Source: an uncultured Lysobacteraceae bacterium (GTDB lineage Bacteria > Pseudomonadota > Gammaproteobacteria > Xanthomonadales > Xanthomonadaceae). Taken from it: a DNA stretch of 64,000 nt. The position numbers were made by a program, and so were the translations under genes. The number at the start of each line of letters is the position of its first letter. Positions within the stretch are counted from its first letter, which is position 1. The stretch lies in assembly GCA_902825775.1 (NCBI GenBank), contig CADECF010000010.1:101151-165150 (forward strand), in the 5' to 3' direction. The notes beneath the pieces were generated by a model. The model saw nothing but the letters and a program-made list of their open reading frames with translations, searched no databases and was not told where the DNA came from. Below are positions 1-64,000 of this stretch, one piece after another.

Positions 1-1
1 C

Positions 2-127
2 ACCGCGCAGGCTTATGGGGAAGCGATCCGCGCTCTGCCCGCTTACGCCGAATGGCATGCGGCCGCACTGGCCGAAACGATACGTCTGCCCGAAACGGAC
101 GACCTGAAAGCGGCACCCGCGACATGA
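2..127 (+). CDS. C-terminal end of a probable glutathione S-transferase (partial)
   Basis: Only the last 41 residues lie in the window; the start is upstream. The open frame runs from the window edge to TGA at 125-127. The residues ALPAYAEWHAAALAE resemble the last helix of bacterial glutathione S-transferases, where a Pro-Ala-x-x-x-Trp pattern is common near the C-terminus. The stop overlaps the ATG of the next gene (ATGA), which suggests translational coupling with the transporter. The assignment rests on a short tail, so the family is a moderate guess, while the coding frame itself is well supported by the overlap. Confidence 0.5.
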   Translation, partial: TAQAYGEAIRALPAYAEWHAAALAETIRLPETDDLKAAPAT

Positions 128-1044
128 CCGCAACGCGCACCGACCGCACCGCGCTGCTGTCGATGCTGGCAGGCGCCGCGCTGATCGGCACCAACGCGAT
201 GATGGTGCGCTTCGCCGGCACGCCGCCGACCGTATCGGCGTTCTGGCGGATGCTGTTCGCCGGGGCGATGCTGGTGTTGCTGCTGCGCGCGACCGGTCGC
301 TGGCAGAAATTGCCGCGCAGCGTGTGGTTGTGGACATTGCCGCCGGCGACGGCGTTCGCTTGCGACCTGTGGCTCTGGCATCGCAGCATCCTGCTGATCG
401 GTCCCGGCTTGGCGACGCTGCTCGGCAATGCGCAGGTGTTCTTCATGGCGCTGGCCGGCGTGCTGCTGTACCGCGAGCGGCTGGGGCCGCGTTTCCTGGC
501 CGGCATCGTATTGGCCTTCGTCGGTCTGTGGCTATTGCTCGGCAGCGGCTGGAGTACTTTGCCGCCGCAGTTCCGCTGGGGCGTCTGGCTCGGCCTGGGT
601 ACCGGCGTGTGCTACGCGATCTACAACATCACGCTGCGCCGCGCGCAACAGCATGCGCGCGAAGCCTCGCAGGGACCGGCGCCGATCGAACAAGTGCTGG
701 CGATCGCATCCCTGGGCAGCGCCGTGTTGCTGGGCATGATGGCGGCGGCCGAGGGCGCATCGTTCGCGATCCCGTCGTGGCAATCGCTGGCGATCCTGCT
801 CACGCTCGCGCTGTTCGGACATTGCCTGAGCTGGGTGCTGATCTCGCGGGCCATGCCGCACCTGAGCGTGGCGATGATCGGCTTGTTGTTGCTGCTGCAG
901 CCGATCATCGCGTTCCTGCTGGACGTGTGGGCGCTGGACCGTGCGACCACGCCGCGCGAGTGGGCGGGTTTGGCGGTCAGCCTGGCCGGCATCTTCCTGG
1001 CCGGGCTGAAAGGCCGCTCGCGCCTGCCGGAGCAGCCGGCCTAG
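124..1044 (+). CDS. DMT-superfamily (EamA) membrane transporter
   Basis: A 306-residue integral membrane protein of the drug/metabolite transporter superfamily, with two EamA repeats and about ten hydrophobic helices. Repeat 1 begins near residue 12 (LLSMLAGAALIGTNAMMVRF) and repeat 2 near residue 160. The motif FWRMLFAGA after helix 2 and the paired GxxxAFxGxxLL patterns are family-typical. The start at 124 is chosen because it overlaps the preceding stop by ATGA; an in-frame upstream ATG would run back through the GST frame. The substrate cannot be predicted; members export amino acids, nucleotides or metabolites across the inner membrane. Confidence 0.85.
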   Translation: MTATRTDRTALLSMLAGAALIGTNAMMVRFAGTPPTVSAFWRMLFAGAMLVLLLRATGRWQKLPRSVWLWTLPPATAFACDLWLWHRSILLIGPGLATLLGNAQVFFMALAGVLLYRERLGPRFLAGIVLAFVGLWLLLGSGWSTLPPQFRWGVWLGLGTGVCYAIYNITLRRAQQHAREASQGPAPIEQVLAIASLGSAVLLGMMAAAEGASFAIPSWQSLAILLTLALFGHCLSWVLISRAMPHLSVAMIGLLLLLQPIIAFLLDVWALDRATTPREWAGLAVSLAGIFLAGLKGRSRLPEQPA

Positions 1045-1114
1045 CGCGGCTGCGGCACCTTGAAGCGGCCGGCGGCGCCCGCACATCGGGAGCAGGCCAC
1101 TCGGGAGCGCGCGC

Positions 1115-1771
1115 ATGTTGGGTATCGGCGGTTACAAACAACGCATGGTGGATGCCTCGCGGGCATTGCGCGGACGCGATACGCCCATGCGCGTGGGCAA
1201 CGCGCATCACGTGCACGGCCGGCCGATCATGGGGGATTTCGCCGGATTGAAACGCATCCAGTTCGCGCTGGGTTGCTTCTGGGGCGCAGAACGCAAGTTC
1301 TGGTCGTTGCCCGGCGTCGAGACCACGGCGGTGGGTTACGCCGGCGGTTTCACGCCCAATCCCACTTACGAAGAAGTCTGCTCGGGCGAAACCGGCCACA
1401 CCGAAGCGGTGCTGGTGGTCTACGACGAAGCGAAGATTCCGTTCGAGCAGTTGCTGAAGACGTTTTGGGAAAGCCACGACCCGACGCAGGGCATGCGCCA
1501 GGGCAACGATGCCGGCACGCAGTACCGGTCGGCCGTCTATTGCTACGACCAGGCGCAGTACGACACTGCCATCGCCAGCCGCGACGCTTACCAGAAGGTG
1601 TTGCGTGCGGCCGGTTATGGCGACATCACCACCGAGATCGTTTATCCGGCGCCGGCGTTCTATTACGCCGAGGAATACCACCAGCAATACCTGTCGAAGA
1701 ATCCCGGCGGTTATTGCGGATTGGGCGGCACCAATGTCAGTTGCCCGATCGGGTTGGGCGCCGCCGCTTGA
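1115..1771 (+). CDS. msrA: Peptide-methionine (S)-S-oxide reductase
   Basis: This 218-residue protein reduces the S epimer of methionine sulfoxide in oxidised proteins, using thioredoxin-recycled cysteines. The catalytic motif GCFWG is present with Cys54, followed by the family blocks VGYAGG, GxTGHTEAV and FWExHDPTQ. Two C-terminal recycling cysteines (about 201 and 210) are kept in [13 protein letters not shown]. It has the longer N-terminus of E. coli-type MsrA. A GGGAG ribosome-binding site precedes the ATG by eight bases. It lies near oxyR-ahpCD, which fits an oxidative-stress neighbourhood, although transcription is separate and convergent with oxyR. Confidence 0.95.
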
Positions 1772-1780
1772 TCATCCTTG

Positions 1781-1807
1781 AAGAGCGGGGCTTGCCCCGC
1801 TGCTCTT
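1781..1807. repeat. REP-like palindrome, AGCGGGGC/GCCCCGCT family
   Basis: The short perfect hairpin AGCGGGGC-TT-GCCCCGCT lies ten bases after msrA. The same core recurs near 8450, 15870, 25130 and 55913. It could help end msrA transcription but lacks a U-tract. Confidence 0.8.
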
Positions 1808-1820
1808 GCAGTCGCTCTTT

Positions 1821-1896
1821 GTAAGAGCGGCTTTAGCCGCGAGCTTTGATCCTGTTTGTTCTGGCAAAAGTTCGCGGCTAAAGCCGCTCCCACAAG
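1821..1896. repeat. Paired inverted REP-like repeat, AGCGGCTTTAGCCGCGA family
   Basis: Two oppositely oriented copies of GAGCGGCTTTAGCCGCGA are separated by about 25 bases and together can fold into one long hairpin. The same family recurs near 7.45, 41.55, 50.5, 56.05 and 62.2 kb. Confidence 0.8.
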
Positions 1897-1933
1897 AGTG
1901 CTCCGAATTCATGCCGTGGGTCTTCTGCTTTAG

Positions 1934-2004
1934 CTGTCATCCCGAGCGCAGCGAGGGATCTGCTTGCACTCGAAGCAGATCCCTCGCTGCGCTCGGGATG
2001 ACAG
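1934..2004. repeat. Inverted repeat, CTGTCATCCCGAGCGC family
   Basis: A nearly perfect long inverted repeat: left arm TGTCATCCCGAGCGCAGCGA and its complement as the right arm, joined by a short variable loop. Copies recur at 54666-54745 and 55950-56025. It sits between the convergent genes msrA and oxyR. Confidence 0.8.
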
Positions 2005-2061
2005 ACAAAAGATTCGCGGCTGACGAGGACACGGCCGACAAGGACGCAGCCAAAGCCGCTC

Positions 2062-2982
2062 CTACGAAGCGCGCGACGTACGCGCAGCGAACAGATCCTG
2101 CGGCAATGCGCGGAACACTTCCGCCAACTGCAACAGAAACTCATGCATCGCCGAGCTCTTGCGCCACACCAGCGCGATGCGGCGGCTGGGTTGGGAATCC
2201 TTGAAGCGCAGCAGATGGATGCTTTCCGAACGCGCCACCGGCGGTTTGGTCGCCAGCATCGGCAGCAGGGTCACGCCGACGTTGGCGGCCACCATCTGCC
2301 GCAGCGTTTCCAGGCTGGTGGCCTGGAAACCCGTTTTTTCCGTGGCGCCTGACAGCTGGCACACGTCCAGCGCCTGATCGCGCAGGCAGTGGCCGTCCTC
2401 GAGCAGCAGCAGGCGCTGGTCGGCCAGATCTTTGAGCGCCAGGCTGTCGCGCGCGGCCAGTGGATGCTGTTCCGGCACGGCCAGCAGGAAGAATTCCTCG
2501 AACAGGAATTCGGTGTGCAGTTGTTCGTCGTGCATCGGCAGCGCCAGCAGGCCGGCATCGAGCTTGCCGTCGCGCAACCGCGACAGCAGCACATCGCTCT
2601 TTTCCTCCACGAGCAGCAGTTCCAGGCGCGGGAAACGCGCACGGATCCGCGGTACCGCATGCGGCAGCAGGTAAGGGCCCAGCGTGGGGAAGACGCCGAG
2701 CCGGATCGTGCCGGCTTCCGGATCCTGGCTGCGGCGCGCCGATTCGCGCATCTGTTCCACGTCGCCGACGATGCGGCGCGCGCGCTCGGCGATGTCGCGG
2801 CCGGCGGGAGTCAGCATTACCTGGCGCGGCGCGCGTTCGACCAGCGTCACGCCGAGTTCTTCCTCAAGCTTCTTGATCTGCGTGGACAGCGTCGGCTGGC
2901 TGACGAAGCACGCTTCCGCGGCTCGACCGAAATGCTTGTGGTCGGCGAGGGCGACGAAATAGCGGAGGTCGCGCAGGTTCAT
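2062..2982 (-). CDS. oxyR: LysR-family peroxide sensor OxyR
   Basis: A 306-residue LysR-type transcription factor. The N-terminal winged helix-turn-helix (about 1-60) contains NLRDLRYFVALADHKHFGRA, and the substrate domain carries GHCLRDQALDVC, placing Cys199 and Cys208 exactly where E. coli OxyR forms its peroxide-sensing disulfide. It is divergent from ahpC, and the 133-bp gap holds an OxyR-type half-operator (2990-3004). It likely activates ahpC-ahpD and represses itself. The TAG stop falls at the edge of a REP-like repeat (the GTAGGAGCGGC end on the minus strand), so the last residues may have been altered by repeat insertion. Confidence 0.95.
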   Translation of the reverse strand: MNLRDLRYFVALADHKHFGRAAEACFVSQPTLSTQIKKLEEELGVTLVERAPRQVMLTPAGRDIAERARRIVGDVEQMRESARRSQDPEAGTIRLGVFPTLGPYLLPHAVPRIRARFPRLELLLVEEKSDVLLSRLRDGKLDAGLLALPMHDEQLHTEFLFEEFFLLAVPEQHPLAARDSLALKDLADQRLLLLEDGHCLRDQALDVCQLSGATEKTGFQATSLETLRQMVAANVGVTLLPMLATKPPVARSESIHLLRFKDSQPSRRIALVWRKSSAMHEFLLQLAEVFRALPQDLFAARTSRAS

Positions 2983-2989
2983 GGTTGCG

Positions 2990-3026
2990 ATAGTCTACAG
3001 CTATCGATAGAATATAAACAATCGAC
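2990..3026. promoter_or_regulatory. Putative OxyR operator between oxyR and ahpC
   Basis: ATAG (2990-2993), seven bases, then CTAT (3001-3004) exactly matches half of the OxyR consensus ATAG-N7-CTAT-N7-ATAG-N7-CTAT. The next predicted elements read ATAT and CGAC, so the second half is degenerate. The site lies eight bases upstream of oxyR and just upstream of the candidate ahpC promoter, as expected for shared control. Confidence 0.65.
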
Positions 3027-3029
3027 TGG

Positions 3030-3057
3030 TTGAATCTATGTTGCGGCGCAATAATAG
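3030..3057 (+). promoter_or_regulatory. Candidate ahpC promoter
   Basis: TTGAAT (3030-3035) and TAATAG (3052-3057) are separated by 16 bases, resembling sigma-70 -35 and -10 elements. The -35 lies directly downstream of the OxyR-like operator, a suitable position for activation. Called by eye only. Confidence 0.45.
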
Positions 3058-3115
3058 ATCCCGTCGAGCCGCAGCACGCTGCAGGCCAACCCTTTCATCA
3101 CCCAGGAGCGATCAC

Positions 3116-3655
3116 ATGCTGACCGTCGGCGACAAGCTGCCCACCTTCAAGCTCAAGGCCACCGTATCCACCGATCTGAATAACGCTTTTGCCGATATCG
3201 ACAACGATACCTACAAGGGCAAGTGGCAGGTGGTGTTCTTCTGGCCGAAGGACTTCACCTTCGTCTGCCCGACCGAGATCGCCGGCTTCGCTTCGCACAA
3301 CCAGGCCTTCCTGGACCGCGACGCGCAGCTGCTCACCGGCAGCACCGACAGCGAGTTCGTGCACCACGCCTGGCGCACGCACCACAAGGATCTGGCCAAC
3401 CTGCCGTTCCCGATGCTGGCCGACATCAAGCGCGAGTTCACCAGCGCGCTGGGCATCCTCGACAAGAACGAAGGCGTCGCCCAGCGCGCGACCTTCATCG
3501 TCGATCCGGACGGCGTGATCCGTTTCGTGTACGTCACCGACCTGTCGGTCGGCCGCAGCCCGGAAGAAGTGCTGCGCGTGCTCGATGCGCTGCAGACCGA
3601 CGAGCTGTGCCCTTGCAACTGGAAGCAGGGCGACGACGTCCTCAAGGCCGCCTGA
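3116..3655 (+). CDS. ahpC: AhpC-type peroxiredoxin (mycobacterial-like)
   Basis: This 179-residue alkyl hydroperoxide reductase peroxidase subunit reduces H2O2 and organic peroxides. The peroxidatic Cys51 lies in FVCPTE, and the C-terminus carries TDELCPCNW with Cys165 and Cys167, the triple-cysteine layout of actinobacterial AhpC rather than the enterobacterial form paired with AhpF. The next gene is ahpD, its usual reductant partner, and no ahpF is nearby. The start at 3116 is preceded by CCAGGAG with good spacing; an upstream in-frame start would overlap the promoter. Regulation by divergent OxyR is likely. Confidence 0.93.
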   Translation: MLTVGDKLPTFKLKATVSTDLNNAFADIDNDTYKGKWQVVFFWPKDFTFVCPTEIAGFASHNQAFLDRDAQLLTGSTDSEFVHHAWRTHHKDLANLPFPMLADIKREFTSALGILDKNEGVAQRATFIVDPDGVIRFVYVTDLSVGRSPEEVLRVLDALQTDELCPCNWKQGDDVLKAA

Positions 3656-3712
3656 TTTCCGGCCTCGCTTAGATTCCGCCGCGTATCCCCTCCCTCGCGT
3701 CGGCGGGATCCC

Positions 3713-3742
3713 GAAGGCGGCCACTGGCCGCCTTCGTTTTTT
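3713..3742 (+). terminator. Rho-independent terminator after ahpC
   Basis: The GC-rich stem GAAGGCGGCCA pairs with TGGCCGCCTTC and is followed by GTTTTTTCT. It lies 58 bases after the ahpC stop, so ahpD is probably expressed by readthrough or from its own promoter. Confidence 0.85.
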
Positions 3743-3752
3743 CTGGCTCCGC

Positions 3753-3841
3753 TTTGTAGAGTCGAGCTTGCTCGACTGCTTTTTCCCGGTGCTCGTGGAA
3801 ACCGGAGAGCAACAGCAGTCGAGCAAGCTCGACTCTACAAG
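3753..3841. repeat. Paired inverted repeat, GTAGAGTCGAGCTTGCTCGACT
   Basis: Two inverted copies of GTAGAGTCGAGCTTGCTCGA flank a 45-base spacer between ahpC and ahpD. Each copy has an internal hairpin and both carry the outer GTAG signature of REP elements. Confidence 0.8.
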
Positions 3842-3866
3842 GGCGGTATAACGTAAGGAATTCGAC

Positions 3867-4400
3867 ATGAGCCTTTCAGAGTTACGCAACCAACTCCCCG
3901 ATTACGCCAAGGACCTCAAGCTCAACCTCGATAGCGTGCTGTCCGACGGCGGTTCGCCTGGCTTGGACGGCAAGAAGATCCGTGCCGTCGCTCTCGCCTG
4001 CGCCATCGCCTCGCGCCACGCGCCGCTGGTGCGTGCGATCGAGACGTTCGCGGCCGATCAACTGTCGCCGGAAGAAATCTCCGGCGCCAAGGCCGCTGCG
4101 GCGATCATGGCGATGAACAATATCTACTACCGCGCCACCCATCTGATCCACAACGACGAATACGGCCAGCTGCGCGCCGGTCTGCGGATGAACGTGATGG
4201 CCAATTCCGGCCTGGATAAGGTCAGCTTCGAACTGGCCTCGCTGGCGGTCTCGGCGATCAACGGTTGCGGCGCCTGCATGGATTCGCACGAGCGCACGCT
4301 GCGCCAGCACGAGGTCAGTGCGCAGGGCGTGCAGAGCGCGTTGAAGATCGCAGCGGTGATCCACTCGGTCGCGGTGACCCACGAGCAAGCTGCCGGCTGA
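3867..4400 (+). CDS. ahpD: Alkyl hydroperoxidase D (AhpD)
   Basis: This 177-residue all-helical protein of the carboxymuconolactone decarboxylase fold is a thiol-disulfide partner that recycles AhpC, as known in Mycobacterium (electrons from lipoyl-SucB and Lpd). The signature NGCGACMDSHERTLRQH supplies the CxxC pair Cys134/Cys137 and His141, and Glu122 lies where the proton-relay glutamate is expected. Length equals that of the mycobacterial protein. It lies 211 bases after ahpC across a terminator and a REP pair, so the two genes may be only partly coupled. The start follows a GTAAGGA ribosome-binding site. Confidence 0.93.
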   Translation: MSLSELRNQLPDYAKDLKLNLDSVLSDGGSPGLDGKKIRAVALACAIASRHAPLVRAIETFAADQLSPEEISGAKAAAAIMAMNNIYYRATHLIHNDEYGQLRAGLRMNVMANSGLDKVSFELASLAVSAINGCGACMDSHERTLRQHEVSAQGVQSALKIAAVIHSVAVTHEQAAG

Positions 4401-4410
4401 GCGGCCTGCG

Positions 4411-4520
4411 CTTTGTAGAGCGGAGCTTGCTCCGCTGCTTCTGCTTTGCTCGAAAACGACGACGGCGAAAATTTCGGCGCCCGGCCTAAGGGCAGCGGAG
4501 CAAGCTCCGCTCTACAAAGC
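4411..4520. repeat. Paired inverted REP-like repeat, GTAGAGCGGAGCTTGCTCCGCT family
   Basis: Two inverted copies of TTTGTAGAGCGGAGCTTGCT surround about 60 bases of unrelated sequence. Most of the 262-base gap between ahpD and the aminopeptidase is this pair; the rest (4521-4662) shows no feature apart from the GGGGAG ribosome-binding site. Confidence 0.8.
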
Positions 4521-4662
4521 CGGAGCGGCGTCGCAAGGCGAGGCGGGAACGAAGTCCGGCCTCCCAAAAAAGCAGGCGTTCGGCCCGGTCCGGGACTTTC
4601 GTCATGGGCCGCCGGACGCATCGGCTGGTTATCCTCGGAGATCGACCTGGGGAGACCTACTG

Positions 4663-7344
4663 ATGCGCTCGATCCGTCCCACGCTGCTCGCTTCCGCTCT
4701 GTTGTTCGCTACCGGCCTGGCCCATGCCGCCGATCCCGCCGTGCCGCGCGGCCCGCTGCCGCGCACGGTGGTGCCGTCGCTGGTCAAGCTGGAACTCAAG
4801 CTCGATCCCAAGCAGGAGCGTTTCAGCGGCACGACGCGCATCGAAGCCAAGGTGGCCGAAGCCACCGACACCATCTGGATGCACGGCAGCGAACTGAAAA
4901 TCGCCAAAGCCGAAGCGGTGGTCGCCGGCAAGCGCATCGCGCTGACCGCGAGTGAAGCCGACGTATCCGGCGTGCTCAAGCTCACCGCCGCGGAGAAGAT
5001 CCCGGCCGGCGACGCCGTCATCGAAATCGCCTACGACGCGCCGTTCGGCCAGTTGCAGGGCGCCTACCGCGTCAAGCCCGACGGCCGCGATTACGTGGTC
5101 ACGCAGATGGAACCGCTCGGCGCGCGCCATGCCTTCCCCGGTTTCGACGAGCCCAGCTTCAAGCAGCCTTGGGACATCACCCTGATCGTGCCCGAAGGCG
5201 ACGTCGCCGTCGCCAACAGCGCCGAAACCAAGACCGAAAAACTCGACGGCGGCTGGAAGAAAGTCAGCTTCGCCCGCACCGAAGCCCTGCCGAGCTATCT
5301 GATCGCGTTCGCGGTCGGCCCCTGGGATGTGCCGGTCGGCCCGGACATCGCGCCGAACGGTTCGCGCACCACGCCGATCAAGCTGCGCGGCATCGCCGCC
5401 AAAGGCCAGGGCGAACGGATGAAGTATTCGCTGGCCAATACGCCGGCGATCGTGAAAGGCCTGGAAGACTATTTCGGCATCCCGTATCCGTTCGACAAGC
5501 TCGACAACGTCGCCGCGCCGGATTTTTGGGCCGGCGCGATGGAGAACGCGGGCCTGATCGTCTACCGCGACACGCTGATGTTCCCCGACGAGAAGTCGGC
5601 GGTCGGCGCGCGCCAAGGTTTCTGGGGCGTCAGCGCGCACGAACTGGCGCACCAGTGGTTCGGCGATTACGTGACCATGAAGTGGTGGGACGACTTGTGG
5701 CTCAACGAGGGTTTCGCGACCTGGATGGGCAACAAGGTCCACGGCCAACTGCGGCCCGAAGCGCATACCGACCGCGGCCTGCTGGAAGGCGCGATCGGCG
5801 CGATGGGCGCGGACAGTTTGGCCAGCAGCCGCCGCATCCACGAGCCGATCAAGGATTTCACCGATATCCAATCCGCGTTCGACGGCATCACCTATCAGAA
5901 GGGCGCCGCGACGCTGGTGATGTTCGAGAACTTCATCGGCCCGGAGAAATTCCAGCAGGGCATCCGCAATTACATGAAGGCGCACGCGCGCGGCAATGCG
6001 ACCAGCGCGGACCTGATCGGCGCGCTCGCTGCGCAGAGCGATGACGCCGATGCCGTCAGCAAGGCCTTCTTCAGCTTCATCGATCAGGCCGGCGTGCCGA
6101 CCGTGAAGGTCGATGTGGATTGCGCCCAAGGCAAGCCGACGCTGGTGTTGGAGCAGCAGCGCTACGTGCCGCTGGGCTCGACTTTGAGTCCCGAGCAGAC
6201 CTGGGGCATTCCGCTGAGCGTGCGCTATGCCGACGGCGGCCAGACCCGCGAAGAGAAGGGCATCGTCACCGGCAAGCAAGCGCGTTTCGAATTGAAGCAG
6301 GCGCAGAGCTGCCCGACGTGGGTGATGCCGAATGCCCATGGCACCGGCTACTACCGCTTCTCGCTGGCGCAGAAATGGCAACAGCCGCTGTCGGATGCGT
6401 TCGCCAATCTCGACGAACGCGAGCAGCGCGTGTACGCCGATTCGATCACCGCCGCTTACGGCGCCGGCCAGCTGACGCCTTCGCAAATGCTCGCCGCATT
6501 GCCGCAGTTCGCCGATGCGAAAGTCCGGCAGACCGCGACGGCGGGCATGAACAATATCGGTTGGATGGCCGAATTCCTGCTGAAGGACGAGGCCGCGCGC
6601 GCCAAGTTCCGCAGCGAGGCCGGCGAGATCTACCGGCCGCGCCTGGACGCGCTCGGCATGGCGCCCAAGGCCGGCGAGCAGGACGACGATCGTTTGCTGC
6701 GCACGCGCCTGATCGCTTTCTTCGCCGACACGCTGAAGGATAAGGGCGTCCGCGACATGCTGGCCAAGCAGGGCCGCGCGGTGCTCGGCATGGATGCGGG
6801 CGGCAAGCTCGATCCGGACGCCGCGCCGCGCGACGTGCGCGGCTGGGCGCTGCAGATGGCCGTGCAGGATGGCGACAAGTCGGTCTTCGACGCCGCCGAG
6901 AAACACTTCCGCGCCACCCAGGATGCGGAATTGCGCGGCCAGCTGCTCGGCGCGCTCGGCAGCACCCATGATCCGAAACTCGCCGAACACGCACGCGGCA
7001 TGGTGCTTGAGAAAGGCCTGCTACGCCGTAACGAGATCCCGAACGTGCTCGGCGGCCAGAGCGACGACGACACGATCCGTCCGCAGATGCGCAGCTGGCT
7101 CGACCAGAACTTCACCGAGTTGGAAGCGCGTCTGGCGCCGGCGGGCGCGCGCCTGCTCGGCCTGTACACCGAGCGGATGTGCAGCGAGGCCGATGCCGCG
7201 CAGTTGCAGGACAAATTCGCCAAGCGCATGGAAACCGTCGAAGGCGGCCCGCGTGCGCTGAAGCAGGAGGTGGAAGGCATCCGTCTGTGCGCGGCGCAGG
7301 TGCAGGCGCGCAGCGGGCAGCCGTTGGAGTTCGCGAAGAAATGA
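4663..7344 (+). CDS. Exported M1-family zinc aminopeptidase
   Basis: An 893-residue gluzincin peptidase removing N-terminal residues from peptides. A signal peptide (about 1-22, ending AHA) indicates export to the periplasm or beyond. The substrate-anchoring GAMEN motif is at 291-295, and the zinc site HELAH (His326, Glu327, His330) is followed by Glu349 in LNEGF, the exact M1 spacing. A large helical ERAP1-like C-terminal domain follows (about 540-870). The ATG has a strong GGGGAG site ten bases upstream. It appears monocistronic. It probably serves peptide nutrition together with the extracellular proteases encoded further on. Confidence 0.93.
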   Translation: MRSIRPTLLASALLFATGLAHAADPAVPRGPLPRTVVPSLVKLELKLDPKQERFSGTTRIEAKVAEATDTIWMHGSELKIAKAEAVVAGKRIALTASEADVSGVLKLTAAEKIPAGDAVIEIAYDAPFGQLQGAYRVKPDGRDYVVTQMEPLGARHAFPGFDEPSFKQPWDITLIVPEGDVAVANSAETKTEKLDGGWKKVSFARTEALPSYLIAFAVGPWDVPVGPDIAPNGSRTTPIKLRGIAAKGQGERMKYSLANTPAIVKGLEDYFGIPYPFDKLDNVAAPDFWAGAMENAGLIVYRDTLMFPDEKSAVGARQGFWGVSAHELAHQWFGDYVTMKWWDDLWLNEGFATWMGNKVHGQLRPEAHTDRGLLEGAIGAMGADSLASSRRIHEPIKDFTDIQSAFDGITYQKGAATLVMFENFIGPEKFQQGIRNYMKAHARGNATSADLIGALAAQSDDADAVSKAFFSFIDQAGVPTVKVDVDCAQGKPTLVLEQQRYVPLGSTLSPEQTWGIPLSVRYADGGQTREEKGIVTGKQARFELKQAQSCPTWVMPNAHGTGYYRFSLAQKWQQPLSDAFANLDEREQRVYADSITAAYGAGQLTPSQMLAALPQFADAKVRQTATAGMNNIGWMAEFLLKDEAARAKFRSEAGEIYRPRLDALGMAPKAGEQDDDRLLRTRLIAFFADTLKDKGVRDMLAKQGRAVLGMDAGGKLDPDAAPRDVRGWALQMAVQDGDKSVFDAAEKHFRATQDAELRGQLLGALGSTHDPKLAEHARGMVLEKGLLRRNEIPNVLGGQSDDDTIRPQMRSWLDQNFTELEARLAPAGARLLGLYTERMCSEADAAQLQDKFAKRMETVEGGPRALKQEVEGIRLCAAQVQARSGQPLEFAKK

Positions 7345-7412
7345 CGTCGTCGGCCGGGCTCGCCGCCCTCGTCGTCGGCGAGTCCTGGCCGCGGCCTCTC
7401 TTTTTGAGAGCC

Positions 7413-7571
7413 GCTTTGTAGGGGCCGTTTTTGTGGCGGCGGCTTTCGTGGGAGCGGCTTCAGCCGCGAGCTCTTGACCTTTGCTAGCGGCTTTAAAAGC
7501 TCGCGGCTGAAGCCGCTCCCACAAAGCCGCTCCCACTAAAGCCGCTCCCACTAAAGCCGCTCCTACGAAGA
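7413..7571. repeat. REP-like repeat cluster between aminopeptidase and prmC
   Basis: A GGGAGCGGCTTCAGCCGCGA copy and its inverted partner are followed by three tandem partial copies of AAAGCCGCTCCCACT/TCCTACG. It fills most of the 269-base gap, ending 43 bases before prmC. Confidence 0.8.
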
Positions 7572-7613
7572 GCGGGCGAAGAGCGACAAGCCGCTTGGCG
7601 TTAAGATGGCCGG

Positions 7614-8453
7614 ATGGCCGATAACGCAACAACGCTTGAGCACGCATTACGCGCTGCGCGTGCGCGCGTCGCGGCCGAGGATGCGGAATTGCTGATGCTG
7701 CACGCATTGCAACATGGCGACCGCGCTTGGTTGTTCGTGCATGCCGACGATCGGATGCCTGCCGGCGCGGCGTCCCGTTTCGAATCGCTGGTCGCCCGCC
7801 GCGAACATGGCGAACCGGTGGCTTATCTGCTCGGTCGGCGCGGCTTTTGGACCTTGGATCTCGAAACGACGCCGGCGGTGCTGATCCCGCGCCCGGAAAC
7901 GGAGTTGCTGGTAGAGCAGGCGCTGATGCGGATCCCTGCCGATCGCTCCGCGCACGTAGCCGACCTCGGCACCGGCAGCGGCGCGATCGCGCTGGCCATT
8001 GCTAGAGAGCGCCCGCAAGCGAGCGTGGTGGCTACCGATGCGAGCGAAGCCGCGCTGGCCGTGGCTAGCGCGAATGCGGTCAAGCATGGGATCGGCAACG
8101 TCGAATTCCGCCACGGCGATTGGCTTATGCCGCTGGCGGGCGAGCGTTTCGACCTGATCGTGAGCAATCCGCCTTACATCGCTGCCGGCGACCCGCATCT
8201 GCTGCAGGGCGATCTGCGTTTCGAGCCGCAAAACGCGCTCGCTTCCGGCGACGACGGTCTCGATGCGATCCGCATCATCGTCCGCGATGCGCCCGCGCAC
8301 CTGCTGCCCGGCGGCTGGCTGTTGCTCGAGCATGGTTGGGAGCAGGGCGGGGCGGTACGCGATCTGCTGCGCAATGCCGGTTTCGTCGATGTTGCCACGG
8401 AGCGCGATCTCGAAGGCCGCGACCGCGTGACTCGAGGTCATCGAGCCTTGTAG
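7614..8453 (+). CDS. prmC: Peptide chain release factor N5-glutamine methyltransferase
   Basis: This 279-residue SAM-dependent enzyme methylates the GGQ glutamine of RF1 and RF2. An N-terminal helical domain (1-75) is followed by the Rossmann domain with [12 protein letters not shown], and the NPPY motif (185-188) in [14 protein letters not shown] binds the target glutamine. Length is typical. In many gammaproteobacteria it follows hemA-prfA; here it is about 38 kb away. The final Leu codon and TAG stop (TTG TAG) lie in the TTGTAGAGCGGGGC end of a REP-like repeat, so the natural C-terminus may be displaced by a few residues. Confidence 0.93.
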
Positions 8454-8520
8454 AGCGGGGCTTGCCCCGCTGCTCTTAGAAGCCGTCATTCGCGCGAAGG
8501 CGGGAATGACGGCTTCAAGA
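8448..8520. repeat. REP-like repeats after prmC
   Basis: TTGTAGAGCGGGGCTTGCCC overlaps the prmC stop codon. It is followed by the inverted pair AGCCGTCATTC...GAATGACGGCT (8480-8515), a copy of the CGTCATCCCCGCGAAGGCGGG family. Confidence 0.8.
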
Positions 8521-8578
8521 GCGACGGCAAGCGCCGACGTCCCGTTAAACTAGCCACCTTGCCTACATGGAACGACCC

Positions 8579-9520
8579 ATGCGCGACCTCTATCCCGATA
8601 TCGAACCCTACGACAGCGGCACGCTGAAGGTCGACGACCGCCATACGCTGTATTACGAACAATGCGGCAATCCGGAAGGCAAACCGGTCGTATTGCTGCA
8701 TGGCGGCCCGGGCGCGGGCTGCAGCCCCAAGATGCGCCGTTTCCACGATCCCAAGAAGTATCGGATCGTCCTGTTCGATCAGCGCGGCAGCGGCCGTTCC
8801 ACGCCGCACGCGGATCTGGTCGACAACACGACCTGGGATCTGGTCGCCGACATCGAGAAGCTGCGCGCCAAGCTGGGCATCGAGCTCTGGCAGGTGTTCG
8901 GCGGTTCCTGGGGTTCGACGCTTGCGTTGGCCTACGCGCAGGCGCATCCGCAGCGTACGGCGGAGCTGGTGTTGCGCGGCATCTTCATGCTGCGCCGCTG
9001 GGAGCTGGAATGGTTCTACCAGGAAGGCGCGTCGCGCCTGTTTCCCGATGCCTGGGAGCATTACCTGGCCGCGATTCCGCCGGTGGAACGCCACGATCTG
9101 ATTTCCGCCTTCCACCGCCGCTTGACCAGCGAGGACGAATCGTTGCGCTTGTCGGCCGCCCGCGCCTGGAGCGTATGGGAAGGGGCGACCAGTTTCCTGC
9201 ACGTCGACGCCGATTTCGTCAGCGGCCACCAGGACGCCAAATTCGCGCTCGCCTTCGCCCGCATCGAGAACCATTATTTCGTCAACGGCGGTTTCTTCGA
9301 GGTCGAGGATCAGCTCCTGCGCGACGCGCACAAGATCGCGGACATTCCCGGTGTGATCGTGCACGGCCGCTACGACGTGGTCTGCCCGATCCAAAGCGCG
9401 TGGGAATTGCACAAGGCGTGGCCGAAGTCGAAGCTGGAGATCAGCCCCGCGGCGGGACATTCGGCCTTCGAAGCCGAGAACGTCGATGCGCTGGTGCGCG
9501 CGACCGACTCGTTCGCATGA
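8579..9520 (+). CDS. pip: Proline iminopeptidase (alpha/beta hydrolase, S33)
   Basis: This 313-residue enzyme releases N-terminal proline from peptides. The oxyanion-hole motif HGGPGAG is near residue 40, the nucleophile elbow GGSWGS gives Ser110, and Asp266 (GRYDVVCP) and His294 (AGHSAFE) complete the triad. The DQRGSGRS block is also family-typical. The start at 8579 is preferred over an in-frame ATG at 8567 because GGAACGA lies at ribosome-binding distance and family members begin MRDLYP. The product is probably cytoplasmic; no signal peptide is seen. Confidence 0.93.
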   Translation: MRDLYPDIEPYDSGTLKVDDRHTLYYEQCGNPEGKPVVLLHGGPGAGCSPKMRRFHDPKKYRIVLFDQRGSGRSTPHADLVDNTTWDLVADIEKLRAKLGIELWQVFGGSWGSTLALAYAQAHPQRTAELVLRGIFMLRRWELEWFYQEGASRLFPDAWEHYLAAIPPVERHDLISAFHRRLTSEDESLRLSAARAWSVWEGATSFLHVDADFVSGHQDAKFALAFARIENHYFVNGGFFEVEDQLLRDAHKIADIPGVIVHGRYDVVCPIQSAWELHKAWPKSKLEISPAAGHSAFEAENVDALVRATDSFA

Positions 9521-9560
9521 GCGGGAGACCGCTTCCCTCCATCAATGCCGGCGGTAGGAA

Positions 9561-9785
9561 ATGAACGACGAAATAGTGGTGAAAGACAGCAACGGGACCG
9601 TGCTCAGCGACGGCGATTCGGTCACGCTGATCAAGGATTTGAAGGTGAAAGGCACCTCGGTGACGCTGAAGCGCGGCACCTTGGTCAAGAATATCCGGCT
9701 CGGCGACGACGAAGACCTGATCGAATGCAACGTCGACAAGGTCAAAGGGCTCGTGCTCAGGACCGAGTTCCTGAAAAAAGCCTGA
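9561..9785 (+). CDS. PhnA/YjdM-like small protein, C-terminal domain only
   Basis: This 74-residue protein matches the C-terminal domain of PhnA/YjdM-family proteins: VVKDSNGTVLSDGDSVTLIK, then a KGTSVTLKRGTLVKNIRL segment and a short acidic-lysine tail. The N-terminal zinc ribbon of the full-length family is absent; the ORF begins right at the domain edge, so this is a short variant rather than a frameshift that can be seen. The family name derives from a phosphonate locus, but its biochemical role is not established. It lies 40 bases after pip and is convergent with the Nudix gene, ending two bases from it. Confidence 0.8.
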   Translation: MNDEIVVKDSNGTVLSDGDSVTLIKDLKVKGTSVTLKRGTLVKNIRLGDDEDLIECNVDKVKGLVLRTEFLKKA

Positions 9786-9787
9786 CC

Positions 9788-10348
9788 CTACAGGATCAGC
9801 GGCTCTTCGTCGGCGCGGCTGCCGTCCGGGTTGTGTTCGATCATCCACAGCCCGGCCCATAGCTTGAGAGCTAGCTCGTAGCCTTCGCGGTATTTCTGCA
9901 TCAGCCAAGCCGGCGCTTCGTGGCGCGGCACGGTATGAACGGTGATGTCTTCGTTGCCCACGCCGCCGCCTGCGCCGACTTTTTTCAGGTCGCGCGCACG
10001 CACGAAGGCGATGCGTTCGTTGCTCATGCCAGACGAGGTCGGGCCGACCAGCAGGACTTCGATCTTGCCGGCTTCCCAGCCGGTTTCTTCGACGATTTCG
10101 CGCCGCGCGGCGGCTTCCAGCGTGTCGTGCGCATGGTCGTCGCCGACCAGGCCCGCCGGCATCTCGATGGTTTTGGCGCCCAGCGGCACGCGGTACTGTT
10201 CGACGAACAGCACTTCATCGTCGGGCGTCACCGCGATCACGATCACGGCCATGCCCTGGCCGTGGGTGCGCTCGCAGGATTCCCAATGTCCGCGCTTGAC
10301 CAGCCGCAGCCAATCGCCCTGATACAGGATCTCGACGTCTTCGCCCAT
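9788..10348 (-). CDS. Nudix hydrolase, NudE/ADP-sugar pyrophosphatase type
   Basis: A 186-residue Nudix enzyme, probably cleaving ADP-ribose, NADH or related nucleoside diphosphate compounds. The Nudix box is present as GDDHAHDTLEAAARRE followed by IVEETGW, matching GX5EX7REUXEEXGU with metal-binding glutamates. The protein ends in a helix-rich tail. It is the last gene of a leftward group with the nitroreductase and exonuclease genes, nine bases after the exonuclease stop. NudE was considered because of length and overall layout; ADP-ribose pyrophosphatase is an alternative. Confidence 0.85.
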   Translation of the reverse strand: MGEDVEILYQGDWLRLVKRGHWESCERTHGQGMAVIVIAVTPDDEVLFVEQYRVPLGAKTIEMPAGLVGDDHAHDTLEAAARREIVEETGWEAGKIEVLLVGPTSSGMSNERIAFVRARDLKKVGAGGGVGNEDITVHTVPRHEAPAWLMQKYREGYELALKLWAGLWMIEHNPDGSRADEEPLIL

Positions 10349-10357
10349 GCCTCGATC

Positions 10358-11284
10358 CTACGACGGCGGCGATGACAACGCGACCGTCAGCCCCGCCGCG
10401 GCCTGCAGGCGGCGCCGGGTCAGCGGGCCGAAGCGCAGTTCGTCGCAGAGCGCGGTCAGCGCATCGGCTTCCGCCGGGCGGCGCGAAAAATGGGAATCGT
10501 GGCCTTCCAGCGGCGCATCGATCGCGATGGTCGACAATTGCCGGTACAGCAGCGCCTGCTCGCGCTGGGCGCGCAGCTTGACCGCCAGTTGCGCGGCGCC
10601 GCGGATGCGCAGGAACGGGATCTCGTCGACCCGTTCCAACATCGCATCCAGGCTGCCGAAATGCGCCAGCAGCACCGCCGCGGTCTTGGTGCCGATGCCG
10701 GTGACGCCGGGAATGTTGTCGATGGCATCGCCGGCCAGCGCCAGATAATCGGCGATCTGGTGCGCATCCACGCCGTGCCGAGCCTTCACTCCGGCCATGC
10801 CCCAACGCAGGCCTTTGCCGAAATCGAACTGCTCGTCGTGTTCGCCGAGCAATTGCGACAGGTCCTTATCGGCGGACACGATCACGCTGCGGAAGCCGTG
10901 CGCGCGCATGGCGTGCACGGCGCTGCCGATCAGGTCGTCGGCTTCGTATTCCGGATGCGCCAGCGTGGTCAGGCCCAGCGCCGCGCAGACCGCTTTGCAA
11001 TGCGCGAACTGGCGTTTGAGCTCTTCCGGCGCCGGCTCGCGGTTGGCCTTGTAGGCCGGATAAAGCGCGTTGCGGAAACACGAATCGAGCGCCTCGTCGA
11101 AAGCCACCACGATGTGCTGCGGCCGTTCGCGCTCCAACAGCTCCAGCACGAAGCGGGCGAAGCCGTGCACGGCGTTCAGCGGCCAGCCGTCGGCGTCGTG
11201 CCACTCGTCGGGCATCGAATGCCAGGCGCGGAAAACGTACAGGCTGGCGTCGACCAAGTAGAGCGTCGGCCGCGCGCCGCTCAT
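10358..11284 (-). CDS. 5'-3' exonuclease / flap endonuclease-like (Xni-type)
   Basis: A 308-residue structure-specific nuclease related to the 5' nuclease domain of DNA polymerase I. Seen are the N-terminal LYLVDASLYVFRAW, the acidic cluster AFDEALDSCFRN, YEADDLIGS, SADKDLSQL, and the helix-hairpin-helix DNIPGVTGIGTKTAAVLL. No polymerase domain follows, so it is a stand-alone nuclease acting on flaps during DNA repair or replication. The ATG at 11284 overlaps the upstream nitroreductase stop by ATGA; a longer in-frame N-terminus would run back through that gene and is rejected. Confidence 0.9.
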   Translation of the reverse strand: MSGARPTLYLVDASLYVFRAWHSMPDEWHDADGWPLNAVHGFARFVLELLERERPQHIVVAFDEALDSCFRNALYPAYKANREPAPEELKRQFAHCKAVCAALGLTTLAHPEYEADDLIGSAVHAMRAHGFRSVIVSADKDLSQLLGEHDEQFDFGKGLRWGMAGVKARHGVDAHQIADYLALAGDAIDNIPGVTGIGTKTAAVLLAHFGSLDAMLERVDEIPFLRIRGAAQLAVKLRAQREQALLYRQLSTIAIDAPLEGHDSHFSRRPAEADALTALCDELRFGPLTRRRLQAAAGLTVALSSPPS

Positions 11285-11856
11285 CCCGCGGTCCAGTCCG
11301 TGAGCAACGCCTGCGCATCGGGACGTTCGCGTTCCGGCGCTTCGAGCTTGGGCGTACCGATGTGGACGAAGCCGGCGATCTTCTCGTCCGAGCCCAGGCC
11401 CAGCGCCTGCAGGATCGCCGGGTCGTAGGCCGGCCATCCGGTCAGCCATTGCGCGCCGTAACCCATCGCCTGCGCCGCCTGCAGCAGGGCGAAACAGACG
11501 CAGCCGGCCGAGAGCAGGCGTTCCTGTTCCGGAATCTTTTCGTCCGGGCCGAGCCGGGCGATCACCGCGACTACGACCGGCGCATGCGAAAAGCGGCCGC
11601 GATCCTTCTCGATGACGGCATCGCTCGCCTGCGGGTCGCGCTCAAGCGCGCGTGCGACCAGCATTTCGCCCAGGGCAAGACGGTCGTCCCCGGCGATCCG
11701 CAAAAACCGGAACGGCACCCGCTTGCCGTGATCGGGCACCCGGCTGGCCGACTGCAGCATCCGCACCAGCGTGGCGGCGTCCGGACCCGGCGCTTGCAGC
11801 TGTTTGGCCGGTACCGAACGGCGCGCATCGAGGGCGGCCAGCGTTTCTTTATTCAC
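11281..11856 (-). CDS. Nitroreductase-family flavoprotein (YdjA-like)
   Basis: A 191-residue protein of the minimal nitroreductase family, an FMN-dependent oxidoreductase likely using NAD(P)H. It has the N-terminal RRSVPAKQL segment (FMN phosphate contact), ASRVPDHGKRVPFRF typical of the YdjA branch, a central AVIARL strand, and GYGAQWLTGWPAYDP in the C-terminal half. The natural substrate is unknown for this branch. It is the first gene of a three-gene leftward operon and is translationally coupled to the exonuclease gene. Its promoter would lie in the 90-base gap shared with the divergent DUF1631 gene. Confidence 0.85.
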   Translation of the reverse strand: MNKETLAALDARRSVPAKQLQAPGPDAATLVRMLQSASRVPDHGKRVPFRFLRIAGDDRLALGEMLVARALERDPQASDAVIEKDRGRFSHAPVVVAVIARLGPDEKIPEQERLLSAGCVCFALLQAAQAMGYGAQWLTGWPAYDPAILQALGLGSDEKIAGFVHIGTPKLEAPERERPDAQALLTDWTAG

Positions 11857-11946
11857 CTTGCGATACCCGTCACAGACACGTTAGCTATGGAATAGGGCAT
11901 TATCGTAACGCGGACGACGGATGCTCCGCGCAAGAAGAATCCCCCA

Positions 11947-14232
11947 ATGACCTTGCCCCTGGACAAATTCGGCTCAGGCGCTTCAGTGCATGCTTCCCGG
12001 CAGGCACCGACGTTCCTGGTCGAAAGCCTCAAGCGCACCGCGCTCGACCAGTTGGGCGGGATCACCCGTGGCTTGCTGCGGCCGATCGAACTGGCCCTGC
12101 ACGAAATCGAACTGGAGGCGCCCGGCACCCGTCGCGTCGACCAGGAAGCCCTGGGCATGCTCAAACAGCGCGAAGCGGCGCTGGTGATGCGTTACCGGCA
12201 GCTGCTTGCCGACAGCTTCGACCAATTGCTGGCGCCGCAAGCGTCCGAGTTCGGCCGCACCGCCTTGAGCCTGCTCAGCGAGGAAGAACTCGGCCAGCAC
12301 CTGGATGCGCAACGCATCGCGGCTACGCTCAGGGCGCGGCACGCGCGCGCGCTGACCGGTGCGGAGGCGCGTTTCTCCACGTTGGCGCGGTCGCTCGGCG
12401 TCAGCGACGCCAAGCAGCCGATCGATCCGGAAACGCTGTCCGAACTGCTGGTCAAGATGCTGCAAGGCCAGACCGTGCCGGATGGGCTGCGCGACTTGCT
12501 GTTCAAGCAGTACCAGGTCGAGCTGAGCCATGTGCTCGACGCGTTCTATGTCCAGGTCGACACGCAACTGGGCGCGGCGGGCTACGGCTTGTACGTGCCC
12601 GCGTCCAATGCACGCCCGGTGGCGGCGCCGGCACCGGCGGCCGCACCCGACGAACCGATGTGGGAACAGGTCGCGCCGCGTTCGGATGCGCCGCCCGCTT
12701 ACCCGGGGACGCCGTCGGGTTATCTCGGCGGCGGAGGCGGTGCGCCGGCCGTCGGTCATGGCGCTTCCGGTCCGGTCGGCGTGGCCTCGGAACAATTGGT
12801 GCGCGAACTGGGCTTGCTGCGCGAGCAACTGCACCACTGGCGCCAGCAGGCAGGCATGGCGACCCACGCTACGCTGCCGCGCACCGCCGGCATGGATGCA
12901 TTGCCGAACGCGCAACGCCGGCCGTTGCGCACCGACGAACTGCGCAGCGTTGCCAGCCTGCTGCAGGGCGAAGACACCAGCCAGTTCGCCGAAGCGCTGG
13001 CGCATGGCGGCGGACGCCTGCAGGCGGCGCTGCGCGAGGAAATGCTCGAGGGCGCGCGCAAGCTCGGTTTGGATCCGCAATACACCAGCCTGAGTCCGGA
13101 AGAGCAGGATGCGATCGACCTGATCGGCCTGCTGTTCGAAGCGATCTGCGACGTGCACCGTTTGTGGGAGGAAGGCCGCGGCCTGCTCGGCCGTCTGGTG
13201 CTGCCTTATCTCAAGCTGGCGCTGCACGACGACAGCCTGTTCGTGCAGCCGCTGCATCCGGCGCGTCGTCTGCTGGACGTGTTGACCGAGGCTTGCGAAA
13301 GCAACCGCGGCGCCAGTCCGCACGACCGCGAATTGCTCGACAAAGCGCAGCAGGCGGTCGAACGCGTCATCGCCGAATACCAGGAAGACCTCAGCGTCTT
13401 CGAGCTGGCCGCTTCCGAATTGAACGATCTGGTGGTGCAGCAGCGCCGCCGCATCGAACTGGCCGAACGTCGCGCCGCGGAAGCCGCATTCGGCCGCGAA
13501 CGCCTCATGCAGGCGCGCCAGGATGCCGCAGAAGCCTTGGCGCAATGCGTGCGCGAGTACAAGCTCACCGCGCCGGTGCGGCAATTCATGAGCGAGCACT
13601 GGCAACATCACATCGTACAGACGCTGTTGCGCGACGGCGCCGATTCGGCGCGCCACATCGGCGCGATGAATCTGGGGCAGGCGCTGGTGGAGATCGACAT
13701 CGCCGCCGGTTCCGCGCAAGGCGCGGTGATCGCCGATCGCCTGTTGCTGCTGATGCCGCTGTTGCGCGATTGCCTGGCTAGTTCGGGTTTGGACGCCAGC
13801 GCCGCCGACGAGGCCATCGCTCGTCTGGTGCGCGCCCTGGCATGGCCGGACGTGCCGCGCTCGATCGTGACGCCGGTGCCGGTGCCGGCGCTTGAGACGG
13901 TCGAAACCGAGCCTGCGCTGCGCCTGATCGACAACACGTCGCAGCGCCAGGTCAATCAGGACGCGCTCACCGCGATGCGGCGCCTGTCGCTCGGCGATTG
14001 GGTGCGGCTGATCGACGACGAGGGCTTCGAGCGGGCGTTGAAAGTCGCCTGGATCAGCCCGCTGACGTCGCGTTTCCTGATCGTCAACCGCCGCGGCGTG
14101 CGCGAGCTGGTCGCCACCGCCGAACAACTCGCGTTGCTGGCCCAGGCCGGCCGGCTGATCGTCGGTTTGCCGGATGCGCCGTTCGAAGGCGCGATGAAAC
14201 AGGTCTGGAAGCACCTGCAGCGGGCAGCCTAA
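11947..14232 (+). CDS. DUF1631-family protein
   Basis: A 761-residue cytoplasmic protein of the DUF1631 family, whose function is not established. Visible parts are a helical N-terminus with GGITRGLLRPIELALHEIE, a low-complexity Ala/Pro/Gly linker (about 215-275), a long helical core with HRLWEEGRGLLGRLVLPYLK, a charged coiled region near residues 490-530, and a C-terminal beta-rich segment LSLGDWVRLIDDEGFERALK that resembles the PilZ-like end of the family. No signal peptide or membrane segment is seen. It is divergent from the nitroreductase operon. Confidence 0.8.
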   Translation: MTLPLDKFGSGASVHASRQAPTFLVESLKRTALDQLGGITRGLLRPIELALHEIELEAPGTRRVDQEALGMLKQREAALVMRYRQLLADSFDQLLAPQASEFGRTALSLLSEEELGQHLDAQRIAATLRARHARALTGAEARFSTLARSLGVSDAKQPIDPETLSELLVKMLQGQTVPDGLRDLLFKQYQVELSHVLDAFYVQVDTQLGAAGYGLYVPASNARPVAAPAPAAAPDEPMWEQVAPRSDAPPAYPGTPSGYLGGGGGAPAVGHGASGPVGVASEQLVRELGLLREQLHHWRQQAGMATHATLPRTAGMDALPNAQRRPLRTDELRSVASLLQGEDTSQFAEALAHGGGRLQAALREEMLEGARKLGLDPQYTSLSPEEQDAIDLIGLLFEAICDVHRLWEEGRGLLGRLVLPYLKLALHDDSLFVQPLHPARRLLDVLTEACESNRGASPHDRELLDKAQQAVERVIAEYQEDLSVFELAASELNDLVVQQRRRIELAERRAAEAAFGRERLMQARQDAAEALAQCVREYKLTAPVRQFMSEHWQHHIVQTLLRDGADSARHIGAMNLGQALVEIDIAAGSAQGAVIADRLLLLMPLLRDCLASSGLDASAADEAIARLVRALAWPDVPRSIVTPVPVPALETVETEPALRLIDNTSQRQVNQDALTAMRRLSLGDWVRLIDDEGFERALKVAWISPLTSRFLIVNRRGVRELVATAEQLALLAQAGRLIVGLPDAPFEGAMKQVWKHLQRAA

Positions 14233-14735
14233 ACGCAAGTCCGCGGATTCTGTTGCTCGCTGTTCTTCATTCGCTCTTAAGCCGTCATCCCCGCGAAGGC
14301 GGGGATCCAGCGACTTTGCTCTATCCCGGCGAACGCCGAGGCCCAGGGCGACGTGGCTGGTGGGTTTCGACGCGACTCGCGCCATGGAAAAGGCTTTCGG
14401 GCTGCGCCCGAGTTACTTTCTTTTGCAGACCCAAAAGAAAGTAACCAAAGAAAAGGGTCTTTCCCGACGAAGCTAACGCGTGAGCGTGTGGCGGCGCCGG
14501 GATTTTCCGACTCGCCCTCCTGGCTCGGTCGGAAAACGGCGCACATCCCTGTGCGCCGCCCTCCGGGTCTACTGACTGACGCTGGCGGTTGCGGCATCGA
14601 TCCAAGATCAAGAACGTGCGCTCGCCTTCAAGCTGTCATCCCGCCGACCTCTAGTAGCCAAAGCCCAGGCCCAGCGGCACCGCAATGCGGGTCATTTGCT
14701 AGGATTGCCTGACTACCCACCGCGGCGAGGCAGGC
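14233..14735. repeat. 503-base intergenic region made largely of repeats
   Basis: The gap between the DUF1631 gene and pntAA holds the inverted repeat CCGTCATCCCCGCGAAGGCG (14280-14310) and a reverse-orientation, diverged copy of the long intergenic element found at 25.3 and 37.2 kb. The shared core (14375-14460) has CTCGCGCCATGGAAAAGGCT and a hairpin made of TTACTTTCTTTTG and its complement. No convincing gene is seen. A short GC-rich stretch at 14600-14700 precedes pntAA without a clear promoter. Confidence 0.75.
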
Positions 14736-15833
14736 ATGGCAGTCACCATTGGCATCGCGCGCGAAACCGCGCCGGGCGAGAAGCGGGTCGCGGCCACGCC
14801 GGAAACCTGCAAGAAGTTGATCGCCGCCGGCGCTACGGTGCGCATCGAACGCGGCGCCGGCAGCGGTGCTTATTTCACCGATCAAGCTTATGCCGATGTC
14901 GGCGCGCAACTCGTCGACGATCGAGCCGCGGCTTACGGCGACGCCGATGCGGTGCTGTGCGTGCAGGCGCCGGATGCGGCCGCGATCGGGACGCTGAAAT
15001 CGGGCGCAACGCTTGTCGGCATGCTGCAGCCGCAGGCGGACGAAGCCCGCGCCGCAGCGCTGCGGTCGCGCCAGATCGTCGCCTTCCCTTTGGAGAAGCT
15101 GCCGCGCACCACGCGCGCGCAGGCGATGGACGTATTGAGTTCGCAGGCCGGTATGGCCGGCTACAAAGCCGTACTGATCGCGGCGCAGTTGGCGCCGCGT
15201 TTCTTCCCGATGCTGACCACCGCGGCCGGCACGATCCGGCCTTCCAAACTATTGGTGATCGGTGCCGGCGTCGCCGGTTTGCAAGCCATTGCAACGGCCA
15301 AGCGGCTGGGCGCGCAGGTCGAAGGTTTCGATGTGCGGCCGGAAGTGCGCGAGCAGATCGAATCGCTCGGCGGCAAGTTCCTGGATCTGGGCGTCAGTGC
15401 GGCGGGCGAGGGCGGTTATGCGCGCCAGCTCACCGATGAGGAGCGCGCCGAGCAGCAGCGCCGCCTGGGCGAGCACATCAAGAATATCGACGTGATCGTC
15501 TGCACGGCCGCCGTACCGGGGCGCCCGGCGCCGAAGATCGTCAGTGCGGCGATGATCGCCGGCATGAAGCCCGGCAGCGTGCTGGTGGATCTGGCCGCGG
15601 AAACGGGCGGCAACTGCGAACTCACCCGGCCCGGCGAAACCATCGAGCACGGCGGCGTCACCATCGCCGGGCCTTTGAACCTGGCCAGCAGCGGCGCGAT
15701 GCACGCCAGCGAGATGTACGCGCGCAACGTGTTCAATTTCGTCAGTCTGCTGATCAAGGATGGCGCGATCGCATTCGACTGGGGCGACGAATTGCTCGCC
15801 AAGACGGTGTGGCCGGAGCGGCCTGCGGCCTAA
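14736..15833 (+). CDS. pntAA: NAD(P) transhydrogenase subunit alpha, part 1 (NAD-binding)
   Basis: A 365-residue soluble domain I of proton-translocating transhydrogenase, which carries NAD(H). Seen are the N-terminal TIGIARETAPGEKRVAATPE, the Rossmann motif GAGVAGLQAIATAKRLGA (from about residue 176), and the family segment ETGGNCELTRPG. It corresponds to the N-terminal two thirds of E. coli PntA; the membrane part is encoded separately by pntAB. Unlike usual split operons, pntAB-pntB lie 2.1 kb downstream beyond an opposite-strand gene cluster, so the subunits need at least two promoters. Confidence 0.95.
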   Translation: MAVTIGIARETAPGEKRVAATPETCKKLIAAGATVRIERGAGSGAYFTDQAYADVGAQLVDDRAAAYGDADAVLCVQAPDAAAIGTLKSGATLVGMLQPQADEARAAALRSRQIVAFPLEKLPRTTRAQAMDVLSSQAGMAGYKAVLIAAQLAPRFFPMLTTAAGTIRPSKLLVIGAGVAGLQAIATAKRLGAQVEGFDVRPEVREQIESLGGKFLDLGVSAAGEGGYARQLTDEERAEQQRRLGEHIKNIDVIVCTAAVPGRPAPKIVSAAMIAGMKPGSVLVDLAAETGGNCELTRPGETIEHGGVTIAGPLNLASSGAMHASEMYARNVFNFVSLLIKDGAIAFDWGDELLAKTVWPERPAA

Positions 15834-15868
15834 TCCGCTTGGTAAGTAAAGCGACGTCGCCGTTGTTA

Positions 15869-16063
15869 TGTAGAGCGGGGCTTGTCCGCTGCTCTTGCAT
15901 CGCTCTGTAGAGCGGAGCTTGCTCCGCTGCTTTTGCTTTCATGCCGTCATCCCAGCGAAAGCTGGGACCCATGTTGCTCTTGCCCCTAAGCCGTCATCCC
16001 CGCGAAGGCGGGACTGCGAAGGCAGGATGCCGGAGCAGTCCGGTCTTCGCCGGGATGAGGGGC
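15869..16063. repeat. REP-like repeat cluster after pntAA
   Basis: Single copies of TGTAGAGCGGGGCTTG and CTGTAGAGCGGAGCTTGCTC, and two CGTCATCCC-type palindromes (one AGCGAAAGCTGGGA, one CGCGAAGGCGGG) lie in tandem between pntAA and the convergent DUF3106 gene. Confidence 0.75.
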
Positions 16064-16501
16064 TTAAGGCGTTCTGGGCGGATTCTTGTCGATCCACTGC
16101 TGACGCTGCTCGGGCGTCATCGCATGCCACTGGTCGCGCAGCGCTTTGCGTTCCTCGGGGCTCATCGTGCGCATGCGTTCGAACAGTGCGCGCGCCTGTT
16201 CGCGTCTGACCGGATCCATCTTCTCCCAGCGGTGCATGCCCTTGCGCGCTTCGCGGCGTTCGTCCGGACTCATGTTCCGCCAGCGCTTGGCGTGGTCGTA
16301 CATGCGCTGACGGTCCTCCGGCGAACGATTCCAGCGCTCGCGCATCGGCGCGATCAGTTCTTCGCGCTGCGCCGGCGTCAATTGTTCCCACGCCGGCAGT
16401 GGCGCAACTGCGGCCTTTTCCTGCGCCTGCGCCTGCGCTGCGCCCGCGAAAGTGCCCAACATCAGCGCCGCCGCAAGCCAATAGGATTTATTCATCGCCA
16501 T
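16064..16501 (-). CDS. DUF3106-family exported protein
   Basis: A 145-residue exported protein with a signal peptide (about 1-24, ending AQAQA). The mature part is a chain of short Pro/Glu/Arg repeats such as LTPAQREELI, MSPDERREAR and MTPEQRQQWI, the DUF3106 signature, and is predicted to be helical and highly charged. Function is not established; such proteins often lie next to sigma factor and anti-sigma genes in xanthomonads. The start overlaps the stop of the upstream membrane protein (TGATG). An alternative ATG lies six bases inside. Confidence 0.8.
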   Translation of the reverse strand: MAMNKSYWLAAALMLGTFAGAAQAQAQEKAAVAPLPAWEQLTPAQREELIAPMRERWNRSPEDRQRMYDHAKRWRNMSPDERREARKGMHRWEKMDPVRREQARALFERMRTMSPEERKALRDQWHAMTPEQRQQWIDKNPPRTP

Positions 16502-16872
16502 CACTCCACCGCCACCAGTTCGGCATCGGACGAACCGAGCCATGCATAAAAATCGGGATCCTGATCCAGTGCCGAGGCGGGTTCTTCGTAATCGCCGGTA
16601 GTCGCGACCGGCGTCGGCGCTGCCGCATCGGGCGCAGGCAGCGATTGCTGGCGCAGACCCAGGACGAAAGCGACGGCGAACACCGCGGCGGCCGCGCCGC
16701 CGATCAGCAACGGCCACGAGAAGCCGGATCTGCGCGCTCCCCCGGCCGCAGCCGCGTGCCGCGCCTGGCGCAGGCGTGCGCGCGTGGCCATGGACGTGCT
16801 GTCGGTCGCCGTGCGGTAGCTCTCGCGCATCGCGGCGTCGAAGGCGTCTTCGTTTTTGTGGAGGTCGCTCAT
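16501..16872 (-). CDS. Small membrane protein, probable anti-sigma factor
   Basis: A 123-residue protein with a cytoplasmic N-terminus (MSDLHKNEDAFDAAMRESYR), one transmembrane helix (about 53-75, WPLLIGGAAAAVFAVAFVLG) and an acidic periplasmic tail with DPDFYAWLGSSDAELV. Its ATG overlaps the sigma-factor stop by four bases. Position, size and single-span topology suggest an anti-sigma or regulatory partner of the upstream sigma factor, but no zinc-binding HxxxCxxC motif is seen, so the role is an inference from context. Confidence 0.65.
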   Translation of the reverse strand: MSDLHKNEDAFDAAMRESYRTATDSTSMATRARLRQARHAAAAGGARRSGFSWPLLIGGAAAAVFAVAFVLGLRQQSLPAPDAAAPTPVATTGDYEEPASALDQDPDFYAWLGSSDAELVAVE

Positions 16873-17471
16873 CGCCAATCTTCCAGTTGTTCTTGCAATG
16901 CCTCGCGGGCGCGGGACAAATGGGTCTTCACCGAACCTTCGGTGCATCCCATGACTTTGGCCGTATCGGCCACGTTCAATTCTTCCAACACGCGCAAGGT
17001 GAAGGCCTCGCGCTGACGCCGCGGCAGTTCGCGCAAGGCTTGCGCGAGCTTGCCGTAAGCTTCGCGCCCGTCGTGGGTGCGCTGCGGATCGGGTCCTTCG
17101 TCGGCCCAGTCGATCGCGTTGTCGTCGTCGCGCGATTCCTGCGGCGCCAGCCAGCGCAGCCGGAACGTGCGCCGCCGCTGCGTGTCGACGATGCGGCTGC
17201 GCAGGATGCTCCAGAATAGCGGCGTCCATTCCGCCGTCGGACGTTCGCGATACGCCAGCATCTTCATCATCGCGTCCTGCACCGCGTCCAGCGCATCGTC
17301 GCGGTGGCGCAGGCCCAGTTCGGCGAAACGGAAGGCGCGGGTGCCGATGCCGGCCAGGAATTGCTCGATCGAAGCCGGTTCGCTCGAAGCCGGTTCGATC
17401 GAGACAGCCTCCGGCGATGCTGCGATGGACGCAGTCGTTGCGAGAGAGACCTGGCCGACATCTGCATTCAC
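16869..17471 (-). CDS. ECF-type RNA polymerase sigma factor
   Basis: A protein of up to 200 residues with region 2 (ALDAVQDAMMKMLAYRE, LFWSILRSRIVDTQRRR) and region 4 (ALRELPRRQREAFTLRVLEE then a helix-turn-helix GCTEGSVKTHLSRAREAL). The first 35 residues are low-complexity, with a repeated EPASxEPAS unit encoded by a tandem DNA repeat, so translation may begin downstream. It heads a three-gene leftward operon with the anti-sigma-like and DUF3106 genes. The regulon is unknown. Confidence 0.85.
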   Translation of the reverse strand: MNADVGQVSLATTASIAASPEAVSIEPASSEPASIEQFLAGIGTRAFRFAELGLRHRDDALDAVQDAMMKMLAYRERPTAEWTPLFWSILRSRIVDTQRRRTFRLRWLAPQESRDDDNAIDWADEGPDPQRTHDGREAYGKLAQALRELPRRQREAFTLRVLEELNVADTAKVMGCTEGSVKTHLSRAREALQEQLEDWR

Positions 17472-17496
17472 CTAGGCAAGCTTACGTCCAGCGGCC

Positions 17497-17823
17497 TCAA
17501 TGCCGCCTGTCCCAGCGCCGGTCGTAGCGCTCGCCGCGGCGGTCCCAGCGGTTGTCCGCTCGGTCGCCACGCCGGTCCAGCCGGTTGTCGATCCGGTCGC
17601 CGCGGTTGTCCAGGTGGGCGGCTCGGCGCTCATGGCCCAGGTTTTCCTGGCGCTCGGAGCGCATGTCCAGACGGTGGTCGATGCGGTCGCCGCGCCAGTC
17701 CAGGCGCTGGTCGATGCGGTCGCCATGCCGTTCCATGCGGTTCTGCACGCGGTCGCCGAAGTCGCCTGCGACGGCGCTGCCCGCCAGCAACAGCAAGGGG
17801 ACGCTCAACATCAGGATCTTCAT
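17497..17823 (-). CDS. Exported Arg/Asp-rich repeat protein
   Basis: A 108-residue protein with a clear signal peptide (MKILMLSVPLLLLAGSAVAG). The mature part is built of repeats of the form GDRIDxRLDxRG, with variants at about residues 34, 46, 75 and 82, giving a zwitterionic, charge-alternating chain with no cysteines. Function is unknown; homologous low-complexity exported proteins occur in xanthomonads. Four imperfect DNA repeats encode it, so copy number could vary. It is a single gene between the sigma-factor operon and the divergent pntAB. Confidence 0.75.
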   Translation of the reverse strand: MKILMLSVPLLLLAGSAVAGDFGDRVQNRMERHGDRIDQRLDWRGDRIDHRLDMRSERQENLGHERRAAHLDNRGDRIDNRLDRRGDRADNRWDRRGERYDRRWDRRH

Positions 17824-17956
17824 GGTCTCTCCTCATTGGGGTGGGATCGGCAGGCCTGCGAGGGTGGAAACGCCGGGCCATCGCCGCGGTTGACAAGGCG
17901 ACCCGCGGATTCACGGCCCGGTTATGATGCGGAGGACTCGAGAAGGGGAAACGGCG

Positions 17957-18253
17957 ATGAGCGACGGCTTCGTGGCGCTGTACATCTTCATGCTGGCGGC
18001 CATCGCCGGCCACGTGATCATCTCGCGAGTGCCGGTGATCCTGCATACGCCGCTGATGTCGGGCAGCAACTTCATCCACGGCATCGTGCTGATCGGCGCG
18101 ATGGTCGTGCTCGGCCACGCCGACACCACGCTGGAGAAGGCGATCGGTTTCGTGGCGGTGCTGCTGGGCGCGGGCAACGCCGCCGGCGGTTACGTGGTGA
18201 CCGAGCGGATGCTGGATATGTTCAAGTCGTCCAAGAAGCCGGAGGCCAAGTGA
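17957..18253 (+). CDS. pntAB: NAD(P) transhydrogenase subunit alpha, part 2 (membrane)
   Basis: A 98-residue protein with three transmembrane helices, matching the membrane part of the alpha subunit (domain II). Seen are FVALYIFMLAAIAGHVIISR and TPLMSGSNFIHGIVLIGAM, the latter a well-kept core segment. The start at 17957 follows GAAGGGGAAA; the first ATG of the open frame lies 33 bases upstream without such a site. The TGA overlaps the ATG of pntB, indicating coupled translation. Confidence 0.93.
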   Translation: MSDGFVALYIFMLAAIAGHVIISRVPVILHTPLMSGSNFIHGIVLIGAMVVLGHADTTLEKAIGFVAVLLGAGNAAGGYVVTERMLDMFKSSKKPEAK

Positions 18254-19641
18254 TGGAATGGCTTCCGCTGCTGGTGAAAACGAGTTACCTGGTCGCCGCG
18301 ACGCTGTTCCTGCTCGGCCTGCAACGCATGGCCTCGCCCAAGACCGCGCGCAGCGGCATCCAGTGGGCGGGCGCGGGCATGCTGATCGCCACGTTCGCCA
18401 CCTTCCTGCTGCCCGGATTGCACAACCTGCCGCTGATCGCTACCGCGCTGGTGATCGGCACGGCCGCCGCCTGGATTTCCGGCAAAAAAGTCGCCATCAC
18501 CGACATGCCGCAGATGGTCGCGCTGTACAACGGCATGGGCGGCGGCTCGGCGGCGGCGATCGGTGCGGTGGAATTGCTCCGGTTCTCGGCTGCAGGCGGC
18601 GCGCCTTCATTCACGACGGTCACTTTGGGCGTGGTCGGCGCGCTGATCGGCGCGGTGTCGCTATCGGGTTCGATCATCGCCTGGGCCAAGCTCGATGGCC
18701 GCATGGACAAGCGCTACACCTTCCCCGGCCAGCAATATTTCAACGCCGCGGTGGCGATAGCGGCGGTGGTGCTGGGCGGCATCGTGATCCATTCGCTCGG
18801 CGTGCCGGCGATCATCGCGTTCTTCATCTGCGCGCTGGCGCTCGGCGTGCTGATGACATTGCCGATCGGCGGCGCCGACATGCCCGTGGTGATCTCACTG
18901 TACAACGCGCTCACCGGCCTGGCCGTGGCGTTCGAAGGTTATGTGTTGCAGAACGAGGCATTGATCATCGCCGGCATGATGGTCGGCGCGGCCGGTACGC
19001 TGCTCACGCAGCTGATGGCCAAGGCGATGAACCGTTCGATCAAAAGCGTGCTGTTCTCCAATTTCGGCGGCGGCGGCACCATGCAGGAAATCACCGGTGC
19101 GCAGAAGCCCATCGAAGCCGGCGACGTGGCCGCGATGATGGCCTACGCCGAGCGCGTGGTGATCGTGCCCGGTTACGGCCTGGCGGTCGCGCAGGCGCAG
19201 CACAAGATTTGGGAATTGACCCAGAAACTGATCGAGCGCGGGGTCAAGGTGAAATTCGCGATCCATCCCGTCGCCGGCCGCATGCCCGGCCACATGAACG
19301 TGCTGCTGGCCGAAGCGGGCGTGCCTTACGACCTGATCGCCGACATGGACGACATCAACCCCGAGTTCGCCAATACCGACGTCAGCCTGGTGATCGGCGC
19401 CAACGACGTGGTCAATCCGGTCGCCAAAACCGACCCGGCCAGTCCGATCTACGGCATGCCGATCCTGGACGTGGTCAATTCCAAGAACACCATCGTCATC
19501 AAGCGCGGCAAAGGCACCGGTTTCGCCGGCATCGAGAACGCGCTGTTCTACGCCGACAACACGCGCATGCTGTACGGCGACGGCGCCGATATGGCGGCGG
19601 CATTGGTGAGCGAGTTGAAGGCGCTGGACGGCGGGCACTGA
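18253..19641 (+). CDS. pntB: NAD(P) transhydrogenase subunit beta
   Basis: A 462-residue subunit with about eight or nine transmembrane helices (1-260) forming the proton channel with PntAB, and a C-terminal NADP(H)-binding domain III. Key segments are NGMGGGSAAAIGAVELL, GGADMPVVISLYNALTG, the Rossmann-like VIVPGYGLAVAQAQH, HPVAGRMPGHMNVLLAEA and IGANDVVNPVAK. The complex couples proton flow to NADPH formation from NADH. The ATG overlaps the pntAB stop by one base. A much longer in-frame ORF extends upstream through the repeat-protein region but has no coding support. Confidence 0.95.
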   Translation: MEWLPLLVKTSYLVAATLFLLGLQRMASPKTARSGIQWAGAGMLIATFATFLLPGLHNLPLIATALVIGTAAAWISGKKVAITDMPQMVALYNGMGGGSAAAIGAVELLRFSAAGGAPSFTTVTLGVVGALIGAVSLSGSIIAWAKLDGRMDKRYTFPGQQYFNAAVAIAAVVLGGIVIHSLGVPAIIAFFICALALGVLMTLPIGGADMPVVISLYNALTGLAVAFEGYVLQNEALIIAGMMVGAAGTLLTQLMAKAMNRSIKSVLFSNFGGGGTMQEITGAQKPIEAGDVAAMMAYAERVVIVPGYGLAVAQAQHKIWELTQKLIERGVKVKFAIHPVAGRMPGHMNVLLAEAGVPYDLIADMDDINPEFANTDVSLVIGANDVVNPVAKTDPASPIYGMPILDVVNSKNTIVIKRGKGTGFAGIENALFYADNTRMLYGDGADMAAALVSELKALDGGH

Positions 19642-19663
19642 GCCCGCCGTCCGTCCACACGGT

Positions 19664-20131
19664 TCAGTGTCCGCGCGGGTAGCAGATCTCGCCGGTGACT
19701 TCGGTGGTGATCACGCCGCTGGCGCGCAAGCCGCTGACGAAGAAATAGCCCGTTGCGCCGGCGTAGTCGCCGGTGCCTTCGACGATCGCCTGATGCGCGG
19801 TCACCGCGCCCGGCACGGTGATGCCGGTTTCGCGCATGAACAGATTGCCCTTGTTGGTGTAGTACTCGAACGGCCCGCTGTAGGGGAACGAGTTGGGCGA
19901 TCCCGATGGCGGCGTGCCGCTGCTGTCGCCGCGGAAGTAGGTGGTGCCGTTGAGACCGTTGTTGCCGTCGATCTCGCCCAGGAAACACGAAGAATGACCG
20001 GGTTTGCAGCCGGTGGTGGACGAAATCTCCACCAGGTCGGCACGCACGCGTTTGCAGCGGGTGTCGTCGGCATTGGCCGCGGTGGCGGCCAGCAGGGATA
20101 CGGCGATCAGTGTTATGCGCGCAAGTTTCAT
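19664..20131 (-). CDS. Exported protein of unknown function
   Basis: A 155-residue protein with a signal peptide (MKLARITLIAVSLLAATAANA). The mature part has four cysteines, three in the first half (TRCKRV, GCKPGHSSC) and one at the C-terminus (EICYPRG), suggesting disulfides, and a beta-rich pattern with VEGTGDYAGATGYFF. That motif recalls allene oxide cyclase-like/dirigent beta-barrels, but the similarity is a visual impression only. The start is the Met directly before the signal peptide, preceded by AGGAGAG. Neighbours give no functional clue. Confidence 0.7.
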   Translation of the reverse strand: MKLARITLIAVSLLAATAANADDTRCKRVRADLVEISSTTGCKPGHSSCFLGEIDGNNGLNGTTYFRGDSSGTPPSGSPNSFPYSGPFEYYTNKGNLFMRETGITVPGAVTAHQAIVEGTGDYAGATGYFFVSGLRASGVITTEVTGEICYPRGH

Positions 20132-20282
20132 GAGGCTCTCCTGCGTTGGGAAAGCGAAAGGTCGGATGCGGTTCGATGCGACGGCGATCGCCGTCGTGCG
20201 CAAAACTAGGCGCGCGCTTCGCATAGCGCGAGCGCCAATTTCCGGGAACACGTCGGAGCCAATGCCGCCGTCGGCGCCTTCG

Positions 20283-21056
20283 TCAGGCGTAGGAAGGGAC
20301 GCGCCTGGCCGTCGCCGCACTGCCGACGGCGCCGCCGATGATCCACGCGGCTCCGCACAGCGCCACCGCCATGAACAGGCTGGTCGCTTCGCCCTGGTTG
20401 CCGGTATCGGCCGCCACGCGCGGCACGTGCAGGATGAGCGCCCACGAAGCGTACATCGCGCCCGCCAGCGTCGCCGCCAGTCGCGCCAGCACGTTGCTCA
20501 TGATCGCCAGGCCAGCGCACAGATGCGCGGCGCCGGTGAAATAGGCCAGGAACAACCGGGCCGGAATCCACGCCGGTATCAACGAAGCGACGATGTCCGG
20601 ATAGATGAAGTGCGTCGCCGCGAACACCGGCAACGAAATGCCGAACAGCCAGCGCCCGATCGCGGTCGTCGTGGCCGCATGCTTCGGCCGCCATCCAAGG
20701 CCGGCAGCGAGTGCCAGCGCCGCGCCGGCGAACGCCAGCGGTTCGAACAAGCGCACCCACGAATAGCCGACGTGGACGTTCTGCAGCAGGATCGGCAGGT
20801 GGATCGTCGCGCACGCCAACAGCATCAGCGCGGCGAGGCCGAGTGCGGCGACGCGCGGGGTCCTGCGAAACAGCATCCCCAAGCCGCACAGCAGCAGCGC
20901 GGCGCCGCTGGCGAGCGCGATCGGCGCATGGCCCGGCAGATCCGCCGGCAACGGCTGCAGCCCCGACACGTATTCGCCGAAAAACAGGCTGATCGCGCCG
21001 ATGGCGGCGATGGCCAATCCCAAAACCCAGCGGCCGGCGTTGCTCAGTCCGTTCAT
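20283..21056 (-). CDS. DoxX-like multi-pass membrane protein
   Basis: A 257-residue integral membrane protein with seven to eight hydrophobic helices. It has the DoxX-like pattern ATHFIYPDIVASLIPAW followed by LFLAYFTGAAHLCAGLAI, a feature of the DoxX/DUF417-type families. No enzymatic motif is visible and the role is unknown. It lies 60 bases downstream of another membrane protein gene in the same direction, so they may form an operon. Confidence 0.7.
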   Translation of the reverse strand: MNGLSNAGRWVLGLAIAAIGAISLFFGEYVSGLQPLPADLPGHAPIALASGAALLLCGLGMLFRRTPRVAALGLAALMLLACATIHLPILLQNVHVGYSWVRLFEPLAFAGAALALAAGLGWRPKHAATTTAIGRWLFGISLPVFAATHFIYPDIVASLIPAWIPARLFLAYFTGAAHLCAGLAIMSNVLARLAATLAGAMYASWALILHVPRVAADTGNQGEATSLFMAVALCGAAWIIGGAVGSAATARRVPSYA

Positions 21057-21116
21057 GGCAGTGCTCGCTCCGGGAGTGGATTTATGCGTGCAGCCCGCAT
21101 GCCGGCGGGACCTTGC

Positions 21117-21602
21117 TTACGAAGCCGACAACGCCTTGCGGGCGAAGAAAGCGCACATCACGCCGAACACCGCATGCATGACGATGCTGCTGACGATCCA
21201 CGCCGCATTGTCGAACTTGGCCATGCCCGCCGCGGACAGCGGCAATACGACGAAGTTCATCACCGCATAAAGCACAAGGCCATAGAGCAGACCGAGCGCG
21301 ATCGGCCGGCGCACCAGTTGCGGATGCTTGCGCGCAATCAGGTAATAAACCACCACCATCGTCGTGGCGATGAAGTAATGCAGCGCCGCGCCGAGCGCGG
21401 CCGACGTCGCGCCGCCTTCCCGGCTGGCATCGCCGAGCACGCCCCTGGCGATCGACTGCAGGATGCCGGTCAACGTGGCGCCCTTGGACACCCAGAAAAC
21501 GTAGGCGAAAACCAAGTCCAGCGTGCCCAGCGCGAATCCGCCCAGCAGCAGATGGAACAGTGGGCCGCGCGATCCGGTACGGGGCAGGGCGTCTGCGTTC
21601 AT
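21117..21602 (-). CDS. Small membrane protein, paralogue of the 25.9 kb gene
   Basis: A 161-residue protein with four predicted membrane helices. The line LDLVFAYVFWVSKGATLTGI, the helix LHYFIATTMVVVYYLIARKH and the loop RRPIALGLLYGLVLYAVMNF correspond position by position to the protein at 25893-26396, so these are paralogues. The layout recalls YagU/DUF1440-like proteins, which is a tentative family call. It lies between a DoxX-like gene and the terminator of a TonB receptor gene and is probably co-transcribed with the former. Confidence 0.7.
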   Translation of the reverse strand: MNADALPRTGSRGPLFHLLLGGFALGTLDLVFAYVFWVSKGATLTGILQSIARGVLGDASREGGATSAALGAALHYFIATTMVVVYYLIARKHPQLVRRPIALGLLYGLVLYAVMNFVVLPLSAAGMAKFDNAAWIVSSIVMHAVFGVMCAFFARKALSAS

Positions 21603-21670
21603 CGCGTCTTCTCCAGGCGGTGGTGGCGGTCGGCGCCGAGCATATCAATCAGCCGCGCGGACGGCACGAC

Positions 21671-21708
21671 AAAAAAGCCCCGCAGCCGACAGGTCTATCG
21701 GCTGCGGG
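21671..21708 (-). terminator. Rho-independent terminator of the TonB receptor gene
   Basis: On the minus strand the stem CCCGCAGCCGA pairs with TCGGCTGCGGG and is followed by GCTTTTTTG. It starts 55 bases after the receptor stop codon, separating that gene from the small membrane protein downstream. Confidence 0.9.
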
Positions 21709-21762
21709 AGGTCCGGGGGTTACCACAATGGCACCATGAATGATGCTCTTCTCTTTCCTCGA

Positions 21763-24700
21763 TCAGAAGTCGTACTGCACCATGAAGCGGACCGTGCGCG
21801 GGTTCTGGAACGACAGCGGCAGGAAAGCCACATCCAGGCGCGCGCCGGACGAAGCGTCCTCGACCTGCTCGTTCACCGAGGTCACCTCGCGCGAGTTGAA
21901 GACGTTGAAGATATCGACCTTGAACTGCAGCCCTTCGGCGAAGTTCGGACGATAGGCCACGTTCAAGTCGAAGGTACGCGTCCACGGCAACCGGCCTTCC
22001 GTGCCGCGCGGGGTCGGAATGCCGTCGCAGCGGAAGAACGACGAACCGTAAGGGTGCGTGCCGGTCGGACTCGGCCAAGGCGATAGCACGCCCAGGCAAT
22101 TCTTCGGCCGGCCGGATTGCACGATCAGGTTCGCGCCCACCGACCATTCGTCGGTGATCTCGTAATTGCCGAACAGCTTCAGGCTGTGGCGCCGGTCGTT
22201 GGGCAGATAGCCGTAGCTGTCGACCGCGAGCTCTTTGTAGTCGAAGTCCTGCGTCACGTTGGTGTCGGCTTGGCCGATATCCGATTTGACGCCGCCTTCG
22301 GTGTTGCCCTTGCTCTTGGCGTAGGTATACGAACCTTGCAGGAACAGCTTGTCCCATTTGCCGTCGAAGAAGATCTCCAATGCCGAGTACGTGCGTTTGG
22401 CTTTCGGGCTGAGCAGCGCGCCGGGCACCGTGGTTTCCTTCAGATTGCCGTCGCCGTACAGATCGGTCAGGAACACCGCGTCCGCACCGGGGTTGAAGAT
22501 GCGGCAATAAGGGAAACCGGAATTCGGAAGAGCGGCGGTGCGTCCGTCCGGACCCAACCAGCTGCCGTCGTCCTGCTGTTCGAAGCCCTCGGTGGTCAGG
22601 ATGGCGGTGTAGTCGCAGTTGTCGTCGATCGCCGCCTTCAGGTCGCGGAAGATGGCCCGGATGCCGATCGCGAAATTGTCGTTCAACGCTTTCTGGAAGC
22701 CCAGGATGTATTCGTCCTGGTACATCGGATCCAGGTTCTTCGCCGCGATCGTCTGCGGATTCTTGGCGGTGCCGAATTCGCCGTTGACGTAGCGGAACGA
22801 ACTGGTCGGACCGCGTTCGCCCGGCGCAGAACCGTCGGAGATATCGGTCATTCCCGTCGGTGCGCCGGTGACCGGGTCGAATCCGGTGTAGAAGAATTCC
22901 TGGCGCGTGAACAACGATGCGCTGGCGCCTCGCACGGCTACGGTCGCCGTCAGCGGCAGCGCGTAACGACCGGCGTTGCCGAACACTTTGAACGAGGAGT
23001 CTCCGTTCACGTCCCACGAAAAGCCCAGGCGCGGACCGAACTGGTCCTTGATCTCGACGTAGCTCTGGCCCTGTCCGTTGAGATTCTCGAAACTGTCCCA
23101 GCGTGCGCCGAGATAGGCGATGAAGTTGTCGGTGACGTTCCAGCTGTCCTGGATGTAATAGGCTTTCTGCTCGACCTTGACCACGGCGCCCTGGTTCACG
23201 ATCTGCTCGCGGACGAAATCGACCTCGTCGCCGGTATTGGGTTCGTCGTCGGGGCCGTTGTCGGTGCGGTAGCTGAAGATGCGGCCGCCTTCGAACGAGC
23301 CGCCGTCGACGGACTCGAAATCGTCCACGTCGACGCCGAAGCGCAGCAGGTGATCGCCCAGCTGCCACTCGGCATCGATGCGGTATTGGTCGCGGGTGTC
23401 TTCCGCATCGCGGCGGGTGATGTTGGCGCCGGTCAGGTTGCAGGTGCTGGCGCGCGTGCCGTCGATGGCCTGGCGGTAGCCGGGACGCAGATCGAGGATG
23501 TTCGGGCAGCCGCTGGCCGGCACGTTGATGTCGCCGCCGTACGACACATCCAGGCCGCTCGCGGTGCGCAGGCGTTGCGCGCGCGAGAAGGTGCTGTGCC
23601 CAGCGAGCGCCGACAGTGTGAAGTTGTCGGTCAGGTAGCCGGTGTATTTCAGTACGTAGTTGTCGCCGCCCTGTTCGGTGAAAGCGGTGCCCAAGAAGTC
23701 CTTCCGGTTGAGCACGCCTTCATCGTTGAGGAAGATGTCGCTGTCGGTGTCCTGCTTGTCGGAGAACGCGGTCAATTCCAGCAGGTGGTCGTCGGTGATG
23801 TTCCAGTCCATCTTCAGCAGCCAGTTCGGGGTTTCCGTCTTGGCGCTGTTGTTGGTGAGGATCTGGTTGTTGTTGAAGGTTTCGTTCTCGCGCCGTCCGA
23901 ACGACACCAGGCCGTAGGCGAACAACTTGTCCTTGATCAGCGCGCCGCTCGCCCACACCGAAGCCACCGCCTGCCACTGGCTGTCCTTGCTGTTGTCCTC
24001 GAACAGCGTGCCGTCGGTCATGTAGACGGATTTTCCGTCTTCGCGCAGGTCTTCCGGTTCCCAGAAGATATTGCCGCCGGCGTGGAACTCGTTGGTGCCG
24101 CGCTTGGTGATCATATTGATCACGCCGCCCAGAGAACGGCCGAATTCCGCGCCGTAGCCGCCGGTCTTGACCTGCTGCTCGGCGACCGCTTCGAATGGAA
24201 TCTGGGCGAAGTTGAGGCCCTGGAACGAGTTGGTGATGTTGAAGCCGTTGACGTAGTACTGGTTCTCGGCCACCGACGAGCCGCCGAACGAAGCCAGGTT
24301 GCCGAACGCCGCATCGCCGCGCACGGTGCCCGGCGCCAGCAGCGCGACGCTGGTGGCGTCGCGCTGCACCGGGATCTTGGCGATCTGTTCGGCGGTCAGG
24401 ATGGTGGTGGACTCGACCGAGGAGACGTCGATCGGGTTGATCGCGCCGGTGCCGATCACCGTGACCGTATCCAGGGTCTGCGCATCGCCGCTGGCGCTGA
24501 CGAAGCTCACGTTGGCGGAGGTGCCGACGCTGACGCTGGCGTTGCGGGTGCTGGTCGAACCGTCCGCGCCTTTGCGGGTGACGGTGTACTGGCCGATCGG
24601 CACCTGCGACAGGCGATAGCTGCCGTCGCCGCCGACGGTAATGGTGCGCGAATAGCCGGTCGCTGCGTTTTCGATGGTGATGGTGTCGCCGGCGACGGCG

Positions 24701-24816
24701 CGGCCGGCGACGGCGCCGGCGGTATTGGTCTGCGCTTGCAGGCCGCCGGTGAAGCAAAGGCCCAGCGCCAGGCCTAGCGCGCTGCGGCGGAATATCTGTC
24801 GATGATGTTGTGACAT
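21763..24816 (-). CDS. TonB-dependent receptor, Oar-like, with carboxypeptidase-regulatory N-domain
   Basis: A 1017-residue outer membrane protein. After a signal peptide (about 1-29) comes a carboxypeptidase regulatory-like domain (about 30-105: ITIENAATGYSRTITVGGDG, QVPIGQYTVTRKG), then a plug domain (about 120-270: QIAKIPVQRDATSVALLAPG, RSLGGVINMITKRGTNEFHA) and a 22-strand barrel ending in Phe (RFMVQYDF). This order is typical of Oar-type receptors abundant in xanthomonads, with ligands often peptides or complex polymers. The start is chosen at the Met before the signal peptide. The gene is flanked by a terminator and is probably monocistronic. Confidence 0.9.
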   Translation of the reverse strand: MSQHHRQIFRRSALGLALGLCFTGGLQAQTNTAGAVAGRAVAGDTITIENAATGYSRTITVGGDGSYRLSQVPIGQYTVTRKGADGSTSTRNASVSVGTSANVSFVSASGDAQTLDTVTVIGTGAINPIDVSSVESTTILTAEQIAKIPVQRDATSVALLAPGTVRGDAAFGNLASFGGSSVAENQYYVNGFNITNSFQGLNFAQIPFEAVAEQQVKTGGYGAEFGRSLGGVINMITKRGTNEFHAGGNIFWEPEDLREDGKSVYMTDGTLFEDNSKDSQWQAVASVWASGALIKDKLFAYGLVSFGRRENETFNNNQILTNNSAKTETPNWLLKMDWNITDDHLLELTAFSDKQDTDSDIFLNDEGVLNRKDFLGTAFTEQGGDNYVLKYTGYLTDNFTLSALAGHSTFSRAQRLRTASGLDVSYGGDINVPASGCPNILDLRPGYRQAIDGTRASTCNLTGANITRRDAEDTRDQYRIDAEWQLGDHLLRFGVDVDDFESVDGGSFEGGRIFSYRTDNGPDDEPNTGDEVDFVREQIVNQGAVVKVEQKAYYIQDSWNVTDNFIAYLGARWDSFENLNGQGQSYVEIKDQFGPRLGFSWDVNGDSSFKVFGNAGRYALPLTATVAVRGASASLFTRQEFFYTGFDPVTGAPTGMTDISDGSAPGERGPTSSFRYVNGEFGTAKNPQTIAAKNLDPMYQDEYILGFQKALNDNFAIGIRAIFRDLKAAIDDNCDYTAILTTEGFEQQDDGSWLGPDGRTAALPNSGFPYCRIFNPGADAVFLTDLYGDGNLKETTVPGALLSPKAKRTYSALEIFFDGKWDKLFLQGSYTYAKSKGNTEGGVKSDIGQADTNVTQDFDYKELAVDSYGYLPNDRRHSLKLFGNYEITDEWSVGANLIVQSGRPKNCLGVLSPWPSPTGTHPYGSSFFRCDGIPTPRGTEGRLPWTRTFDLNVAYRPNFAEGLQFKVDIFNVFNSREVTSVNEQVEDASSGARLDVAFLPLSFQNPRTVRFMVQYDF

Positions 24817-25325
24817 GTCGCAGGTTCTCCCCGGAATCGGTGGATGTGTATGCAATGCCGTCACGGGCCCATGCACGAAGGAATTCGGCCGGACTGGCGC
24901 ATCGGTGGCCGCGGGCCGCAATGAGCTGCGTTGCGAGTGCGGGCGGCGCGATGCGCTTGCCGGTCGCGTGACGCGTTAAAAATTAGTGACGCGGCGTCGG
25001 TGCGGCCAGAGCCAGTTGCTCTTCGCGCAGGGGAACCAATTCACGGTTGTGTGGAATCGCTCACGCGTATGCTTCCCGAATGCGGCCAAAATCGTCATCT
25101 CGGCGGGATCCGGCGACTTCGCCTTGCTCTCTGTAGAGCGGGGCTTGCCCCGCTGCTCTTGCTCTTCGCAAGTGCGAATTCATTCGTACGCTTTTCGGCG
25201 TATCAAGAGTGTGCGAATGAATTCGTACCTACCTGTGTAGGGCGGAGCCTGCCTCACTGCGCTCGGGACCCCTGTCGCTTCGACACTTGGATGCAACGCG
25301 ATAGACCAAAACGCCTCTTAGCGAA
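24817..25325. repeat. Intergenic region upstream of the TonB receptor, with repeats
   Basis: The first 300 bases presumably carry the receptor promoter, but no confident element is seen. From 25128 to 25255 there are a GTAGAGCGGGGCTTGCCCCG palindrome and an inverted pair of the GTGCGAATTCATTCG(C/T)AC family, the same family as at 43.8 kb. No gene is supported. Confidence 0.7.
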
Positions 25326-25654
25326 AATCCGCAAAAGCCGCGTCACCCAACTGCGACGAATCAAAATCTAATACCTGCGTAAGAAGGTCAACCACGACGA
25401 AAGCATGAGTGCTAGCAGGCTTTCAGCTCATGCGAATCACATAAGCTTCGGGCCCTTTCTTTACTCCGGGCATCCTGCCCTCCGCCCTGCGGGCCGGCTT
25501 CGCCGTTCGCGCCGCTCCTGCGGCGCAGTGGTTACTTTCTTTGGGCCAACAAAGAAAGTGACCCGCGCGCAGCGCGGAAGCTCTTTTCCATGGCGCGAGT
25601 CGCTGCGCAATTCACCGGCTACAGCGGGCCTGGGCGAAGAGCGAAGTCACTGGA
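25326..25654. repeat. Long intergenic repeat, copy A (about 329 bp)
   Basis: This block is nearly identical to 37228-37579 and in the same orientation. Shared stretches include ATCAAAATCTAATACCTGCG, CATGAGTGCTAGCAGGCTTT, CTTCGGGCCCTTTCTTTACT and the hairpin GGTTACTTTCTTTGG...CCAACAAAGAAAG followed by CCATGGCGCGAGTCGCTGCG. A short open frame inside it (25405-25683) has no sign of being a gene. It ends in more palindromes (25670-25810) of the CGTCATCCC and GAGCGGAGCTTGCTCCGC families. Confidence 0.9.
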
Positions 25655-25892
25655 TCCACGCCTTCGCGGGGATGACGGCTTAGGGGCAAGAGCAACATAG
25701 GCCCCAGCTTTCGCTGGGACGACGGTTTAGGGGCAAGAGCAGCGGAGCAAGCTCCGCTCTACAGGGCAAGCAGTAGCAGCGGAGCAAGCCCCGCTCTACA
25801 AAGCTGGAGCGAGGTCGCTGGAGGACATGCCGCTGATGCGGCATGTCCTGCGGGCCCTCTGTTGGGCCGATGTCCGCTCAGCGCCGCGCGAA

Positions 25893-26396
25893 TTATTCGT
25901 CGCGCGACGCCATGCGCGAGAACAACGCAAGAGGAATGCCGACCAGTAGCATGTGCGCCAGGATGCAGCTGAACATCCAGGCCAGATCCTTGTCGGCGGC
26001 GGCCGTCTGCGGCATCGAGGCGATCAGCGGCACGACGATGTATTTGTTGCTGAAGTAAATCGCCAGGCCGAACAGCGCGCCGAAAGTGTAGGGGCGTTCG
26101 ATCAATGCAGGATAGCGCCGCGCAGCTGCGTGGTAGATCGCGGCCAGCAGCAGCATCCGCGCCAGGAACAGCCCGGCGCCGATCGCGGCGGTGGCGATCC
26201 CGCCGGCATACGCTTCGCGACCCCATCCCCAGTACGCCGCGATCGCCTGCATGATCGTCGTCGGCGATACGTGATGCAGCGCGGCCCAATACACCGCGGC
26301 GAAAATCAGATCCAAGGCGGTCGCGGTAAGCGCGCCGAGCGCTATCCAGACCCAGGGCTGGACGGGAGTGCTGTGCAATACGCGGGCTGTATTCAC
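25893..26396 (-). CDS. Small membrane protein divergent from a MocR regulator
   Basis: A 167-residue, four-helix membrane protein paralogous to that at 21117-21602: LDLIFAAVYWAALHHVSPTT, the RYPALIERPYTFGALFGLAI loop and a C-terminal ILAHMLLVGIPLALFSRM. It is divergent from the MocR gene across a 141-base region with paired operators, which suggests that it is the regulated target. The family resembles YagU/DUF1440-like proteins; function is unknown. Confidence 0.75.
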   Translation of the reverse strand: MNTARVLHSTPVQPWVWIALGALTATALDLIFAAVYWAALHHVSPTTIMQAIAAYWGWGREAYAGGIATAAIGAGLFLARMLLLAAIYHAAARRYPALIERPYTFGALFGLAIYFSNKYIVVPLIASMPQTAAADKDLAWMFSCILAHMLLVGIPLALFSRMASRDE

Positions 26397-26451
26397 GAAA
26401 TTTCTCCAGTGGCTGCGGGGCGTTCCGTCGGCATCCGGCGTGGGGGCGCCG

Positions 26452-26522
26452 ATTGGCCCTATCTAAGCCGGATAAATTGGCCCTAGAAAGGTCCAATTGA
26501 GTATCTTTGAATGGTGCCAATT
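26452..26522. promoter_or_regulatory. Candidate MocR operator array
   Basis: Two direct copies of ATTGGCCCTA (26452-26461, 26476-26485) start 24 bases apart. They are followed by two direct CCAATT hexamers (26493-26498, 26517-26522) also 24 bases apart, so the inner AATTGG/CCAATT form a dyad. Direct repeats about two helical turns apart are typical for MocR/PdxR-type operators. The array covers the promoter region of the MocR gene and the region upstream of the divergent membrane gene. Confidence 0.6.
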
Positions 26523-26537
26523 CCTCCGGAGCGGCCC

Positions 26538-27977
26538 ATGTACCTCGAACTCGACGGCAGCGGTCCTCTGCACGGCCAACTCACCCGTGCCCTGAAGTCG
26601 GCGATGTACACCGGCAGCGTCCACGTCGGCGCGCGTTTGCCAGCGACCCGGCTGCTGGCGCGGGAGCTGGGGATATCGCGCAACACCGTGCTGGCCGCGT
26701 ACGAACAACTGCGTGCCGAAGGCTTCGTCGACGGCCGCGTCGGGTCGGGCAGCTACGTCACGCCGCCGTTGCAGAGCATGGCGCCGGTGCCGGCGCCTAC
26801 CGAGCCGATCGAACCGCAATCGGCTTACGCCCGCCGCTCGCGCGAATACCAGGAACAGGCTCGTTTCTTTCGGCAACGCCCGCCTCCGGCGCGCTATGCC
26901 TTCCACTACGCTTCGCCTTCCACCAATCCGACCTTGACCAGCGCCTGGGCGCGCGAGTTGTCGCATGCCGCGTTGTACACGCCGCCGGGTTATCCGACCG
27001 CGCAAGGGCTGCCGGCGTTGCGCGCGGCCGTATGCGATTACCTGGGGCGCCGCCGCGGCGTGCAGGCGCAGCCCGACGATATCCTGATCGTCGGCGGCAC
27101 GCAGCAGGCGATGGCGCTGACCGCGCGCGTGCTGCTGGACGAAGGCGCCGACGTGGCGATCGAAGACCCGCAGTACTCGGCCATACGCACCGTGCTCAAG
27201 GTGCATGGCGCGCGGCTGACGCCGATTCCTGTCGACGAGCAGGGATTGCGGGTCGACATGCTGCCCGCGAAAGCGCCGCGGCTGGTGTGCGTGTCGCCGT
27301 CGCATCAGTTTCCGATGGGTTCGGTGCTGTCGCTGTCGCGGCGCATGGCCTTGCTGGAGTATGCGCATCGGCAGCAATGCTGGATCTTCGAAGACGATTA
27401 CGACGGCGAATTCCGCTACGACACCAAACCGCTGGCGGCGTTGCGATCGCTGGACGACGCCGGTCGCGTCATCTATATCGGCACTTTCTCCAAAGCGCTG
27501 TTCCCGTCGGTGAGGCTCGGCTACATCGTGATGCCGGCGCAGTTGCGCTCCGATTTCATCATCGCCAAGTGGCTGGACGATTTCGGCGCACCCACGGTGG
27601 AGCAGGCGGCATTGGCCAATTTCATGGCCAATGGCGGTTTCGAGCGCCATCTGCGGCGCACGGCGAAAACTTTGAAAGAGCGGCGCACCGTGTTGCTCGA
27701 TGGGCTGCGCCGGCATGCGGGCGACCGCATCGAGATCGCCGATTCCCACGCCGGCATGCACCTGGTGGCCTGGCTGCGCGGAAAAACACGCGAGCAGGGC
27801 GAGGCCTTCATCGCGCATGCGCGCACGCTGGACATGGAGCTGACGTCGGTGTCGCAGTTCTGCATCAACCCGCCGGACCGCGCCGGGCTATTGCTGGGTT
27901 TCGCATCGATGTCGGTCAACGAGATCGAGCAGGCGGTGATGCGATTCGCGCGTTGCCTCGACGAAATGGCGGTCTAG
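26538..27977 (+). CDS. MocR-family regulator (GntR DNA-binding + PLP aminotransferase-like)
   Basis: A 479-residue chimeric regulator. The N-terminal GntR winged helix (about 1-75) contains ARLPATRLLARELGISRNTV and AAYEQLRAEGFVDGRVGSGS. A class I aminotransferase-like domain follows, with SPSHQFPMG, the EDDYDGEFRYD segment and the PLP-lysine region YIGTFSKALFPSVRLGY (Lys present). The start at 26538 is preferred: GGAG lies seven bases upstream and members begin just before the winged helix. An ATG 27 bases earlier is possible. It probably senses PLP or an amino compound and controls the divergent gene. Confidence 0.88.
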   Translation: MYLELDGSGPLHGQLTRALKSAMYTGSVHVGARLPATRLLARELGISRNTVLAAYEQLRAEGFVDGRVGSGSYVTPPLQSMAPVPAPTEPIEPQSAYARRSREYQEQARFFRQRPPPARYAFHYASPSTNPTLTSAWARELSHAALYTPPGYPTAQGLPALRAAVCDYLGRRRGVQAQPDDILIVGGTQQAMALTARVLLDEGADVAIEDPQYSAIRTVLKVHGARLTPIPVDEQGLRVDMLPAKAPRLVCVSPSHQFPMGSVLSLSRRMALLEYAHRQQCWIFEDDYDGEFRYDTKPLAALRSLDDAGRVIYIGTFSKALFPSVRLGYIVMPAQLRSDFIIAKWLDDFGAPTVEQAALANFMANGGFERHLRRTAKTLKERRTVLLDGLRRHAGDRIEIADSHAGMHLVAWLRGKTREQGEAFIAHARTLDMELTSVSQFCINPPDRAGLLLGFASMSVNEIEQAVMRFARCLDEMAV

Positions 27978-27981
27978 ACTT

Positions 27982-28401
27982 TCACCGTCCCAGCCACGCC
28001 GCTACTGCCAAGGCCGCGGCGGTCCATGCGAGTTCGATACCGCCGTTGGCCAGTCGCGCCAGCGTCCATGCGTAGTCCAGCCCCAGCTTCTGCAACGATT
28101 CCCAGGGCAGCAGGCCCATCGCGCCGCCGATCTGGCCGCCGGCGATGCCCCAATTGGCCAGCACCACGGTGATCGCGGTCGCCGCGACCGCGCAGGCCGC
28201 TCGCGGCCAGCCGCGCCGCATGCCGCCAAGACGCAGCAGCAAGGCCGCATCGGCTGCGGCGGGCAACGCCATCCAACCGAGTTGCCGATCGGTGTACAGC
28301 GCCAGCAGCACCCATAGCGCGGCGAAGCCCAGGCTGCCGAGCAGCAGCAACACGACGGCCAGCCCGTTACGGGGCTTGAGGGCAGGAGTAGGGTGATCCA
28401 T
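27982..28401 (-). CDS. Small membrane protein of unknown function
   Basis: A 139-residue protein with about four hydrophobic helices: VVLLLLGSLGFAALWVLLAL, a short hydrophobic stretch near residue 50, CAVAATAITVVLANWGIAGG, and a C-terminal helix. The motif GGAMGLLPWESLQKLGLDYA separates helices 3 and 4. No family is recognised with confidence. It converges with the MocR gene, the stops being five bases apart, and is divergent from sufT. GC content and codon use look like those of its neighbours. Confidence 0.65.
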   Translation of the reverse strand: MDHPTPALKPRNGLAVVLLLLGSLGFAALWVLLALYTDRQLGWMALPAAADAALLLRLGGMRRGWPRAACAVAATAITVVLANWGIAGGQIGGAMGLLPWESLQKLGLDYAWTLARLANGGIELAWTAAALAVAAWLGR

Positions 28402-28528
28402 CGGTGCTCCGCGGTGGCCGCATAGGATAGCGGCAGCGCGAGGTTTGGCGCGTGCCGTTTAGAATGGCCGCTCTTGCGTCGGGCGTCGGCGCCCGCATCT
28501 TCATCACATCTCCGCTCCCCGCAGAATC

Positions 28529-29080
28529 ATGTATTCCCGCAACAGCGAGCCCGTCCGCTTCGAACGCGACTGCGATGCCGTATTGGTGCCGCAGGGCGAA
28601 GCCGTCAGCCTGCCGGCCGGCAGCATCGGCTATATCACCCAGGCGTTGGGCGGCAGCTACACCGTTTTCGTCGAGGGCAACCTGTTCCGCATCGCCGGCC
28701 GCGATGCCGACGCGATCGGCAAGGAACCCGCCGCGGCGCTGGAGTTGCCCGAGGGCGCCAGCGACGACGATGTCGAAACCCTGGTCTGGAAGCAGCTGCG
28801 CACCTGTTTCGATCCGGAAATCCCGATCAACGTCGTCGATCTGGGCCTGGTTTACGAAGCGCAGGTGCATCGTCGCGACGACGGCCAGCGCGAAGTAGGC
28901 GTCAAGATGACGCTGACCGCACCGGGCTGCGGCATGGGCGAGATCCTCGTCGACGACGTGCGCAGCAAATTGGAACTCATCCCGACCGTGGCCGAGGCCG
29001 ATGTCGAACTGGTCTTCGACCCGCCGTGGAACCGCAACATGATGTCCGAGGCCGCGCGCCTCGAAACGGGGATGCTGTAG
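28529..29080 (+). CDS. sufT: Fe-S assembly-associated protein SufT
   Basis: A 183-residue protein whose N-terminal part (1-85, VPQGEAVSLPAGSIGYITQA) is followed by a MIP18/DUF59 domain with DPEIPINVVDLGLVYEAQV and MTLTAPGCGMG (the conserved Cys). SufT proteins contribute to maturation or carriage of Fe-S clusters. It is usually found in suf operons, but none of the other suf genes is in this window, so this is a solitary copy. The TAG stop is provided by the GTAGCCCGGGTGGAGCC end of a repeat. Confidence 0.88.
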   Translation: MYSRNSEPVRFERDCDAVLVPQGEAVSLPAGSIGYITQALGGSYTVFVEGNLFRIAGRDADAIGKEPAAALELPEGASDDDVETLVWKQLRTCFDPEIPINVVDLGLVYEAQVHRRDDGQREVGVKMTLTAPGCGMGEILVDDVRSKLELIPTVAEADVELVFDPPWNRNMMSEAARLETGML

Positions 29081-29160
29081 CCCGGGTGGAGCCGAAGGCG
29101 ATACCCGGGAACGGGTCGCCGCGTGTTCCCGGGTATCGCCTTCGGCTCCACCCGGGCTAC
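29077..29160. repeat. Large inverted repeat, GTAGCCCGGGTGGAGCC family
   Basis: The left arm GTAGCCCGGGTGGAGCCGAA and its complement form an 84-base nearly perfect hairpin. It overlaps the sufT stop codon and could act as a transcript-stabilising or ending structure. Only copy in this window. Confidence 0.85.
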
Positions 29161-29199
29161 GCCGGAAAGTTGCAAATGAAATCGTTTACGTGATCGATA

Positions 29200-29215
29200 C
29201 GTGAATCCGATCACA
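29200..29215. promoter_or_regulatory. CRP/Clp-type binding site upstream of the first M4 protease
   Basis: CGTGA-ATCCGA-TCACA matches the CRP consensus TGTGA-N6-TCACA in nine of ten positions. It lies about 483 bases upstream of the protease ATG and 18 bases upstream of a GCTGC...GCAGC block that is also found in front of the second M4 gene. The conserved TATAT at 29270-29274 would put the site near -72, an activating position. Confidence 0.7.
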
Positions 29216-29392
29216 GCTTTAACCCCCGTTTATGCTGCACCTGCAGCGTGAAACCTAGGCAAAGTGTCCTATATGGTCACTTTTCGGACGAATAGCGTCA
29301 CTCGTCCGGCCATTAGTCGGGAGTGGCAGTGCCATACCCCTGACTTTCGTCACCCCTTTAGGTGACTTTTCAAGTTTCGGGGGCGTTACGTC

Positions 29393-29509
29393 ATGTCCGA
29401 TCACCACCTGCATCGCTCCCGTGCCTATGCGCCCGCGACACGGGCCGACGTGCGACCGCACGCGGCCGTCGCCAGCACCACACGGTCAATTCCAGGACGG
29501 AGCGAATAA
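29393..29509 (+). other. Possible leader ORF (38 aa) in the 5' region of the first M4 gene
   Basis: ATGTCCGA starts a 38-codon frame ending TAA, preceded by GGGGG at ribosome-binding distance. The parallel position in the second M4 leader also has GGGGG and ATGTCCGA opening a 31-codon frame. The peptides share MS(D/E), a basic stretch and a PA motif. Coding is not proven; it may be a leader peptide. Confidence 0.3.
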
Positions 29510-29592
29510 ACGTAAGGAAAGGAAGCGTCGGCCGCCGCAGCGGTGGCCGGATTGGAGCGCAAGCCGGCTTGCGATCCTCAGGGGGTGATTGA

Positions 29593-31578
<1,986 letters not shown>

Positions 31579-31603
31579 GCTGTACTCACAAGGATGTGAC
31601 GAG

Positions 31604-31637
31604 GATGGCGGCCGCGCAACGGCCGCCATCCGTTTTC
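31604..31637 (+). terminator. Rho-independent terminator after the first M4 gene
   Basis: GATGGCGGCCG pairs with CGGCCGCCATC around a CGCAA loop, followed by CGTTTTCC. It lies 26 bases after the stop codon, so the downstream M28 gene probably has its own promoter. Confidence 0.8.
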
Positions 31638-31780
31638 CTCGCATTGCCCGCGGGCAGGGCGAGGCAGTTCGGTATGGCGCGCGGATCGGGCCGATCGATC
31701 GTTCCCGAATCGCGCCGCCATTTCTCCAGCGATCAGCACCGGATCCGGGCGCGCGCCCGGGACATGAGGGAGCGTTTCCG

Positions 31781-34009
31781 ATGAAATTGCACCGCACCGT
31801 ATTCGCCTGCCTGCTGGCGGGTTTGTCGCTCGCCGCCCAGGCGCAGCAAGGCACCGCGCATCCCGCGCACGAAATTATCGACGCGGCGAGATTCGAACAG
31901 GCGCCGTTCGCGCCGGTCTACATCGTCACTTCGCGCGATACCTACATCAACACGTTGCAGCCGGTCGCCCGCAACGGCGTGGCCCGCCGCGACAGCGTCG
32001 GCGCCGATCTGGTGGTGTCGGAGATCCAGGCGCACCAATTACCGGAAGTCAGCGAGCGGATCCATACGCGCGAGAAGCGTTGCGGCGGCTATTTCGCTTT
32101 CGGCACGCGCGCGCAGGCCGATGCCTTCGTCCGCGCCGACCGTTCCGCCAGCGCTGCGCGCCTGGCCGCTCTGGTCGATTACACCATCGACAACCACGCC
32201 ACGGTCGACCCCTGGCTGCCGCAAGTGCAGGCAGCCAACATCCGCGGCACCATCAGCCACCTCTCGACCGCCTATCCGAACCGCTACTACGCCAGCAGCC
32301 ATGGCCAGACGTCGGCGAACTGGATTCGCGACACCTGGGCTGCGCTGGCCAATGGCCGCACCGATGTCAGCACCGAATTGTTCTCGTGCAGCAATTGTTC
32401 GACGCAGCCATCGGTGATCCTGACCATCCAGGGCACTGATCTGCCGAGCGAAATCGTGGTGCTCGGCGCGCATTTGGATTCGATCAACACCGCCGGCGGC
32501 GGCGAGAACATGGCCGCGCCCGGCGCGGACGACGACGCCTCGGGCATCGCCACGCTGACCGAAGTGCTGCGCGTGGCGCTGGCCAGCGGATGGAAACCCA
32601 AGCGCACCGTCAAGTTCATGGGCTACGCGGCCGAGGAAGTAGGGCTGCGCGGCTCCAACGCCATCGCGCAGTCGTTCCAGACGCAGGGCAAGAACGTGGT
32701 CGGCGTGCTGCAGCTGGACATGACCAACTACAAAGTCGGCAACGGCGTCGACATGCAGTTGATCACGGACTACTCGAACGCATCGATGAAGACGTTCCTG
32801 ACCAACCTGTTCGACGCCTATATGGCGCCGTTGGGAATGACGCGCGGCAGCTACACCTGCGGCTATGGCTGCTCCGACCATGCCTCGTGGACCAGTGCCG
32901 GCTTCCCGTCGGCGATGATGTTCGAAGCCGGCGACGAGGACGGCGAGTATTTCCCCTACATCCATTCGGCCAACGACACCCTGCAGAACATGGGCAACGC
33001 GGCGCTCAACAGCGCCAAGTTCGCCAAGTTCGGCCTGGCGTTTCTCGGCGAGCTCGGCAAGACCACCAGCGGCGGTCCGGGCCCCGGCAATGTGCCGCCG
33101 GTGGCCAACTTCACCGCCAGCCCGAGCGGTCTGACGGTGCAGTTCACCGATACGTCGAGCGACAGCGACGGCAGCATCGTCTCGCGCAGTTGGAATTTCG
33201 GCGACGGCGGCACCTCGACCGCGACCAACCCCAGCCGCACCTACGCGACGGCGGGCACCTACAGCGTCAGCCTGACCGTTACCGACGACGATGGCGCGAG
33301 TCATAGCAAGACGCAGTCGGTGACCGTGAGCAGCGGTGGCGGCAACGTGCTCGTCAACGGCGTACCGGTGACCGGCGTCGCCGGCGCGGCAGGAAGCAGC
33401 CAGATCTGGACGCTGAGCGTGCCGGCGGGGGCGAGCAACCTGAAGTTCGTCACCGCCGGCGGCAGCGGCGACGCCGATCTGTACGCGAAGTTCGGCAGCG
33501 CGCCGACCACCACCAGCTACGACTGCAAATCCGAAGGTTCCAGCAATGCCGAGACCTGCAACATCGCCACCGCGCAAGCGGGCACGTACTACGTGCTGGT
33601 GCGCGGCTATTCGGCGTTCTCGGGCCTAAGCCTGACCGGCAGTTACGGCACCAGTGGCGGCGGCGGTACGCAGACCTACAGCAATAACGCCGACTATCCG
33701 ATCAACGACAACGCCACGGTCGACAGCCCGATCGCGGTGTCCGGCCGCACCGGCAACGCGCCGAGCAACGCATCGATCGCGGTGAACATCGTGCACACGT
33801 ATAAGGGCGACTTGAAGGTGGACTTGGTCGCGCCCGACGGCAGCTTGTACAACATCCACAACCGCAGCGGCGGCAGCGCGGACAACGTCAGCGGCACCTT
33901 CACCAAGAACGTGTCGACCGAGCCTCTGAACGGTACCTGGAAACTTCGGGTCAACGACAATTCGCGCAGCGATACCGGCTATATCAACAGCTGGAGCATC
34001 ACGTTCTGA
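31781..34009 (+). CDS. Secreted M28-family aminopeptidase with PKD, PPC and P domains
   Basis: A 742-residue secreted zinc aminopeptidase. After a signal peptide (1-22) and an N-terminal propeptide region, the M28 domain holds VVLGAHLDSI (His ligand), AAPGADDDASG (bridging Asp), GYAAEEVGLRGS (Glu pair), VLQLDMTNY and EYFPYIHSAND (last His). C-terminal modules are PKD (about 445-525, VANFTASPSGLTVQFTDTSS), PPC (about 530-625) and a P-domain (about 640-742) with NIVHTYKGDLKVDLVAPDGS and LNGTWKLRVND. The P and PPC domains closely resemble those of the following M4 protease. It would trim peptides made by the M4 enzymes. Confidence 0.92.
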   Translation: MKLHRTVFACLLAGLSLAAQAQQGTAHPAHEIIDAARFEQAPFAPVYIVTSRDTYINTLQPVARNGVARRDSVGADLVVSEIQAHQLPEVSERIHTREKRCGGYFAFGTRAQADAFVRADRSASAARLAALVDYTIDNHATVDPWLPQVQAANIRGTISHLSTAYPNRYYASSHGQTSANWIRDTWAALANGRTDVSTELFSCSNCSTQPSVILTIQGTDLPSEIVVLGAHLDSINTAGGGENMAAPGADDDASGIATLTEVLRVALASGWKPKRTVKFMGYAAEEVGLRGSNAIAQSFQTQGKNVVGVLQLDMTNYKVGNGVDMQLITDYSNASMKTFLTNLFDAYMAPLGMTRGSYTCGYGCSDHASWTSAGFPSAMMFEAGDEDGEYFPYIHSANDTLQNMGNAALNSAKFAKFGLAFLGELGKTTSGGPGPGNVPPVANFTASPSGLTVQFTDTSSDSDGSIVSRSWNFGDGGTSTATNPSRTYATAGTYSVSLTVTDDDGASHSKTQSVTVSSGGGNVLVNGVPVTGVAGAAGSSQIWTLSVPAGASNLKFVTAGGSGDADLYAKFGSAPTTTSYDCKSEGSSNAETCNIATAQAGTYYVLVRGYSAFSGLSLTGSYGTSGGGGTQTYSNNADYPINDNATVDSPIAVSGRTGNAPSNASIAVNIVHTYKGDLKVDLVAPDGSLYNIHNRSGGSADNVSGTFTKNVSTEPLNGTWKLRVNDNSRSDTGYINSWSITF

Positions 34010-34019
34010 GGCCATGCGC

Positions 34020-34042
34020 GGCTCCGGCGGTTCGCCGGAGCC
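34020..34042 (+). terminator. Hairpin after the M28 gene
   Basis: GGCTCCGGCG-GTT-CGCCGGAGCC is a perfect stem ten bases after the stop. No U-run follows, so it may protect the transcript end rather than terminate. Confidence 0.5.
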
Positions 34043-34214
34043 GTGTCCTGCGCGGTCAATGCGGGGTCATCGCCAGGCCAATCCGGGCCTGCCTTCTCGC
34101 GCGTGAAATTTCCGCGCCGCAGCAGATCAATCGGAACGCCGTCACAGCCCTTCTGCAAAGCAGACGTTAGGGCCTCGTTAAACCTTGCAATCAAAAATGG
34201 CCGCATGGTAAAAA

Positions 34215-34230
34215 TGTGATGGAAATCACA
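34215..34230. promoter_or_regulatory. Perfect CRP/Clp-type site upstream of the second M4 protease
   Basis: TGTGA-TGGAAA-TCACA is a perfect ten-of-ten match to the CRP consensus. It lies 16 bases from a GCTGCGCCTGCAGCGTGAA block, nearly the same layout as at 29200, and about 73 bases upstream of a position corresponding to the conserved TATAT/TTTATT box. Clp is the xanthomonad CRP homologue known to control extracellular enzymes. Confidence 0.8.
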
Positions 34231-34401
34231 ATTTAAGTCTTGTTTTGCTGCGCCTGCAGCGTGAACCTGTCCTTAAGTGTCGTTTATTGTCACTTTCGGA
34301 CAGGGAAGTCCACCTAGTTTAGATAGCGCCGGCGCCCGCCCAAAAGGCTCCGGCCACGACCGCCCAGCGGTCAGTTCGGTTCTTTGTTCGGGGGATGGCC
34401 G

Positions 34402-34497
34402 ATGTCCGAAATCAGCTCGCGTCGTGCGAACGCCTGCACGCCTGCGGCCACCCTGTATCCAGTAGTGCGGGCGACCGGTTACCGCCGGTCGCCTTGA
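34402..34497 (+). other. Possible leader ORF (31 aa) in the 5' region of the second M4 gene
   Basis: ATGTCCGA preceded by GGGGG opens a 31-codon frame ending TGA, at the same relative place as the frame at 29393. A further ATG at 34395 in another frame weakens the case. Confidence 0.25.
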
Positions 34498-34711
34498 TCG
34501 ATAACGCCGCGGGCGGCAACGCCTGCGGCGTTTTTGTTTGTTTCGTTCGGAGCGGCAGCAAAGAAGGAGCAGTAACGAAAAGGACAGCTCAGGCGAATGC
34601 CGGAGTCGTCTGTTTGGACCGCTAGCCGGCTTGCGGTCCACAGGGGGTTGATGCGATTTGACAGCGTGCCGCCGCATTTGCGTAGGCCGCCGATGGCAGC
34701 TCTATTTGCCG

Positions 34712-34752
34712 GGAAAAAAAGAAGTCGCGCGCGCGCGATCCAAAATTTTTCC
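34712..34752 (+). promoter_or_regulatory. Conserved hairpin just upstream of the second M4 start
   Basis: GGAAAAA pairs with TTTTTCC around the inner palindrome TCGCGCGCGCGCGA. It corresponds to the hairpin at 29638-29678 and ends six bases before the GCAGGGA ribosome-binding site. Confidence 0.6.
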
Positions 34753-34773
34753 AATCTTGCAGGGACACACATC

Positions 34774-37035
34774 ATGAGGAATACAAGGCAACGTTTGAGT
34801 CTTATCGCTCTGTCTCCGTTAGCGCTCGCGCTCTCGGTCGCGTCCGCGCAGGCCGCCAATCGCGTCGATCTCCACCGTCAGGATGTCGGACGGCTCAACG
34901 CGCAGTACCAAGCCGCGAGCCGCGGTCTGGCCGCTCCCGCCAGCGCGCGCGACCGCCACGCCGAACTGGTCGGCCTGGATCAGGATTCGAGCCTGAAGTT
35001 GCTGCGCTCGAACCGCGATAAGGACGGTTCCACCGTCTACCGCTATCAGCAGCAGTTCCGCGGCCTGCCCGTGTTCGGCGAGCACGTCATCGTGCGCGAC
35101 GGCAAGGACGGCAAGGCGAACCGCCTCTACGGCAAGATGGTCTCGGGCTTGGCCAGCGAAATCCCCGCCACCGCGGCGCGCATTCCGAAGGCGCAGGCGC
35201 TCACCATCGCCCGTCGCGCCACGCTCGGCAGCGGCCTGTCGACCAAGATCGTGCAGCGCGAGACTGCGCAGCAGATGATCTACGTCGGCGACGACGGCCG
35301 CGCGCGGGTCAGCTATGTGGTCAGCTTCTTCGCCGATGCGCCCAAGGGCGGTTCGCCGACGCGTCCGACCGTGATCGTCGACGCTCAGTCCGGCGCCATC
35401 CTCAAGCAGTGGGATGGTCTGACGACGGCCGAGATCGGCACAGGTCCCGGCGGCAACGAGAAGACCGGCCAGTACGAATACGGCACCGACTTCGGCTTCA
35501 ACGACGTCACCGTCGACGGCGCCAACTGCATCATGGACAACGCCACCGTCCGCACCATCAACCTGAACCACGACGACACCTATCCGGTACCGACCGGCCA
35601 GGATGCGTTCGAGTACACCTGCCCGCGCAATACGTTCCAGGCGATCAACGGCGCGTTCTCGCCGGCCAACGACGCGCACTTCTTCGGCAAGGTCGTGTTC
35701 GACATGTACGACGCGTACGTGGGCGAAGCGCCGCTGACCAGCAAGCTGGAAATGCGCGTGCACTACGGCACGTCCTACGAGAATGCGTTCTGGGACGGCG
35801 TCGGCATGACCTTCGGCGACGGCGCCAGCACGTTCTATCCGCTGGTCAGCCTGGACGTGTCCTCGCACGAAGTCTCGCACGGCTTCACCGAGTTCAACTC
35901 GGGCCTGATCTACGCCGGCCAGTCGGGCGGCATCAACGAAGCGTTCTCGGACATGGCCGGCGAGGCCGCCGAGTACTTCTTCCACAATGGCACCAACGAC
36001 TTCCTGGTCGGTGCGGAGATCTTCAAGGCGCCGGGCGAAGCCTTGCGCTACATGAACAATCCGCCGCAGGACGGCATCTCGATCGACAGCGCCGACGATT
36101 ATTTCGACGGTTTGAACGTCCACTATTCGTCGGGCGTCTACAACAAGGCGTTCTACGTCTTGGCGACGACCGCGGGTTGGACCACGGAAACCGCGTTCAA
36201 GGCCTTCGCCAAGGCGAACCAGGACTACTGGACACCGAGCACGGACTTCTACGACGGCGCTTGCGGCGTCGAGGATGCGGCGGGCGACCTGGGCTACAAC
36301 GTGGCCGACGTCACCGCGGCGTTCGAGTCGGTCGACTCCGAATGCGGCGGCGGTCCCGAGCCGCCGACGGTCGAAGTGCTGACCAAGGGCGTGCCGGTCA
36401 CCGGCCTCGGCGCAGGCACGGGCCAGTCGCTGTACTGGTCGTTGGAAGTGCCGGCAGGCGCGAGCAACCTGACCTTCACCATCGCCGGCGGCACCGGCGA
36501 CGCCGATCTGTACACCAAGTTCGGCGAGATTCCGACCGATACGGTGTGGGATTGCCGTCCGTTCAAGTCCGGCAATGCCGAAACATGCACGGTCGCAGCT
36601 CCGGCCGCGGGCACGTACTTCGTCCGTCTGAAGGCGTTCACCACCTTCGCCGGCGTGACGCTGACCGGCGACTACTCGATCGGCGGCGGCGGTACGCAGA
36701 CGTACACCAACGACACCGACGTCCCGATCATCGATAACGGCACGGTGGCCAGCCCGATCACGGTTTCCGGCCGTACCGGCCGCGCGGGCCGTGCGGTGCC
36801 GGTGTCGGTGAACATCACCCACACCTTCAAGGGTGATCTGCGCGTCGACCTGGTGGCCCCGGATGGCAGCGTGTACAACCTGCACAACCGCACCGGCGGC
36901 AGCGCCGACAACATCATCCAGACCTACACCAAGAACCTGTCCAGCGAGAAGTTGAACGGTACTTGGAAGCTGCGCGTCAACGACAATGCCGGCGGCGACG
37001 TCGGCACGATCAACAGCTGGAGCATCACCTTCTGA
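34774..37035 (+). CDS. Secreted M4-family metalloprotease with PPC and P domains
   Basis: A 753-residue thermolysin-type protease, paralogous to that at 29698-31578 through propeptide and catalytic domain (nearly the same signal peptide, beginning [20 protein letters not shown]). The active site is HEVSH (His365, Glu366, His369) with Glu389 in [18 protein letters not shown] domain follows (about 535-640), and a P-domain ends the protein (about 650-753: HTFKGDLRVDLVAPDGSVYN, LNGTWKLRVND). It differs from the first paralogue by having the extra P-domain. A terminator follows closely. Confidence 0.93.
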   Translation: MRNTRQRLSLIALSPLALALSVASAQAANRVDLHRQDVGRLNAQYQAASRGLAAPASARDRHAELVGLDQDSSLKLLRSNRDKDGSTVYRYQQQFRGLPVFGEHVIVRDGKDGKANRLYGKMVSGLASEIPATAARIPKAQALTIARRATLGSGLSTKIVQRETAQQMIYVGDDGRARVSYVVSFFADAPKGGSPTRPTVIVDAQSGAILKQWDGLTTAEIGTGPGGNEKTGQYEYGTDFGFNDVTVDGANCIMDNATVRTINLNHDDTYPVPTGQDAFEYTCPRNTFQAINGAFSPANDAHFFGKVVFDMYDAYVGEAPLTSKLEMRVHYGTSYENAFWDGVGMTFGDGASTFYPLVSLDVSSHEVSHGFTEFNSGLIYAGQSGGINEAFSDMAGEAAEYFFHNGTNDFLVGAEIFKAPGEALRYMNNPPQDGISIDSADDYFDGLNVHYSSGVYNKAFYVLATTAGWTTETAFKAFAKANQDYWTPSTDFYDGACGVEDAAGDLGYNVADVTAAFESVDSECGGGPEPPTVEVLTKGVPVTGLGAGTGQSLYWSLEVPAGASNLTFTIAGGTGDADLYTKFGEIPTDTVWDCRPFKSGNAETCTVAAPAAGTYFVRLKAFTTFAGVTLTGDYSIGGGGTQTYTNDTDVPIIDNGTVASPITVSGRTGRAGRAVPVSVNITHTFKGDLRVDLVAPDGSVYNLHNRTGGSADNIIQTYTKNLSSEKLNGTWKLRVNDNAGGDVGTINSWSITF

Positions 37036-37070
37036 CCCTGGGAGGATGCGTATCAAGGACGATGGAAGAA

Positions 37071-37093
37071 CCCCGGCTCCGGCCGGGGTTTTT
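37071..37093 (+). terminator. Rho-independent terminator after the second M4 gene
   Basis: CCCCGGC-TCCG-GCCGGGG is followed by TTTTT. It lies 35 bases past the stop codon. Confidence 0.9.
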
Positions 37094-37129
37094 CTTTGCG
37101 CGACGGGACTTGATCCGTTGCTTTTGCCC

Positions 37130-37227
37130 TTAAGCCGTCATCCCCGCGAAGGCGGGATCCAGCGCCTTCGCTTTGCTCTTTGTAGAGCGGAGCTTGCTCC
37201 GCTGCTCTTTAGCTTTTCCTTAACGCC
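37130..37227. repeat. REP-like palindromes after the second M4 gene
   Basis: Copies of TAAGCCGTCATCCCCGCGAA and TTTGTAGAGCGGAGCTTGCT stand in tandem. They are followed by the long repeat copy B. Confidence 0.75.
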
Positions 37228-37579
37228 AATCCGCAAAAGCCACGTCACCCATAGGCTGCGAATCAAAATCTAATACCTGCGTAAGAAGGTCAACCACGAC
37301 GAAAGCATGAGTGCTAGCAGGCTTTCAGCTCATGCGAATCACATAAGCTTCGGGCCCTTTCTTTACTCCGGGCATCCTGCCCTCCGCCCTGCGGGCCGGC
37401 TTCGCCGTTCGCGCCGCTCCTGCGGCGCAGTGGTTACTTTCTTTGGACCAACAAAGAAAAGCCTGCCCTGAGCTTGTCGAAGGGTGACCCGCGCGCAGCG
37501 CGGAAGCCCTTTTCCATGGCGCGAGTCGCTGCGTCATGCGCCGGCCACGTCGATCTGGGCCAAGAGCGAAGTCACTGGA
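37228..37579. repeat. Long intergenic repeat, copy B (about 352 bp)
   Basis: A direct repeat of 25326-25654 with very high identity over the first 225 bases. It carries an extra 24 bases at about 37460-37483 (GCCTGCCCTGAGCTTGTCGA plus AGG), inserted inside the AAAGAAAG hairpin arm. The remainder of the gap (37580-37711) has CGTCATCCC and GAGCGGAGCTTGCTCCGC palindromes. Confidence 0.9.
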
Positions 37580-37711
37580 TGACATGCCGCTCCTGCGGCA
37601 TGCCCTTTGGGCCATCCGCTGCGCGGATGTTCGCTCCGGCATCCTGCCTCCGCAGTCCCGCCTTCGCGGGGATGACGGCTTAAGGGCAAGAGCAGCGGAG
37701 CAAGCTCCGCT

Positions 37712-39277
37712 CTACAAAATGGCGCGTGGGGGCGACAGCGCCGCGCGCAGCGGGTCGAGCAGCGCGCCATAACGTTCGGCGCGGGCCGTGTCCTGCCGCA
37801 GCGGTTGTCTTACTTGCGAAGCGCTGGCCGTACGCACGCTGCGCGCGGCCTGATGATAGTCGAGGCAGCGTTCGTCGAAAGGCAGGCCGCAGAAAGCGAG
37901 TAGCTCACGGATCTGGTCTTCCGGATTCGCCAGCAGCGCTTCGTAGGATTGGGTACGGATGCGCTCGGGATCGGCCCGCTGCCAATGCGACATCGCACGT
38001 TCGCAATCGCGCAAGTACGCGCCGATGTCGGCCAGGTCGCAGGAAAAATGCGGCAGCCGGTAGAACTGCTGCTTGAAGCACGACCAGCCCGTCTCCAGCG
38101 CATCGCGGCGCGTATCGACGATGCGCGCGCCCGGCAGCATGGCGCGCAGCGCGCCCGCGTACAGCCAGTTCTCAGGCATCTTGTCGGTGAAGTGCGGCCG
38201 CCGATGCCGCCAGCGCGCCGTGCGCTGCAGGTAGTCGCGGCCCAGCCGCTGCCAGTCCTGCGCCGTTGCGGCGCGCAGCCATTGCGGAAAGGACTGCCCG
38301 CGGCGCGCGGATTCGTCGCGTATCACTTCGCCCAGATCGGGCAGCTCGCTGGCGCCTTCGACCTGCGGATGCGCCGCCAGGATCTGCTCGAACAGCGTCG
38401 AGCCCGAACGCGGCAGACCGACGATCAGGATGGCTTCGCGCCCCAACGATTCGTCCAGCGCGGCCGGTAAGCGTTCCGCAGCAGCGATCGCGGCGTCGAC
38501 GAACGCACGGAACGCCTGCGCGTTCCACGGCGCCATCCGCCGCAGGCGCGCATTGGCGTCGCTCAAGGCTGCGAACGCTTCCGGGTAGCGGCCTTGATCT
38601 TCGCTTACTTTTCCGAGCGCGTAACCGATCGCGATGCGGTCGGTTTCGGCGATGTCCGCACGGCGGAACTGCAGCGCCAGTTGTTGGCGGTCTTCGTCGG
38701 ACAGCGGCCGCGTCTTGATGTTGGCCAGGCCGCGCCAGGCGTCGCCGCAGGCCGGATGCGCGCGCAACGCCGCGCGGTATTGCATGTTGGCGTCGTCGAA
38801 GCGGCCCAGGTGCACCAGCGCATCGCCGAGCAGGATGCGGGCGGGCAGGAAATCCGGCGCCAGTACGCTGGCGCGCTCGAGCGCTTCGGCCGCGGACTCG
38901 GTGGCGCCTTCCAACTGCAGGTTGCGGCCCAGGTTGTACCAGGGCATCGGCTCCTGCGGCGCAAGCGCGCAGGCGCTGCGCCAGCTGGCGAAGGCGGTTT
39001 CGCGTTCGCCGCCGCCGTATTGCGCGCTGCCGAGATCGTTGAGTATCTGAGCATCGTCCGGGCGCTGCGTCAGCGCGCGTTGCAGCACGTCTCGCGCGTC
39101 GACGTGGCGGCCAAGGCGGTTGTAGAGGATGCCGTACAGACGCAAAGCTTCCGGGTGCTCCGGTACTTGCGTCAGCACTTCGTTCAACAAACGCTCGGCG
39201 ACAGGTACCGCGCCGTCGCGGATCGCGCGGGCCGCTGCGTGCATGCGCGGGATCGCATCGGCCGGCAGCCCGGCCAT
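37712..39277 (-). CDS. TPR-repeat sulfotransferase
   Basis: A 521-residue protein with N-terminal tetratricopeptide repeats (about 8-245; units such as HPEALRLYGILYNRLGRHVD and PMPWYNLGRNLQLEGATESA) and a C-terminal sulfotransferase domain. The PAPS 5'-phosphate loop IVGLPRSGSTLFEQILAAHP is near residue 283. The acceptor is unknown. No signal peptide is seen, so it is probably cytoplasmic. It is last in a leftward gene series. The final Leu codon and TAG stop fall in a TTGTAGAGCGGAGC repeat end, implying a repeat-altered C-terminus. Confidence 0.88.
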   Translation of the reverse strand: MAGLPADAIPRMHAAARAIRDGAVPVAERLLNEVLTQVPEHPEALRLYGILYNRLGRHVDARDVLQRALTQRPDDAQILNDLGSAQYGGGERETAFASWRSACALAPQEPMPWYNLGRNLQLEGATESAAEALERASVLAPDFLPARILLGDALVHLGRFDDANMQYRAALRAHPACGDAWRGLANIKTRPLSDEDRQQLALQFRRADIAETDRIAIGYALGKVSEDQGRYPEAFAALSDANARLRRMAPWNAQAFRAFVDAAIAAAERLPAALDESLGREAILIVGLPRSGSTLFEQILAAHPQVEGASELPDLGEVIRDESARRGQSFPQWLRAATAQDWQRLGRDYLQRTARWRHRRPHFTDKMPENWLYAGALRAMLPGARIVDTRRDALETGWSCFKQQFYRLPHFSCDLADIGAYLRDCERAMSHWQRADPERIRTQSYEALLANPEDQIRELLAFCGLPFDERCLDYHQAARSVRTASASQVRQPLRQDTARAERYGALLDPLRAALSPPRAIL

Positions 39278-39314
39278 ACGCGGGTCGCCGCCGCCTTGCG
39301 GTGGCGCCGCTGTA

Positions 39315-39803
39315 TTAATTCGCCGCCTCGAAACGGTTCGCGGCTACGTTCTTGCGCACCTTGGCGGGATCCCAGACCCGGCCATTCATCGCGATGTACA
39401 CGCCCGGCGGAAGCGACTGCACGGCGCCGACCGCGGTGCCGATGTTGAATTCCGCATCCGAGCCGCGAAAGCGCGCGGGATTGAGCGCGCCGGTGAGCAC
39501 GATGGTCTTGCCGGCGATGCTGGACAGCACTTTCGCGGTCTCGACCATGCTGTCGGTGCCGTGCGTGACCAGTACGTGGCGCGCGTCCTGCGCTGCGATG
39601 GCAGCGCGGATCAGCTCGCGATCGTCCTGATTGATGTGCAGCGAATCCTTGCGGATGATCGGGATCACGCTGAAGCGGAACGCGACGCCGAGTTCTTCCA
39701 ATATGCGCCCGATCTGCGGCTCGCCGACCTGGTAATCCGACTTGTCGTCGAAATACACCTTGTCGATGGTGCCGCCGGTGGTGACGATCAGTAGCTGTTC
39801 CAT
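39315..39803 (-). CDS. Half-size asparaginase-like protein
   Basis: A 162-residue protein matching only the N-terminal domain of type I/II asparaginases. The active-site threonine motifs are intact: TTGGTIDK near residue 9 and VTHGTDSM near residue 99, followed by TIVLTGALNPARF. The C-terminal domain (another 150 residues) is absent, and the sequence ends at a normal stop with no visible frameshift remnant; the next gene starts 37 bases on. It may hydrolyse asparagine or another amide as an oligomer, or have a different substrate. Similar short proteins are known in several proteobacteria. Confidence 0.82.
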   Translation of the reverse strand: MEQLLIVTTGGTIDKVYFDDKSDYQVGEPQIGRILEELGVAFRFSVIPIIRKDSLHINQDDRELIRAAIAAQDARHVLVTHGTDSMVETAKVLSSIAGKTIVLTGALNPARFRGSDAEFNIGTAVGAVQSLPPGVYIAMNGRVWDPAKVRKNVAANRFEAAN

Positions 39804-39826
39804 CCTCTTCCTCGTTCCATGCCGGT

Positions 39827-40542
39827 CTAGTCTCTGTCTTGCGGCCCTTCGATATCATACTTCTCGCCGTAGATTTCGCAGAATTTCAGCCAGGCGGGCG
39901 AGGGCGGCGGCACGATGTGCCACTCGCCTTCGGTCTTGCGGCTGAACGTGCAGAGCAGGTTCCCTTCGTCGCTCTTTTCGTCCGGATATACGGTTTTGAC
40001 TTCGACGCTCATGTCGCGATTTTCGTCGTCGCCGTAGCCGGCGCTGTCCCAACGATAGCCGCTGAATTCCCAGGCGCAGCAACTGGCGCGGCCGGCAGCG
40101 ACCAGGTAGCCGTCGACGAATTGCAGGTCGGCCCAGCCGCTGGTCAGGAAAAGATCCAGTTGCTGGGTTTTGCGGTTCCAGCGGAAGACTTCGCCCAGGC
40201 AATTGGGGCCGGCGCCGCACATGCCGCGGGTGATGATTTCCGGGTAGCCGTCTTTGTCCAAATCGTCGAAATACGCATCCATCGAGGGTTCCGCGTCTTC
40301 GCTTGGATATCCGGCAGGCGTCGCCGAGGCGAATTTGGTGGAGCCGCGCGCGGCGCTCAAGAAGTCGAAGTAGGGCGTGCCGTCTTCACCGCAGCCGCGA
40401 CGGATGCGCAGCTGCGAGCCGTCCGGATTGGTGATATCGCGATCACCCGGTGTGCAGAGTTCCTGCGCCATCGCCATCCGGTCGGGCGATGCCAGTGTCC
40501 AGGCCAGCAGCGCGAGCGGCAGCAGCGCGCGCAGGAACAGGC

Positions 40543-40546
<4 letters not shown>
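39827..40546 (-). CDS. Exported protein of unknown function
   Basis: A 239-residue protein with a signal peptide (about 1-28, ending AMA). It has cysteine pairs (CTPGD, GCGEDG, GMCGAGPNC, SCCAWEF) and a calcium-binding-like DDLDKDGYPEI motif as in FG-GAP or XAC2610-type secreted proteins. The function is not known. The ATG overlaps the stop of the DUF2069 gene (ATGA), and the stop lies 23 bases before the asparaginase-like gene, so it belongs to a leftward operon. Confidence 0.7.
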
Positions 40547-43512
<2,966 letters not shown>

Positions 43513-43513
<1 letters not shown>

Positions 43514-43782
43514 TGGCCGCCGCGCGTTTCCTGGTGCGCGGCAAGGTGCAGGGCGTGTTCTTCCGCGCTTCGGCGCGCGAACAGGCCGTGAAGCTCGGCC
43601 TGCGCGGGTATGCGAAAAACCTGTTCGACGGGCGCGTGGAAGTGCTGGCGGCCGGCGACGCCGATCGCATCGAGACGTTGGCGCAATGGCTGCGGCACGG
43701 CCCGCCGATGGCGCAGGTCTATGCGGTGGAACGCAGCGATATCGGCGATGCGCCGCCGCTCGACGGCTTCGAGATTTTGTAG
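43513..43782 (+). CDS. acyP: Acylphosphatase
   Basis: An 89-residue enzyme hydrolysing carboxyl-phosphate bonds. The signature FLVRGKVQGVFFRASAREQA provides the catalytic Arg, and GYAKNLFDGRVEV provides the catalytic Asn. The ATG overlaps the preceding TGA (TGATG). The last Leu codon and TAG stop come from a TTGTAGAGCGGAGC repeat end; the C-terminus FEIL would normally be followed by a further residue or two. Confidence 0.92.
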
Positions 43783-43878
43783 AGCGGAGCTTGCTCCGCT
43801 GCTTCTGTAGGTGCGAATTCATTCGCACGCTCTTGGTTCATGGCGAAAAAGCGTGCGAATGAATTCGCACCTACGAAA
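43779..43878. repeat. REP-like repeat and inverted GTGCGAATTCATTCGCAC pair
   Basis: GTAGAGCGGAGCTTGCTCCG starts inside the acyP stop. It is followed by GTAGGTGCGAATTCATTCGC and its inverted copy ending CACCTAC. The gap between the convergent acyP and ppk2 is entirely made of these. Confidence 0.85.
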
Positions 43879-43893
43879 GGCCGCAGCGGTAAA

Positions 43894-44676
43894 TCAATCC
43901 TGCGGATCGAAGGCAGGTATGGGCTTCAACGCGCTGTAGCGTTCTTTGTGCGGCTTGCCGGGCAGCGGCGGCAGTTTGAGCTTGGTTTCCGGCAGGTGCG
44001 TGTCCGGCAGGCGATCCAGCAAATCGCGGATCAGGGTCAGGCGGCCGCGTTTCTGGTCGTTGAAATCGATCAGGGTCCACGGCGCGATATCGCTGTGCGT
44101 GGCCTTAAGCATCGCTTCGCGGGCGCGGGTGTAGTCGGCGTATTTGGTGCGGGCGTCTAGATCGATCGGCGACAGCTTCCAGCGTTTCAAGGGATCTTCG
44201 CCACGCTCGGCGAAACGTTTTTCCTGCTCTTCCTGGTCGCAGCACAGCCAGTATTTGAACAGCAGCAGGCCGTCGTCGACCAGTTGTTTCTCGAAGGCGG
44301 GCGTCTGCTGCAGGAAAGCCTTGACCTGCGCATCGCTGGCGAACCCCATCACCTTCTCCACGCCGGCGCGGTTGTACCAGCTGCGGTCGAACAGCACGAT
44401 CTCGCCGGCGGCGGGCAATTGCGCTGCGTAGCGCTGGAAATACCATTGCGTGGCTTCGCGATCGGTCGGCTTGGGCAAGGCGGCGACGCGGCACTGGCGC
44501 GGATTCAGATGTTCGCGGATCGCATCGATCGCGCCGCCTTTGCCGGCCGTATCGCGGCCTTCGAACAGCACCACCAGGCGCTTGCCCGTGGCGGCGACCC
44601 AACGCGCCATCGTCACCAGTTCGACCTGCATCGGCTCGAGCAGCTCTTCGTAATCCTTACGCTTCAGCTTTTTCAT
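43894..44676 (-). CDS. ppk2: Polyphosphate kinase 2 (PPK2 family)
   Basis: A 260-residue one-domain PPK2 that transfers phosphate between polyphosphate and nucleotides. Walker A is FEGRDTAGKGG (residues 38-48), the lid module and Walker B FDRSWYNRAG (Asp97) follow, and KYWLCCDQEEQEKRF leads to the conserved DPLKRWKLSPID. A single catalytic domain suggests class I (favouring NDP phosphorylation) or class III. It is monocistronic, convergent with acyP, and ends with basic residues. Confidence 0.93.
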   Translation of the reverse strand: MKKLKRKDYEELLEPMQVELVTMARWVAATGKRLVVLFEGRDTAGKGGAIDAIREHLNPRQCRVAALPKPTDREATQWYFQRYAAQLPAAGEIVLFDRSWYNRAGVEKVMGFASDAQVKAFLQQTPAFEKQLVDDGLLLFKYWLCCDQEEQEKRFAERGEDPLKRWKLSPIDLDARTKYADYTRAREAMLKATHSDIAPWTLIDFNDQKRGRLTLIRDLLDRLPDTHLPETKLKLPPLPGKPHKERYSALKPIPAFDPQD

Positions 44677-44689
44677 TCAGCAGATTCCC

Positions 44690-44712
44690 GTAGGGTGGGC
44701 CTTGGCCCACCA
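44690..44712. repeat. REP-like palindrome GTAGGGTGGGCCTTGGCCCACC
   Basis: A GTAG-headed hairpin GGTGGGCC-TT-GGCCCACC in the short gap upstream of ppk2. Only one copy is seen here. Confidence 0.7.
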
Positions 44713-44810
44713 TCACCCTTTTCCCGATCGCATCGAACAATCATCGAAGCTTCGTCCAATGGCATTCGGGCATTGAAAGATGGCGATGACGGGCCCAGGC
44801 CCACCCCGCG

Positions 44811-45131
44811 TCATCGTTTCGCCATGCTTCGCGCCACTTCGAGCAATGCGCCTTGTTGCTTGGTGTTGAGCTTGCGGTAGGCGGCGAGCAGGTCGTGCTC
44901 GCCCTTGGTGCGTGCCGGATCGAGGGTGCTCGCCAATTCGGAAAGCAGCGCGCCCGCGGGCACGCCGAACATGCGCGCCAGCGCGTCGAGCTGGTCCTTG
45001 CCGGGTAGCTTTTCGCCGCGCAGCCACGCCGATACCGTGGCCACGCCGGCACGGGGGATGGCGGTGGCGATGTCGGTAGCGCTGTATCCGCGCGCCTTGG
45101 CCAGCAGTCGCAAGGTGGTATCGATCGACAT
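44811..45131 (-). CDS. XRE-like helix-turn-helix regulator
   Basis: A 106-residue DNA-binding protein. The N-terminal 60 residues contain a helix-turn-helix, AKARGYSATDIATAIPRAGV followed by VSAWLRGEKLPGKDQLDALAR, with the Leu-Pro-Gly-x-x-x-Leu segment typical of the XRE/Cro fold. The C-terminal part is helical. The start at 45131 has AAGGAGTG nine bases away; a GTG six bases upstream is the alternative. It follows moaB with an overlap or near overlap. No toxin gene is nearby, so a toxin-antitoxin role is not supported. Confidence 0.78.
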   Translation of the reverse strand: MSIDTTLRLLAKARGYSATDIATAIPRAGVATVSAWLRGEKLPGKDQLDALARMFGVPAGALLSELASTLDPARTKGEHDLLAAYRKLNTKQQGALLEVARSMAKR

Positions 45132-45133
45132 GT

Positions 45134-45652
45134 TCACTCCTTAAGCCGCGGCTTCAAGGTCGCTAGGTTGCAGGGCTTGGTGCGCGCGTCCAACTGCGTG
45201 CGGATGATCTTTTCCCAGGCGGTGCGGCATGCCGAAGTCGAACCGGGCAGGCAGAACACGAAAGTGGCGTTCGCCAGGCCCGCGAAGGCGCGCGACTGCA
45301 GCGACGAAGTGCCGATGTCCTCGAACGAGATCGCGCGGAACAGTTCACCGAAGCCGGGCATTTCCTTGTCCAGCAGCGGCAGCAACGCTTCGGGCGTCGA
45401 ATCGCGGCCGGTGAAGCCGGTGCCGCCGGTGACCAGCACGCCGTCGATGGCGGGATCGGCGATCCATTGCGAAACCGCCGCGCGCAGGCGGTAGCGATCG
45501 TCGGGCAACAGGGCGCGTTCGGCCAGGCGATGGCCGGATGCCTGCAAGGCGGAGATGAGGTAATCGCCGGAGGAATCTTCGGCCAGCGTGCGCGAGTCCG
45601 AGACGGTCAGGACGCACAGGTTCAAAGCGATCGGGTCGGCGGCTGCGCTCAT
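45134..45652 (-). CDS. moaB: Molybdenum cofactor biosynthesis protein MoaB
   Basis: A 172-residue molybdopterin-binding (MogA/MoaB) family protein, in bacteria thought to adenylylate molybdopterin. Seen are VLTVSDSRTLAEDSSGDYL, the substrate-binding VLVTGGTGFTGRDSTPEAL and the family segment FGELFRAISFEDIGTSSLQS. Other moa/moe genes are absent from the window. The XRE-type regulator follows immediately on the same strand. Confidence 0.93.
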   Translation of the reverse strand: MSAAADPIALNLCVLTVSDSRTLAEDSSGDYLISALQASGHRLAERALLPDDRYRLRAAVSQWIADPAIDGVLVTGGTGFTGRDSTPEALLPLLDKEMPGFGELFRAISFEDIGTSSLQSRAFAGLANATFVFCLPGSTSACRTAWEKIIRTQLDARTKPCNLATLKPRLKE

Positions 45653-45886
45653 GGGATAAGCCTAGCGCAAGAACGATGGCAACGTCAGTCGCGTTGTTTT
45701 GCAGCCGTCATTCCCGCGAAGGCGGGACTGCGCAGGCCGAAGGCCGGAGCGAACATCTGCGCAAGCAGATGGCCCGAAGGGCGAGCGAAGCGAGTAATCC
45801 AGTGACTTTAGGCTTTTCCAGAAAGCGACGATGCGTCTGCCGTCCCGCGCGCCCTCTCCCAACCCTCTCCCGCGAGCATGAGAGGG
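45653..45886. repeat. Repeat-rich gap between moaB and the GNAT gene
   Basis: Contains a GCCGTCATTCCCGCGAAGGC palindrome (45702-45728) and a CTCTCCCAACCCTCTCCCGC stretch (45850-45885) often seen in intergenic repeats. No gene is supported. Confidence 0.6.
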
Positions 45887-46330
45887 CTAAAGGCGCAGCG
45901 AATACCACTGCGTCTCGTCTTCGTGCCAGCCGGCGTTGCGGTAGAGCGCACGCGATGCGTCGTTATCGCGCGTAGTCTCCAGCACGATGCCGCGCGCACC
46001 GTCCGCGCGGGCGAAATCGACGGCGGCGTCGAGCAGGGCGCGGGCTACGCCGCTGCGGCGCGCTGCCGCATCCACATAGAGATCGTTGAGGATCCAGGTA
46101 TGCGCGGTGTGCACGGATGTGAACATCGGATAAAGCTGCGTGAAACCGACCGCGCGAGCGTCGTCCTCGGCCAGCAACACGACCGACTCGCCCGCGTCGA
46201 TCCGCGCCTGCAGCCATGCGCGTGCCCGCGCGAGATCCGAAGGCTGGCCGTAGAAGCTGCGATACGCGTCGAACAGCGGCGCTACGGCGTCGAGATCCTG
46301 CGTCGACGCGCGCTTGATGCGCAGGTTCAT
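45887..46330 (-). CDS. GNAT-family N-acetyltransferase
   Basis: A 147-residue protein with the GNAT fold. The acetyl-CoA binding motif A is [20 protein letters not shown], with R-x-x-G-V/I-A, and the C-terminal motif [18 protein letters not shown] is typical of the superfamily. The substrate is unknown. Its ATG overlaps the prfA stop by four bases, so it is the third gene of hemA-prfA-GNAT, in the position often held by prmC. Confidence 0.88.
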
Positions 46331-47412
46331 GCGGCCTCGGTCATGCGTGCGAGTTCGTCGGCCTGGTGTTCGCGGCTCAGCCGTTCGATCAACGCGTCGA
46401 GATCGCCTTCGAGCACGTTCGGCAGGTCGTACAAGGTCAGCCCTTCGACGCGATGGTCGGTGATGCGGCCCTGCGGATAGTTGTAGGTGCGGATGCGCTG
46501 GCTGCGGTCGCCGCTGCCGACCTGCAGCTTGCGATCCTGCGCCTGCGCGGCTTCGCGCTTGGCGATTTCGGCTTCGACCAGCATCGCCTTGAGCCGCTTC
46601 ATCGCCTTGTCGCGGTTGGCGTGCTGCGAGCGCTCGGTCTGGCTTTCCACCACCACGCCGCTGGGCACGTGGGTGATGCGGATCGCCGACTCGGTCTTGT
46701 TGACGTGCTGGCCGCCGGCGCCGGACGAGCGGAAGGTATCGACCTTCAGATCGGCCGGATTGATCTCGACGGCGATGTCGCTGGTTTCCTCGGCGATGAT
46801 CGCCACCGTCGCCGCGGACGTATGGATGCGCCCCTGCGATTCGGTTTCCGGCACGCGTTGCACGCGGTGCGTGCCGGATTCGAATTTCAATTTGGAATAA
46901 GCGCCGCGGCCTTCGACGCGGGCGATGATTTCCTTGTAGCCGCCGTGCTCGCCAGCGCTGGCCGATTCGATTTCGACCTTCCAGCCCTGCCGCTCCGCGT
47001 AGCGCGCATACATGCGGAACAGGTCGCCGGCGAAGATCGCCGCTTCGTCGCCGCCGGTGCCGGCGCGCACTTCCAGGTACAGGCCGCCGTCGTCGCGCGC
47101 ATCCTTGGGTACGAGGTGCGACATCAGCTCGTCGTCGAGCGCTTGCAGGCGCGAGGTGGCCGCCGTTATTTCCTCTTCGGCCAGCTCGCGCATTTCCGGA
47201 TCGCCGCGCATCGCCTCGGCATTGGCCAGGTCGCGGCGAGCCTGCGCTTCGGACGCCAGCGCGGTAGCTACCGGTTCCAACTGCGAGAATTCGCGCGAAT
47301 AGTTGCGGAAGCGTTCGGCATCGGCGATCACGCCCGGATCGGACAGCAGCCGTTCCAGTTCCTCGCGCCGTTCGGCCAGAGCCTCAAGCTTGCGGCGCAG
47401 GTTCGCTTGCAT
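46327..47412 (-). CDS. prfA: Peptide chain release factor 1
   Basis: A 361-residue factor that terminates translation at UAA and UAG. The codon-recognition tripeptide PxT is PET (188-190) in [17 protein letters not shown], and the GGQ motif (233-235) lies in [14 protein letters not shown]. Length is standard. It overlaps hemA by 29 bases. Its substrate methylase gene prmC is far away at 7.6 kb. Confidence 0.95.
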
Positions 47413-48673
47413 CGTCTTGGTCGGCGTCCGTCAGCGGCGGGAAGAGTTTGTCGGCGGCGCGCGCGAGTTCCGCGTCGCCGATCAGCGCCGCTTCTCGCAG
47501 CGCCACGGTCGGCGCATGCAGCAGGCGGTTGGTGAGAGTATGCGCGAGCAGGTCGAGCACCGCATGGGGATCTGTGCCGGCAGCGAGTTCGCGCCGCGCT
47601 TTGGCCAGCGCTTCGGCGCGCGCGCTGTCGCCGTGCGCGCGCAGGCGCTTGAGCGGCGCGTGGCGCGTGGCGGCGGCCGTGGTTTCGATGAAGCGCGCGG
47701 CTTGCAGTTCGATGATCGCTTCGGCCTCGGCTGCGGCTTCGCGCCGGCTGCGGCGGTTGTCTTCGACCGCGCGTTCGAGATCGTCGACGGTGTAGAGGAA
47801 GGCATCCTTGAGTTCGGCCACATCCGCGTCGATATCGCGCGGCACGGCCAAGTCCAGCAGCAACATCGGCCGATGCCGGCGCAGGGCGAGCGCATTGGCC
47901 ACTTGCGCGCGCTTGAGCACGGTTTCGCGGCTGGCGGTGGCCGACAGCACCAGATCGGCTTCGGCCAGGTGCCGCTCCAGTTCGGTCAGCGGCAACGCTA
48001 CGCCGCCGTGGCGCGAAGCGATGTCCTGCGCATGCGCCAGGGTGCGGTTGGCGATCAGCAGTCGCTTGACCTTGCCTTCGCTCAGATGGCGCGCGGCCAG
48101 TTCGATGGTTTCGCCGGCGCCGATCAAGAGCGCGGTGGATTCGTCCAGCCGCGCGAACGCGTTCTGCGCCAACCGCACCGCAGCCGAGGCCACCGACACC
48201 GGATGCGCGCCGATGCGCGTATCGGTGCGCGCGCGCTTGGCGGTGGCGAAGGCCTGCTGGAACAAGCGGTCCAAGCCGCTGCCGAGCGTGCCGGCGGCGC
48301 GCGCCGCGGCCCAGGATTCCTTCACCTGGCCCAGGATCTGCGGTTCGCCCAGCACCAACGAATCCAGGCCGGCGGCGACGCGGAACAAATGGCGCACCGC
48401 GTCCAGATCGCGATGGCCGTACAGATAAGCGTGCAGGTCTTCGCTGCCGTCCGGATGCGTGGCCAGCCAGTCGCGCACGCTGCGGCCGTCGTCGTCGACC
48501 ACCGCATACAGTTCGGTGCGGTTGCAGGTGGACAGCAGAGCCACTTCGCGCACTTCCGGCAGCGCGCGCAGGGCCGCCAATGCCGCAGGCAGCGCCGCGG
48601 CGTCGAACGCGACGCGCTCGCGCAGGGCGACCGGCGCGGTCTGGTGATTCAGTCCCAAGGCGTACAACGGCAT
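47384..48673 (-). CDS. hemA: Glutamyl-tRNA reductase
   Basis: A 429-residue enzyme making glutamate-1-semialdehyde, the first committed step of the C5 tetrapyrrole pathway. The catalytic Cys50 lies in [12 protein letters not shown]; the NADPH domain contains [16 protein letters not shown]. The N-terminus [20 protein letters not shown] is the usual start. It is the first gene of the hemA-prfA-GNAT operon and is divergent from the TPR gene; the 67-base gap must hold both promoters. Confidence 0.95.
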
Positions 48674-48740
48674 ATTCAGCGGCTTGCGATTAAGCTAGCT
48701 ATTCATTCCCAAGCCGCCATTTTAGCGGCCCGGTCGCCCG

Positions 48741-50453
48741 ATGCCCGCACTCGCTCGTTATTTCCGCCATATGGCTGTGGTCAGGGGCCAGAAATCGCGC
48801 AAATCCGGCCGCTGGCTGGCGTTGCTGCTGTTCGCGGCGGGCACGCAGGCCCTGGCCGCGACCCCGGCCAAGACGCCGGCCGGCGCGCTGGAGCCGGTCA
48901 TGGCCGGCGAATTCGCACTGCAGAGCGGGCAATTGAACGAAGCGGCGCGCTGGTACCTGGAGGCCGCCCGCGTGTCCGGCGATGTTGGCCTGGCCGAGCG
49001 TGCGACCCGCATCGCCCTGCTGGCCAACGACGACGCTCGCGCCGCCGAATCGTTGAAGCTGTGGCGCAAACAGACGCCCAATTCTCTGGCGATCCGCACC
49101 GCCGAAGCCACCTTGTCGCTGCGCCGCGGCGATGCCAAAGCGGCCAGAAAACAGTTGGAAGACTTGCTGCGCGATCCGGACAAGACCGCCTGGGCGCACG
49201 CGTTCGTCGCTCTGGGTACCGGCGGCAAGGATCCCAAACTCGCCGCGCGCTTGCTGAGCGAAATGATCGACGACAACGCCATCCCCGGCCAGTTGCAGGC
49301 CTGGCTGGCTTTCGGCGGCCTGGCGCAGCGGCTCGACGACGAGCCGCTGGCCGAACGCATCGTCGGCGAAGTGGTCAAGCGCTTCCCCGGCGAGCCGCGC
49401 GTCGCCCTGCTGCGCGCCAGCCAACTGCGCGAGGCCGGCAAGAACGACGAAGCCAAACAGGCGCTCGCGGTGCTGTTGCCGCAGGCCGAGCGCGACCCCG
49501 ACATCCGTCGCGCGATCGCCGCCGAATACGATCTACTGGGCGATCCCGTCGCCGCCGCGGACGTGCTGGCGCGCGGCCCGCAGGACGACCGCAGCTACGG
49601 CATGCGCGCATCGCTGCTGGCCAAGTCGGAGAAGAACGCCGAGCTGACTTCGCTCTACGACGAGTTGCGCAAGCAGGCCGCGCAGCCGAATTCGTCGCGG
49701 CGATTGCTGCTCGGACAGATCGCCGAATTCCTCAAGCGCTACGAAGAAGCGCTGGAGTGGTACCGCGGCGTGCCCGGCGGCCAGGAACGTTGGATCGCCC
49801 GCCTGCGCTCGGTCAATGTGCTGTACCAGCTCAAGCGCGCACCGGAAGCCTATGCCGAGGTGCGCAAGCTGCAGTCCGATTCCAGCGCCGACGAAGACGT
49901 GAGCCGCGATGCCTACCTGCTGGAAGCCGAACTGCGCACCAAAGACAAGGACGATGCCGGCGAACTCGACGTCTATGCCCGCGGCCTGGCGGCTTATCCC
50001 GACGATGGCGCGCTGTTGTACGGACGCGCATTGGCCTGGGAACGCCGCGATCGCATCGATCGCGCCGAGGCCGACCTGCGCAAGGTATTGGTCGCCGATC
50101 CCGAGAATGTGGCCGCGCTCAACGCGCTCGGCTACACGCTGGCCGACCGCACCACGCGCTACACCGAAGCGATGGAGCTGATCGACCGCGCCCGCGCCGC
50201 AGAACCGGGCAACGCTGCGATCATCGACAGCCACGGCTGGGTGCTGTACCGGCTCGGCCGCAACGAAGAGGCGCTGGTGCAGTTGCGCCGCGCCTTCACG
50301 ATGCAGAAGGATCCGGAAATCGCCGCGCACATCGGCGAGGTGTTGTGGATGACCGGCAAGAAAGAAGAAGCGCGCAAGTATTTCGACGAGGCGCGCAAGC
50401 TGGATCCGGAAAACCGCTCGCTGCAGCGCGCACTGTCGAAGACCGGGGCGTGA
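48741..50453 (+). CDS. Tetratricopeptide-repeat exported protein
   Basis: A 570-residue protein with a basic N-terminus and a hydrophobic signal segment (WLALLLFAAGTQALAATPA), then many TPR-like helical pairs, for example FALQSGQLNEAARWYLEAAR and near residue 475 SHGWVLYRLGRNEEALVQLR. It precedes lolB, as is common in pseudomonads and xanthomonads, suggesting a periplasmic or outer membrane scaffolding role. An alternative start 30 bases downstream would leave a standard-length signal peptide. Its TGA overlaps a GTG that opens the lolB frame. Confidence 0.85.
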   Translation: MPALARYFRHMAVVRGQKSRKSGRWLALLLFAAGTQALAATPAKTPAGALEPVMAGEFALQSGQLNEAARWYLEAARVSGDVGLAERATRIALLANDDARAAESLKLWRKQTPNSLAIRTAEATLSLRRGDAKAARKQLEDLLRDPDKTAWAHAFVALGTGGKDPKLAARLLSEMIDDNAIPGQLQAWLAFGGLAQRLDDEPLAERIVGEVVKRFPGEPRVALLRASQLREAGKNDEAKQALAVLLPQAERDPDIRRAIAAEYDLLGDPVAAADVLARGPQDDRSYGMRASLLAKSEKNAELTSLYDELRKQAAQPNSSRRLLLGQIAEFLKRYEEALEWYRGVPGGQERWIARLRSVNVLYQLKRAPEAYAEVRKLQSDSSADEDVSRDAYLLEAELRTKDKDDAGELDVYARGLAAYPDDGALLYGRALAWERRDRIDRAEADLRKVLVADPENVAALNALGYTLADRTTRYTEAMELIDRARAAEPGNAAIIDSHGWVLYRLGRNEEALVQLRRAFTMQKDPEIAAHIGEVLWMTGKKEEARKYFDEARKLDPENRSLQRALSKTGA

Positions 50454-51253
50454 CGGTGCCTGCTTTTGTAGGGGCGGCTTTTGTGGGGACAGCTTTTGTG
50501 GGAGCGGCTTCAGCCGCGAGCTTTTCAAGACTTAAGCGTCCCACCAAAGAGCTCGCGGCTGAAGCCGCTCCCACAAAAGCCGCTCCTACAAAGAGCAGCG
50601 GAGCAAGCCCCGCTCTACAGAGCGGGGCGCTGATCGTAGCGGGACTATTGCTCGCGGCCTGCGTGCCGCAGACGGTGCGCGCGCCGTTGCCGTCGCTGTC
50701 GCCGCAGGAAATCGCAGCGGCGCAAATGCGGCAATCCGCGCACGAATCGGCCGTACGCGCCGCACCGTCGTGGACGCTGCAAGGCCGGGTCGCCGTATCC
50801 AACGGCCGCAACGGCGGCAGCGGCCGCATCGATTGGCGGCAGGATGCGGACCGGTACGAAGTCGCGCTGAGCGCGCCTGTCACCCGCCAGAGCTGGCGGC
50901 TCAGCGGCGATCGCGCTGCCGCGGAATTGGAAGGCCTGGAAGGCGGCACTCGTAGCGGAACCGATCCGCAGGCGCTGTTGCGCGAAGCCACCGCTTGGGA
51001 AATCCCGGTCGCCGCGCTGTCATCGTGGGTGCGCGGGGCGCGCGCCGACGAGGCGACATTCGGTCCGGCGACCCTGGCCTTCGGTGCCGATCGCCGGTTG
51101 GCTCGTATCGAGCAGGGCGGCTGGACCATCGATTACGCCGCCTGGCAGCCCACGGGCGACGCGGCCGCTCTGCCGCTGCGCCTCAATGCCCAGCGCGGCG
51201 AGGCCAAGGTGCGGCTGATTGTCGATAGCTGGGCGGACGCGGCCACGCCATGA
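50450..51253 (+). CDS. lolB: Outer-membrane lipoprotein receptor LolB with a repeat-derived N-terminal extension
   Basis: LolB receives lipoproteins from LolA and inserts them in the outer membrane. The mature region starts at Cys71 in [10 protein letters not shown], followed by [20 protein letters not shown] and the family-typical WRLSGD segment. The first 70 residues are abnormal: the only in-frame start upstream of the lipobox is GTG at 50450 (overlapping the TPR stop), and codons 5-57 are REP-like repeat sequence ([19 protein letters not shown]...). The frame stays open through the repeats. The gene is coupled to ispE by ATGA. Confidence 0.8.
50462..50619. repeat. REP-like repeats at the start of lolB
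   Basis: GTGGGAGCGGCTTCAGCCGC (50496) and its inverted copy (50549-50574), followed by a TCCTACA end and GAGCAAGCCCCGCTCTAC. Together they separate the lolB start codon from the lipobox. Confidence 0.85.
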
Positions 51254-52107
51254 GCGCCGCCGACTGGTCCGAGTGGCCGGCGCCGGCCAAACTCAATCTA
51301 TTCCTGCGTATCACCGGCCGCCGCGACGACGGCTATCACCAGCTGCAGACTGTGTTCCGTCTCCTCGACTGGGGCGATACGGTCAAACTGCGGGTCCGCG
51401 ACGACGGCCGCATCGTCCGCCACGGCAAGCCCGCCTACGCGCAGGGCGAGCACGAGGACCTTACGGTTCGTGCCGCCAATCTTCTTAAAGATGCGGCGAA
51501 AATCAGCCAAGGTGCTGATATCCTCGTCGAAAAACGAATTCCGGTCGGTGGCGGCTTCGGCGGCGGTTCCTCCGATGCGGCCACGACACTGGTCGTTCTC
51601 AATCGGCTTTGGGGGCTGGGCTGGCCCGCGGAACGCTTGGCCGAACTGGGCCTGCGGCTGGGTGCGGATGTGCCGGTCTTCGTTCGTGGCGACAATGCCT
51701 GGGCCGAAAGCGTTGGCGAGAGCCTGACCCCGATCGCGCTGCCGTCGGCCTGGTATCTGCTAGTCGACCCCGGCGTTTGTGCCGCCACGGCCGAATTATT
51801 CCAAGCCCCTGAATTGACGCGCGATTCGCCGCCCGCGACAATATCCGACTTCGTTTCGGGTGTTCCGCTCGGCAATGCGTTCGAGCCGGTATTGCGCCGC
51901 CGCGAACCGGCCGTGGAGGCCGTGTTCGCAGTTTTGGCGCGGATCGGCGAGCCGCGTTTGACCGGGTCGGGCAGCGGCTGCTTCGTTGAATTCGTCGATC
52001 GCGACTCGGCCGAGGCCGGACTGGCGGCTTTGCCGCCGGGTCTGCATGGCTGGGTGGCGCAAGGCGCGACGGAATCGCCGCTGTGCAGGGCGCTCGTAAC
52101 CAGGTAA
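51250..52107 (+). CDS. ispE: 4-diphosphocytidyl-2-C-methyl-D-erythritol kinase
   Basis: A 285-residue GHMP kinase of the non-mevalonate isoprenoid pathway. The N-terminal [20 protein letters not shown] and the ATP loop [17 protein letters not shown] are diagnostic; [12 protein letters not shown]-like [13 protein letters not shown] completes the third GHMP motif. The start ATG overlaps the lolB stop. The tRNA-Gln gene follows within five bases of the stop. Confidence 0.95.
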
Positions 52108-52111
52108 CCGC

Positions 52112-52188
52112 AGGGGCGTCGCCAAGAGGCCCAAGGCACCAGGTTTTGATCCTGGCATTCGTAGGTTCGAATCCTACCGCCCCTGCCA
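52112..52188 (+). tRNA. tRNA-Gln (UUG anticodon)
   Basis: A full cloverleaf: acceptor AGGGGCG pairs with CGCCCCT, the anticodon stem CCAGG/CCTGG has loop TTTTGAT with anticodon TTG, the T arm is GTAGG-TTCGAAT-CCTAC, and CCA is encoded. It lies between ispE and prs, the usual place in xanthomonads. Confidence 0.97.
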
Positions 52189-52239
52189 ATTTAGCGATTC
52201 CCATCCACCCGCAACGGTCAGAGCGACGCGGAGCAAACA

Positions 52240-53199
52240 ATGCAAGACGATCGCAATCTGCTGATCTTCAGCGGCAACGCCAACCGACCGCTGGCCTTGT
52301 CGGTATGCAAGGAGCTGGGGATCCGTTTGGGCAAGGCGCTGGTCGGGCGTTTTTCCGATGGCGAAGTGCAGATCGAGATCGAGGAAAACGTCCGCGGCCA
52401 GGACGTGTTCGTGATCCAGCCGACCAGCGCGCCGAGCGCGGAGAACCTGGTCGAACTGTTGGTGCTGGTGGACGCGCTCAAGCGCGCCTCGGCCAACAAA
52501 GTGACCGCGGTGGTGCCGTATTTCGGCTACGCCCGGCAGGATCGGCGGCCGCGTTCGGCGCGGGTGCCGATCACGGCGAAGGTCGCGGCGCAGATGTTCT
52601 CGACGGTGGGCACCGACCGGGTGCTGACCATCGATCTGCACGCGGAACAGATCCAGGGCTTTTTCGATATCCCGGTCGACAACGTGTACGGATCGCCGCT
52701 GCTGCTCGCCGACGTCTGGCGCGCGCACGGCACCGACAATTTGATCGTGGTGTCGCCGGACGTGGGCGGCGTGGTGCGCGCAAGGGCTATCGCCAAGCGC
52801 CTCGACGACGCGGATCTTGCGATCATCGACAAGCGCCGGCCGAAAGCCAACGTCGCCACGGTGATGAACATCATCGGCGACGTGGCGGGCAAGACCTGCG
52901 TGCTGGTCGACGACATCGTCGACACCGCAGGCACCTTGTGCGCGGCGGCGGCGGCGCTGAAAGCGCAGGGCGCGATCAAGGTGGTCGCGTACTGCACGCA
53001 TCCGGTGCTGTCGGGCGCGGCGATCGACAACGTGAACGGTTCTGAATTGGACGAACTGGTGGTGACCGACACGATTCCGCTGTCGGAAGCGGCCAGGGGT
53101 TGCAAAAAAATCCGCCAGCTCAGTGTGGCGGAACTGCTGGCGGAGACCATCCGCCGCATCTCGTTCGGCGAGTCGGTGAGTTCGCTGTACGTGGATTGA
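52240..53199 (+). CDS. prs: Ribose-phosphate pyrophosphokinase
   Basis: A 319-residue PRPP synthase, making PRPP from ribose-5-phosphate and ATP for nucleotide, histidine and tryptophan synthesis. The sequence shows [31 protein letters not shown], the catalytic-loop region [20 protein letters not shown] and the PRPP-binding loop [15 protein letters not shown]. The C-terminus SLYVD is typical. It lies downstream of tRNA-Gln and upstream of rplY. Confidence 0.96.
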
Positions 53200-53307
53200 G
53201 AATTCGGGAGGCGAAAGCTTCCCAATACGGCTCTCCTGGTCGCGGGAGAGGCGTCCTTAAGCCGCCGCGAGGCGGCACCAACGCAACAAAGAGTGAGTAA
53301 ACGAAAA

Positions 53308-53985
53308 ATGGCTACCGAACATAAAATCGCAGCTGCCGCGCGCGGCGACGAGGGCAAGGGTGCGAGCCGCCGCCTGCGTCGCGCCGGTCAGATCCCCGCC
53401 ATCGTCTATGGCGCCCACGCCGATCCGCAGAGCATCCAGCTGGAGCACGAGAAGACCTGGCTGGCCAGCCAGAACGAGTGGTTCTACTCGTCGATCCTGA
53501 CCCTTGAAGTGGACGGCAAGGCCGAACAGGTGCTGCTGCGCGATATGCAGCGCCATCCGTACAAGCAGATCATCATGCACATGGACTTCCAGCGCGTCAG
53601 CGCGAACGAAGCCATTCGCGTAGCCGTGCCGCTGCACTTCATCAACGAAGACAAGTCGCCGGCCGGCAAGGCCGCCGATGTCGCGGTCACGCACGAGCTG
53701 ACCGAACTGGACATCAGCTGCCTGCCCAAGGACCTGCCGGAGTTCATCGAAGTCGATCTGGCCAACCTGTCGGTCGGCGACACCATCCACCTGTCGGAGA
53801 TCAAGCTGCCGGCGGGCGTGGAAGTGCCCGAGCTCAAGCTCGGCGCCGACCACGACGTGGCGGTGGTCGTGGCGCGCTTCGTCAAGGAAGAAGTGGAAGA
53901 AGCCGTGGAAGGCGAAGCTTCCGCCGAAGTGCCGGCCGCCAAGGTTTCCGACGAGGAAGCCGAAGAGGGTGGCGACAAGGAGTGA
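53308..53985 (+). CDS. rplY: 50S ribosomal protein L25 (CTC form)
   Basis: A 225-residue ribosomal protein binding 5S rRNA. The N-terminal L25 domain contains GKGASRRLRRAGQIPAIVYG and LLRDMQRHPYKQIIMHMDF; a beta-rich TL5 domain and an acidic Glu/Ala tail follow, marking the long CTC type. The start at 53308 (MATEHK) is preferred; a GTG 15 bases upstream is in frame and overlaps the GAGTGAG ribosome-binding site. Confidence 0.95.
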   Translation: MATEHKIAAAARGDEGKGASRRLRRAGQIPAIVYGAHADPQSIQLEHEKTWLASQNEWFYSSILTLEVDGKAEQVLLRDMQRHPYKQIIMHMDFQRVSANEAIRVAVPLHFINEDKSPAGKAADVAVTHELTELDISCLPKDLPEFIEVDLANLSVGDTIHLSEIKLPAGVEVPELKLGADHDVAVVVARFVKEEVEEAVEGEASAEVPAAKVSDEEAEEGGDKE

Positions 53986-54070
53986 TCGTCGCATCGCGAC
54001 GCTCGCGCTTGTCGGTTTACGGGGGACCTGCCGCAAGGCAGGTCCCTCACTTCGTTCGGGATGACAGTTG

Positions 54071-54655
54071 ATGGCGGGTTTGCGCCTGATCGTGGGCCTG
54101 GGCAATCCGGGGCCCGAGCACGCCAGGACGCGGCATAACGCCGGGTTCTGGTTCGTGGATGCGCTCGCCGAGAAGACCGGCGCGCGCTTTTCGGTGGAAT
54201 CCAAACTGTTCGGCGAGACCGCGAAGGCGGAAATCGCAGGACGATCGGTGTGGCTGCTCAAGCCCGCCACTTATATGAACCTCAGCGGCAAATCGATCGG
54301 CGCCGCGCTGCGTTTCTGGAAGATCGAGCCCGAAGAGTGCCTGGTGGCGCACGACGAGCTGGATCTGGCGCCGGGCATCGTCCGTTTGAAATTCGACGGC
54401 GGCCACGGCGGCCAGAACGGCGTGCGCGACACGATGGCGATGCTGGGCCACGGCAAGTTCCATCGTTTGCGGATCGGCATCGGCCATCCGGGCAACAAGG
54501 ACAAGGTGACGCCGTGGCTGCTCAAGGGCGGCCCGGGCAAGGACGACGAAATACTGATCGGGCGCGCGATCGACGCTGCGCTCGATGTTCTGCCGCTGGC
54601 GGTGAATGGCGATTTCAACGAAGCCATGAAACGCCTGCACACCACCAAGGAATAG
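54071..54655 (+). CDS. pth: Peptidyl-tRNA hydrolase
   Basis: A 194-residue enzyme releasing tRNA from stalled peptidyl-tRNAs. The N-terminal LIVGLGNPGPEHARTRHNAG includes the catalytic His22, and LVAHDELDLAPG and KFDGGHGGQNGVRD are family motifs. The ATG at 54071 is chosen over an adjacent in-frame TTG. It follows rplY, as in most bacteria. Confidence 0.96.
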   Translation: MAGLRLIVGLGNPGPEHARTRHNAGFWFVDALAEKTGARFSVESKLFGETAKAEIAGRSVWLLKPATYMNLSGKSIGAALRFWKIEPEECLVAHDELDLAPGIVRLKFDGGHGGQNGVRDTMAMLGHGKFHRLRIGIGHPGNKDKVTPWLLKGGPGKDDEILIGRAIDAALDVLPLAVNGDFNEAMKRLHTTKE

Positions 54656-54665
54656 CAATACAGAG

Positions 54666-54745
54666 CTGTCATCCCGAGCGTAGCGAGGGATCTACTTGCA
54701 CGTCGGCCCGATAAAGCAGATCCCTCGCTGCGCTCGGGATGACAT
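54666..54745. repeat. Inverted repeat, CTGTCATCCCGAGCG family, between pth and ychF
   Basis: Left arm CTGTCATCCCGAGCGTAGCG and right arm its near complement, around a variable loop. It is followed by a short T-run (TTTTTG), so it may act as a terminator of pth. Confidence 0.8.
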
Positions 54746-54805
54746 TTTTGTGGAGCTCCGCTCCCCCGATTCATCGGACACGATCCACGTACCGGACCAG
54801 AGATA

Positions 54806-55897
54806 ATGGGCATCAAATGCGGCATCGTCGGCCTGCCTAACGTCGGCAAATCGACCCTGTTCAACGCGCTGACCAAGGCGGGCATCGCCGCGGCCAATTT
54901 CCCGTTCTGCACCATCGAGCCGAACGTGGGCGTGGTGCCGGTGCCGGATATCCGCTTGAACGCGTTGTCGGAGATCGTCAAGCCGCAGAAGGTGATCCCG
55001 ACCGCGGTCGAGTTCGTCGACATCGCAGGCCTCGTCGCCGGCGCGGCCAGCGGCGAAGGCCTGGGCAACAAGTTCCTGGCGCATATCCGCGAAGTGGATG
55101 CGATCACGCACGTGGTGCGTTGTTTCGAGAATCCGGACGTGATCCACGTCAACAACAAGGTCGATCCGATCGCCGACATCGACACCATCGACACCGAGTT
55201 GGCGTTGGCCGATCTGGAATCGGTCGACAAGGCGCTGCAGCGCGCCGAGCGCACCGCCAAGACCGGCGACAAGGACGCGAAAGCGCGCGTCGAAGTGCTC
55301 GCGCGCGTGCGCGCCGGCCTGGACGCCGGCAAGCCCGCGCGCGCGCTGGGCCTGTCCGACGACGACATGGTCGCCGTGCGCGATCTGTTCCTGCTCACGC
55401 TCAAGCCGGTGATGTACGTGGCCAACGTGCTCGAAGACGGTTTCGAGAACAACCCGCACCTGGACGCCGTGCGCGCACGCGCCGCGGGCGAGGGCGCCGA
55501 AGTGGTGCCGGTGTCGGCCGCGATCGAAGAAGAGCTGTCGCAGCTTGACGACGCCGACCGCGATGCGTTCCTGACCGACCTGGGCCTGGACGAACCTGGC
55601 TTGAACCGCGTGATCCGTGCGGCTTACAAACTGCTAGGCCTGCAGACGTATTTCACCGCCGGCGTGAAGGAAGTGCGCGCCTGGACGGTGAAAGCCGGTT
55701 CGACCGCGCCGCAGGCGGCCGGCGTGATCCACACCGATTTCGAGAAGGGCTTCATCCGTGCCGAAACGATCGGCTACGACGATTTCCTCAAGTACAAAGG
55801 CGAATCCGGCGCTCGCGATGCCGGTCGTCTGCGTCTGGAAGGCAAGGAATACCGGGTACAAGAAGGCGATGTGCTGCATTTCCGCTTCAACGTCTGA
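54806..55897 (+). CDS. ychF: Ribosome-binding ATPase YchF
   Basis: A 363-residue OBG-family P-loop protein that binds ribosomes and prefers ATP. The G1 motif GLPNVGKST (9-17), the switch region [19 protein letters not shown], a coiled-coil insert (about 130-205) and the C-terminal TGS domain (from about 280, [18 protein letters not shown]) are all present. It closes the lolB-to-ychF housekeeping block. Confidence 0.96.
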
Positions 55898-55910
55898 CCT
55901 CGGCCGCTTT

Positions 55911-56077
55911 TTGTAGAGCGGGCTTGCCCCGCTGCTCTTTGCTCTTCTTCTCTGTCATCCCGAGCGCAGCGAGGGATCTGCTTCGTCGACAAAGCAGATC
56001 CCTCGCTGCGCTCGGGATGACAGGCAAAGAGCAAAAGATCGCGGCTGAAGCCGCTCCCACAAAAGCCGCTCCCACAA
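55911..56077. repeat. REP-like repeat cluster between ychF and the TonB receptor
   Basis: TGTAGAGCGGGCTTGCCCCG, the CTGTCATCCCGAGCGCAGCG inverted pair, and CGCGGCTGAAGCCGCTCCCA copies stand in tandem between convergent genes. Confidence 0.8.
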
Positions 56078-56103
56078 GCGCCGTCCCTCACAAGACCCAC
56101 GCG

Positions 56104-56129
56104 AAAAAAAACCTCCCGTTGCCGGGAGG
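56104..56129 (-). terminator. Rho-independent terminator of the TonB receptor gene
   Basis: On the minus strand CCTCCCG-GCAA-CGGGAGG is followed by eight U residues. It lies 20 bases after the receptor stop codon. Confidence 0.92.
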
Positions 56130-56148
56130 TTTCGAGGGCGGATTACTG

Positions 56149-59100
56149 TTAAAGCGCTTTTCCGCCGAACTTGTAGGTGAACTGCAGGTAGTAGCTGCGT
56201 CCCAGCGTGTCGAACCACGACACGTCGTAATAGGGATACGCGGTGTAGGTCTTGTCCCGCGGCGGCATCTTGTCGAACAGGTTGTCCACCGCCAGCGATA
56301 GCCGCATGTGGTCGGTGAAGCGGTACTGCAGCGTCGCGTTGTAGCGGTACGTGGCGGCGATGTAGGGGCTGCCGGCCTCCGGGTCCTCAGGATCGAAAAC
56401 GCCGTCGTACGAATCGGAATTGGGCAGGCGGCCGAGACGTTCGCCGTGCAGGCTCGCGGTCCAGGCGTTCTTCTCCCAGGACACCGTAGCGCTGGCCTTG
56501 GTGCGCGGGATGTCGAAGCCGCTGTTGACAGCGAATTCGTCCTCGATCACATCGCCGTCGAACTGCTGGAACGTGTGCTCGCGCACCCAGGTGTAGTTGC
56601 CGGTGAAGCGGAAATCGCCGATCCGCGTCGGCAGCCGGAAATGCGTGCTGAAATCGATGCCGCTGGTGCTTTCGCGGGCGACGTTGATCGGATTGGTGTA
56701 GATGCCGTACAGCCTGCCGTCGATGCGGGTCACGCGTGAGATGGCGTCCACGCAGGTCGGCGAATTGGGATCCACCGGCGTGCCGTCCACGCGCGAGCCG
56801 ATCCGGCAATTGGCTTCGTCCTGCAGGATGGCGTCGTTGCGCATGTCCTGCACCTGGTCGCGCATATGGATGTCGAAATAGTCCATCGACAGGTCGAAAT
56901 TCTCGCTCGGCGACCACACCAGGCCCGCGGTCCAGGAAGTGCTGGTTTCCGCATCGAGTTCGCGGTTGCCCGAACGCGTGCGGATCAGGCCCTCGTCGCC
57001 CCAACTGCAATCCTCGAACGTCTCGCCCGGTTCTTCGGTGCGGCAGCGGTAATAGTCCACGCCGGACGTCTCGTCGTTGCCCAACCCCGCATAGATGTAA
57101 TGCAGATCGGCCGCGCGGAATGCGGTGCCGTAGGAGCCGCGCACCAGCAGGCTGTCGACCGGGCGCCATTCCAGGCCGGCGCTGTAGGTGAATTTGCCGA
57201 CTTCATTGCCCGCGTAGCGATACTGGTCGTAGCGCCCGGCGGCGCTGAGGTTGAGCGTTTCGGCCAACGGCATGCGCAGTTCGCCGGCGGCCGCCCAGCG
57301 ATCGCGGCTGCCTTTGCCGTTGGAGTCTTTCCAGCTGTAGTAGTAGTACTCGAGCGCGTGCGGATCCGGATTGAGATCGTACGATTGGTTGCCGACTTCG
57401 AATACGCCGGCGAAACCCGCAGGCCCGGCCGGCATTTCGAACAGATCGGTATTGGTCACCGTGAACGACAGCGTGTCGGTGCGCGACCTCGGATGATAGG
57501 TGGTGTAGTCGGCGATCGAGTCGTATTCGGCGCGCGTGAGCGGCGTGTACAGGCGGTTCGGATCGGCGTTGAAGATCGGCAGGTCGTAAGTGGGATCTAC
57601 GCCCAGCTGCGGGCCCAGAAACAAATTGTTCGCCGCCGCCGCGACGATCTGCGGCCAGCCGATCTCGGATTTGTATTGCGAATGGCTGAACGCCGCTTCC
57701 CAGTCCCAATCCTCGCCGAACACGCCCTTGAAGCCGGTGACCACGCCGAACGTCTTCTGCTTGTTGCGGATCATGCCCTGGTCCAGGCCGCCCATTTCCT
57801 CGGGCGAAAACTGGCGCTGCCAATACTCGACGCGGTTGGTGGCCTGGTTGAAGAAATAGCCTTCCTCGTTGCCGTCGGGCGCCATGTAGCTCCAGCTGCG
57901 CACGTCGGTGAACAGTTCGACTTCGTGGTAGCCCATCTGCACTTCGGCGAACCACTCGGTATCGCCGTCGAAGGCGTAGCTCATCGAGCCGTAAGCGTTG
58001 GCGCCGCGGCGTTTGCTGATGATCGTTCCGTAGCCGATGGATTCGTCGCTGCCGCAGAAACGGCCGGGCGGATAGTCGTCGGCGACGGGGTCGTAGCGTC
58101 CCCAGTTCGGCCGGCTGGCCCGGTAGGTCGATCCTTTGTTGAGATAGGCCAGCGCATCGCAGGTGGCTTGGCCGGGATCGACGTAGTATTCGTTGTCGCC
58201 GTCGTCCGGATCCCATGCGGTCTGCAGGAATGCGCGCCGCGACGTCGCACCCGGATCGGGCGAATCCTTCGTCGAATCCTGCAGGCTGCGTTCGTAGGCC
58301 CACAGCGGTTTCTGGTCGAGCAGTTCGATGCCGTACACGGCATTGAAGGCGCCGCGCGAGAAGCCCGACGACAGGCTCAGCTTGATCGATTCGCCGCCGC
58401 CGCGTTCGGTATCGCCGTAGCGCAAATCGACGGTGGTGCCGTCGGCGTAGTCCTTGAGGATGAAGTTGACGACGCCGGAAATCGCATCCGAGCCGTACAC
58501 CGCCGACGCGCTGCCGGTCAGCACTTCGATGCGGTCGACCATGCCCAACGGAATGTTGGAGATGTCGGTGAAGTTGCTGCGGCCTTTGAACGGCATCGGA
58601 AAGTCGGCGATGCGGCGGCCGTTGACCAGGACCAGTGTGTGGTTGGGACCCAGGCCGCGCAGATCGACCTGTTCCGCGCCGGGCGAGAAATCGCCGCCGC
58701 TGAAGGATTGCTGGCTCTGGGTCTCGCCGCCGTTCTGGGTCATCGCCCGCAGTACGTCGGGAACGCTGGTGAAGCCGCTGGCCTGGATGTCCGCGGAAGT
58801 GACCACGGTTACCGGCGCCGGCCCTTCGGCCTGCGCGCGCGGAATGCGCGAGCCGGTCACCTGTACCGTTTCCAGCGTGGTCGTTTGCTGCGCGCCGGCG
58901 TCGGCCGATGCGCCGCCGGAAGCGGCGGGCGCTGCAGGCGCCGCACGAGGCGCCGCGGAGGTTTCGCTCTTCACGATCACGACCGCACCCGATGCGTCGC
59001 GCCGCGCCGCATAACCGCTGCCGCGCAACAAGCGGTCGAGCGCTTCGTCGGACGAGCGCGCGCCCTGCACGCCGGGCGTGCGCAATCCTTTCAATTGATC

Positions 59101-59268
59101 GGCGCGATAGACGAACTGCGCGCCGGATTGCTTGGCCAGCGAATCCAATGCGGAGACCAGGTCGCCGGCAGGTATATCGATCCGCGCCGGAGCGCCGGTT
59201 TGCGCATGGGCGGCCAAAGCCGCAGAACAGGCTAATGCGAGCAGCAAGACACGGAACGAACGCACCAT
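56149..59268 (-). CDS. TonB-dependent receptor with STN signalling domain
   Basis: A 1039-residue outer membrane receptor. After a signal peptide (about 1-24) comes a secretin/TonB N-terminal (STN) domain (about 27-100: IDIPAGDLVSALDSLAKQSG), an Ala/Pro/Ser linker, a TonB box (LETVQVTGSRI), a plug with VNGRRIADFPMPFKGRSN and GSASAVYGSDAISGVVNFIL, and a large barrel ending YKFGGKAL. The STN domain links it to the FecR and FecI-like proteins encoded upstream. The ligand is unknown; the neighbouring cyanophycinase and isoaspartyl peptidase suggest a peptide polymer or dipeptide. Confidence 0.92.
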   Translation of the reverse strand: MVRSFRVLLLALACSAALAAHAQTGAPARIDIPAGDLVSALDSLAKQSGAQFVYRADQLKGLRTPGVQGARSSDEALDRLLRGSGYAARRDASGAVVIVKSETSAAPRAAPAAPAASGGASADAGAQQTTTLETVQVTGSRIPRAQAEGPAPVTVVTSADIQASGFTSVPDVLRAMTQNGGETQSQQSFSGGDFSPGAEQVDLRGLGPNHTLVLVNGRRIADFPMPFKGRSNFTDISNIPLGMVDRIEVLTGSASAVYGSDAISGVVNFILKDYADGTTVDLRYGDTERGGGESIKLSLSSGFSRGAFNAVYGIELLDQKPLWAYERSLQDSTKDSPDPGATSRRAFLQTAWDPDDGDNEYYVDPGQATCDALAYLNKGSTYRASRPNWGRYDPVADDYPPGRFCGSDESIGYGTIISKRRGANAYGSMSYAFDGDTEWFAEVQMGYHEVELFTDVRSWSYMAPDGNEEGYFFNQATNRVEYWQRQFSPEEMGGLDQGMIRNKQKTFGVVTGFKGVFGEDWDWEAAFSHSQYKSEIGWPQIVAAAANNLFLGPQLGVDPTYDLPIFNADPNRLYTPLTRAEYDSIADYTTYHPRSRTDTLSFTVTNTDLFEMPAGPAGFAGVFEVGNQSYDLNPDPHALEYYYYSWKDSNGKGSRDRWAAAGELRMPLAETLNLSAAGRYDQYRYAGNEVGKFTYSAGLEWRPVDSLLVRGSYGTAFRAADLHYIYAGLGNDETSGVDYYRCRTEEPGETFEDCSWGDEGLIRTRSGNRELDAETSTSWTAGLVWSPSENFDLSMDYFDIHMRDQVQDMRNDAILQDEANCRIGSRVDGTPVDPNSPTCVDAISRVTRIDGRLYGIYTNPINVARESTSGIDFSTHFRLPTRIGDFRFTGNYTWVREHTFQQFDGDVIEDEFAVNSGFDIPRTKASATVSWEKNAWTASLHGERLGRLPNSDSYDGVFDPEDPEAGSPYIAATYRYNATLQYRFTDHMRLSLAVDNLFDKMPPRDKTYTAYPYYDVSWFDTLGRSYYLQFTYKFGGKAL

Positions 59269-59360
59269 CGGGTTCCCCTCCCCATCGGCGCACGAAACGG
59301 CACCGTATGACAGTGGGGACGAACGAGTCCGGAAAATCCCCCGTCCGAATGCGACCGGCG

Positions 59361-60419
59361 TCACTGACTGTGCAAGACGATGCGATCGTCCCGGTGCTCG
59401 GCGCGGACCGGGAAGCCCTGTTCCAGCAACCGCACGAACACATCGGTATTGGACCAGCGGAAGTTGCCGCCGACCCGCATCGCCGCGACCTGGGCATCGC
59501 CCATCACGATCTTGCGGGCGTTGTAGCGGTTGAATTCGGCCGCGGCCTCGGCCAGCGGCGTGTCGTGGAAGGCCAGGAATCCGCTGCGCCAGTTGAGCTG
59601 CAGCTCGGCCTCTTCCACCGAACCCGACCGCACCAGCACGCCGTTGCTGCTGATCAAGGCCACGCTGCCGGCGGGCAGCAGAGTGGTGGGCTGCGGATGC
59701 TGGCCCGGCGCGGCGTCGGTTTCCAGACGCACCGTGCCCTCGGTGACGACCACGCGCAGGTTCTCAGCATCGCGGCGCACCGCGAAACGCGTGCCGACGG
59801 CGACGGCGCGGCGTCCGCCGGCGCCGACCACGAACGGCCGGCTGCGGTCTTTGGCGACATCGAAAAAGGCTTCGCCCTGCTGCAGATCGATATGGCGTTC
59901 GCCGTGCGACATCGATACCAGGATGCGGCTGTCGCTGCTCAGCGTGGCGCGGGAACCGTCGGCCATCGGTATCAGGCGCAGTTCGCCGATGCCCGACTGA
60001 TATGGAGTCTGTTCGACGGCCGTGAAATAGCGCCAAGTCCATGCCGACGAAACCGCGATCAGCAGCGCCGCCGCCGTGCCGAAGTAGCGCGCCATTCGCG
60101 TACCGCGCCGCGCTGCGCGAGGCGCGAAAGCCCGTGCGGCGCTCGAAATCTCGTTAGCGGATTCGCGTTGGCTCAGGAACGGGGACGGCGCCCACTGCCC
60201 GCGCTCGGGCAGAGTGCCGTGCGGCAGCCCCGCGCCCAGCGCTTTCAACCGGTCGCTTTGTTGCCACGCGCTTTCCAAACGCAAGAAGGCGACGCGATGC
60301 GCGGTCGAAGCCGACAGCCAAGCCTCCAGACGCGCTTGGTCGCGCTCGGACCAGCGTCCGCCGTCGCGCTGCGCCAGCCAGGCCGCGGCGGTGCGTTCAA
60401 TCTGCCTGCTGTTGCTCAT
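59361..60419 (-). CDS. FecR-family transmembrane anti-sigma regulator
   Basis: A 352-residue inner membrane regulator. It has an N-terminal cytoplasmic DUF4880 region (WLAQRDGGRWSERDQARLEA), one transmembrane helix near residue 118 (YFGTAAALLIAVSSAWTW), a FecR domain (ELRLIPMADGSRATLSSDSR, GEAFFDVAKDRSRPFVVGAG) and a C-terminal STN-like DUF4974 domain. It should relay ligand binding from the receptor to the sigma factor. Its start overlaps the sigma factor end by 23 bases. The receptor gene starts 92 bases downstream. Confidence 0.9.
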   Translation of the reverse strand: MSNSRQIERTAAAWLAQRDGGRWSERDQARLEAWLSASTAHRVAFLRLESAWQQSDRLKALGAGLPHGTLPERGQWAPSPFLSQRESANEISSAARAFAPRAARRGTRMARYFGTAAALLIAVSSAWTWRYFTAVEQTPYQSGIGELRLIPMADGSRATLSSDSRILVSMSHGERHIDLQQGEAFFDVAKDRSRPFVVGAGGRRAVAVGTRFAVRRDAENLRVVVTEGTVRLETDAAPGQHPQPTTLLPAGSVALISSNGVLVRSGSVEEAELQLNWRSGFLAFHDTPLAEAAAEFNRYNARKIVMGDAQVAAMRVGGNFRWSNTDVFVRLLEQGFPVRAEHRDDRIVLHSQ

Positions 60420-60984
60420 GGCCCGTTTCCCGTCCGGCGTCCGCTGCCTGTCGCGAGCGACCGGCTTGCGCCGAATCGCCGCCGTAAAAATGCTCGGCGA
60501 TCATCCGAACGCCTTTCGCGACATGTTTCTCCACGGTCTTCTCTGTAATGCCCAGGCGCGCTGCGACTTCTTTTTGCGGCAGTTCTTCCACGCGCCGCAG
60601 CCAGACTACTTCCCGGCACCGGTCCGGAAGTCGGTCGAAGGCTTCGGCCAGCTGCCTGAGCACCTGCCGCGCGCCCAGGCGGCGCTCCGGCGAGATCTCG
60701 TCTATCAAGACGTTCATCGAGTCGAAATCACCCACTGTCTCGATCGACACCACCCGCCCGCGCCGCAGCCGGTCGGTCATCAGATGCCGCGCGGTGGCGA
60801 ACAGGAACGACTTGGGCATCGCCGGCCGCGCCTTGCCGGCGGCTTCGTAGATGCGTACGTACACTTCCTGGCGCAGATCGTGGATATCGTCGCGCTGCGG
60901 CCAGCAGCGCCGCAGATATAGCACCAGCGAATCCTCGTGGACGAGGATTTCGCGGGCGAACCAGGCGTCGAGCGACTCGTCCAT
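60397..60984 (-). CDS. FecI-like ECF sigma factor
   Basis: A 195-residue ECF sigma factor. Region 2 includes DDIHDLRQEVYVRIYEAAGK and FATARHLMTDRLRRGRVVSI; region 4 includes AFDRLPDRCREVVWLRRVEE and QKEVAARLGITEKTVEKHVA. The start is the first Met after the long open upstream frame and fits the family. It heads sigma-FecR-receptor and is divergent from the cyanophycinase gene over 144 bases. Confidence 0.9.
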   Translation of the reverse strand: MDESLDAWFAREILVHEDSLVLYLRRCWPQRDDIHDLRQEVYVRIYEAAGKARPAMPKSFLFATARHLMTDRLRRGRVVSIETVGDFDSMNVLIDEISPERRLGARQVLRQLAEAFDRLPDRCREVVWLRRVEELPQKEVAARLGITEKTVEKHVAKGVRMIAEHFYGGDSAQAGRSRQAADAGRETGHEQQQAD

Positions 60985-61128
60985 GTCCGCGACCTTACCC
61001 GATCGCGGCCGGCTGAAAAGCCATCGCGAAAATAAATTTCCGCGACGCGCGCCGGGATGGGGGATGCTGCGCTTCCACTCGTCTCGGGCTTCATGGGCCG
61101 CGCGAAAACGGGCTGGGGAGACGGAATC

Positions 61129-62151
61129 ATGGGTTTGCGGTCGAAGACATCTTTCGGATGCATCGCGTTGTACTTGGCGTTGCTCTGTTGCGCGGTCGCC
61201 TTCGCGGCGCCGAAGGCGGGAGGGCCGGGTTACCGCTATTTCGAGATCGGCGATGCGCATGCGGCACGGCCCGGCCCGACTAAGGCCGGCCTGATGCTGG
61301 TCGGCGGCGGCGACTGGCCTTACGACGCCTTCCGCTGGATGATCGAACGGGCGGGCCACGGCCGCATCGTGATCCTGCGCGCGTCGGGGACCACCGAGGC
61401 GCAGGACGAATTCTTCAAGGACATCGGCGGCATCACCGCAGCGCAGACGCTCGTCTTCAGCGATCGCCGCGCCGCCAGCGATCCGAAAGTGCTGGAGATC
61501 GTGCGCAACGCGGACGGCATCTTCCTGGCCGGCGGCGACCAGTCCAATTATGTGAACTACTGGAAGGGCACGCCGCTCAACAAGCTGCTCGATGAGCACG
61601 TCCGCGCCGGCAAGCCGATCGGCGGCACCAGCGCCGGGCTGGCGATCCTGGGCGCCTGGTCGTACGGCGCGATGGACGGCGGCAGCGTGGTGTCGGAAAC
61701 CGCGCTCAAAAATCCGATGAGTTCGGAAGTCACCCTGGTCGGCGATTTCCTGCACATGCCTTACCTGGAGAACGTGATCACGGACAGCCACTTCGGCAAA
61801 CGCGAGCGCTTGGGCCGGTTGATCGCCTTCATCGCCCGGTTGTCGAAAGAACAGGGCAGGACCGATCTGGCCGGCATCGGCGTGGACGAGTACACCGCGC
61901 TGTGCATCGACGATGCCGGCATCGGGCGGGTATTCACCGGCAATGGCGGCTATGCCTGGCTGGTGAGGCCGCAGCGGCAGGCGGACGAGTTCGGCGCGGG
62001 TCGGCCGCTGACGTTCCGTGCGGTGCCGGTGGTCGGCATCGGCACCGAGAGCGTGCTTCGTCTCCCGGGCTTTCAGGTGGAAAAACCATCGTTTTCAAAT
62101 ACTTACGATGTAGTTGGTGGGAGAATGTCGACTGCGGCAGCTACCCACTGA
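61129..62151 (+). CDS. Exported cyanophycinase-like S51 peptidase
   Basis: A 340-residue protein of the S51 family. A signal peptide (about 1-27, with a Cys-Cys before AVAFAA) marks export. The catalytic nucleophile Ser168 lies in KPIGGTSAGLAILGAW, and FLAGGDQSNYVNYW supplies the GGDQ oxyanion/substrate region near 135-138. Cyanophycinases cut the poly-Asp/Arg polymer to beta-Asp-Arg dipeptides; other S51 members cut Asp-X dipeptides. The start at 61129 has GGGAG nine bases away; an earlier in-frame ATG is at 61057. It is followed by an isoaspartyl peptidase gene. Confidence 0.85.
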   Translation: MGLRSKTSFGCIALYLALLCCAVAFAAPKAGGPGYRYFEIGDAHAARPGPTKAGLMLVGGGDWPYDAFRWMIERAGHGRIVILRASGTTEAQDEFFKDIGGITAAQTLVFSDRRAASDPKVLEIVRNADGIFLAGGDQSNYVNYWKGTPLNKLLDEHVRAGKPIGGTSAGLAILGAWSYGAMDGGSVVSETALKNPMSSEVTLVGDFLHMPYLENVITDSHFGKRERLGRLIAFIARLSKEQGRTDLAGIGVDEYTALCIDDAGIGRVFTGNGGYAWLVRPQRQADEFGAGRPLTFRAVPVVGIGTESVLRLPGFQVEKPSFSNTYDVVGGRMSTAAATH

Positions 62152-62169
62152 CCCCTACGCATTGGCTTT

Positions 62170-62250
62170 TCGTGGGAGCGGCTTGAGCCGCGAGCTTTTG
62201 CCAGATGGACGCCTACTTGAAGAGCTCGCGGCTCAAGCCGCTCCCACAAA
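62170..62250. repeat. Paired inverted REP-like repeat between the two peptidase genes
   Basis: GTGGGAGCGGCTTGAGCCGC and its inverted copy surround a 25-base spacer. They leave about 80 bases before the isoaspartyl peptidase start. Confidence 0.85.
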
Positions 62251-62276
62251 GAGCCCTCATTAGAATCGCCTTGCGG

Positions 62277-62311
62277 CGCCTGTCGCCTGTCGCCTGTCGC
62301 CTACCGCCTAC
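62277..62311 (+). repeat. Tandem 7-bp repeat upstream of the isoaspartyl peptidase
   Basis: Three copies of CGCCTGT are followed by two of CGCCTAC and a partial CGCTTTC. The tract ends seven bases before the CGGAG ribosome-binding site and 18 bases before the ATG. Slippage could change spacing from a promoter. Confidence 0.85.
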
Positions 62312-62329
62312 CGCTTTCCGGAGCCCAAA

Positions 62330-63364
62330 ATGACCCGAATCCTGCGTTCCTGCCTCGTCCTGCTGCTATGTTCGGCCCCGATGGCCTATGCCGCAGACGC
62401 GCCCAAACCTCTGCTGATCATCCACGGCGGTGCCGGCGTGGAGCGCAAGGGCATGACTCCGGAAGACGAAAAGGCCGCCCGCGCCGCGCTGGAATCGGCC
62501 CTGCGCCGCGGCCATGCCGCGCTGACCGCCGGGAAGCCCGCCTTGGAGGCGGTGATCGCGGCGATCACGACCCTTGAGGACGACCCCAACTTCAACGCCG
62601 GCAAAGGCGCCGTCTTCAACCATGACGGAAAGAATGAGCTCGACGCCTCGCTGATGGACGGCGCCACCCTGAATGCCGGCGCCGTGGCCGGCGTGCATCG
62701 GGTCAAGAACCCGATCCTGCTGGCCCGGGCCGTGATGGAGCGCTCCAAGCACGTGATGATGGTGGGCGACGGCGCCGAGGCCTTCGCCAAGGAACAGGGC
62801 ATCGAACTGGTCGATCCGTCCTACTTCCGCACCGAAAAGCGCTGGCAGCAGCTGCAGCAGGCGCTCAAGGAAGAAGCCGCCGGCCAGGCCCATGCCGACC
62901 TGGAGACCGCCAAGCACTTCGGCACGGTCGGCGCGGCCGCCCTGGATGCCCAGGGCCATCTTGCGGCCGGGACCTCGACCGGCGGCATGACCAATAAGCG
63001 CTACGGCCGGGTCGGGGACTCGCCGATCATCGGCGCCGGCACCTACGCCAACGCCAGCTGCGCGGTTTCCGGCACCGGTTGGGGCGAGTTCTACATCCGC
63101 ACCGCGGCCGCCCACGACATCTGCGCCCGGGTGGCTTACCTGAAGGAAACCCCGGCCCAGGCCGGCGAGGCGGTCATCGACCAGGTCATCCCCAAGCTGG
63201 GCGGGGATGGCGGGGCGATCGTGCTCGGCGCCGACGGCAGCGCGGCCTTCCCGTTCAATACCGAGGGCATGTTCCGGGGCTGGATCGGCGCCGACGGTGT
63301 GCCGCATGTGGCGATCTATTCCGACGATCCGCTGCCGATGCCGCCCGGCAAAACCGGCAAGTAG
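62330..63364 (+). CDS. Exported isoaspartyl peptidase / plant-type L-asparaginase
   Basis: A 344-residue Ntn-hydrolase with a signal peptide (about 1-21, ending AYA). The self-cleavage site GTVGAAALD gives the N-terminal nucleophile Thr199, and downstream GTSTGGMTNKRYGRVGDSPI and the segment GAGTYANASCAVSGTGWGE are standard. It should release Asp from beta-aspartyl dipeptides. Coming directly after a cyanophycinase it would finish cyanophycin breakdown to Asp and Arg. The CGGAG site lies before the ATG. A terminator follows. Confidence 0.92.
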   Translation: MTRILRSCLVLLLCSAPMAYAADAPKPLLIIHGGAGVERKGMTPEDEKAARAALESALRRGHAALTAGKPALEAVIAAITTLEDDPNFNAGKGAVFNHDGKNELDASLMDGATLNAGAVAGVHRVKNPILLARAVMERSKHVMMVGDGAEAFAKEQGIELVDPSYFRTEKRWQQLQQALKEEAAGQAHADLETAKHFGTVGAAALDAQGHLAAGTSTGGMTNKRYGRVGDSPIIGAGTYANASCAVSGTGWGEFYIRTAAAHDICARVAYLKETPAQAGEAVIDQVIPKLGGDGGAIVLGADGSAAFPFNTEGMFRGWIGADGVPHVAIYSDDPLPMPPGKTGK

Positions 63365-63388
63365 TCGCCCGATTCTGCCGTAAAGCGC

Positions 63389-63440
63389 TCTTGTGGGAGG
63401 GGCTTCAGCCCCGACTGTCGGGGCTGAAGCCCTTCCCACC
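63389..63440. repeat. REP-like inverted repeat after the isoaspartyl peptidase
   Basis: GTGGGAGGGGCTTCAGCCCC and its near complement form a hairpin. It is a variant of the AGCGGCTTCAGCCGC family. Confidence 0.75.
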
Positions 63441-63493
63441 AGAGCCGGTCCGGCCCGCCGCCCTGAACAGAATCTCCGCACAGGCCGGGTCCG

Positions 63494-63517
63494 AATCGGG
63501 CCCGGCCCGATTTTTGT
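63494..63517 (+). terminator. Terminator before the tRNA cluster
   Basis: The palindrome ATCGGGCC-C-GGCCCGAT is followed by TTTTGTTAG. It separates the isoaspartyl peptidase gene from the tRNA promoter. Confidence 0.85.
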
Positions 63518-63527
63518 TAGCGCGGCG

Positions 63528-63556
63528 TTGACAGAAAAACGCCCTGGCTTCAAAAT
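63528..63556 (+). promoter_or_regulatory. Promoter of the tRNA-tuf operon
   Basis: TTGACA (63528-63533), a 17-base spacer, and CAAAAT (63551-63556), followed by the GC-rich discriminator CGCGGGC. The perfect -35 and GC-rich discriminator fit a stable-RNA promoter under stringent control. Confidence 0.75.
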
Positions 63557-63588
63557 CGCGGGCTGTTTCACGGCTTTATGGAACGACC

Positions 63589-63674
63589 GGAGGGATACCC
63601 AAGCGGCCAACGGGGGCAGACTGTAAATCTGCTGGCTTACGCCTTCGGTGGTTCGAATCCACCTCCCTCCACCA
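63589..63674 (+). tRNA. tRNA-Tyr (GUA anticodon)
   Basis: Acceptor GGAGGGA pairs with TCCCTCC; the anticodon arm is GCAGA-CTGTAAA-TCTGC with GTA; a long variable arm, as expected for bacterial tRNA-Tyr; T arm GGTGG-TTCGAAT-CCACC; CCA encoded. Confidence 0.97.
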
Positions 63675-63702
63675 GTTTCATGCGGCAAAAGGTTCTCCCG
63701 GT

Positions 63703-63776
63703 GCGGGAGTAGTTCAATGGTAGAACATCAGTTTTCCAAACTGATTACGAGGGTTCGATTCCCTTCTCCCGCTCCA
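63703..63776 (+). tRNA. tRNA-Gly (UCC anticodon)
   Basis: Acceptor GCGGGAG pairs with CTCCCGC; anticodon arm TCAGT-TTTCCAA-ACTGA with TCC; T arm GAGGG-TTCGATT-CCCTT; CCA encoded. Confidence 0.97.
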
Positions 63777-63817
63777 CCCCTACATTGATAAACCCGCACC
63801 GCGCCACAAGATACAAC

Positions 63818-63893
63818 GCTCACGTAGCTCAGTCGGTAGAGCACCTCCTTGGTAAGGAGGAGGTCGATGGTTCGATTCCATTCGTGAGCACCA
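63818..63893 (+). tRNA. tRNA-Thr (GGU anticodon)
   Basis: Acceptor GCTCACG pairs with CGTGAGC; anticodon loop TTGGTAA with GGT between CCTCC and GGAGG; T arm with TTCGATT; CCA encoded. tRNA-Tyr, -Gly and -Thr before tuf is the conserved gammaproteobacterial order. Confidence 0.97.
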
Positions 63894-63947
63894 TACAAGC
63901 AGCACGTCCAACACGCCTTCCACCAATTCAAAGTCAGCGAGAAAGTC

Positions 63948-64000
63948 ATGGCCAAGGGTAAATTCGAGCGCACCAAGCCCCACGTGAACGTGGGTACGAT
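63948..64000 (+). CDS. tuf: Elongation factor Tu, N-terminal start (partial)
   Basis: The frame MAKGKFERTKPHVNVGT matches the N-terminus of EF-Tu and is cut by the window end. EF-Tu delivers aminoacyl-tRNA to the ribosome. It is co-transcribed with the tRNA genes upstream. An AGCGAGAAAG stretch precedes the ATG. The arrangement suggests the tufB copy of the secE-nusG side. Confidence 0.95.
   Translation, partial: MAKGKFERTKPHVNVGT

Follow-up and report, generated by a model that had tools for sequence, protein, structure and literature searches.

A conserved Xanthomonadaceae locus for the putative FecI-FecR-controlled uptake and digestion of cyanophycin

The DNA analysed here, referred to as the window, is a stretch of 64,000 nucleotides from an uncultured Lysobacteraceae bacterium (assembly GCA_902825775.1, contig CADECF010000010.1, positions 101,151 to 165,150). 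An earlier note, made from the sequence alone, had described two divergent gene groups: a sigma factor, a FecR and a TonB receptor of the STN type on one strand, and an S51 cyanophycinase-like enzyme and an isoaspartyl peptidase on the other. All five genes were found as described, together with two promoter-like sites:

56149..59268, minus strand, TonB-dependent receptor with STN signalling domain (PF07660, PF07715, PF00593)
59318..59342, minus strand, ECF-type promoter-like site on the receptor upstream side (pattern match), GGGGGATTTTCCGGACTCGTTCGTC
59361..60419, minus strand, FecR-type anti-sigma regulator (DUF4880 and FecR domain profiles)
60397..60984, minus strand, FecI-like ECF sigma factor (PF04542, PF08281, and TIGR02937 above its cut-off)
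61059..61083, plus strand, ECF-type promoter-like site on the enzyme-gene upstream side (pattern match), GGGGGATGCTGCGCTTCCACTCGTC
61129..62151, plus strand, S51 cyanophycinase-like serine peptidase with signal-like N-terminus (S168, H221, E254; pocket Q138, D219, S220, R225, R227, R230)
62330..63364, plus strand, Asparaginase_2/IaaA-type isoaspartyl peptidase with signal-like N-terminus (family profile; Thr199)

For the receptor gene the ATG at 59268 is a likelier start than 59364, and for the S51 gene 61129 is likelier than 61057, because a promoter-like site occupies 61059-61083. The sigma factor gene appears to start near 60984 and to overlap the FecR gene by 23 bases. The STN, Plug and barrel domains of the receptor scored 39.7, 80.9 and 135.1 bits, FecR scored 66.7 bits, and sigma regions 2 and 4 scored 33.9 and 54.2 bits, and with ECF sigma factor, FecR and STN receptor the FecIRA-type set is complete at the window. 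Within its own genome, the next best frame matches the receptor in two stretches, residues 121-333 at 37% and residues 589-1034 at 30%, and the next best match of the sigma factor reaches 31.5 bits, against 426.3 bits for itself.

The block was surveyed in other genomes of the family, as the earlier note had proposed, and proved to be conserved. The S51 and Asparaginase_2 genes are adjacent on the same strand in 64 of 64 loci, and sigma factor and FecR are present in 52 of them, although these loci share a common ancestry and the counts are not independent events. The repeated occurrence of the five-gene arrangement across the family indicates that it is not due to chance. At 43 of the 64 loci the two enzymes are encoded in a single open frame. 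Hydrophobic N-termini can be read in both window enzymes, in agreement with the earlier prediction that both are exported, and we treat their export as putative. Neighbour clustering of 66 loci revealed no sixth block gene among the 40 clusters listed. In part of the 66 loci the block is flanked by ychF (19 loci) and by translation genes (about 11-12 loci).

In profile searches the S51 enzyme matched PF03575 with 40.7 bits (cut-off 23.9) and the cyanophycinase model TIGR02069 with 95.0 bits, below the cut-off of 126.6, and it is therefore not filed as a certified cyanophycinase. Counted from the start at 61129, Ser168 lies within GGTSAG (165-170) as previously noted, and the Ser-His-Glu triad S168, H221 and E254, in GxSxG context, is identical in 64 of 64 relatives. 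The pocket residues reported for cyanophycinase (PMC3235067), namely Q101, D172, R178, R180 and R183 of CphB, correspond to Q138, D219, R225, R227 and R230 of the window enzyme, each likewise kept in 64/64. The assignment of the S51 protein as cyanophycinase-like is thus supported at the level of predicted active-site residues. The position of CphB Gln173 is occupied by Thr in 52 and Ser in 12 of the 64 (Ser, S220, in the window), resembling CphE, which carries Thr, and unlike CphB; all seven sampled enzymes linked to the cyanophycin synthetase gene cphA carry Gln. S51 enzymes of the window class (type W) also have Tyr141 and Trp145 where the cphA-linked enzymes have Leu/Ile and Leu, suggesting that the specificity of type W may differ. 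The same residues, except at position 220, are retained in nine S51 genes from a class with 36% identity that have no Asparaginase_2 match nearby, so the residues alone do not prove the pathway. Among solved structures, the best three sequence matches were cyanophycinases (E 1e-10 to 1e-9), with PepE behind (E 0.004). In a tree of 29 rows, from which one very long-branch row had been removed and whose bootstrap had not settled, the cphA-linked enzymes separated with 100/100 support, and the 14 type-W rows did not form one supported clade (2 changes; united in 32% of bootstrap trees). A structure prediction from 11 closely related sequences reached a mean pLDDT of 52; the model was therefore left out of the evidence and no fold search was made with it.

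The second enzyme scored 380.6 bits against the Asparaginase_2 family and 323.1 bits against the NCBIfam equivalog PRK10226, below its cut-off of 567. Thr199, as named earlier, is found when counting from the start at 62330. The nucleophile and substrate-binding residues (T199, T217, R227, D230 and N89) are kept in all 65 sequences, window included, the first four aligning with T179, T197, R207 and D210 of E. coli IaaA. IaaA enzymes are promiscuous, which counts against the cyanophycin reading.

The STN domain of the receptor varies together with sigma factor and FecR. Among the 61 readable receptors of the 66 loci, 48 have both the STN domain and sigma factor plus FecR, 13 have neither, and none is discordant. 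Moreover, an ECF-type pattern, approximately GGGGGA-N13-YTCGTC, lies upstream of the receptor gene and of the enzyme genes. Counted with patterns derived from the very sequences searched, the loose form was found at 51 of the 53 enzyme units with the sigma factor present and at 1 of the 12 without it; for the receptor genes the figures are 48 of 49 and 0 of 11. The strict form gave 44/53 versus 1/12 for the enzyme units and 28/49 versus 0/11 for the receptor genes. Shuffled controls, which preserve base content only, gave means of 0.19 or less. This common ECF-type promoter is a new observation; the sigma factor of the block is its putative ligand, and the genes for uptake and for digestion are probably induced jointly. 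Both the co-variation and the common promoter support the earlier proposal that the locus has its own surface signalling. In four genomes of the genus GGGGGA-N13-YTCGTC occurs at 12 sites, 8 of them at the block, and across the family it was found in 112 of 198 genomes, where the reversed control likewise matches in many. In 15 regions around off-block sites, two pairs of close relatives shared a site and nothing else recurred, and no wider regulon is claimed. The loose form matched at one of seven cphA-linked S51 genes. In two Pseudoxanthomonas genomes, a GGGGGA-N13-YTCGTC site is also present some 45 bases upstream of a second S51 gene of the exported type, at another genomic location.

The Luteimonas-like window genome contains no cphA over the family cut-off, and 23 of 65 block carriers have cphA elsewhere in the genome. 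Across 198 genomes, 23 have both cphA and type W, 42 type W only, 18 cphA only and 115 neither; the corresponding Fisher p of 0.0007 takes no account of phylogeny, and we do not count the association as evidence.

Taken together, the block is likely to be devoted to scavenging a beta-aspartyl polymer, with cyanophycin released by other cells as the most probable candidate. This reading is also favoured by a Pseudoalteromonas plasmid on which two S51 genes and a TonB receptor gene stand together with iadA and an antiporter for basic amino acids. The scheme that follows is inference as regards the substrate, the form in which the receptor meets it, the site of the reactions and each step of the signalling. 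The outer-membrane receptor would bind chains or oligomers and import them with TonB power, while its STN domain would report the substrate to FecR. FecR would then release the sigma factor, which would transcribe two units from one promoter type, one carrying the receptor gene and the other the genes of the enzymes. In the periplasm the S51 enzyme would trim beta-Asp-Arg dipeptides from the chain, and the Asparaginase_2 enzyme would split them into Asp and Arg, which would enter via general transporters. The earlier note had the receptor importing the dipeptides or sensing the polymer. Import of chains seems likelier, because the fusion of the dipeptidase to the chain-cutting enzyme in 43/64 loci places both steps in one compartment, and because a dipeptide should not require a TonB receptor. 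In the most specific version, intact cyanophycin chains would be imported and wholly converted to Asp and Arg in the periplasm by the enzyme pair, fused in most relatives, and receptor and enzymes would form a single regulon under FecI-FecR. The locus would then be for a peptide polymer what polysaccharide utilization loci are for glycans. This version is offered tentatively, at slightly under an even chance.

The same genes could serve general salvage of isoaspartyl peptides, with the receptor taking up peptides from aged proteins, the enzymes handling Asp-X/isoAsp-X bonds and cyanophycin not being the main substrate. Aspartyl dipeptidases also belong to the S51 family and the window enzyme falls below the cyanophycinase cut-off; however, the pocket arginines are invariant, cyanophycinases precede PepE among structure matches, and the same two families are paired in cphA operons, an Asparaginase_2-type gene lying between cphA and cyanophycinase on Deinococcus, Mesorhizobium and Sphingobium plasmids, which makes salvage unlikely as the main role. 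We attach similarly low probability to an S51 enzyme secreted out of the cell, with the receptor importing the released beta-Asp-Arg dipeptides. CphE of Pseudomonas alcaligenes, an extracellular enzyme with a Sec signal, sets a precedent, but with the dipeptidase fused to S51 at 43 of 64 loci the dipeptides would be split at their site of release, and porins should let a dipeptide through.

Far less probable, and disfavoured, is an iron or siderophore uptake system lying beside two peptidase genes by accident. Although iron was the first substrate for which FecI-FecR-receptor sets were described, the promoter-like sequence is common to enzymes and receptor, and the enzymes adjoin a whole receptor also in 11 family loci without sigma factor and FecR. 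A consensus search for Fur boxes, a weak test, gave no match that clearly exceeds chance expectation (top scores 8, 11 and 9 of 19; 292, 30 and 260 of 300 shuffles score as high). The earlier statement that the substrate is "not iron" is accordingly kept in a softer form, namely that iron is less likely.

Uptake of cyanophycin by a TonB receptor and gene clusters for scavenging it have each been proposed before (PMC3400609; PMC10206079). The cyanophycin utilization locus of Ben Hania et al., as cited in PMC10206079, clusters cyanophycinase and isoaspartyl dipeptidase in genomes without cphA and was read as scavenging. The block resembles it in the clustered enzymes and the genome without cphA over the cut-off, and differs from that description in enzymes that look exported and are often fused, in the accompanying TonB receptor and sigma factor/FecR, and in having no inner-membrane transporter gene in the block. 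For Citromicrobium sp. JLT1363, uptake of cyanophycin was proposed from a TonB receptor beside a cyanophycinase; the available text of that account (PMC3400609) describes one neighbourhood and names no dipeptidase, fusion or signalling. In the available portions of the Thalassotalea and Caulobacter papers, TonB receptors and cyanophycinase are named separately and their linkage is not stated. CphE of Pseudomonas, a single secreted cyanophycinase of about 45 kDa (PMC3235067), shares with the window-type S51 the signal peptide (putative in the latter), the Ser-His-Glu triad, the pocket residues and a hydroxyl residue replacing Gln173, whereas the window-type enzyme has a dipeptidase partner or fusion. 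In SusC/SusD loci of Bacteroidota, as reported for Dyadobacter (PMC11573002), the TonB receptor for a polymer usually comes with FecR and ECF sigma genes; those loci handle glycans with a SusD partner, whereas a peptide polymer is proposed here and no SusD-like gene occurs among the conserved neighbours of the block. The ECF sigma factor, FecR, STN receptor and promoter-like site before the receptor gene match FecI-FecR-FecA, from which the block differs in a likely regulon that takes in catabolic enzymes and in a substrate that is probably not iron.

If the scavenging reading is true, FecI-FecR-type surface signalling, described for iron and found beside Bacteroidota glycan receptors, would extend to a peptide polymer rich in nitrogen, bacteria without cyanophycin synthetase would gain a route to the nitrogen stores of others, and the fused gene would encode a bifunctional enzyme able to degrade cyanophycin completely. 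The promoter pattern opens the regulon to direct test.

The five-gene set proposed in the earlier note, with the strands assigned there, was borne out by reading frames and family scans:

60397-60984, minus strand: ECF sigma factor
59361-60419, minus strand: FecR
56149 to about 59268, minus strand: TonB receptor with an STN region
61129-62151, plus strand: S51 (cyanophycinase-like) peptidase
62330-63364, plus strand: Asparaginase_2 (IaaA-type isoaspartyl peptidase) enzyme

The block is flanked by a YchF-type GTPase gene at one end and, at the other, by three tRNA genes and the beginning of a frame that resembles tuf. The genome holding the window comprises 3.76 Mb in 26 contigs, and the closest named loci by S51 are those of Luteimonas cucumeris (86%) and L. 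gilva (84%).

The S51 protein was searched against 198 genomes of the family, the window's own included, of which 89 matched; 65 of these, again counting the window's, carry an S51 with about 45% identity or more to that of the window (type W), and the surroundings of the 64 other type-W loci (L052-L115) were fetched. The co-conservation that the earlier note had proposed to check across the family was found: an Asparaginase_2 gene lies downstream of S51 on the same strand in 64/64 loci, matches to both sigma factor and FecR are present in 52/64, and a receptor frame of at least 700 residues in 59/64. In 43 of the 64, S51 and Asparaginase_2 fall within one open frame of at least 650 residues, indicating a fused enzyme. 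Where a full receptor frame is missing, the fetched stretch stops before or within the gene (L055, L093, L104 and L097) or, in L091, the receptor is reduced to C-terminal remnants; L091, where sigma factor and FecR matches are absent but the fused enzyme persists together with a promoter-like site, is apparently a decaying system. Outside the family, the complete set is present in an order-mate (L160), while Novosphingobium (L132) and two genomes from beyond the class (L161 and L162) have receptor, S51 and Asparaginase_2 genes with no adjacent sigma factor or FecR, the two enzymes being in a common frame in L132 and L162. Among 398 genomes sampled across the phylum, any S51 match was found in 27, mostly weak.

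The top three matches of the window S51 among solved structures are all cyanophycinases. According to PMC3235067, Gln101, Asp172, Gln173, Arg178, Arg180 and Arg183 are critical in the cyanophycinase CphB, and Thr223 replaces Gln173 in the secreted CphE. The window S51 has the triad S168, H221 and E254 and the pocket residues Q138, D219, S220, R225, R227 and R230, all invariant in the 64 type-W relatives except at position 220, where 52 have Thr and 12 have Ser; 7/7 sampled enzymes linked to the cyanophycin synthetase gene cphA have Gln there. Tyr141 and Trp145 are present in 64/64 type-W enzymes and in 9/9 of a second S51 class (the 36% class); the cphA-linked enzymes have Leu/Ile and Leu at these positions (7/7), a contrast that may reflect different specificity. 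A Priestia plasmid enzyme keeps the Tyr and not the Trp. The N-terminus includes a hydrophobic stretch (12 residues within the first 50 averaging 1.6 or more) in 63/64 type-W, 7/9 second-class and 0/7 cphA-linked enzymes. The window S51 scores 95.0 bits against TIGR02069, below the cut-off of 126.6, which counts against a certified cyanophycinase label. The second class (L116-L124; about 31-39% identity) has the same active-site residues except at position 220, and no match to Asparaginase_2, sigma factor or FecR was found in its surroundings.

Among solved structures, the window Asparaginase_2 enzyme matches 2zak best; the entry is described as an L-asparaginase precursor and is presumably E. 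coli IaaA. Its sister 2ZAL is named IaaA in PMC10206079. Thr199 aligns with the catalytic Thr179 of IaaA, and T217, R227 and D230 align with its substrate-binding T197, R207 and D210; all four residues are identical in 65/65 Asparaginase_2 enzymes.

The STN region of the receptor, scored as a blastp match to that of the window (E below 0.001), was followed in 66 loci, namely the 64, L132 and a Pseudoalteromonas plasmid cluster (L133), with a readable receptor in 61. It is present in the 48 receptors accompanied by sigma factor and FecR and absent from the 13 without them, with 0 discordant, a co-occurrence that is what surface signalling would be expected to produce. The 13 stem from few lineages and thus represent a handful of events.

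In sigma-bearing loci, GGGGGA, about 13 bases and TTCGTC or CTCGTC lie 5' of both transcription units. The window's only exact matches to this pattern within its 64 kb are:

59318-59342, minus strand: promoter-like site, receptor side
61059-61083, plus strand: promoter-like site, enzyme side

With the window counted, a loose form (GGG[GA][ACT], 11-14 bases, [TC]TCGTC) precedes 51/53 enzyme units and 48/49 receptor genes in loci with a sigma factor, and a strict form (GGG[GA]A, 11-14 bases, TTCGTC) precedes 44/53 and 28/49; means in shuffled sequences were 0.19 or less. Because the pattern was derived from the same sequences on which it was counted, the fair tests are the sigma-less loci and genome scans. 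In the former, loose and strict forms alike precede 0/11 receptor genes and 1/12 enzyme units, the one being, it seems, L091 with its remnant receptor. In four genomes of the genus, GGGGGA-N13-YTCGTC has 12 sites, 8 of them at the block. Across the family, 112/198 genomes have at least one match and a reversed control matches in many too, so the pattern has a background. Among the nine second-class loci, two have the pattern, both in genomes that match Pseudoxanthomonas (G016 and G091). Here the site is some 45 bases upstream of a second S51 gene of exported type, which in G016 is on a different contig from the block and in G091 about 130 kb from it; these genomes are close relatives, and the two sites therefore count as one event. 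A loose match 127 bases upstream of one of seven cphA-linked S51 genes (L128) is probably due to chance. Two genomes without type-W S51 (G136 and G188) share a conserved copy of the pattern (L203 and L204) some 200 bases upstream of a frame that in L204 resembles undecaprenyl-diphosphatase.

No cyanophycin synthetase above the cut-off was found in the window genome; 41/198 family genomes have one, and cphA is absent from 42/65 type-W genomes. Several cphA-bearing family genomes have a weak S51 match immediately next to cphA, indicating that the enzymes of storage are encoded separately from those of type W. The same activities are also brought together in gene sets distinct from the block. Plasmids of Deinococcus, Mesorhizobium and Sphingobium group cphA with Asparaginase_2 and cyanophycinase. 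The Pseudoalteromonas xiamenensis plasmid cluster (L133:1-8906) combines iadA and a basic amino acid antiporter with a TonB receptor and two S51 genes, one of them a cyanophycinase, and is possibly an independent assembly of the same function.

Taken together, there is good support for the block, for its active sites and for joint regulation as the likely mode of control; cyanophycin is a candidate substrate, and a likely one, and import of chains into the periplasm agrees best with the fused enzymes and with a TonB receptor being employed. A TonB receptor adjoining a cyanophycinase gene in Citromicrobium was proposed in 2012 to import cyanophycin (PMC3400609), it was suggested that a putative cyanophycinase secreted by Pseudoalteromonas tunicata may aid scavenging from lysed cells (PMC2536512), and cyanophycinase and isoaspartyl dipeptidase genes were clustered in 45 of 52 genomes having both but no cphA1 (PMC10206079, which credits a cyanophycin utilization locus to Ben Hania et al.). 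Relative to these known scavenging loci, surface signalling and the fused enzyme are new elements; neither sigma/FecR control of cyanophycin enzymes nor a cyanophycinase-isoaspartyl peptidase fusion was found among the papers listed by the literature searches, mostly outside subscription, or in the smaller part of them that was consulted. Dyadobacter SusC/SusD pairs usually have FecR and ECF sigma genes alongside (PMC11573002), and such signalling beside polymer receptors is therefore not new. Our confidence, which remains fairly good, was lowered very slightly in view of this precedent from the Bacteroidota and of how often the promoter pattern occurs as background.

A repeated element, GTGGGAGSGGCTTSAGCC, matches the window 12 times when at most 2 mismatches are allowed, where 0.04 matches would be expected:

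62172-62247, 63393-63439, 7448-7522, 41540-41615, 50498-50574, 56043-56060 and 1876-1893: repeated element

It forms an inverted pair in five places, with a start-to-start spacing of 29 to 59 bases, and stands singly twice; the gap separating S51 from Asparaginase_2 contains one of the pairs.
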